Assembly (NCBI RefSeq): GCF_003860135.1
Contig: NZ_RQYN01000039.1
Span: 1-32,278, forward strand
DNA from: Tannerella forsythia
GTDB lineage: Bacteria > Bacteroidota > Bacteroidia > Bacteroidales > Tannerellaceae
Length of the DNA stretch: 32,278 bases
Direction: 5' to 3'
Shown: one piece after another, positions 1 through 32,278 of the stretch
How positions within the stretch are numbered: position 1 is the first letter of the stretch
How the letters are laid out: each line of letters opens with the position of its first letter
Program-made: the position numbers and the translations under genes
The notes under the pieces: model-generated
The model's database searches: none
Seen by the model: the letters and a program-made list of their open reading frames with translations, nothing else
What the model was told of the DNA's origin: nothing

Positions 1-81
1 ATATATACTTTTTACAATCGTAAATATAATATTATATATTACCAATATACTGTCGTAAATTCCACAAGGATACAAATGTTA

Positions 82-112
82 TTTGTTTGATCCGATTTAT
101 TATTTACCTTTG
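82..112 (+). promoter_or_regulatory. Bacteroidota-type promoter of the XRE regulator gene
   Basis: TTTG at 82-85 is followed after exactly 19 bp by TACCTTTG at 105-112, a full match to the Bacteroidota -33/-7 consensus (TTTG, 19-21 bp, TAnnTTTG). Transcription would start near 119 and give a leader of about 65 nt before the ATG at 184. The short direct repeat TCGTAAAT at 18-25 and 53-60 lies just upstream and could be an operator half-site pair, but that is only a guess. Confidence 0.7.
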
Positions 113-183
113 TATATTCTTTGGATACTATGATATACAAGGCGAGATAATATACCAATAACGATTTAATCATATAGTAGTTT

Positions 184-657
184 ATGAATGAGAAAGATCG
201 AATTATGCTGATTATGAATCAAAAGCAGCTTTTACCGTCTCAATTCGCCGAGATAATCGGAATTCAGCGGGCGGCGATGTCGCATATTACATCGGGGCGA
301 AACAACCCGAGCTTAGATGTATTAAAAAAGATTTTGGAACAGTTTCCTCATATCAGCCCCGATTGGTTACTATTCGGTACGGGGCCGATGAATCGTCCCG
401 GATCAGCGCCTGCTTCTGTAAATGAGAAACAAGAAATTCCTGATTTGTTTACTCATGTATCGGATGTGCAAAAAACAGAAGAAAAGAAGAGCCCTATAAA
501 TCCAACCGAAACAAAATCGCCTGAACCGGTGGTAGAGGTTAAGCCGTCATTAAGAGAGGTTTATATTCCTCCTCAAGCTCCTACCAAGGAAATACAGCGG
601 ATTATGGTCTTCTATTCGGATAATACGTATGAGTCTTTTGGGCCGGAAAAGAAATAA
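184..657 (+). CDS. XRE-family helix-turn-helix transcriptional regulator
   Basis: A 157-residue protein with an N-terminal lambda-repressor-like HTH at about residues 4-65. It shows the pattern QFAEIIGIQRAAMSHITSGR followed by a PSLDVLKKIL helix and SPDWLLFGTGPM, typical of the XRE/Cro family. Residues 75-130 are a proline-, glutamate- and lysine-rich linker. The last 20 residues (EIQRIMVFYSDNTYESFGPE) form a compact hydrophobic and aromatic tail that looks like a short conserved module. The ATG at 184 follows a consensus promoter. The gene stands alone and converges on iorB. It is probably a cytoplasmic DNA-binding regulator; its target is unknown, and adjacency to iorAB does not by itself show control of it. 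Confidence 0.85.
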   Translation: MNEKDRIMLIMNQKQLLPSQFAEIIGIQRAAMSHITSGRNNPSLDVLKKILEQFPHISPDWLLFGTGPMNRPGSAPASVNEKQEIPDLFTHVSDVQKTEEKKSPINPTETKSPEPVVEVKPSLREVYIPPQAPTKEIQRIMVFYSDNTYESFGPEKK

Positions 658-699
658 AAAGCCGTCTCTTTATACTGAGATATGAGCCGGCTCCTTTTT
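656..699. terminator. Probable bidirectional terminator between the XRE gene and iorB
   Basis: The segment has AAAAAGCCG on the left (656-664) and CGGCTCCTTTTT on the right. An inner TCTC/GAGA pair sits between them, and GAGCCGGCTC is itself self-complementary. Either strand gives a GC-containing stem followed by a run of T. It starts inside the XRE stop region and lies about 137 bp beyond the iorB stop. The stem is imperfect, so confidence is moderate. Confidence 0.5.
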
Positions 700-835
700 C
701 AAAAAATGTTTATAAATAAACTGGTATCTAAAAATAATAGCTTTGTATCATTACTGATTTTCTTTTATTTATACGAATTTCTATTGCTTTTTAATAGAAT
801 GTTTATATTTGTAAATTATCAATGTATATACCATA

Positions 836-1414
836 TTATACTTTGGTCGCAATTTCGTATCCGGCTTGCAATGCCTTCAGATTCACGGATACGATATCAT
901 CCCCTTTACGTCCGAAAATGGAGCGAATCCCGTCGGCAATTTTTTCATAGTCGATGCCGAGGAACGGTGTGGCAGCTCCCAGCATAACCATATTGGCTGT
1001 ACGTGGAGAGCCGATCTCTTTGGCGATGGTTTCAACGTCAAGCAGTACCTTATGCGGCAGTTTATTGAGCTCTGCCATCACCTTGTCTATCTCCGGATAG
1101 TTCGGGATATTCGTATAAGGCTTTGTGTTCGTGACTAACCAACCTTTTTTGTTCAAATACGGTAAATAGCGCAGCGCTTCCATCGGCTCGAGCGAGATGA
1201 TCAAATCGGCTTGTCCGATAGGAATCAGGTCGGAAGCGATGGGCTTGTCGGAGAGGCGCAGATTCGACTGTACGTCTCCTCCGCGCTGGCTCATACCGTG
1301 TACTTCCGATTGCTTCATGTATAACCCTTCTTTCAAAGCGGCCTCGCCGATAATGGCGGCAATAGACAATATGCCTTGTCCGCCTACTCCCGATAATATA
1401 ATGTCTGTTTTCAT
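836..1414 (-). CDS. iorB: Indolepyruvate (2-oxoacid):ferredoxin oxidoreductase, beta subunit
   Basis: A 192-residue protein matching the IorB/gamma-type oxidoreductase subunit over its whole length. It has an N-terminal GVGGQG loop at residues 9-14 and the family signature SEVHGMSQRGGDV at about 36-48. Together with IorA it oxidatively decarboxylates aryl-pyruvates (transaminated aromatic amino acids) to aryl-acetyl-CoA and reduces ferredoxin in the cytoplasm. It starts one base after the iorA stop, so the two are an operon and probably translationally coupled. Length is normal for the family. Exact substrate range (indolepyruvate or phenylpyruvate) cannot be read from sequence. Confidence 0.92.
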   Translation of the reverse strand: MKTDIILSGVGGQGILSIAAIIGEAALKEGLYMKQSEVHGMSQRGGDVQSNLRLSDKPIASDLIPIGQADLIISLEPMEALRYLPYLNKKGWLVTNTKPYTNIPNYPEIDKVMAELNKLPHKVLLDVETIAKEIGSPRTANMVMLGAATPFLGIDYEKIADGIRSIFGRKGDDIVSVNLKALQAGYEIATKV

Positions 1415-1415
1415 G

Positions 1416-3008
1416 TTATTTCGCTTTTTTCTTTCTTGCCAATGTCTGAATACATTCCCGGCACGGTATTAATACCGAAACGCCACGATATTCGATTTCT
1501 TCGCGGATGATGTTTTTCATTTCCTCGTAGTTTCTTTTTAGAGGCACCATGACACGAATGTGTTCCGGTGCGACGCCGATGCCCGCACAAATAGCCTGAA
1601 TACGTCCCGTGCCGGCCGAATCTTGTCCGCCGGTCATGGCCGTAGTTTCATTATCGGATATCACGATGGTTACGTTACTGTTGGCATTGACGCAATCCAG
1701 CAGTCCGGTCATTCCCGAATGAGTAAACGTCGAGTCGCCGATTACGGCAACTGCCGGGAACACACCTGCGTCCGATGCTCCTTTGGCCATCGTGATGGAG
1801 GCCCCCATATCGATACAGCTGTCGATCGCACGGAAAGGAGGCAATGCTCCCAACGTGTAACAACCAATGTCGCCGAAAACTTTCGGCTCCTCATATTCTT
1901 TGAGCACTTCGTTCAGAGCATCGTACATATCACGATGTCCACATCCCTGACATAAGGCCGGAGGACGCTGTTCCACCATATCGGGAATCGTATAATAGCA
2001 TGCTACGTTCTTTCCCAGCGCTTTTGCGACTGAATCCGGTGTCAGCTCTCCGTCGCGCGGAAGAGTGCCGTCCAACCGTCCCCGCACGTTTAGCCCTTTG
2101 CCCAGAAAACCTTTTAGTATTTCTTCTACAACGGGATAGCCATCTTCTAGCAAGAGTAACTCGTCACATTCGGAAGCTATTTTCTCAATCTGTTTCTTAG
2201 GTAGCGGATATTGACAGATTTTCAGTACCGGATGCTCAAATCCATCGGGATAATTTTCGGAAAGATAGTTAAAAGCAATGCCCGTCGTGATGATGCCCCG
2301 TTTTTTATCGGGCGCGTCGAAATAACGGTTATATTTCGACTCTTCCGAAGCCGCCGTCATCGCCTCTTGTGCGGCCAGCAGTTGTTTGTAGCGTTGACGT
2401 GCCAGGGCCGGCAGCAGGGTGAATCGTTGTCTGCCGTCGGGAAGGCAATGCATTGGATTCTCCGGACGGGCGGGACGAACCGTAACCCCTGAGCGAGAAT
2501 GCGCCATACGTGTCGTGATACGCAGCAGAATAGGGTATCCTAATCGTTCGGATAACTCGAATCCATCGTAAACCATGTCATACGCTTCCTGCTGATTAGA
2601 GGGTTCCAGCATCGGAATCATCGCAAACCGTCCGTATACACGATTGTCTTGCTCATTCTGTGAAGAGTGCATCGAGGGGTCATCGGCCGAAACGATGATC
2701 ATACCTCCGTTGATGCCGCTCATGGCTGCATTCATGAAGCAATCGGCCGCCACATTCAGACCGACATGTTTCATACAACAAAGTGAACGCTTTCCGGCGT
2801 AACTCATTCCCAAAGCTGCTTCCATAGCAGTTTTTTCGTTCGTACACCAGCGACTGTGTATGTTTCTCTCACGTGCGACGGCCGATTGCTGAATGTATTC
2901 GGTAATCTCCGTCGAGGGTGTGCCCGGATAGGAATATACTCCGGATAGTCCGGCATCGATCGCGGCCTGAGCAATGGCCTCGTCGCCCAAAAATAATTTC
3001 TTTTCCAT
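1416..3008 (-). CDS. iorA: Indolepyruvate (2-oxoacid):ferredoxin oxidoreductase, alpha subunit
   Basis: A 530-residue thiamine-diphosphate enzyme subunit. The N-terminal pyrimidine-binding domain carries YPGTPSTEI near residue 27. The C-terminal TPP domain carries CQGCGHRD near 350 and the GDS(x)26DN form of the TPP/Mg motif (GDSTFTHSG then SDNETTAMTGG). It converts aryl-pyruvates plus CoA to aryl-acetyl-CoA with ferredoxin as electron acceptor. Archaeal IorA proteins end in a two-cluster ferredoxin domain. Here the chain stops after VLIPCRECIQTLARKKKAK, with only two closely spaced cysteines, so the 4Fe-4S module is absent. This is probably normal for the Bacteroidota branch. The gene has its own promoter at 3046-3076 and is the first gene of iorA-iorB. 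Confidence 0.93.
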   Translation of the reverse strand: MEKKLFLGDEAIAQAAIDAGLSGVYSYPGTPSTEITEYIQQSAVARERNIHSRWCTNEKTAMEAALGMSYAGKRSLCCMKHVGLNVAADCFMNAAMSGINGGMIIVSADDPSMHSSQNEQDNRVYGRFAMIPMLEPSNQQEAYDMVYDGFELSERLGYPILLRITTRMAHSRSGVTVRPARPENPMHCLPDGRQRFTLLPALARQRYKQLLAAQEAMTAASEESKYNRYFDAPDKKRGIITTGIAFNYLSENYPDGFEHPVLKICQYPLPKKQIEKIASECDELLLLEDGYPVVEEILKGFLGKGLNVRGRLDGTLPRDGELTPDSVAKALGKNVACYYTIPDMVEQRPPALCQGCGHRDMYDALNEVLKEYEEPKVFGDIGCYTLGALPPFRAIDSCIDMGASITMAKGASDAGVFPAVAVIGDSTFTHSGMTGLLDCVNANSNVTIVISDNETTAMTGGQDSAGTGRIQAICAGIGVAPEHIRVMVPLKRNYEEMKNIIREEIEYRGVSVLIPCRECIQTLARKKKAK

Positions 3009-3045
3009 GCTATTCTATTTTTATAACAATGCTTGCAAATTGCGA

Positions 3046-3076
3046 CAAAGGTACGACTTTATGCGACTTGACCAAA
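3046..3076 (-). promoter_or_regulatory. Promoter of iorAB
   Basis: Read on the minus strand, TTTG at 3076-3073 is followed after exactly 19 bp by TACCTTTG at 3053-3046, a perfect match to the Bacteroidota consensus. Transcription would begin near 3040, giving a leader of about 30 nt before the iorA ATG at 3008. It fits into the 70 bp between mltG and iorA, so iorAB need not depend on read-through from mltG. Confidence 0.72.
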
Positions 3077-3078
3077 TT

Positions 3079-4119
3079 TCAGTAAATGCCTCGCCGATTT
3101 AACTCTTCCTGATAACGTCGGGCATTCTGATTATGCTCCGTGAGGGTCGATGCGAAATTATGTCTGCCCGAAAAATCTTCCTTGGCGCACATATATAAAT
3201 AATGATGTTTCTTATAATTCAGCACGGCATCCAGCCCTTGGATAGACGGTATCCGCAACGGTGCGGGGGGAAGTCCGCCGTACATGTACGTATTGTAGGG
3301 CGAGTCGATCGTCTTGTGTCTGTTTAAGACCCGTTGGATTGTAAAATCTCCCAAAGCATATTTGACGGTCGGGTCGGCCTGAAGGTATATGCCTTTATAT
3401 AAGCGGTTAAGATATAGTCCCGCAATCGTCGGATATTCATCCGTCATAGCCGATTCTTCTTCCACAATCGAGGCGAGCACCGCGACTTCGAGCGGCGAGA
3501 GACTGATCCGTGCAGCTTTGTTGCGGCGGGCATCCGTCCAGAATGCATCGTATTCGCGCTTCATCCGTTGCATCAGTTTCTCGGCCGAGATATTCCAATA
3601 GACTTCATACGTATTCGGGATAAACATGGCTTTGATGGTAGGAGGCGTGAACCCCATCGACCGGCAGTAGTCCGAGTCGTCCATTAGCCTCATCAGTTCA
3701 TGGCTTTCGATCATCAACTGTTGAGACAGACGGTCGGCAAGGTCTCGCTTCATCCGGATGTTGTTAAACGTAATTCGCACGGGAACCTGATACCCTCGTC
3801 GCAGGCTTTTCAAGAGCTCGTAGTTACTCATTCCCCGAGTGACGGCGTATCGCCCGGTATTCATCTTTCCCGGATATTTCAGTAAGCGTGCGGCTTGTCT
3901 GAATGTGCGGATATCGCTACATCCGGCCGAATCTTCCAGTTGCCGGCACAAGTCTTCATAATCCTTATCGGGGTATATGTAGACATAAGCCGTCTTTTCC
4001 GGCATGAAGTTGGGCGAAAAAAAGAAATATGCTCCGCAGCCAATCCCCGATAAAATCAGTAGAATGATGGCGGAACATACGATCCATACCGTCCGTTTAA
4101 ATAAATTTGTTTTAGACAT
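3079..4119 (-). CDS. mltG: Endolytic peptidoglycan transglycosylase MltG (YceG-like)
   Basis: A 346-residue inner-membrane protein that cleaves nascent glycan strands and is thought to set glycan length. It has one N-terminal transmembrane helix at about residues 11-34 and a periplasmic YceG domain. The catalytic region reads ASIVEEESAMTDEYPTIAG, with the likely catalytic Glu at about residue 220 (equivalent to E218 of E. coli). It is followed by LYLNRL and the conserved LQADPTVKYALG. The frame stays open to an ATG at 4170. I prefer the ATG at 4119 because it gives a normal signal anchor (MSKTNLFKRT then a helix), has a purine-rich stretch just before it, and lies downstream of a weak -7-like TATCTTTA at 4157-4150. 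Confidence 0.9.
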   Translation of the reverse strand: MSKTNLFKRTVWIVCSAIILLILSGIGCGAYFFFSPNFMPEKTAYVYIYPDKDYEDLCRQLEDSAGCSDIRTFRQAARLLKYPGKMNTGRYAVTRGMSNYELLKSLRRGYQVPVRITFNNIRMKRDLADRLSQQLMIESHELMRLMDDSDYCRSMGFTPPTIKAMFIPNTYEVYWNISAEKLMQRMKREYDAFWTDARRNKAARISLSPLEVAVLASIVEEESAMTDEYPTIAGLYLNRLYKGIYLQADPTVKYALGDFTIQRVLNRHKTIDSPYNTYMYGGLPPAPLRIPSIQGLDAVLNYKKHHYLYMCAKEDFSGRHNFASTLTEHNQNARRYQEELNRRGIY

Positions 4120-4356
4120 ATATCTTTTCCTGTTGTTATAAAGCAACGGTAAAGATACGTTATTCGACAAGAAAAATAAAAAAACAGTTCCCGATCCTGA
4201 ATTTTTAACATATCGTCTTGCAGCGTTTTCAATCTTTTTGGCATCATCTATTAAAAACTTTTTATCGCAATATCATATTTAATGAGTAACTTTACTGATG
4301 AAATTGACGATTTTTTATCTACGATACGAAATAAATAACTTTAAAAACAAAGAAAT

Positions 4357-4932
4357 ATGAAACGAATAGTCTTAATTCTGAGTGTATTTATGGGCATGAT
4401 GGCATGTCAACAAGAAGATGGTCCTAAAATCAGCGACAAGTATCAGGAACTGTTTAAGCTCTCGAAGGAAACAGAGGATGTGATTACATCGTCTGATGAG
4501 TACAAGTCGCTGAAGAAGAGTTTATCCGGATTTGCTCAGTATAAGGAGTATTATGCAGCCCATGGCAAAGCCTATCAAAAGCTTTACTCTTCGATGGCTG
4601 ATAACGAAGAGCTCCGGATGGCTTGTGTTGAATACCTGATGGGGCAGACGAAATTTTTATCGGGATTACACTCCAATCAGCGTAAGGAGCTTCTGTGTTT
4701 GTCGTTGGATAAGCAGAAAATCAAATTTGAGGACAAGGACAGCGCTCCACTTACAACGAGACAGACAGGTTTGCAACTGATTATTCGGTTATTATCCATA
4801 GAAAAGGAAGAAGCCATACTACAGGAGCTATCCGACTATTGCAGCACACACGAATTCCGGTACGGAATCTATAACGACGAAGCGTTCCATGATTTGTTAG
4901 TCAGCTTGAGTTCGAAGAATTGCAAGAAATAA
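4357..4932 (+). CDS. Small predicted lipoprotein of unknown function
   Basis: A 191-residue protein with a lipoprotein signal peptide: positively charged start (MKR), hydrophobic stretch, then lipobox MMAC with the acylated Cys at residue 17 followed by QQED. The mature part is mostly helical and charged, with several Lys/Glu-rich segments (for example SDEYKSLKKSL) and no domain I recognise. It is probably attached to the periplasmic side of the inner membrane or to the outer membrane. No consensus promoter is obvious upstream; TAACTTTA occurs at 4287-4294 and again at 4336-4343, but neither has a good -33 partner. The gene is divergent from mltG. Confidence 0.7.
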   Translation: MKRIVLILSVFMGMMACQQEDGPKISDKYQELFKLSKETEDVITSSDEYKSLKKSLSGFAQYKEYYAAHGKAYQKLYSSMADNEELRMACVEYLMGQTKFLSGLHSNQRKELLCLSLDKQKIKFEDKDSAPLTTRQTGLQLIIRLLSIEKEEAILQELSDYCSTHEFRYGIYNDEAFHDLLVSLSSKNCKK

Positions 4933-5030
4933 GCCTGTTTATCGACTGAATGTTGCCGAGGCATACGATTAGTTCTTATGATACATGCTGTTTTAAAAAG
5001 ATACGAATCTATTTTTTTATGTAAATTAAT

Positions 5031-5038
5031 TACCTTTG
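5031..5038 (+). promoter_or_regulatory. -7 element (TACCTTTG) of the lipoprotein gene at 5066
   Basis: TACCTTTG matches the Bacteroidota -7 consensus exactly and would start transcription near 5045, about 20 nt before the ATG. I see no clear TTTG at the expected distance upstream, only an AT-rich T tract, so this is a half-supported promoter. Confidence 0.45.
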
Positions 5039-5065
5039 CCATATACATCATAAATTTTATATCCG

Positions 5066-5446
5066 ATGAAAACTTTTACTGTTAAGTTGTTTGTTACAAT
5101 GTGGGTTTGCTTGCTTCCGTTTATTTCCGGATGCAAAAAAGAGAATGAATCTTCCCTCGATAAGTTGAATATTTCAGTATGTGGTGCTAAAAAACCGCAG
5201 TGGTTAGAAAAGGAAATCGCTTCCATTATACTCCGATCTTCAACATACAGGCCGACTCGTATTCTCGTCTATAGAGGCTCGGATAAGGAAATCATAGCTA
5301 TTGAAGATTCGACGAATTCGAGTATGGAACAGCAGCTTCGCTTTTTTGACTGTGCCGGAAACAAGGTGGCATTTAAAAGTGCCGAATATAACTCGTACGT
5401 AAAAAAATGGAAGCGCCGCGAGTTTTCGTTATTATGGACGAATTAG
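5066..5446 (+). CDS. Small predicted lipoprotein, unknown function
   Basis: A 126-residue protein with a signal peptide ending in the lipobox ISGC (Cys at about residue 23), followed by KKENESS. The mature part contains KPQWLEKEIASII and later LRFFDCAGNKVAF. This layout resembles small Bacteroidales lipoproteins that have a 'PWL..I..I' segment followed by a 'YDCEGN'-like strand. That resemblance is from memory and the family has no known function. It has its own likely promoter element 28 bp upstream. Its stop codon lies 36 bp before a 22-bp-phased repeat array. Confidence 0.65.
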   Translation: MKTFTVKLFVTMWVCLLPFISGCKKENESSLDKLNISVCGAKKPQWLEKEIASIILRSSTYRPTRILVYRGSDKEIIAIEDSTNSSMEQQLRFFDCAGNKVAFKSAEYNSYVKKWKRREFSLLWTN

Positions 5447-5482
5447 GTTGGGTATTGTAGCAAATATCATAAACCACCTATA

Positions 5483-5839
5483 AGGATACGTTCCGAACGT
5501 ATTTTGGGTACGTTCGGAACGTCATTTAGGGTATTTCCTGAAGACATTTCGGGTATTTCCGAACCTGATTTGGGTACGTTCCGAACCTAATTCCGATACG
5601 TTCTGAGCTACCCTGTGATACGTTCTGAACGTATTTCAGGTACGTTCCGAACCACCCATCGATACGTTCCGAACGTACCGAAATATCTCTCCGAACCACC
5701 CGAAATCAGGTTCCGAACCGGTCATAAGTACCCAAATACCGTTCTGAACGTACCTGAATACCCTCTTGGACGTACCCAAATACCGTTTGGAACGTATCGA
5801 AATATCCATCCGAACCGGTCAGAACCTGTTTCCGAACGG
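5483..5839 (+). repeat. 22-bp-phased degenerate repeat array, copy 1
   Basis: This is 357 bp, about 16 units, between two convergent genes. Each unit is an 8-bp core, mostly TTCCGAAC (also TTCTGAAC, TTCGGAAC, TTTGGAAC), plus a 14-bp variable spacer. Successive cores are 22 bp apart, except one step of 31 bp near 5712-5742. Spacers are drawn from a small set, such as GTATTTCAGGTACG, CTGATTTGGGTACG and CACCCATCGATACG. The best units are dyads, for example ATACGTTCCGAACGTAT at 5486-5502. The array ends one base before the stop codon of the minus-strand gene at 5841. It is homologous, in opposite orientation, to the array at 31338-31733. The open frame across it (5615-5866) is not conserved in the other copy and I do not call it a gene. 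Confidence 0.9.
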
Positions 5840-5840
5840 A

Positions 5841-6998
5841 CTATTTCTTTGTTTTATACTTCATGATAACGAGTACGGGATTCGCTTCTTCGTCCAATTG
5901 TGTGGCAATGTCCTTGAGCGGGCCTTTCAGCTCATCTTTTTCATACGCATCAACGAGCTGATCGGCTGTCAGTATGTAGAATGCCGCGATTGTGCCGTTT
6001 ACCGGGTTTGAGCTCATATTCACTTCATGCTTATCGTAATCGGCATTGAATACGGTCGCGCGGTATATGGCTTTTTCTTCCGTGTCATACATCAAATCGG
6101 TTCTTGGAAATCCTTTTCCCGTCGTGAAATCAAACTCTTTCTTAATCGTTTGCAAAAAATAATAACGGTCGGTCATCGTGCCCATCGTAAGGAGTATCAG
6201 AGGATCTTCGGAGGTGGTTTTTACTAAAAACGGACGGAGGGTGTTTCCTTCCGACAAATAAACCGTATCGGTCGATGTTTCGATAAGCAGAAACTTGTCG
6301 TGCCAAGGGAGTATCGATTGGACGGTAATTACAGCAATGCCTTCCTTTTGTATAAGAGGCGCTTTAACGATTTCGAAAGGAATCGGGATCTTCCGTGCCA
6401 CGCTGCCATCCTGCTTCGAGATAAGGGCGTGGGAGAAACGGCCTTCCGAAGGCATTCCTTCCTTATGGTATATGGATATATCGTAGCCGATCAGATGCTC
6501 CTTGTCGTAATTGAAGAGAACCGAATACGAAGCGCTGTCCGCGTGGTGGAAGCTCCGTTTGAAACGACCTTCCAAGTCATACACGAATATTTTCCTCATG
6601 GGCATGCAATTGACAAACATTTCCTCGTTGGCTTCGTCCAGTACTATTCGGTAGATGGATGTATATTCTTCGGCTCCTTGTCCCTTTCTGTTTATTTTTC
6701 TGATGCCTTTCCCTGTTTGTCGGTCAAAGAGAAAAATATCGCCGTCGGCTGTTCGATTTTTGGCTAAAATGTACCGGTCGCCAATGTCCAGCACATGGCC
6801 TTGGGTGATGAATTCATCGTTCGTTTCGAGCGGAATATATTCCACCTCCAGAAAATCCTGAAGCATCAGTTTTTTCTCCGGATAATCGGCATGTACATCG
6901 ACTGTGATGATCGCTGTTTCTTTTTCTTGGTTGTTGTTTCCGCATCCGGTGCATAAGGCCATTAGAAAGACGGATGCAATGATTTTTTTTCCTCTCAT
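5841..6998 (-). CDS. 6-bladed beta-propeller lipoprotein
   Basis: A 385-residue protein with a lipoprotein signal (MRGKKI, hydrophobic stretch, lipobox LCTGC with Cys at about residue 19). The mature part starts with the segment LEVEYIPLETNDEFITQG, which is characteristic of the Bacteroidota '6-bladed beta-propeller' family. Strand repeats follow of the type ILAKNRTADGDIFLFDRQTGK and KIFVYDLEGRFKRSF. Such proteins are cell-envelope lipoproteins, often many per genome; substrate or partner is unknown. The stop codon TAG at 5843-5841 is directly abutted by the repeat array, so the gene has no room for an ordinary downstream terminator other than the array itself. Confidence 0.8.
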   Translation of the reverse strand: MRGKKIIASVFLMALCTGCGNNNQEKETAIITVDVHADYPEKKLMLQDFLEVEYIPLETNDEFITQGHVLDIGDRYILAKNRTADGDIFLFDRQTGKGIRKINRKGQGAEEYTSIYRIVLDEANEEMFVNCMPMRKIFVYDLEGRFKRSFHHADSASYSVLFNYDKEHLIGYDISIYHKEGMPSEGRFSHALISKQDGSVARKIPIPFEIVKAPLIQKEGIAVITVQSILPWHDKFLLIETSTDTVYLSEGNTLRPFLVKTTSEDPLILLTMGTMTDRYYFLQTIKKEFDFTTGKGFPRTDLMYDTEEKAIYRATVFNADYDKHEVNMSSNPVNGTIAAFYILTADQLVDAYEKDELKGPLKDIATQLDEEANPVLVIMKYKTKK

Positions 6999-7027
6999 GA
7001 TATTTCTTGTTTCGATCGTTATGTGCG

Positions 7028-7035
7028 CAAAGATA
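7028..7035 (-). promoter_or_regulatory. -7 element of the beta-propeller lipoprotein gene
   Basis: On the minus strand the sequence reads TATCTTTG, an exact TAnnTTTG match, about 30 bp upstream of the ATG at 6998. No TTTG is visible at the right distance for a -33 element, so support comes from the -7 box and its position only. Confidence 0.45.
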
Positions 7036-7122
7036 ACATTTTTTTATATACCCGGCAGTCTTTGTGCATTCGAGGGGTTTCTTTCCTTAGGATAAAGAGG
7101 AAGATTGAAACAAAGACGAAAT

Positions 7123-7239
7123 ATGATGACAAAAAAGCAAGCCATACAGTTATTTGAGGAGAAGAAAGTCCGCATTGTTTGGGACGAAGAACAGGAAAAA
7201 AGGAATCCGAAAACAGCCAATCATAGAATCAAAACGTAG
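7123..7239 (+). pseudogene. Truncated BRO-N-domain (phage antirepressor-like) gene remnant
   Basis: A 38-codon frame begins MMTKKQAIQLFEEKKVRIVW and continues DEEQEK before leaving the family pattern and stopping at TAG. The first 26 residues resemble the start of BRO-N/antirepressor-like proteins, which typically read 'KKxAIxLFExKKVRxVWDEExEKWYFSVVDV'. The expected WYFSVVDV continuation is missing in all three forward frames after the A-rich tract near 7195-7202. It therefore looks like the broken 5' end of an accessory gene, cut within codon 27 or so. The resemblance is from memory of the family. It could instead be a genuine tiny ORF. Confidence 0.5.
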
Positions 7240-7360
7240 ATGAATTTAGGAAAGAATTTCGGTTGTTTTGTCAAAGAAAGTTTTTTGTCATTTAACAAGC
7301 ACTTGAGAAGAAGTAATCATCACTTCGGCTTAAATGATAGGTTTTAATTAAAAAATCATG

Positions 7361-7368
7361 TACCTTTG
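7361..7368 (+). promoter_or_regulatory. -7 element of ftsY
   Basis: TACCTTTG is an exact match to the -7 consensus and lies 28 bp before the ftsY ATG at 7397. The closest -33 candidate (GTTTTAA at 7341-7347) is spaced too closely for a standard promoter, so the -33 part is not convincing. Confidence 0.45.
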
Positions 7369-7396
7369 TAGCCAGAACATATATCATTAGTAAGCA

Positions 7397-8368
7397 ATGG
7401 GCTTTTTTGAGTTTTTCAGCAAGGAGAAGAAAGAGACATTAGATAAAGGATTATCCAAGACGAAAGAAAGTGTCTTTTCGAAAATTACCAAGGCTATCGT
7501 CGGAAAAAGTAAAGTAGATGACTCGGTGTTGGATGAGTTGGAAGAAGTATTAATTACGTCGGACGTAGGAGTCAGCACCACCCTGAAAATCATTCAACGT
7601 ATCGAAAAACGTGTCGCTACGGACAAATACGTATCCACAAATGAATTAACAACGATCTTACGCGAAGAAATCGCCGCTTTGCTGACGGAAAACAAAACGG
7701 AAGATATGGAAGACTTCTTGATTCCGCAAGGCAAGAAACCTTATGTCATCATGGTGGTCGGTGTCAATGGGGTCGGAAAGACTACGACGATCGGCAAGTT
7801 GGCCTATCAGTTTAAAAAGCGGGGAAAGAAGGTCTATCTGGGCGCGGCCGACACGTTTCGGGCGGCCGCTGTGGAGCAGCTGGTGATTTGGAGTGAGCGC
7901 GTGGGTGTGCCGATCGTCAAGCAGAAGATGGGCTCCGACCCGGCTTCGGTTGCGTTCGATACGCTTAACTCGGCACAGGCAAACGATGCCGACGTGGTGA
8001 TTATCGATACGGCCGGCCGTCTGCATAATAAAATCAACCTGATGAACGAATTGACGAAGATTAAGAACGTCATGAAAAAAGTGGTGCCCGATGCTCCGGA
8101 CGAAGTACTGCTGGTACTCGACGGCTCGACGGGACAAAACGCTTTCGAACAGGCCAAACAGTTTACGGCTGCGACCGAAGTCAATGCGTTAGCCGTCACG
8201 AAGCTGGATGGGACGGCCAAGGGCGGTGTCGTGATCAGCATTTCCGATCATTTCCAGATCCCCGTCAAATATATCGGTTTGGGCGAAGGCATGGAAGATT
8301 TGCAAATATTTAACCGGAAAGCGTTTGTAGATTCACTGTTCGGAGAGCATGAGAAAAAACAAGGTTGA
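7397..8368 (+). CDS. ftsY: Signal recognition particle receptor FtsY
   Basis: A 323-residue SRP-type GTPase. The N-terminal helical bundle (residues 1-100) precedes the G domain. The G domain has the P-loop GVNGVGKTTT at 122-131, the SRP-specific DTFRAAAVEQL insertion, DTAGR as G3, and TKLDGTAKGG as G4/closing loop. It acts as the membrane receptor that docks ribosome-SRP complexes and triggers GTP hydrolysis, delivering nascent membrane proteins to SecYEG. The long acidic N-terminal domain of E. coli FtsY is absent, as in many bacteria. The last 20 nt overlap the start of rimO in another frame, so the two genes are co-transcribed. Confidence 0.97.
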   Translation: MGFFEFFSKEKKETLDKGLSKTKESVFSKITKAIVGKSKVDDSVLDELEEVLITSDVGVSTTLKIIQRIEKRVATDKYVSTNELTTILREEIAALLTENKTEDMEDFLIPQGKKPYVIMVVGVNGVGKTTTIGKLAYQFKKRGKKVYLGAADTFRAAAVEQLVIWSERVGVPIVKQKMGSDPASVAFDTLNSAQANDADVVIIDTAGRLHNKINLMNELTKIKNVMKKVVPDAPDEVLLVLDGSTGQNAFEQAKQFTAATEVNALAVTKLDGTAKGGVVISISDHFQIPVKYIGLGEGMEDLQIFNRKAFVDSLFGEHEKKQG

Positions 8369-9644
8369 CATCATCACATTGGGCTGTTCGAAGAATCTGG
8401 TCGATTCCGAACAGTTAATGCGTCAGTTTCAGCTGAACGGATATACCGTTACGCACGACGCGGAAAAAGTGAATGGTGAATTTGTCGTTGTCAACACATG
8501 CGCTTTTATCGGTGATGCACAGGAAGAGTCCATCAATCTTATCTTGGCATTAGGCGAAGAAAAAAACAGAGGCCGCATCGGCAAACTTTTTGTGATGGGT
8601 TGCCTTTCGGAACGTTTTCTGAAGGAGCTGAAAACGGAACTTCCTTTTGTCGATCGTTTTTACGGAAAGTTTAACTGGAAAGAGCTATTGAACGACATTG
8701 GAAAGGCGTATCGTCCGGAGTCGTCGACCGATCGCGTCGTCACTACACCCAAACATTACGCCTACCTGAAAATTGCCGAAGGGTGTAACCGTACATGCTC
8801 TTACTGTTCTATTCCGCTTATTACCGGGAAATACCGGTCGCGTCCGATGGACGAAATCGTAGACGAAACACGGTTGTTGACCCGCAAGGGCATCAAAGAA
8901 ATTCAACTTATCGCGCAAGACTTAACGTATTACGGACTTGATTTGTACCGTAAGGCCGTTCTTCCCGAACTGGTCGAACGCTTGTCGGATGTTCCCGGCA
9001 TCGAATGGATTCGGCTTCACTACGGCTATCCGTCGCATTTTCCGTATGATTTGCTGCGGGTGATGCGCGAACGTGAAAATGTGTGTAAATACCTCGATAT
9101 AGCTTTGCAACACATCAGCGATCCGATACTGAAACGGATGCGTCGCCAAATAACTAAGCGGGGAACTTACGAACTCATCAGCCGTATCCGTGAAGAAGTG
9201 CCCGGCATTCATTTGCGAACGACTCTCATGGTCGGTTACCCCGGCGAAACGGATGAAGATTTTGCCGAATTGATGCAGTTTGCCAAAGATGCCCGCTTCG
9301 AGCGCATGGGTGCCTTCGCATACAGTCATGAAGTCGGAACATATTCGTACAAAAATCATCAAGATGATGTAGCGGACGATGTCAAGCAGCAGCGTCTCGA
9401 TACGTTGATGCGATTACAGCAGAAGATTTCGACCGAAGTGCAGCAAGAGAAAGTCGGTAAGGTCTTTAAAGTCATAGTCGACAGGGAAGAAGATTTTTAC
9501 ATCGGGCGCACCGAATATGACTCGCCGGAAGTTGATCCGGAGATACTCATCAGCAAGGAAAAGCAATTAGACATAGGGCAGTTCTATGCGGTTCGGATAG
9601 AATCGTCGGAAGCGTTTGAATTGTATGGGAAAACCCTCATATAA
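8349..9644 (+). CDS. rimO: Ribosomal protein S12 methylthiotransferase RimO
   Basis: A 431-residue radical-SAM enzyme. An N-terminal UPF0004 domain provides the second 4Fe-4S cluster through Cys13 (LGCSKN), Cys51 (NTCAFIG) and Cys85 (GCLSER). The radical-SAM cluster motif CNRTCSYC is at 146-153. A C-terminal TRAM-like domain follows from about residue 365. CAFIGDAQEESI is the version seen in RimO rather than MiaB. RimO adds a methylthio group to the conserved Asp of ribosomal protein S12. The start overlaps ftsY by 20 nt, so translation may be coupled. Confidence 0.95.
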   Translation: MRKNKVDIITLGCSKNLVDSEQLMRQFQLNGYTVTHDAEKVNGEFVVVNTCAFIGDAQEESINLILALGEEKNRGRIGKLFVMGCLSERFLKELKTELPFVDRFYGKFNWKELLNDIGKAYRPESSTDRVVTTPKHYAYLKIAEGCNRTCSYCSIPLITGKYRSRPMDEIVDETRLLTRKGIKEIQLIAQDLTYYGLDLYRKAVLPELVERLSDVPGIEWIRLHYGYPSHFPYDLLRVMRERENVCKYLDIALQHISDPILKRMRRQITKRGTYELISRIREEVPGIHLRTTLMVGYPGETDEDFAELMQFAKDARFERMGAFAYSHEVGTYSYKNHQDDVADDVKQQRLDTLMRLQQKISTEVQQEKVGKVFKVIVDREEDFYIGRTEYDSPEVDPEILISKEKQLDIGQFYAVRIESSEAFELYGKTLI

Positions 9645-9723
9645 AGATTATAAAATGTTAATTCTTTTGTTTAATTAAACGGAAACAGCGAACATAGACG
9701 TCTTAAAATAATAACGGTTGCAT

Positions 9724-10014
9724 ATGAAAGATATAGAATTGATCACTGAATTATCGAACCGACTCCGTTGGGAAAAACATGAAGTAGAAGAGATGCTCGA
9801 TGCGTTCAGCCGCGTCATAGGCGATAAGCTTGCCGGCAACGATATCATCAGTTTGCATGGATTGGGACAATTCGAGGCGAAGAAGAAAGACGAACGCTTT
9901 TTAGCCAATCCGAGCAATAGCAAACGTTATCTTATTCCACCTAAACTCGTACCTGTATTTAAACCGGTTGCAACATTAAAGGCTTATTTAAAAACATTAG
10001 ACAACCATGGATGA
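9724..10014 (+). CDS. HU/IHF-family DNA-binding protein
   Basis: A 96-residue protein with the HU fold: N-terminal helices (ELSNRLRWEKHEVEEMLDAF), then the core DIISLHGLGQFEAKKKDERF and the segment NPSNSKRYLIPPKLVPVFKP corresponding to the DNA-binding arm and the closing strand. The arm lacks the usual RNPxTG tip and reads ANPSNSKRY, so it is a divergent HU-like protein. A TTG at 9718 is in frame, but the ATG at 9724 is the natural start. Its 3' end overlaps the next gene, also HU-like, by 8 nt, so the two are probably made together and may form heterodimers. Confidence 0.85.
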   Translation: MKDIELITELSNRLRWEKHEVEEMLDAFSRVIGDKLAGNDIISLHGLGQFEAKKKDERFLANPSNSKRYLIPPKLVPVFKPVATLKAYLKTLDNHG

Positions 10015-11395
10015 AAAACTATCGATTTACGATATTGCCGAAATTCTGGCTCAAAGTACCGGAAAAGAAACAGCAGATGTTGAGAAGTTTGTTGAAGCGC
10101 TGATTGCGTTAGTCAATGAGGGAATTACGAAAGACGGATTCGTACGAATAAAAGGGATCGGCAGTTTTAAAGTGATTCTGGTTAAAGAACGTGAGAGTGT
10201 ACACATCAATACCGGGGAGCGGATTGTTATTCCGGCACATCACAAACTATCTTTTCTTCCCGATAAGTTGCTCAAAGAAAAGATTAACCGTCCGTTTGCT
10301 TTTTTCGAAGCCGTTGAAACCAACGGGACGGAAAGTAATGAGACAGCGTCCGCCAGTCTCTCGAATGATGACGAGGAGGATGAAAACGATGAGATCATAA
10401 CTGCGGAAGAACCGGTTCAGGAACCCGTCGGAGAAGCTACGGAAACAACAGAAAAGACAGAACCGAAAGCCGAAGAAGAAACAACTCTGCTTACGGTACT
10501 TCCCCCTGAAGATGAGAAAAAAGAAGAACAGAATATCATGAACAAAGAAATCGACAAAAACTCGGACCAAACATGGTCGGAAGAACGTGCAATCGGGAGC
10601 CATCCCGCATCTGCCGCGAATCGTGAAACATTACAAAGTACAACATCAATAAAACAAGAAGCTATGAATGAAAATAAAGAACGTAAAGAGCAGCCTGCGA
10701 AAGAAACACCGAAATCTCATCCTGCCAAGCCCCCTGTGAAGAAAAAGAAACAAGAAGCGTCGAATACATCGTTGTATGTGATTCTGGCGTTGTTACTGTT
10801 GTTGTTAGGGGTAGGAATATTCTACTATTTTTACTATGATCGTTTATCGTACAACGAATTCAACGGCACAACACAGCATACACAGACGACGGACGATTCG
10901 TTTCTTTTGCCCGGTGACTCCACTACGATGCAGGAATCGGAAGAAGGCGCCAACGTCGACACGCTTGGGGTGACTACTCTCGAAACGAACGAAAACACCG
11001 CTACATCGCCTGTCACTCCGGCTACACGGAAAGAACCAACCGCCTCGCCGGCATCGACATCCCCGAAGCAAACAACTTCTCAGCAGACGAAGTCAACGAA
11101 ACCGGCTGGGACTGCCGTTGCCGCTTCGTCCGACAAAAACGTTATGGCACGTGTAAAAATAGCGTCGGGAGAGCGGTTAACGTTACTTGCGCAAAAATAT
11201 TACGGAAATAAAATTTTCTGGGTCTATATCTATGATTTCAATAAGGCCAGAATCCCCGATCCCGATCGTGTGCCTGCGGGAATGGAAATTTTGATTCCTG
11301 CCAAAGAAGTATACGCGATTAATGCCCAAAGCAGTGTATCCCTTGCACAAGCAAAAGAATTGCAGTCGAAAATCATGGCGAAGAAGGCGAAATAA
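10007..11395 (+). CDS. HU-like DNA-binding domain fused to transmembrane helix and LysM domain
   Basis: A 462-residue protein with an unusual order of parts. Residues 1-95 are an HU-like domain (FVRIKGIGSFKVI, then an arm with INTGERIVIPAHHKLSF). Residues 100-250 are a long acidic, Glu/Thr-rich, low-complexity linker ending in a basic patch (KKKKQ). Residues 255-276 are a single transmembrane helix (LYVILALLLLLLGVGIFYYF). Residues 280-378 are a Thr/Ser/Pro-rich linker. Residues 383-434 are LysM-like (IASGERLTLLAQKYYGNKIF, then VPAGMEILIPAKE). The positive patch before the helix predicts the HU domain inside the cell and LysM in the periplasm. That topology would let one chain touch DNA and peptidoglycan. 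It overlaps the preceding HU gene by 8 nt. Confidence 0.85.
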   Translation: MDEKLSIYDIAEILAQSTGKETADVEKFVEALIALVNEGITKDGFVRIKGIGSFKVILVKERESVHINTGERIVIPAHHKLSFLPDKLLKEKINRPFAFFEAVETNGTESNETASASLSNDDEEDENDEIITAEEPVQEPVGEATETTEKTEPKAEEETTLLTVLPPEDEKKEEQNIMNKEIDKNSDQTWSEERAIGSHPASAANRETLQSTTSIKQEAMNENKERKEQPAKETPKSHPAKPPVKKKKQEASNTSLYVILALLLLLLGVGIFYYFYYDRLSYNEFNGTTQHTQTTDDSFLLPGDSTTMQESEEGANVDTLGVTTLETNENTATSPVTPATRKEPTASPASTSPKQTTSQQTKSTKPAGTAVAASSDKNVMARVKIASGERLTLLAQKYYGNKIFWVYIYDFNKARIPDPDRVPAGMEILIPAKEVYAINAQSSVSLAQAKELQSKIMAKKAK

Positions 11396-11488
11396 TCTTT
11401 TTAAAAATAAACAAATTAGAGTATAGCAGCTCGTTGTATGATTAGTATTATTTAACGGCGAAACTTCAATATACCAACCTGAATTTTC

Positions 11489-11517
11489 TATTTTTGTGCG
11501 TTCAAAAATGAACGTAC
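11489..11517 (+). promoter_or_regulatory. Probable bat-operon promoter with a hairpin at the transcript start
   Basis: TATTTTTG at 11489-11496 matches the -7 consensus TAnnTTTG, about 50 bp before the MoxR ATG; no clear -33 TTTG is seen. Directly after it, GTGCGTTC at 11496-11503 and GAACGTAC at 11510-11517 form an 8-bp stem (one G-T pair) around a 6-base AAAAAT loop. This would fold at or near the 5' end of the transcript. It could be a stabilising leader hairpin or an operator dyad. Confidence 0.5.
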
Positions 11518-11548
11518 AAAGATCAAAACTATATAACATACTTAATCT

Positions 11549-12544
11549 ATGGATCAAACAGTAGATATTCGAGAATTGAACGAACGGATTGAAAATAACA
11601 GTTCGTTCGTAAACATGATTACCATGGGAATGAATCAGGTCATCGTCGGTCAAAAGCATCTGATCGAATCGTTGTTGATCGGACTCCTTTCCGATGGTCA
11701 CATCTTGCTGGAAGGTGTTCCGGGACTTGCTAAAACGCTGGCAATTAAAACACTTTCTTCGCTAATCGACGCTAAATACAGTCGTATCCAGTTTACACCG
11801 GACTTGTTGCCGGCCGACGTGATCGGAACGATGATATACAGTCAGAAAAGCGAAGAATTTCTTGTCAAGCAAGGACCTGTATTCGCAAACTTCGTATTGG
11901 CCGACGAAATCAACCGTGCTCCGGCCAAGGTGCAGAGTGCGTTGCTCGAAGCCATGCAGGAACGTCAGGTGACGATCGGCGAATCGACCTATAAACTTCC
12001 GGAACCGTTTCTCGTAATGGCTACACAAAACCCGATTGAACAGGAAGGGACGTATCCGCTTCCCGAAGCGCAAGTCGATCGTTTCATGCTGAAAGTCGTT
12101 ATCAACTATCCGAAGAAAGAGGAAGAAAAACTGGTAATCCGTCAGAATATTTCGGGCAAGAAGCCGGATATTAAGCCCGTACTCGATACCCGACAGATTA
12201 TTGAGGCACGTAACATCGTGCGCGAGGTGTATCTGGACGAAAAGATTGAACGTTATATTGTCGATATCGTTTTCGCGACCCGCTTCCCCGCCGAATATAA
12301 TCTGGCTAATCTCAAATCGATGATTGCATTTGCGGCTTCACCTCGTGCTTCAATCAATCTGGCACTGGCCGCGCGTGCGTATGCCTTTATCAAACGTCGC
12401 GGCTATGTAATTCCCGAAGACGTACGTGCCGTATGTCATGATGTGATGCGCCACCGTATCGGTCTCAGCTACGAAGCGGAGGCTAACAACCTTACATCGG
12501 AAGAGATTATCAGTGAAATTCTGAACAAAGTCGAAGTGCCCTGA
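11549..12544 (+). CDS. MoxR-family AAA+ ATPase of the bat operon
   Basis: A 331-residue AAA+ ATPase. Walker A is GVPGLAKT at about residues 56-63, Walker B is LADEINRAP at about 115-123, sensor 1 is MATQNPIEQEGTYPLPEAQ, and the arginine-finger region is QVDRFML. MoxR ATPases act as chaperones for VWA-domain partners, and such partners are encoded directly downstream. The length is normal for the family. It is the first gene of the bat cluster, preceded by a likely promoter. By analogy with characterised bat operons it may serve envelope stress or oxygen tolerance, but the exact role is not established by this sequence. Confidence 0.95.
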   Translation: MDQTVDIRELNERIENNSSFVNMITMGMNQVIVGQKHLIESLLIGLLSDGHILLEGVPGLAKTLAIKTLSSLIDAKYSRIQFTPDLLPADVIGTMIYSQKSEEFLVKQGPVFANFVLADEINRAPAKVQSALLEAMQERQVTIGESTYKLPEPFLVMATQNPIEQEGTYPLPEAQVDRFMLKVVINYPKKEEEKLVIRQNISGKKPDIKPVLDTRQIIEARNIVREVYLDEKIERYIVDIVFATRFPAEYNLANLKSMIAFAASPRASINLALAARAYAFIKRRGYVIPEDVRAVCHDVMRHRIGLSYEAEANNLTSEEIISEILNKVEVP

Positions 12545-12574
12545 TGGTATTTTTACGGGGCTTGATGGATATAA

Positions 12575-13444
12575 ATGGAGACAAGCGAACTTTTAAAGAA
12601 AGTCAGGCAGATAGAAATTAAGACACGCGGACTGTCGCGCAACATTTTCGCAGGCCAGTATCATTCGGCATTCAAAGGTCGGGGTATGGCTTTCAGCGAA
12701 GTGCGCGAATATCAGTTCGGTGATGATATTCGTGACATTGACTGGAATGTGACGGCACGTTACATTCGTCCGTATGTGAAGGTTTTCGAGGAAGAACGCG
12801 AATTGACCGTGATGCTGTTGATCGATGTGTCCGGCAGTAAGGACTTCGGAACAGTGAGTCGAATGAAGAAAGAGGTTATCACGGAAATCGCTGCTACACT
12901 GGCTTTTTCGGCGATTCAGAACAACGATAAAATCGGAGTCATCTTCTTTTCGGATCAGATTGAAAAATTTATACCGCCTCAAAAAGGGAAGCGGCATATT
13001 CTTTATATTATTCGCGAATTGATCGATTTTCAGCCGGATCATAAACAGACGGATCTCGGTCAAGCACTCAAATATCTTACGAATGCCATCAAGAAGCGGT
13101 GCACGGCTTTCCTGATCTCCGATTTCATCGATAAGGGAAATTATCAGGATGCCTTGACGATTGCCAATCGCAAACATGATGTCGTAGCCATTCAGGTGTA
13201 CGATCATCGTGAGACGGAGCTTCCGAATGTCGGACTTATGAAGATCAAGGATGCGGAAACCGGTAAAGAACGATGGATAGACAGCTCGTCAAAGCAGGTG
13301 AGAGAACTGTATAAGACATGGTGGGAAGAGCGACAAAGCGATATGAACAAAGCATTTAACAAGAGTCGGGTCGATGCCGTATCGATTCGAACCGAAGATG
13401 ATTATGTCAAAGCCTTAATCGCTCTCTTTGACAAACGAAACTAA
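12575..13444 (+). CDS. DUF58 domain protein (VWA-like) of the bat operon
   Basis: A 289-residue protein of the DUF58 family. It contains the typical GRGMAFSEVREYQFGDDIRD segment followed by DWNVTAR, the family's core signature, and then a VWA-like fold with DVSGSKDFG (MIDAS-type DxSxS). There is no signal peptide or transmembrane helix, so it is expected in the cytoplasm or at the membrane surface next to the MoxR ATPase. DUF58 proteins occur with MoxR ATPases and VWA proteins in many bacteria. The gene lies 30 bp after the MoxR gene and 6 bp before the next gene, so it is co-transcribed. Confidence 0.92.
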   Translation: METSELLKKVRQIEIKTRGLSRNIFAGQYHSAFKGRGMAFSEVREYQFGDDIRDIDWNVTARYIRPYVKVFEEERELTVMLLIDVSGSKDFGTVSRMKKEVITEIAATLAFSAIQNNDKIGVIFFSDQIEKFIPPQKGKRHILYIIRELIDFQPDHKQTDLGQALKYLTNAIKKRCTAFLISDFIDKGNYQDALTIANRKHDVVAIQVYDHRETELPNVGLMKIKDAETGKERWIDSSSKQVRELYKTWWEERQSDMNKAFNKSRVDAVSIRTEDDYVKALIALFDKRN

Positions 13445-13450
13445 TCCAGC

Positions 13451-14488
13451 ATGAAACTGAGAAACAATAAATTCCGGTTATTATTGTTTGCTTTAACCAT
13501 AGCATCGAGTATCGGGATACAGGCACAACAGACCTTGATTAGTGTCAAACTTGATACGGCCGATATTCTGATAGGAGAGCAAACAACGTTGAACCTGACA
13601 ATTACAACCGATAAAGACAGGCAAGTCATTTGTCCGATTCCGACAGATGTCTTAATGCCCGGTGTGGAAGTTTTATCTACTTCGCCGGCAGATTCGACTA
13701 TTTTGGATAATCGATTGGTGATTAAACAAAACATCCTGATTACTTCGTTCGATTCGGCATTATATCTGTTACCTCCGTTGATCGTGATTGATCGGGGCGA
13801 CACGATTTCATCGAATCAGGTTGCGTTAAAAGTGTCGACCGTACCGGTCGATACGGACAATCCGGAAGAGTTTTACGACATCAAAGACGTATGGAAACCT
13901 CCGTTTGTCTTAGCCGATTATTATCCCTGGATATTCGGTATTCTGTTCGGACTCTTCCTGATTTGTGTCATCGGTTATCTTATTCAACGATATAGAAACA
14001 GAAAAACGCTGATTCCGTTTAAAAAAGAAGAGCCCAAGCTCCCGCCGTACGAACAGGCTATTCAGGAATTGAATGAGATTAAAGGACAGAAATTGTGGCA
14101 GCAAGGACTGAATAAAGAATATCACACCCTCGTGACGGATACGCTTCGTCGGTATATTTCGCGACGTTATCAGGTCAATGCCATGGAAAAAACGTCGGAA
14201 GAAATCTTGCATATTATTGAACAGGAGAATGATGCTCATTCTGTTTATGAGACGTTGAAACAGATTCTTCATTTGGCTGATTTTGTAAAGTTTGCCAAAT
14301 TGCATCCGCTGCCGGACGAGAACGACTTAAGTATGATGAACGCATATCTTTTTGTCAATCAGACAAAACAGACCGAATCGCCAAAACCGGAGGAAGAAGA
14401 AAAGACATCCGGAGAACAGCCGTCGGACAATGAGATCGCGTCATCTCCAAAAACGATAGAAGTAACCCCTAACGAAGAAGAGCAATGA
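13451..14488 (+). CDS. BatD-like single-pass membrane protein of the bat operon
   Basis: A 345-residue protein. It has an N-terminal signal peptide (to about residue 26, IQAQQ) and a periplasmic beta-rich domain. One transmembrane helix at about 157-177 (WIFGILFGLFLICVIGYLI) is followed by a cytoplasmic helical domain (LPPYEQAIQELNEIKGQKLW, then TLVTDTLRRYISRRYQV). The tail is Glu/Pro-rich. This layout, Ig-like outside and helical inside, is a short version of BatD, and the same position is held by an unnamed protein in other Bacteroidota bat operons. It ends in a 4-nt overlap (ATGA) with batA. Confidence 0.8.
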   Translation: MKLRNNKFRLLLFALTIASSIGIQAQQTLISVKLDTADILIGEQTTLNLTITTDKDRQVICPIPTDVLMPGVEVLSTSPADSTILDNRLVIKQNILITSFDSALYLLPPLIVIDRGDTISSNQVALKVSTVPVDTDNPEEFYDIKDVWKPPFVLADYYPWIFGILFGLFLICVIGYLIQRYRNRKTLIPFKKEEPKLPPYEQAIQELNEIKGQKLWQQGLNKEYHTLVTDTLRRYISRRYQVNAMEKTSEEILHIIEQENDAHSVYETLKQILHLADFVKFAKLHPLPDENDLSMMNAYLFVNQTKQTESPKPEEEEKTSGEQPSDNEIASSPKTIEVTPNEEEQ

Positions 14489-15474
14489 TATTCGCAAATC
14501 CATCATACTTATATTTATTACTCCTGCTGCTTCCTCTAATCGGCTGGTATTTTTGGAAGATGCGTAAAAATCAGGCAAGTGTGGAAATGTCGTCTTCGCA
14601 GGCTTTTGATGTGCCCAAGGCGGTGACAGCCAAAGTTTATTTACGACATCTACCGTTCGTGCTACGCATGATCGCCATTGCCCTTGTCATCATTATCTTG
14701 GCTCGTCCGCAGTCGACCAACAGCTGGCAGAACTCATCGACCGAAGGAATTGATATTATGATGTCCATCGATATTTCCAGCAGTATGTTGGCGCAAGACC
14801 TGCGGCCGAATCGTCTGGAATCGGCTAAAAATGTGGCAGCCGCCTTTATCAACGGACGACCGAATGATAATATCGGTCTCGTCGTTTTTTCTGCCGAGAG
14901 TTTTACGCAGTGTCCACTCACTACCGATCATGCTATTTTGCTGAATCTCTTCAAAGATATTCAGAGTGGGATGATTGAGGACGGAACTGCGATTGGTTTG
15001 GGATTAGCCAATGCCGTCAGCCGTATCAAAGACAGTCAGGCCAAATCGAAAGTCATCATTTTGCTGACTGACGGTTCCAATAATCGCGGCGAAATTGCTC
15101 CGGTAACAGCTGCCGAGATCGCCAAAACATTCGGCATCCGGGTCTATACCATCGGTGTAGGAACTAAAGGATCAGCACCGTATCCCTTCCGTCTACCGGG
15201 GGGAACAATTCAGACCCAAATGGTTCCGGTTGATATTGATGAACCGACTTTAAAGCAGATTGCAACAACGACTGGCGGACAATATTTCAGAGCGACCGAC
15301 AATGAAAGTCTGAAGGAGATTTATTCCGAGATCGACCAAATGGAGAAGACCAAAATCAGTGTACAGGAATACAGTAAAAAACAGGAAGAATATAGAAATA
15401 TTGCTCTGATTTTGTTTGCTTTGCTGCTCTTGGAACTTCTCCTGAAGCATACATTATTAAAGAAGATACCGTAA
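14485..15474 (+). CDS. batA: BatA, VWA-domain membrane protein
   Basis: A 329-residue protein with two N-terminal hydrophobic helices (about 6-24 and 56-73) and a VWA domain. The metal site (MIDAS) is complete: DISSS at 96-100, the Thr in DGTAIG, and the Asp in LLTDGSNN. A C-terminal transmembrane segment (NIALILFALLLLELLLKHTL) anchors the end. BatA is an inner-membrane aerotolerance protein thought to form a complex with BatB and the MoxR ATPase; its biochemical activity is unknown. The start ATG overlaps the preceding stop (ATGA). Confidence 0.93.
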   Translation: MIFANPSYLYLLLLLLPLIGWYFWKMRKNQASVEMSSSQAFDVPKAVTAKVYLRHLPFVLRMIAIALVIIILARPQSTNSWQNSSTEGIDIMMSIDISSSMLAQDLRPNRLESAKNVAAAFINGRPNDNIGLVVFSAESFTQCPLTTDHAILLNLFKDIQSGMIEDGTAIGLGLANAVSRIKDSQAKSKVIILLTDGSNNRGEIAPVTAAEIAKTFGIRVYTIGVGTKGSAPYPFRLPGGTIQTQMVPVDIDEPTLKQIATTTGGQYFRATDNESLKEIYSEIDQMEKTKISVQEYSKKQEEYRNIALILFALLLLELLLKHTLLKKIP

Positions 15475-15488
15475 GTAAAAAGTTGATT

Positions 15489-16508
15489 ATGTTTCGTTTT
15501 GCTCATCCTATTTACTTATATTTACTGGCAATACTTCCCGTATTGACGATATTCTATCTCTATGTGGTGATTGCCAGAAAGAGGGCCATCAAACGCTTTG
15601 GTGATCCTATGCTCGTTTCACAACTGACACCGGAAGTATCACGTAAACGGGAACGCCTAAAGTTTTGGCTGCTATTTGCCTCGATAGCCGTAACGATTTT
15701 TTTGATTGCCGGCCCGCAGTTCGGATCTAAGCTGGAAACCGTCAAAAGGCAAGGCGTGGAAATCGTGATATGTCTGGATGTTTCCAATTCGATGATGGCC
15801 GAAGATATTCAACCGAATCGTTTGGAAAAAGCCAAACAAATGCTTTCGAGAATGACTGACAGTTTTACCGACGACAAGGTCGGTCTGATTGTTTTCGCCG
15901 GCGATGCATTTACGCAGTTGCCGATTACTTCAGACTATATTTCAGCCAAGATGTTTATGTCGTCCATTACTCCTTCGATGATTTCTACGCAAGGAACAGC
16001 CATCGGAGCCGCAATAAATTTGGCGATGCGCTCGTTCACACCGAACGAAAATTCCGGAAAAACGATCATGATAATCACAGACGGAGAAAATCATGAAGAT
16101 GATCCCGTAAAAGCGGCTGCCAATGCAGCCGAAAAAGGAGTGAACGTGAATATTGTAGGTATCGGGTTGCCAAAAGGTGCACCGATTCCTCTTAACAGTG
16201 GGAACGATTACATGCGAGACGGCAATGGCAACATTGTCATCACGCAATTGAACGAGCAGATGTGTCAGGAAATTGCTGCGGCAGGCAAAGGAATCTATGT
16301 CCGTGCAGACAATACCAATTCGGCCCTCCGCGCGTTACAGGCTGAAATTAACAAGATGGATAAAGCAGAGCTGGAAAGTAAAGTGTATTCGGAATACGAC
16401 GAACAGTTCCAAGCATTGGCATGGATTGTTTTGATCTTGTTGATTCTCGAGTATTTGATTCTGGAACGAAAAAATCGGATATTCCGGAAAATAAAATTAT
16501 TTTCTTAA
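15489..16508 (+). CDS. batB: BatB, VWA-domain membrane protein
   Basis: A 339-residue paralogue of the preceding protein with the same plan: two N-terminal transmembrane helices, then a VWA domain with intact MIDAS (DVSNS, GTAIG, ITDGENHEDD), then a C-terminal helix (FQALAWIVLILLILEYLILE). BatA and BatB are expected to work together in the inner membrane. A TTG at 15483 is in frame, but the ATG at 15489 (MFRFAHPIYLYLLAIL) lines up better with BatA (MIFANPSYLYLLLLLL), so I use it. It lies 14 bp after batA and 10 bp before batC. Confidence 0.93.
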   Translation: MFRFAHPIYLYLLAILPVLTIFYLYVVIARKRAIKRFGDPMLVSQLTPEVSRKRERLKFWLLFASIAVTIFLIAGPQFGSKLETVKRQGVEIVICLDVSNSMMAEDIQPNRLEKAKQMLSRMTDSFTDDKVGLIVFAGDAFTQLPITSDYISAKMFMSSITPSMISTQGTAIGAAINLAMRSFTPNENSGKTIMIITDGENHEDDPVKAAANAAEKGVNVNIVGIGLPKGAPIPLNSGNDYMRDGNGNIVITQLNEQMCQEIAAAGKGIYVRADNTNSALRALQAEINKMDKAELESKVYSEYDEQFQALAWIVLILLILEYLILERKNRIFRKIKLFS

Positions 16509-16518
16509 TAAATTAGAG

Positions 16519-17247
16519 ATGAAAGCAATATATCTGATATTCATAAGCGTGACAACCGCATTCTGCTGTACGAATGACATGTTCGCACAGAAGGCGGAGC
16601 GGTCGCATATCCGAAAAGGGAACAAATTGTACAAAGAAGAGAAATATACCGAATCGGAGATTGCTTACCGACAGAGTATTGAGGTAAATCCGCGCTCTGT
16701 CGAAGGCTCATACAATCTGGGAAATGCTTTGTATAAGCAGGAAAAATATCCGGAAGCGGCCGAACAATATCAACAGATCGCCGGTCAGAGAGAGCGTCTG
16801 ATGGCTGAAAATCCGGCCAATGTCCAACGATTGGCGGAAGTTTTTCACAACCTCGGGAATATTCAGATGAAGAACAAGGACTATGCCAAAAGTATCGAGG
16901 CTTATAAACAGTCATTGAGGATGAATCCGAAAGATGAAGAGACACGGTATAACTTAGCCTTGGCTCAAAAGTTACTGAATGATCAGCAGCAACAAAATCA
17001 AGACCAGCAGAATCAGGATCAGCAACAACAGCAAGAGCAAGAGCAAAATCAGGAACAGCAACAGCAGCAGAATGAGCAGCAAGAGAATAAGACACAGGAA
17101 CAGAAACAGGAGAATGAACAAATGAGCAGAGATAATGCACAACAGATTCTCGATGCTTTCCTGCAGGACGAAAAAGACACACAGGAGAAAGTTAAAAAGG
17201 CTCAAGCCAAACATCAAGAACGTCGTAAAACAGATAAACAATGGTAA
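16519..17247 (+). CDS. batC: BatC, TPR protein with Gln-rich tail
   Basis: A 242-residue protein with a signal peptide (cleavage near FAQ-KAE, residue 24) and tetratricopeptide repeats at about 30-150 (GNKLYKEEKYTESEIAYRQS, SYNLGNALYKQEKYPEAAEQ, NLGNIQMKNKDYAKSIEAYK). A strongly Gln-rich tract at about 156-201, coded by mixed CAG/CAA, is followed by a charged helical end (NAQQILDAFLQDEKDTQEKV). TPRs suggest a periplasmic adaptor within the Bat complex. The Gln-rich tail is low-complexity and may vary in length between strains. It reads almost into batD. Confidence 0.9.
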   Translation: MKAIYLIFISVTTAFCCTNDMFAQKAERSHIRKGNKLYKEEKYTESEIAYRQSIEVNPRSVEGSYNLGNALYKQEKYPEAAEQYQQIAGQRERLMAENPANVQRLAEVFHNLGNIQMKNKDYAKSIEAYKQSLRMNPKDEETRYNLALAQKLLNDQQQQNQDQQNQDQQQQQEQEQNQEQQQQQNEQQENKTQEQKQENEQMSRDNAQQILDAFLQDEKDTQEKVKKAQAKHQERRKTDKQW

Positions 17248-17258
17248 AAATAAGAGCT

Positions 17259-19088
17259 ATGAGAAAATTCATTTTTATCGTTACCGGGCTGTTGTTTTTA
17301 GCAGGGATATACCTCAAAGCAGACGGAGTGACATTTAAAGCCTCTGCTCCCAATGCTGTGGTAATGGGGCAACAATTCCAGCTGACGTATACCGTCAATG
17401 AGGAAGGAGCCAGCGGACTTCGCACACCGGATTTAACTGATTTCGATGTGTTGATGGGACCTACTTCGTCGGTCAGCAGAAGTATGCAATACATCAATGG
17501 AAAATCGAGCAGTTCATATTCTCAGACATTCACGTATGTGTTAATGCCTAAAAAAGAAGGCACATTTAATTTGAGTCCGGCAACGATAAAAATCAAAAAT
17601 TCGAATTATAGCTCCAACTCATTAGTTATTAAAGTACTTCCTCCGGATAAGGCTACTGAAGCAGCGTCTTCCGGCTCGAGTGGAAGTCAAGCGTCTTCCG
17701 GTTCTTCCAATATCGGAAGTGATGAGTTATTCGTTCGGATGAATGTTTCGAAGCGCAGTGTCTATGAGCAGGAAGGATTTTTAGTTACGTTCAAACTCTA
17801 TTCGCTCTATGATGCGGCATTGAACGACGTAAAGTTTCCTGAATTTGAAGGATTTCTTGCTCAGGATATTGAGTTGAACCCACAATGGACACTTGAAAAT
17901 TATAATGGACGTAACTATCGAGCGGTCGTTATTAAACAGACCGTGCTTTATCCGCAACGTTCGGGTAAGATTACCATAGAAGGAGGAAAATATGACGCTG
18001 TAGTACGTATCCGATCCAAACAACGCGTGCGCAGTATTTTCGACGACTTCTTCGATACGTACCAAGATGTGAAGAGAGTACTTACGACTCCACCGGTAAC
18101 GATCGATGTCAAGCCTCTCCCGAGCGGTAAACCGGCTTCTTTTCAGGGGGCGGTAGGTTCTTACACCATGAAAGCAAACATCAATGCCGATCGGATTAAA
18201 ACGAACGAAGCTGTTACGATCAACGTAACGCTTTCTGGAAACGGCAACATCAAGTTGGCTAAAAGTCCGGAAATCACGTTCCCGAACGATTTCGAAGTGT
18301 ATGATCCGAAAGTAGACAATAATATCAAAACGACTCCTTCCGGCACAAGCGGAACAAAATCAATTGAGTACATGGCGATCCCGCGCTATGCGGGCGATTT
18401 TGAGATTCCGGCCGTCCAATTTTCGTATTTTGATCCTAAAGACGGTTCGTATAAGACGCTCTCGTCTCAACCGTTCAAACTACATGTTGAGAAAGGAGCC
18501 GGAGGTGAGAATGCCTCAGGACCGGTCATTTCAAATTTCGGCACTCAAGAAAGTGTCAAATATTTGGGGCAAGACATTCGGTATATCAAAGTTTCTGAAC
18601 CTCGCTTTGTTTCAAATAAAGAAATTTTCTTCGGTTCGTTCATGTACATAATGGCGTATGTCCTGATTGCCGTTTTATTTATCGTCTTCTTTGCTATCTA
18701 TCGTAAACAAGTGAAGGAAAATGCAAACATTGCGCTTGTACGTACGAAAAAAGCGAACAAAATAGCGGTTCGCAGATTGAAGAAGGCTGAAAAATTACTG
18801 AAAGAAAAGAAAAAAGAAGAATTTTACGATGAAGTTCTTCGCGCCGTGTGGGGATATCTGAGTGACAAGTTGAATATTCCACAAGCAAATCTGACAAAAG
18901 ACAATGTGGAGGCAGAGTTAATGGAGTTTGGGGTAGATAAAGAGGTAAGTGATCATTTTATCAGTATTTTGAATACTTGTGAGTTCGCTCGTTATGCTCC
19001 CAGTCAAGCTCCGGAAGCTATGGAGCAGCTCTTTCAGCAAACAGTGAATGTCATTGGAAAAATGGAAAACTTAATTAAAAAGTCATGA
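17259..19088 (+). CDS. batD: BatD, Ig-like oxygen-tolerance membrane protein
   Basis: A 609-residue protein: signal peptide (MRKFIFIVTGLLFLAGIYLK), about 430 residues of tandem beta-sandwich (Ig/BatD-like) domains in the periplasm with a Ser/Gly-rich break near residue 150, one transmembrane helix at about 465-487 (MYIMAYVLIAVLFIVFFAIY), and a basic cytoplasmic helical domain (AVRRLKKAEKLLKEKKKEEF). An in-frame ATG at 17241 would overlap batC, but the ATG at 17259 gives a clean signal peptide, so I prefer it. The 3' end overlaps batE by 4 nt (ATGA). Confidence 0.9.
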   Translation: MRKFIFIVTGLLFLAGIYLKADGVTFKASAPNAVVMGQQFQLTYTVNEEGASGLRTPDLTDFDVLMGPTSSVSRSMQYINGKSSSSYSQTFTYVLMPKKEGTFNLSPATIKIKNSNYSSNSLVIKVLPPDKATEAASSGSSGSQASSGSSNIGSDELFVRMNVSKRSVYEQEGFLVTFKLYSLYDAALNDVKFPEFEGFLAQDIELNPQWTLENYNGRNYRAVVIKQTVLYPQRSGKITIEGGKYDAVVRIRSKQRVRSIFDDFFDTYQDVKRVLTTPPVTIDVKPLPSGKPASFQGAVGSYTMKANINADRIKTNEAVTINVTLSGNGNIKLAKSPEITFPNDFEVYDPKVDNNIKTTPSGTSGTKSIEYMAIPRYAGDFEIPAVQFSYFDPKDGSYKTLSSQPFKLHVEKGAGGENASGPVISNFGTQESVKYLGQDIRYIKVSEPRFVSNKEIFFGSFMYIMAYVLIAVLFIVFFAIYRKQVKENANIALVRTKKANKIAVRRLKKAEKLLKEKKKEEFYDEVLRAVWGYLSDKLNIPQANLTKDNVEAELMEFGVDKEVSDHFISILNTCEFARYAPSQAPEAMEQLFQQTVNVIGKMENLIKKS

Positions 19089-19852
19089 CGATGAGAGGAA
19101 TATCTAAAATACTGTGTCTTGGATTCATTCATTTGATATGCGGCATATCCTCGATCGCACAGGAATCTGCGTTTAAAGAAGCCGAAGTGGCATATAAACA
19201 GGAGAACTATACCAAGGCTATTGAATTGTATGAAGAATGGTTGAAGAACAATGGTGAGTCGTATGAAATTTACTATAATCTGGGAAATGCATATTACAAA
19301 ACCAATAAGATTGCACCGGCTATTTTGAATTACGAACGCGCCTTGTTGTTGAATCCCGGTGATGGAGATATTCGTTTTAATTTAGAGATGTCCAGACTCC
19401 GGACAACCGACAAAATAGAACCGATTGGTGAGTTCTTTTTAGTCAAGTGGTTCCATGCTATCCGGAATGTATTGAGTATCGACGTATGGGCAAGTATGGG
19501 AATCGTGTGCTTCATACTGTTTATAGGCTGTCTGACGTTGTTCTTTTTTTCTAAATGGATGCGCCTGAAAAAAATCGGGTTTTATGCCGGGATCTTTTTA
19601 TTGCTAACGGTTGTTATGGTTAATCTATTCGCTTGGAGTCAGAAAAAAGCGTTAATAACACGCGATACTGCGATTATATTTGCGCCTACAATTACGATTA
19701 AGAGTTCTCCGGACGCGAGTGGTACCGACTTGTTTGTTCTGCACGAAGGAACAAAAGTGCAGATTAAAAGCACATTGGGAGAATGGTATGAGATCCGTTT
19801 AGCAGACGGAAAGGAAGGATGGATTCCTCAAAAAGAGCTTGAAAGAATCTGA
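19085..19852 (+). CDS. batE: BatE, TPR and SH3-like membrane protein
   Basis: A 255-residue protein with a signal peptide (to about residue 24), two TPRs (AYKQENYTKAIELYEEWLKN, NLGNAYYKTNKIAPAILNYE), two transmembrane helices at about 139-160 and 168-189, and a C-terminal SH3-like domain (KSSPDASGTDLFVLHEGTKV, then GEWYEIRLADGKEGWIP). The arrangement matches BatE. The SH3-like end suggests contact with peptidoglycan or a protein partner in the periplasm. It overlaps batD by 4 nt and lies 6 bp before the PAP2 gene. A second ATG at 19091 is also possible; the overlapping ATGA at 19085 is the usual coupling arrangement. Confidence 0.88.
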   Translation: MTMRGISKILCLGFIHLICGISSIAQESAFKEAEVAYKQENYTKAIELYEEWLKNNGESYEIYYNLGNAYYKTNKIAPAILNYERALLLNPGDGDIRFNLEMSRLRTTDKIEPIGEFFLVKWFHAIRNVLSIDVWASMGIVCFILFIGCLTLFFFSKWMRLKKIGFYAGIFLLLTVVMVNLFAWSQKKALITRDTAIIFAPTITIKSSPDASGTDLFVLHEGTKVQIKSTLGEWYEIRLADGKEGWIPQKELERI

Positions 19853-19858
19853 ATTTGT

Positions 19859-20566
19859 ATGTTGGAGAGTATCTTAGAATATGAACGGAATCTCTTTCTG
19901 TGGCTCAATGGCGGGCATACGCTTTATTGGGACCATTTCTTTTGGATGTATTCCGGAAAGATGGTATGGATACCCTTAGCGCTTTTCGTATTATGGATTA
20001 TTTGCTACAAAAGACCCTGGAAAGAGTCTCTTCTTATCTTGCTCTTTATCGCATTGACCATCACGCTGTGTGACCAATTTGCCTCGAGCGTGTGCAAACC
20101 GCTTTTTACACGTTTCCGTCCCACGCGCCATCCGGATTTTATGGATCACGTCCAAACGGTCATCAATCCGTTGACTGGCAATCCGTATCTTGGCGGACGT
20201 TACGGGTTTATTTCCAGCCATGCAGCCAATGCGTTTGGGTTTGCTACATTTACGATGCTGCTTTTTCGATACCGCTGGTATACGTATGGGATTATGCTAT
20301 GGGCCATCTTGATGTCGTATACACGCATTTATTTAGGTGTTCATTTTATTTCCGATATTATTCCGGGCATCTTATCCGGATGCTTCTTTGGGTGGTTTTG
20401 CTTTGAAATTTACCGGATTATTCGTACTCGAACGATAAAAAGAGTAGGGGAGGCTCCCCTTCTTTTATATGAGGCCTCACATGTTCGCTATATTCTTTAC
20501 GCCATGTTGGCTACCATCGTTTTTATGCTCGTATATAGCGGATTAGGAGTTCCTGCATGGAAATAG
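19859..20566 (+). CDS. PAP2-superfamily membrane phosphatase
   Basis: A 235-residue integral membrane protein with about six hydrophobic helices and the three PAP2 signature motifs: KPLFTRFRP (motif 1, KxxxxxxRP), SSHAANAFG (motif 2, a PSGH variant) and RIYLGVHFISDI (motif 3, with the catalytic His). Such enzymes remove phosphate from lipid phosphates such as undecaprenyl diphosphate or phosphatidylglycerol phosphate, or from lipid A. The substrate cannot be inferred here. It follows batE by 6 bp and is probably the last gene of the bat transcript. Confidence 0.88.
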   Translation: MLESILEYERNLFLWLNGGHTLYWDHFFWMYSGKMVWIPLALFVLWIICYKRPWKESLLILLFIALTITLCDQFASSVCKPLFTRFRPTRHPDFMDHVQTVINPLTGNPYLGGRYGFISSHAANAFGFATFTMLLFRYRWYTYGIMLWAILMSYTRIYLGVHFISDIIPGILSGCFFGWFCFEIYRIIRTRTIKRVGEAPLLLYEASHVRYILYAMLATIVFMLVYSGLGVPAWK

Positions 20567-20621
20567 GAAGATAAACATGTTATAAAACATAACCATCTTA
20601 TTTGAAAAAAGTTCCGGAAAG

Positions 20622-20653
20622 TTTGGCTCACTTAATTTTAGTGGCTATATTAG
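20622..20653 (+). promoter_or_regulatory. Promoter of the HTH-USP gene pair
   Basis: TTTG at 20622-20625 is followed after 20 bp by TATATTAG at 20646-20653, which matches TAnnTTTG at seven of eight positions. The start would be near 20660, giving a leader of about 43 nt. An 8-bp palindrome, TTCCGGAA (20612-20619), sits immediately upstream of the -33 box and could be an operator. Confidence 0.5.
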
Positions 20654-20702
20654 TGCGCGAATTTTAAATAATATTATTAACCCATAAAAATAAAAACGAA
20701 CC

Positions 20703-20966
20703 ATGACGAAAACAATCACTTTTAACGAGCTTCGGGATATCAAAGACCGTTTGCCGGATGGTACGATCCATCGTATCGCGGCAGAATTGGGAGTATCTGT
20801 AGAAACTGTCCGAAATTACTTCGGAGGAGAAAATTACAGGGACGGTAAAAGTTGCGGATTACATATCGAATCCGGACCGAATGGAGGAATTGTGGTTTTA
20901 AGTGACACCACTATTTTAGATCGGGCGTTGGACATTTTAGGAGCAAACCCTTTATCGGAAATGTAA
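20703..20966 (+). CDS. Small helix-turn-helix DNA-binding protein
   Basis: An 87-residue protein with an HTH at about residues 20-40 (TIHRIAAELGVSVETVRNYF), in which the turn LGVSVETV is typical. A second half, GLHIESGPNGGIVVLSDTTI, has predicted beta strands and then a short helix (ILDRALDILG). The gene lies 2 bp before the DUF2007-USP gene and shares its promoter. The family is, as far as I recall, conserved in Bacteroidales but unnamed. It is probably cytoplasmic; it may regulate its own operon, but that is inference. Confidence 0.7.
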   Translation: MTKTITFNELRDIKDRLPDGTIHRIAAELGVSVETVRNYFGGENYRDGKSCGLHIESGPNGGIVVLSDTTILDRALDILGANPLSEM

Positions 20967-20968
20967 AC

Positions 20969-22087
20969 ATGGAAAAACAGTTAGTCACATTAGCTATTCA
21001 CACGTATGAAAAGGCTCAGATCCTGAAAACACTGCTTGAGTCGGAAGGAATAGAAGCCTATATTCATAATGTGAATCAGATTCAGCCGGTCATCTCTGCC
21101 GGTGTTCGTATACGCATCAAAGAAAGCGACCTGCCACGGGCTTTACGACTTATTGAGGATACCCAATGGCTGGATGAAACAGAAAAAGAAGATGCGCCCG
21201 AGAAAACCTTAAAAAAAGTTCTAATTCCTGTCGATTTCTCGGATTATTCGATCAGAGCGTGTGAAATAGGGATAAACTATGCACATCAGATTGGAGCAGA
21301 AGTCATGTTGTTACATGCCTATTTCAGCACGTATATTCCTTCTGCGCTACCGTTTGCGACTCGTGAACCAGTGGTGACGGGAGTCTCCAACAATGAAAAT
21401 ATTCATTTGGTTTATAAACAAGTACAAAAGGATGTTGAGAACATTTGTACGTTGATAAACCGGAAGATGGAAAGCGGAGAATGGCCTCGCGTCAAATATA
21501 ACTATATCCTGAGAGAAGGTTTGCCGGAAGAAGAAATTATGGCTTATGCCAAAGAATATCATCCGACCTTGATTGTTATGGGTACACGCGGGAAAAATCA
21601 GAAAAACGCAGACCTAATCGGAAGTGTCACAGGCGAAGTCATTGAACAAACAAATATGCCGCTTTTAGCCATTCCCGAACATGTTCCTTTCAGCAATCTG
21701 AATGAAACCAAACGAATTGCCTTCGCCATTTCTTTTAATCAGCGTGATATTTTGGCGTTCGATAAGTTTATCCATTTCTTCAAAGAACATCCGGTACAAA
21801 TTCAACTATTCAATATTTCGACCAGCCGCAACGAATGGAATGATATTCGTTTATCGGGACTGAACGAGTATCTGAAGAAACAATATCCGGAATTAAAAAT
21901 AGAATATACCGTACTGAACGACGGAGATTTATTGGAAGCTATTGAGACATTTGTCAAGGAAAAACAGATTGATATGATTGCATTTAGCACATATCGTCGC
22001 AGTATGATCACACGGATATTTAATCCGAGTCTGGCGCGTAAAATGCTTTTCCACAGTAACACACCGCTTTTGGTGATTCCAATTTAA
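20969..22087 (+). CDS. DUF2007 plus tandem universal stress protein
   Basis: A 372-residue fusion. Residues 1-67 look like a DUF2007 'putative signal-transducing' domain (HTYEKAQILKTLLESEGIEA, then VRIRIKESDLPRALRLI). Residues 80-230 are a UspA domain with the ATP-binding pattern G-x2-G-x9-G-S (G205, G208, G218, S219). Residues 238-372 are a second UspA domain that lacks this motif (ending STYRRSMITRIFNPSLARKM), so only the first domain is expected to bind ATP. USPs are cytoplasmic stress and starvation proteins. The gene is co-transcribed with the small HTH gene and ends 80 bp before a strong terminator. Confidence 0.88.
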   Translation: MEKQLVTLAIHTYEKAQILKTLLESEGIEAYIHNVNQIQPVISAGVRIRIKESDLPRALRLIEDTQWLDETEKEDAPEKTLKKVLIPVDFSDYSIRACEIGINYAHQIGAEVMLLHAYFSTYIPSALPFATREPVVTGVSNNENIHLVYKQVQKDVENICTLINRKMESGEWPRVKYNYILREGLPEEEIMAYAKEYHPTLIVMGTRGKNQKNADLIGSVTGEVIEQTNMPLLAIPEHVPFSNLNETKRIAFAISFNQRDILAFDKFIHFFKEHPVQIQLFNISTSRNEWNDIRLSGLNEYLKKQYPELKIEYTVLNDGDLLEAIETFVKEKQIDMIAFSTYRRSMITRIFNPSLARKMLFHSNTPLLVIPI

Positions 22088-22166
22088 CCATCCGTTTTTC
22101 GACCATAATTACTATTATGTAAAATATAGTGTGTTTTTGGGTATAATTTGAAAATAACGATTGTGC

Positions 22167-22206
22167 AAAAAAAGAGTTGAACTCAAATCGAGTTCAACTC
22201 TTTTTT
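22167..22206. terminator. Perfect bidirectional rho-independent terminator
   Basis: GAGTTGAACTC at 22174-22184 pairs perfectly with GAGTTCAACTC at 22190-22200 around a 5-base loop (AAATC). The stem is flanked by seven A on the left and six T on the right, so it has a U-tail in both directions. It sits between the stops of the USP gene (plus) and the TPR gene (minus) and can serve both. Confidence 0.95.
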
Positions 22207-22222
22207 ATTTGTCAGTAACACA

Positions 22223-23440
22223 TTACTTGTTCATTTCGGCCTCTATCTCATTGAACTTTTCGTTCATATTCAGATTATAATAGATTCCTCTCAGCCCAAT
22301 TAAGAATTCTTTTTCATCAGGCTTAAGCTCACGTGCCTTTTCAAAAAACGGCAACGCTTTTCTGAAGAAATCTTCGGCCTTTGCTTTTTCTTGTTTGTAT
22401 TGAGTCGCATCCGATATCGAATTCGCTTTATCTAAAGTGCTTACTCCTTGGTTATAATAAATACGCCCCATACTGAAGTTATTGGCTGCACTATTCGGAT
22501 CCAATTCAACCGCTTTTTTGTATGCTTCTTCAGCCTGAGCATAATCTTTTAAACCGGTTTCGTACACGCTTCCTTTGGCATAATACAATTGAGCACTGTT
22601 CGCGTTTTTCGAAATAGCAGTATTCAATAATTGCAATGCTTGATCATTTCTTCCGGTGTAGATGTAAAGATTAATCAGACTATTCAAGAAATAGCTTGAA
22701 TCGGGAAATAAAGCCATTCCCTCTTCCAGCGTTTTTTCGATGTTCGCCGTATCTTTTGCCTGTTCGTACTCATAGCAAAGCGACTGATATACATCGTAAC
22801 GTCGATAGTCCGTATCTTTTGCCCGATTTAGATTCTTGATAGCTAATTCTATATCATCCAGTTGCATCGCAGCGATAGCCGAATAGAACTGTACGATCAT
22901 ATAGTTCGAGTCTCTTTGGGCTACCTTTTCATCTTTCATAAAAGGCAGGTTGGCTATCTCAATATATTGATCAAAGAAATCACACGATTTTTTGTAATCT
23001 TTCTGATCAAAGTAGTAAGCTCCGCCGTTCAGATAATAAATATGATTGGCATTGAGCGTGCCTTTGATATGTTTGGTGTATTTCGGTTTTACCTTTCCTT
23101 TCTCATTCGGGAGCTGATCCAGTTCATACGCTTTTTTGAAGTACGGCAAAATATTCGCCAGAGCTTCATACATCACCGGTTCATTAGGTTGTTGGCCTAA
23201 GATCTGCTTGGTACTCTCGGAGCTAAATTGAGCATCTTCGATCTGTCCGGCCACATACCATGTTTTTGCATCATCCTTCGTTTCCGGATTTTCCAATGCT
23301 CCTTTAATCAAGGTACGCGCTTCCTTAAAGTCCGGCTTCGAATCCTTCGCGATACGCTCAGCCTCCGTTACCGCTTTTTTTTGCGCAAATACAGTTGTTG
23401 CCATCAGGCAGAAACCGATTGTCATTAATACTTGTTTCAT
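22223..23440 (-). CDS. Secreted tetratricopeptide-repeat protein
   Basis: A 405-residue protein with a cleavable signal peptide (MKQVLMTIGFCLMATTVFAQ, cut near residue 20) and TPRs through most of its length. Examples are GGAYYFDQKDYKKSCDFFDQ, AAMQLDDIELAIKNLNRAKD, LINLYIYTGRNDQALQLLNT and AQAEEAYKKAVELDPNSAAN. It is probably a periplasmic or envelope scaffold; no catalytic domain is seen. It starts 27 bp after the gyrA stop and is likely co-transcribed with gyrA. It ends just before the strong bidirectional terminator at 22167-22206. Confidence 0.85.
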   Translation of the reverse strand: MKQVLMTIGFCLMATTVFAQKKAVTEAERIAKDSKPDFKEARTLIKGALENPETKDDAKTWYVAGQIEDAQFSSESTKQILGQQPNEPVMYEALANILPYFKKAYELDQLPNEKGKVKPKYTKHIKGTLNANHIYYLNGGAYYFDQKDYKKSCDFFDQYIEIANLPFMKDEKVAQRDSNYMIVQFYSAIAAMQLDDIELAIKNLNRAKDTDYRRYDVYQSLCYEYEQAKDTANIEKTLEEGMALFPDSSYFLNSLINLYIYTGRNDQALQLLNTAISKNANSAQLYYAKGSVYETGLKDYAQAEEAYKKAVELDPNSAANNFSMGRIYYNQGVSTLDKANSISDATQYKQEKAKAEDFFRKALPFFEKARELKPDEKEFLIGLRGIYYNLNMNEKFNEIEAEMNK

Positions 23441-23467
23441 GTCATTTAAAATTTTGATGTTAATACT

Positions 23468-26032
23468 TTATTCTTTTTCTTCTTCAATCATGTTGTTGTC
23501 TTCTATGACTTCCGTACCGTTTTCCGGTTTAATTTCGTTCGACACTTCTTGTGTTTCTCCATCACCGATCTTGTTTTCTTCCGATTCGGATACGACTTTG
23601 CATACGGATGCGATTTCGTCGTTGCGTTTTTCCAAATTAATCAGTCGTACTCCTTGTGTCGCACGGCCAATAACATTCAAATCAGCGACTTTCATACGAA
23701 TCGTAATACCGGATTTATTGATGATCATCAAGTCATTTTCTTCTGTTACATTCTTAATGCCTACCAGTTTGCCGGTCTTTTCTGTGACATTGATCGTTTT
23801 GACTCCTTTTCCTCCCCGATTGGTAATCCGGTAGTCGTCGATCTTCGAACGTTTTCCGTAGCCTTGCTCCGAAACAACGAGAATGGTTTCTTTTTCCGTA
23901 TCTTTGATACAAACCATACCGATTGCTTCGTCGTTTTCATCATCTAAAGTCATTCCGCGTACGCCGGCTGCCGTACGTCCCATCACGCGTACCTTGCTTT
24001 CATGGAAACGGATGGCCCGACCATTCCGATTGGCAATCAACACTTCGTTGTTTCCATCCGTCAGTCGTACTTGAATCACCCCGTCTCCTTCATGCAATGT
24101 AATCGCATTGACGCCATTTTGACGTGGGCGTGAATATGCGGCCAAAAGTGTTTTTTTAATTACTCCCTTCTTCGTACAGAAGAGTAAATAATGTGAATTG
24201 GTAAATTCCGTATCGGTCGTTAAGTTCTTGATCCGGATAAACGCGTTTACACTATCTTCCGAATCAATATTTAAGAAGTTCTGGATGGCTCTTCCTTTCG
24301 CATTTTTAGCCCCTTCAGGTATTTCGAATACTTTTTTCCAGAAGCATCGTCCTTTAGCGGTGAAAAACAAAATGGTAGCATGCATCGATGCCGGATAAAT
24401 ATATTCGACGAAGTCTTCTTCTCGTGTTTCGGAGCCTTTCGCCCCTACTCCACCTCGTGCCTGTGCACGGAACTCGCTCAATGGAGTACGTTTAATATAT
24501 CCCATGTGCGAGACTGTAATAATCATCTCATCATCGGCATAAAAGTCTTCCGGATTTAATTCTTCCGAGGCATACACGATGTCGGTCTTACGCTCATCTC
24601 CGTATTTATCGATGATTTCCTGGAATTCGTCGCGAATGACGCCCATCAGCATATCTTCATTTTCCAGAATTTCTTTTAATCGTGCGATTAATTTCTCTAT
24701 CTCTTCATATTCGGCACGCAGCTTTTCCTGTTCAAGTCCTGTCAATTGGCGTAAACGCATTTCAACGATGGCTCTGGCTTGTATTTCGGTCAATTCGAAA
24801 CGTGCCATCAAATTGCTGATCGCTTCCTGAGGACTGCTTGATTGCTTGATGATCGCGATCACTTCGTCGATATTGTCCGAAGCAATAATCAATCCTTCGA
24901 GAATATGAGCGCGTTCTTCAGCTTTCTTCAAGTCGTATTTCGTGCGACGTATAACCACATCCCGCCGATGATCGACAAAATTTCCGATCAATTCTTTCAG
25001 ATTCATCAGCTTCGGTCGCCCATTGACCAAGGCGATGTTGTTGACGCTGAATGACGACTGCAAAGCAGTCATCTTATACAACTTATTAAGAACGACATTC
25101 GCATTCGCTTCGCGTTTTACATCGACCACGATGCGCATGCCGCTCCGGTCTGACTCGTCATTCACATTAGAGATACCGTCGATACGTTTTTCGTTTACCA
25201 GATCGGCAATCGCTTTAATAAGCTCGGCTTTATTTACAAGGTACGGAATCTCGCTAATGATGATTTTTTCATGAGCGTGTGCACTTTCTATTTCGGCTTT
25301 CCCACGCAGTATGATACGTCCGCGTCCCGTTTCGAAGGCGTCTTTGACACCGGCATACCCGTAGATGGTCGCACCTGTCGGGAAGTCAGGAGCTTTGACG
25401 TACGCCATCAATCCGGGCACGTCGATTTCTCCACGCGTATCGATATAAGCTTGACATGCTTGAAGTACTTCCTTCATATTGTGCGGAGGCATGTTGGTTG
25501 CCATTCCTACCGCAATACCCGACGCTCCGTTAATCAAGAGGTTCGGTATACGTGTGGGAAGTACGACGGGTTCTTTTAATGTATCATCGAAATTCAGTTG
25601 GAAATCAACCGTATCTTTATCAATGTCGCGTAGCATTTCTTCGGCCAGTTTGCTCATACGCGCTTCCGTGTAACGCATAGCCGCCGGGTTGTCTCCGTCT
25701 ACGGAACCGAAATTACCCTGCCCGTCTACTAAGGTATAACGCATCGACCAGTTTTGTGCCAAACGAACCAGCGCGAAATAGACCGAAGAGTCACCATGCG
25801 GGTGATACTTACCCAATACTTCTCCGACGATTCTCGCCGATTTTTTGTACGGCTTATCGGAGGTATTCCCCAGTTCACTCATACCAAATAAGATGCGTCG
25901 ATGAACGGGTTTGAATCCATCTCTTACATCCGGAAGTGCACGCGAAACAATGACCGACATTGAATAATCAATGTAGGCTGATTTCATTTCATTATTAATG
26001 TCAATCTTAATAATTCTATCTTTTTCAGTCAT
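23468..26032 (-). CDS. gyrA: DNA gyrase subunit A
   Basis: An 854-residue type IIA topoisomerase subunit that, with GyrB, introduces negative supercoils. The breakage-reunion domain holds the catalytic Tyr121 (AAMRYTEAR) and the quinolone-determining region [14 protein letters not shown]. Asp81 and Ser82 are unchanged; the Phe at position 86 replaces the Asp87 of E. coli, which I recall as normal for Bacteroides. The C-terminal beta-pinwheel domain contains a degenerate GyrA box ([10 protein letters not shown] in place of QRRGGKG) and repeats of the type [20 protein letters not shown]. The tail is acidic. The ATG at 26032 gives the usual N-terminus ([20 protein letters not shown]). It has its own promoter upstream. 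Confidence 0.98.
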
Positions 26033-26080
26033 TTAGTGTGTTATTAATAATTCTTCAACTGTATATTCGAAAAAAACACG

Positions 26081-26111
26081 CTAATTTACGGGTTTTTCAC
26101 CAATGGGCAAA
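26081..26111 (-). promoter_or_regulatory. Promoter of gyrA
   Basis: On the minus strand TTTG (26111-26108) is followed after exactly 19 bp by TAAATTAG (26088-26081), seven of eight matches to TAnnTTTG. The transcript would start near 26074, about 40 nt before the gyrA ATG. Confidence 0.6.
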
Positions 26112-26147
26112 TGTTTTACTGTAAAAAAATGCAAGAATACGTTCAAT

Positions 26148-26192
26148 ATTCTTCAGTATGGCTGAAATGCGGGTGCTGTTTCATTGAAGAAT
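26148..26192. other. Nested inverted repeat between divergent promoters
   Basis: ATTCTTCA (26148-26155) is perfectly complementary to TGAAGAAT (26185-26192), and inside it TGAAA (26163-26167) pairs with TTTCA (26179-26183). It lies between the gyrA promoter and the promoter of the lipoprotein at 26336. There is no T tail, so it is more likely an operator or leader structure than a terminator. Confidence 0.4.
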
Positions 26193-26272
26193 GTGTTAAG
26201 CAGATGATATTCTGTTTGATATTGTGATATGGAGACGAAAAGCGTTTTTTTTAATAATCTTAATAAGATTCT

Positions 26273-26304
26273 TTCGTGATTGAATCAATTATCTTTTAAA
26301 TTTG
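26273..26304 (+). promoter_or_regulatory. Promoter of the DUF3298-like lipoprotein gene
   Basis: TAAATTTG at 26297-26304 matches TAnnTTTG exactly; TTCG at 26273-26276 lies 20 bp upstream as an imperfect -33 box. Transcription would start near 26311. That places the ATG at 26315 at the extreme 5' end of the message and favours the second ATG at 26336 as the start. Confidence 0.5.
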
Positions 26305-26335
26305 CATCGTAAATATGTTTAATCATGCAATAGAG

Positions 26336-27184
26336 ATGAAGATATATATCGTGAAAACCTTTTTTGTTTGGATAGTAGCCGTCGGCCTTTTATCGGCCTG
26401 CGGTTCGGACGCCAGAAAGGTAAAAGAAAATGATATTCGTTTTGATACGATGGCTCTAAAAGAGAGCTATCATATAAAAAACATAGAGACGAATCCCGGC
26501 TGTTCATTGCAAATAAACTTTGTATTTCCGGTCGAATATCAAAATCAACAAGTTTTGAAAGCCGTACAGCAACAGTTTGTCGGAGCTTTTTTGGGCGATG
26601 ATTATATGCAGTCCTCGCCAAGAGAGGCCGTGAATCAATATGCTGAGAATTATCTGAATGATTTCAAGAAACGGGAAACAGACTTTGAGTCGGATGTTGA
26701 AGAGCATGGCTCGGAGCCCAACGATGAATGGTATTCAAGCTATGAGATTCTCAGCGACAGCATTTATTACAATCAAAATGATTTATTGAGTATGGTGGTG
26801 TCGAAGGAGTACGATACGGGAGGGGCACACAACGCACACCATTATACGAACCGTGTAATTGATTTGAAGACAGGAGAACGAGTGACGGAAGCCGCCGTTT
26901 TTATCGAGGATTATCAGGATGATCTTGCCAAGATTATTGTCGATGCCATCGCGCTATATAATAATGTAGATAAAGCTTCGGACCTTGAGAATATCGGCTT
27001 TTTCAATGTCAATGAGATTTATCCCAACAAGAACTTTTATGTAGATGAAGTCGGTATTACGTACACGTTTAACGAATACGAGATCGCGGCGTATGTAGTA
27101 GGTGCTACATCTGTCCGGATTCCATACGAAAAAATACGCCATTTGCTGCGTAAAGAGAGTCCGATCGCCCATATCGCTTTTTGA
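26336..27184 (+). CDS. Lipoprotein with DUF3298/RsiV-like domain
   Basis: A 282-residue protein. The start at 26336 gives a proper lipoprotein signal (MKIYIVKTFFVWIVAVGLLS, lipobox LSAC). An upstream in-frame ATG at 26315 would add seven residues that spoil the signal peptide. The mature part has a DUF4163-like region (NFVFPVEYQNQQVLKAVQQQ) and a C-terminal DUF3298-like part (KEYDTGGAHNAHHYTNRVID, then YVVGATSVRIPYEKI). The GGAH motif is typical of RsiV-like extracytoplasmic domains. No transmembrane helix or anti-sigma segment is present, so it is an envelope lipoprotein of unknown ligand. It is followed after 3 bp by rsmG. Confidence 0.75.
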   Translation: MKIYIVKTFFVWIVAVGLLSACGSDARKVKENDIRFDTMALKESYHIKNIETNPGCSLQINFVFPVEYQNQQVLKAVQQQFVGAFLGDDYMQSSPREAVNQYAENYLNDFKKRETDFESDVEEHGSEPNDEWYSSYEILSDSIYYNQNDLLSMVVSKEYDTGGAHNAHHYTNRVIDLKTGERVTEAAVFIEDYQDDLAKIIVDAIALYNNVDKASDLENIGFFNVNEIYPNKNFYVDEVGITYTFNEYEIAAYVVGATSVRIPYEKIRHLLRKESPIAHIAF

Positions 27185-27187
27185 GAC

Positions 27188-27808
27188 ATGGAGGTTATCG
27201 AGCGTTATTATCCGAATCTGAGCGAGCTGCAACGCGAGCAATACGCGGCATTGTATGATCTTTACGCAGAATGGAATGCGAAAATCAATGTAATATCCCG
27301 AAAAGATATCGACAATTTATATATTCACCATGTACTGCACTCGCTGAGCATTGAAAAACTGGTTCACTTCAGACCCGGAACGGCAGTCATGGATGTCGGT
27401 ACGGGGGGAGGATTTCCGGGTATTCCGCTGGCCATTCTTTTTCCGGATGTCTCGTTTCATTTGATCGACAGCATCGGAAAGAAAATTAAAGTGGTGCAGG
27501 CGGTGGCCGAGGCTATCGGGCTGAAAAATATAACGACATGCCACGAGCGGGTAGAAAGTGAAAAAGAACAGTTTGACTTTATCGTAAGCCGTGCGGTGAT
27601 GCCCCTGCAAGATTTAGCCAAGCTGGTTCGTAAAAACGTACGAAACACGCAGCAAAATTCGCTTCCGAACGGTCTGATATGCTTGAAAGGCGGAGAGCTT
27701 CAACACGAGATCGCGCCCTTTCGTAAGCAGGCGGTGTGCTTAAACCTGAATACCTATTACAAAGAGCCTTTTTTTGAGACCAAAAAATTAGTATATATTC
27801 CTTTATGA
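27188..27808 (+). CDS. rsmG: 16S rRNA (guanine527-N7)-methyltransferase RsmG
   Basis: A 206-residue SAM-dependent methyltransferase that modifies G527 of 16S rRNA. It has the family N-terminus (LYAEWNAKINVISRKDIDNL, then YIHHVLHSLSI) and SAM-binding motif I, VMDVGTGGGFPGIPLAILFP. LIDSIGKKIKVV follows as the acidic strand end, and FIVSRAVMPL as the catalytic-core strand. Length is normal. Loss of RsmG gives low-level streptomycin resistance in other bacteria; the gene here looks intact. The stop overlaps the next gene by 4 nt (ATGA). Confidence 0.95.
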   Translation: MEVIERYYPNLSELQREQYAALYDLYAEWNAKINVISRKDIDNLYIHHVLHSLSIEKLVHFRPGTAVMDVGTGGGFPGIPLAILFPDVSFHLIDSIGKKIKVVQAVAEAIGLKNITTCHERVESEKEQFDFIVSRAVMPLQDLAKLVRKNVRNTQQNSLPNGLICLKGGELQHEIAPFRKQAVCLNLNTYYKEPFFETKKLVYIPL

Positions 27809-28443
27809 TTAAGATAAAGTGTTTTGAATTCAATCTGTTTGCCGAAAACACGTATGTCCTTTACGACGAAACGAAAGAAGCGGCAATTATCGATTGCGGC
27901 TGCATGTCGGCCGGTGAAGAGAAGGTCTTGTCGGATTTTATTGCGGCTCATGAGCTGGTACCGAAGCTACTGCTTTGCACGCACCTGCATCTTGACCATA
28001 TTTTAGGCAACGCCTTTATCCACAGGACGTATGGTCTTTCGCCCAAAGCACATCGGTTGGAAGTTGAACAGATTCCTCCTCTCGACATTCAGATGAAACA
28101 CATGGGACTTCATGCTTCCGGCGATACCGTTCCGGTAACGGATTTTCTGAGCGAGAACGAGCCGATCCGTTTCGGTCATTCGGAGTTGGCCGTATTATTC
28201 GTCCCGGGGCATTCGCCCGGCAGTCTGGCCTTTTACAGTCCGGCGGATGGTTTCATTATCTCCGGAGACGCCTTGTTTGCGGGAAGTATCGGACGAACAG
28301 ACTTGTGGGGGGGGAGTTACGGCATGCTTATTTCGGCGATTCAAGACAAAATTTTATCCTTGCCCGACCAGACGCTTGTCTGTCCGGGGCACGGCCCGTC
28401 TACGACCGTCATCGAAGAGAAATTACATAATCCTTATTTATAA
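27805..28443 (+). CDS. Metallo-beta-lactamase-fold hydrolase (glyoxalase II-like)
   Basis: A 212-residue hydrolase with the metal-binding THLHLDH motif (His60, His62, Asp64, His65), a further metal His in VPGHSPGSLAFY, the bridging Asp in IISGDALFAGSIGRTD, and the last His in CPGHGPST. These match hydroxyacylglutathione hydrolase-like (YcbL-type) proteins, which use two metal ions to cleave thioesters. The C-terminal glutathione-binding domain of true GloB is absent, so the substrate is uncertain. It overlaps rsmG by 4 nt and ends 19 bp before gcvP. Confidence 0.9.
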   Translation: MIKIKCFEFNLFAENTYVLYDETKEAAIIDCGCMSAGEEKVLSDFIAAHELVPKLLLCTHLHLDHILGNAFIHRTYGLSPKAHRLEVEQIPPLDIQMKHMGLHASGDTVPVTDFLSENEPIRFGHSELAVLFVPGHSPGSLAFYSPADGFIISGDALFAGSIGRTDLWGGSYGMLISAIQDKILSLPDQTLVCPGHGPSTTVIEEKLHNPYL

Positions 28444-28462
28444 ATATTGTATAAAGTATAAC

Positions 28463-31315
28463 ATGGAGACCAACAAATTTGCAAATCGCCACATAGGCGT
28501 CACAACCGATGAAGACAAAGCCGCGATGCTTCAAACCGTCGGTGTGAAATCGACAGACGAATTGATTGACCAGATTATCCCGTCGAATATTCGTCTGAGA
28601 AAACCGCTTCATTTACCCGCACCGATGACGGAGCGGGAATTTGCGGAACACATTGCCGAGCTTGCCTCTAAGAATAAAATCTTTACATCATATATCGGCA
28701 TGGGCTGGTATGATACGATATGCCCTGCTCCCATTCTGCGGAATGTGTTTGAGAATCCGGGCTGGTACACTTCGTACACGCCTTATCAGGCCGAAGTATC
28801 GCAAGGCCGGTTAGAAGCCTTGTTTAACTTCCAGACCATGATTTGCGAACTGACCGGCATGTCGCTGACCAACTGTTCGCTGCTCGACGAAGCAACGGCG
28901 GCTGCCGAAGCCGCGACGATGCTCTTCAATACGCGCAGCCGTGAGCAAGTAAAAAATGAAGCGAATCAGTTGTTTGTAGACGAAAACGTGTTGGAGTCGA
29001 CCTTGGCCGTTATACAGACACGAATGGCTCCGCAGGGTATCGAGGTGGTGACGGGCAATTACCGTGAAGTCGCGTTATCCGGCAAGATGTTCGGGGCGAT
29101 TCTTCAATATCCTGACGGTAACGGCACAGTCAACGACTATCAGGATTTCGTGGCGGCAGCGCATGCCGAGGGGATACGCGTTGCCGTAGCGGCCGATCTG
29201 ATGAGCCTCGTCCTGCTGACACCTCCCGGCGAATGGGGAGCAGACGTCGTGTTCGGGACTTCGCAGCGTTTCGGGATTCCGATGTTCTACGGCGGGCCTT
29301 CGGCCGCGTATTTCGCGACGAAAGACGAGTACAAGCGAATGATTCCGGGACGTATCATCGGCCTCTCGGTCGATGCCTACGGACATCCGGCTTACCGTCT
29401 GGCGCTTCAGACACGCGAGCAACATATCAAGCGCGAGAAAGCGACATCGAACATCTGTACCGCGCAGGCGCTTCTGGCCACGATGGCAGGTTTTTACGCG
29501 GTGTATCACGGAGCCGAAGGGTTAACGGATATCGCTTCACGGATTCACCGTTACGCCGGTTTTCTGGCCGACGAACTCGAAAAAATTGGCTATAAACAAC
29601 TGAATACAAATTTCTTCGATACCTTAAAGATCGAACTGCCCTCCCATGTGCCGATGAACACGTTGCGTGAAATCGCGTTGGAGTGTAACATCAACCTCCG
29701 GTATTTCGAAGAGGGGCATGTGGGTATCAGTATCGATGAAACAACGCGTCCCGAGCATCTCAACATCTTGTTGCAGATCTTTTCCGGGGTTGCGGGACTG
29801 CCCAATCCGCCGGCAACGGATATCCCCGCAAAGCTCTATTTCGATCTTACATTCCTGCGTACGTCGTCTTTCCTGCAACAGGATACGTTTAAAAAATACC
29901 GTACCGAAACGGAGTTGATGCGATATATCAAGCGTTTGGAACGCAGAGATATTTCGCTGGCTCATTCGATGATTCCGCTGGGATCGTGCACGATGAAGCT
30001 GAACGCGGCCTCCGAATTGCTGCCCTTGCTCAATCCCGCTTTCCAGCATATCCATCCTTACGCACCGGTCGATCAGGTGAATGGTTATATGGAACTGATT
30101 GAAAATCTGTCGTCATACCTGATCGAGATTACCGGTCTGAAGGGGGTAACCCTGCAACCGAATTCGGGGGCGGCCGGTGAATACGCGGGATTGCGGATCA
30201 TTCGTACTTACCTCGAAAGCATCGGACAGGGACACCGCCATGTGGTGCTGCTGCCCGCTTCGGCACACGGAACCAATCCGGCCAGCGCCATTCAGTGCGG
30301 ATTCACAACGGTGACCGTACGCTGCGACGAAAAAGGGAATATCGATTTGACCGACTTCCGTACGAAAGCCGAAGAGCAGAAAGACGTCCTTGCCGCAAGT
30401 ATGATTACTTATCCGTCTACGCACGGTATCTTCGAGGCAGATATCAAGGAGATGTGCGACATCGTTCACGCGTGCGGAGGACAAGTGTATATGGATGGCG
30501 CCAACATGAATGCGCAGGTCGGACTGACCAGCCCGGGAGTAATCGGCGCCGATGTTTGCCATCTGAACCTGCATAAAACGTTTGCGTCGCCTCATGGCGG
30601 TGGCGGACCCGGTGTCGGGCCGGTCTGCGTGGCCGAGCATTTGCTTCCTTTCCTCCCCTCCCACCCCGTGACGTTCGGTAACAGCCGAAACACCGTTGCG
30701 TCAGCTCCTTACGGAAGCGCCGGCATCTTGCCGATCACGTATGCCTACATTCGTCTGATGGGAGCTGAAGGACTGACCGAAGCCACGCGAATTGCGATAC
30801 TGAATGCCAACTATCTGGCGGCAAAACTGAAAGAGGCTTACGGTATTGTCTACACGGGAGCGAACGAGCGCGTCGGTCATGAGCTGATACTCGAATGTCG
30901 TGTGCTTAAAGAACGTTCCGGAATCGATGAGAACGATATTGCCAAACGGTTGATGGATTTCGGATACCATGCTCCCACCCTTTCTTTTCCGGTGCACGGA
31001 ACCTTGATGGTAGAGCCGACCGAAAGCGAAAGCAAGGAGGAGTTAGATCGTTTTGTCGAAGTGATGGAATGTATTCGTCGAGAAATAGATGAAGTGGAAA
31101 GCGGTATCGCATCGAAAGAAGATAACGTGCTCAAAAACGCTCCGCACCCCGAATACGAGGTCGCTGCCGACGAATGGAACCATCCTTATTCACGTTCGAA
31201 GGCGGCATTCCCGCTGGAATGGCTGCATGACAATAAGTTCTGGATTAATGTGGCGCGTGTCAACAATGCGTATGGCGACCGCAACTTAGTCCCGACCCTT
31301 TGCAGTTGCCAATAA
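28463..31315 (+). CDS. gcvP: Glycine dehydrogenase (decarboxylating), P protein
   Basis: A 950-residue PLP enzyme of the glycine cleavage system. It decarboxylates glycine and passes the aminomethyl group to lipoylated GcvH. Both halves of the fused P protein are present. The N-terminal half starts MetGluThr-NKFANRHIG and contains SYIGMGWYDT and YTPYQAEVSQGRLEAL. The C-terminal half holds the PLP lysine Lys705 in LNLHKTFASPHGGGGPG. Length matches the usual bacterial form (about 950). The frame is open upstream to 28247 inside the preceding gene; the ATG at 28463 is chosen by homology. The stop codon lies 22 bp before the second repeat array. Confidence 0.97.
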   Translation: METNKFANRHIGVTTDEDKAAMLQTVGVKSTDELIDQIIPSNIRLRKPLHLPAPMTEREFAEHIAELASKNKIFTSYIGMGWYDTICPAPILRNVFENPGWYTSYTPYQAEVSQGRLEALFNFQTMICELTGMSLTNCSLLDEATAAAEAATMLFNTRSREQVKNEANQLFVDENVLESTLAVIQTRMAPQGIEVVTGNYREVALSGKMFGAILQYPDGNGTVNDYQDFVAAAHAEGIRVAVAADLMSLVLLTPPGEWGADVVFGTSQRFGIPMFYGGPSAAYFATKDEYKRMIPGRIIGLSVDAYGHPAYRLALQTREQHIKREKATSNICTAQALLATMAGFYAVYHGAEGLTDIASRIHRYAGFLADELEKIGYKQLNTNFFDTLKIELPSHVPMNTLREIALECNINLRYFEEGHVGISIDETTRPEHLNILLQIFSGVAGLPNPPATDIPAKLYFDLTFLRTSSFLQQDTFKKYRTETELMRYIKRLERRDISLAHSMIPLGSCTMKLNAASELLPLLNPAFQHIHPYAPVDQVNGYMELIENLSSYLIEITGLKGVTLQPNSGAAGEYAGLRIIRTYLESIGQGHRHVVLLPASAHGTNPASAIQCGFTTVTVRCDEKGNIDLTDFRTKAEEQKDVLAASMITYPSTHGIFEADIKEMCDIVHACGGQVYMDGANMNAQVGLTSPGVIGADVCHLNLHKTFASPHGGGGPGVGPVCVAEHLLPFLPSHPVTFGNSRNTVASAPYGSAGILPITYAYIRLMGAEGLTEATRIAILNANYLAAKLKEAYGIVYTGANERVGHELILECRVLKERSGIDENDIAKRLMDFGYHAPTLSFPVHGTLMVEPTESESKEELDRFVEVMECIRREIDEVESGIASKEDNVLKNAPHPEYEVAADEWNHPYSRSKAAFPLEWLHDNKFWINVARVNNAYGDRNLVPTLCSCQ

Positions 31316-31337
31316 AGAGTCGGTAAGTCGCTTTATG

Positions 31338-31733
31338 GGATATGTAATACCGTCCGGAAACCGGTTATGATACGTTCGGAAAGGTATTATACCACGTTCC
31401 GTGGGGTATTTGGGTACGTCCCGAGGGGTATTTAATACGGTTCGGAAATTGATTATGACCGGTTCGGAACCTGATTTCGGGTGGTTCGGAGAGATATTTC
31501 GGTACGTTCGGAACATATCGATGGGTGCTTCGGAAACCTATCGACGAGTGGTTCGGAATATCGGAATTAGGTTCGGAACGTACCCAAATCAGGTTCGGAA
31601 ATACCCGGAATGTATTTCGGAAATACCTTAAATAGGGTTCGGAGGGGTATTTAATACGGTTCGGAACGTATCGGAATCAGGTTCGGAACCTCCCTAAATG
31701 ACGTTCGGAACGTATATCCGATACGTTCCGAAC
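31338..31733 (-). repeat. 22-bp-phased degenerate repeat array, copy 2
   Basis: Exactly 396 bp, or 18 units of 22 bp, between convergent genes. Read on the plus strand the unit is a variable 14-bp spacer followed by a GTTCGGAA-type core; 15 of 18 units are exactly 22 bp, with one 20 and two 23. The last unit is a clean dyad, ATACGTTCCGAACGTAT at 31721-31737. The array is the reverse-complement relative of copy 1: 31453-31514 is identical over 62 bp to the complement of 5666-5727, and 31559-31607 over 49 bp to that of 5550-5598. A 25-bp block occurs twice within the array (31423-31447 and 31642-31666). It starts 22 bp after the gcvP stop and ends 13 bp before the stop of the minus-strand gene. 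Confidence 0.92.
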
Positions 31734-31746
31734 GTATCTATGCGAC

Positions 31747-32259
31747 TTACGGTGTCGTTTCGCCTCCGGCAGGCGGAGTGGGAACATCCGGCTCTTCGTC
31801 CGGTTTGCGGCCGCCATGATAATGCTGCTTCATGTCCTGATAGATCGACGTGGTGCCCGGTTCGTTCTCCGAAGCCAGATACTTCACGTAACGATAATAC
31901 GCGAAGGTACTCTGGAGGTTATCGAAATCGAGCAACGTCTTCGTGTCGCGCAACTTTTCGGTCACGATCGTCAGCTCGCGAAGCGGTGCTTCGAGCCGGG
32001 TGCGTGCCGCGTAGTCGCGGTCGAATTCGGCCTTGTCGATGGTGCGCGGCATCGTTTGCGGCGCCTTTTCCATGTAGAACTTGGCCTTGTCTACCAGAAG
32101 TTTGTTGCGGTCGGCAATGCTGCCGTACTGACGACGTTCTTCGGGCGTAAGGTTCACGGCCTTACCCTCCATCACTTCGTTCAGCATGCGGATGGCGGCG
32201 TTCATCTTCTCGACGTCTTCGTCCGAGAAGGAAACGGAAATGATATTATCAATAGCCAT
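31747..32259 (-). CDS. Conserved hypothetical protein, helical, Pro-rich end
   Basis: A 170-residue protein with no signal peptide or membrane segment. It is mostly helical and charged (DVEKMNAAIRMLNEVMEGKA, LTPEERRQYGSIADRNKLLV, IDKAEFDRDYAARTRLEAPL, RDTKTLLDFDNLQSTFAYYR). It ends in a short Pro/Gly-rich tail (EEPDVPTPPAGGETTP). I recall similar unnamed proteins in Bacteroidales, often in several copies, but no function. A GTG at 32265 is in frame; the ATG at 32259 (MAIDNIISVSF) is the better start. The promoter would lie beyond the window. Its stop is 13 bp from the repeat array. Confidence 0.7.
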   Translation of the reverse strand: MAIDNIISVSFSDEDVEKMNAAIRMLNEVMEGKAVNLTPEERRQYGSIADRNKLLVDKAKFYMEKAPQTMPRTIDKAEFDRDYAARTRLEAPLRELTIVTEKLRDTKTLLDFDNLQSTFAYYRYVKYLASENEPGTTSIYQDMKQHYHGGRKPDEEPDVPTPPAGGETTP

Positions 32260-32278
32260 ATACACAAACTTTTATCAC

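Follow-up and report, generated by a model that had tools for sequence, protein, structure and literature searches.

The window (the whole stretch of 32,278 nucleotides of Tannerella forsythia DNA that was analysed) contains two arrays of a short, phased repeat. The array of primary interest, array 2, lies at positions 31,345 to 31,739 on the forward strand, between the 3′ end of the gcvP ORF (glycine cleavage P-protein; 28,247 to 31,315, forward strand) and the 3′ end of an ORF of 172 amino acids on the reverse strand (31,747 to 32,265), which is without a Pfam match and has a relative with 68% identity in a Bacteroidia MAG. Array 2 comprises 18 units, each about 22 bp long and built on the core TTCNGAA, and is a member of the family called type A here. 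Chaining of the TTCNGAA cores gives steps of 22 bp throughout, apart from a single 23-bp and a single 20-bp step. Self-identity at lag 22 is 0.56 over positions 31,346 to 31,735 (z 12.2), a value that 0 of 300 dinucleotide shuffles reached at the best lag between 15 and 30, and the window has 21 occurrences of GTTCGGAA, as opposed to 2.04 expected from shuffling. Thus, the 18 units in preserved phase that were described in an earlier note are real. The same note described an 8-bp core: the core does recur, but is better written as TTCNGAA, which is near-palindromic, the last unit (31,718 to 31,739, reverse strand) having the opposite centre base (TTCCGAA) and forming an inverted pair with the unit preceding it. 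Three early units, with centres at 31,355, 31,399 and 31,421, are degenerate.

Array 1 (5,483 to 5,843, reverse strand) belongs to the same family, and most of its units are in the TTCCGAA orientation when read on the forward strand. It has 11 units in a strict chain (5,483 to 5,725), followed by irregular spacing and further units, with a lag-22 z of 14.3 (0 of 300 shuffles). It is flanked by the 3′ ends of an ORF of 126 amino acids without a Pfam match (5,066 to 5,446, forward strand) and of a 6-bladed beta-propeller (DUF5128) ORF (5,841 to 6,998, reverse strand), so that arrays 1 and 2 are each flanked by convergent ORFs. Elsewhere in the window, a CAG/CAA-rich tandem repeat (17,005 to 17,082) lies within an ORF (16,519 to 17,247).

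The family is dispersed in the organism's own draft genome (G000; 3.3 Mb in 226 contigs), in which a pattern of two cores at 22-bp spacing has 75 placements, compared with 5 for the reversed control. Arrays are present in nine places on eight contigs (C47, C153, C174, C177, C191, C163, C194 with two units, and C159 twice), and the earlier proposal of an intergenic repeat class with more copies is thereby supported, with arrays on seven further contigs. Contigs C47, C153, C174 and C177 start in an array and C163 ends in one, which implies that the assembly breaks there. Array DNA matched five of 61 genomes and a profile of four units (R1) matched six of 41 genomes of the genus at E 0.001, the own genome included in both counts; a comparison of array DNA with plasmids gave no match. 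By DNA match and by profile, the same family is present in G000, in G025 and in G030, the closed genome of a sister species in the same genus. At matching loci in sister species the flanks are 89–98% identical and the array sizes differ: the counterparts of array 1 have 18 units in G025 and 3 in G026, and the C194 locus has 2 units in G000, 15 in G025 and 8 in G026. In G025 (L081, compared with window positions 31,338 to 31,745), the gcvP side of the array has a different partner from the one it has in G000, due either to rearrangement through arrays or to misassembly.

In 59 tiles of four units, 230 of 235 units have a purine at position −9 and 232 of 236 have a pyrimidine at position +9. The arms flanking the TTCNGAA core are drawn from a limited set of variants, which recur between loci. 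Phase and core are kept while the rest varies, as the earlier note had stated, but its differing 14-bp spacers are not free to vary. Among 158 non-redundant sequence windows, positions of the same arm share up to 0.69 bits of mutual information, a strong linkage, and the two sides of the core, or of the spacer, are nearly independent; this is the pattern that shuffling of 11-bp half-units would produce. The cores had also been thought to lie on nearly the same face of the DNA. The DNA helix has 10.5 bp per turn, and the idea holds for neighbours only, as steps of 22 bp drift by about 34 degrees per unit. Array 2 folds more strongly than its shuffles (z −6.5 and −4.2 as RNA for the two strands, −5.8 as DNA). 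The unit core is near-palindromic, some arrays are of mixed orientation, and the arm positions show little compensatory covariation; although folding beats the shuffles, paired positions hardly covary, and local RNA hairpins were therefore not adopted as an explanation. A role in termination, another of the earlier suggestions, is not supported, with 1 terminator-like site against 0.7 expected, i.e., chance level.

In G030, five arrays adjoin a pair of tandem tyrosine recombinase genes. The first recombinase has 13 close copies in this genome (74–100% identity), and as judged by eye all 13 have the same leader (slightly different at its end in L076) followed directly on the right by an array, of type A in seven cases and of type B (core TTGATSAC) in six. 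Right flanks pass the period tests in 12 of the 13 cases: six of the seven type A flanks at 0 of 300 shuffles, the exception being L153 with about three units (19 of 300 and 89 of 1000 shuffles), and all six type B flanks at lag 42–43 (0–5 of 1000 shuffles), with lag 21 supported too in four of the six (0–4 of 1000). Left ends, which were searched for with the left 541 bp of an island (the left end of L198 being a partial match), can be paired with all 13 recombinase copies, presumably correctly, from coordinates and orientation, and delimit islands of about 10 to 44 kb. On the left flank, 12 of the 13 islands have array sequence of the same type as on the right (nine hits of 70–131 bp, three of only 21–30 bp), in a search set that took in each island's own right array. 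No array was found on the left flank of the L187 island, and the left flank of L186 (type A) has an additional, weaker match to type B. In two instances, a single array lies between two islands that face each other, hence the 12 left flanks represent 10 arrays.

An island of 15,420 bp is present in two copies that are 99.98% identical (2,252,582 to 2,268,001 and 1,604,427 to 1,619,845), copy 1 of which is inserted inside a type A array. Both copies end in the first unit and then run into different arrays. When the flanks of copy 1 are rejoined, they give AATATGGTTCAGGACGTGATTA, an in-phase unit that is found intact in the G030 array at 193.8 kb; over 157 bp across the joint, identity with this uninterrupted array (which itself adjoins another island at one end) is 95.5%, without gaps. 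At four other rejoined type A sites, the neighbouring cores lie at multiples of 21–22 bp, with a few extra core matches half a unit off. The left junction in G030 reads ...GGTTC/GGGAGAAAACTATT and the right junction ...AATAGTT/GGTTCNGRAC. At the level of sequence, the G030 islands are inserted in arrays, at the unit core, with an in-phase unit restored and with an array type that matches the recombinase type.

In the 15.4-kb island, all seven ORFs that were tried have Pfam matches. Its mobility genes encode a MobA/VirD2-type relaxase, a NikA-like mobilization protein and a primase-like protein of Toprim/DnaG type; the other cargo comprises DUF6769, an RND efflux pump with its outer-membrane part, a membrane-fusion protein and a P-type ATPase. 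Judged by this content, the island is an integrative mobilizable element. The G030 islands have two tyrosine recombinases in tandem, the second gene being only partly matched in L156. The recombinases were compared between islands at type A and type B arrays (omitting L121, a duplicate of L078, and for the second protein also L156, which is partial), using labelings that are not independent tests, because the copies are related. In the second recombinase, residues 110–210 differ by 0.419 between types compared with 0.093 within types, the most extreme of 462 labelings; the catalytic part has a very small difference (0.099 compared with 0.088; 8 of 462) and the arm domain has no signal (52 of 462). 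The first recombinase differs between types in the core-binding (2 of 924 labelings) and catalytic (4 of 924) domains; its arm domain does not (360 of 924). Core-type sites are recognized through the core-binding domain. The two array types go with two recombinase types, which differ most in the core-binding domain.

Outside G030, at relatives with 56–72% identity, eight of 12 right ends adjoin a 22-bp period (L164, L171, L200, L201, L229, L231, L232 and L233), i.e., no more than 6 of 1000 dinucleotide shuffles reached the lag-22 value of the adjoining 90 bp; no adjoining 22-bp array was found at the other four (L161, L162, L170 and L230). These ends were placed by eye, L228 was left out as it has no flank, and L164 and L171 come from one genome, that of Prevotella oral taxon 299. 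The arrays at these ends look, by eye, unrelated in sequence. In G229 (another family), its own 22-bp pattern has 132 placements at up to 3 mismatches compared with 0 in the control, hence the arrays of G229 are dispersed too. Within G030, two more distant copies (56%) adjoin an array with a 41-bp period, and three at 34% have no adjoining array. Two further array families in G030 (L154–L159 and L234–L235), namely type B and the one with a period of 41, each lie by their own recombinase lineage. Five of the six relatives at 45–50% that were examined (L160, L163, L166, L168 and L202, but not L167) adjoin a 3′ fragment of another tyrosine integrase gene, which as seen by eye starts at an ARH(S/T)(F/Y) motif on the 5′ side of the first recombinase and may be a second, different target. 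In G000, the near recombinase relatives are a copy at 47%, lying by an integrase fragment, and another at 56% whose gene is split over two frames. A link with a 22-bp, G-rich array of 12.8 copies near the broken recombinase L161 (contig C146 of G000) was dropped, because that array is farther upstream, past the leader, and no period is seen in the 90 bp at the presumed end.

On this evidence, array 2 is probably an extragenic landing array, i.e., a set of repeated attB sites, that belongs to a dispersed family and is unoccupied. Each 22-bp unit has a near-palindromic core, GTTCNGRAC, which could be used as an attB core, and in G030 it is inside that core that integrative mobilizable elements bearing a tandem pair of tyrosine recombinases are inserted. 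Since nearly all units carry the near-palindromic core, many would be usable, in either orientation, and insertion would preserve the phase. By extension, the arrays of the window may be usable as landing sites in the same way as the G030 arrays. Exchange at the cores, whether site-specific or homologous, would change array length and shuffle arms, and could thereby maintain phase and core while the rest drifts. The protein-binding array that the earlier note had envisaged is supported in one specific form, the core being a site at which islands with tyrosine recombinases have integrated in the sister species. Several observations go against landing arrays: no array is seen occupied in G000, whose near recombinase relatives are the two copies named above; G025 has arrays but no recombinase relative at E 1e-40; four of the 12 ends outside G030, and the left flank of the L187 island, are without an array; and the periods of type B (21 and 42–43) and type C (41) are not 22.

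A different cause for phase and core is offered by the view that the repeat belonged to the host first, in the form of extragenic, BIME-like elements that are retained for a function in the host (sites for nucleoid proteins or gyrase, or transcript ends), with islands exploiting harmless, redundant sites. This is compatible with a landing role and is quite possible, if somewhat short of an even chance: arrays occur at matching loci in G000, G025 and G026, in G025 without any recombinase relative at E 1e-40, both arrays of the window lie between convergent ORFs, and folding is strong. However, arrays at matching loci change fast in both size and content, the family is in only six of the 41 genus genomes, the terminator scan is at chance, and gene orientation is not convincing. 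An automatic, uncurated count gives 13 convergent, 7 co-directional, 3 divergent and 6 open cases; a preference for convergent genes is not claimed, as the count includes island-adjacent loci, at which an ORF of 82 amino acids that overlaps a recombinase gene is the nearest. More tentatively, and rather doubtfully, array and recombinase pair might be one co-evolving system across the Bacteroidales, in which each recombinase lineage would create, phase and homogenize a dispersed set of arrays of its own, with periods of about two helical turns (22, 21/43 or 41 bp), via exchange at unit cores, and the array of the window would have outlived its maker. Recombinase-made arrays would, if this were true, be safe, reusable docking sites.

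A neutral minisatellite, arising via slippage and unequal crossing-over, would account for duplications of higher order (L079, for instance, has a repeated block of 66 bp) and for the differences in array size between species, but is improbable given a core conserved far above the arms in many loci, the purine at −9 and pyrimidine at +9, and the use of arrays as the insertion site for 13 islands. That the array is the terminal part of a mobile element and is carried with it was an early reading, in keeping with the array beside each of the 13 close recombinase copies; it was rejected on the two-copy island comparison, in which the nearly identical copies stop within the first unit, with a different array beyond each, and on the rejoined flanks with their in-phase unit. 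Arrays also lie on both sides of islands and stand alone in G000 and G025, which makes this very unlikely. Least credible of all is a guide-RNA array, CRISPR- or TIGR-like, although the units are regular and have variable parts: the unit of 22 bp, which the earlier note had rightly judged too short, and the arm variants that recur between loci contrast with the long repeats and unique spacers of CRISPR, and Rfam has no match in the window.

Among known systems, integron attC arrays are also repeated sites at which a tyrosine recombinase acts, but here there are no cassettes between sites, and the recombinases score 35 and 49 bits against a cut-off of 265 for integron-type integrases. We know of no name for this class of phased intergenic repeats, and no description of 22-bp landing arrays was found in the limited collection of literature searched. 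The closest known counterparts, as far as the available parts of the sources extend, are REP/BIME elements as targets of insertion sequences and MTnPi1-like mobilizable elements. REP/BIME are dispersed extragenic palindromic units in mosaics and specific targets for mobile DNA, such as ISPpu9, ISPpu10 and ISPa11 (PMC1525189); the present arrays are likewise dispersed, extragenic and multi-copy (nine places in G000, at least 11 loci in G030), but are phased 22-bp arrays of many units and other sequence, and their users are 10–44-kb islands with tyrosine recombinase pairs rather than small insertion sequences with transposases. MTnPi1-3 of Prevotella intermedia are mobilizable transposons with two tandem integrases, for which excision was observed (PMC4755523); such a tandem pair has been termed a "Tyr duo" (PMC5704250). 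The G030 islands resemble them in having two tandem, unlike tyrosine recombinases, a relaxase, a primase, short (11-bp) att sites and several copies per genome, whereas the part of that report available does not describe MTnPi1-3 as lying inside phased repeat arrays, and treats the 188-bp PINSR repeat as separate from them (PMC4755523). The BrickBuilt MITE of Porphyromonas gingivalis is similar as an intergenic array in the Bacteroidales with units of about two turns without spacers, which breaks assemblies; it differs in its leader and tail with IS-like inverted ends and in its 23-nt unit AGAYCATARTATCCTCTCRTRTG, a published consensus that by inspection does not agree with the unit counts here, and the available part of its description reports no recombinase islands (PMC4596501).

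Landing arrays would provide a concrete role for a class of phased intergenic repeats, suggest how 13 islands fit one 3-Mb genome, and be likely spots of assembly breaks and rearrangement. The natural recombinase–target pairs, with their greatest differences in the core-binding domain, may be useful for studying site choice by tyrosine recombinases. A MITE-like dispersal, considered from a shared edge of two G030 arrays, was set aside, as the edge motif GAAGCTGTTTGGRATTTATTTCGG was read as an unrelated repeat: it occurs in 18 places in G030 at up to 3 mismatches, with two copies at array edges, and may represent an insertion sequence end. G030 also carries short repeats, stepped by 7 bp and with inverted copies, at L074:4790–4990 and L076:5429–5513.
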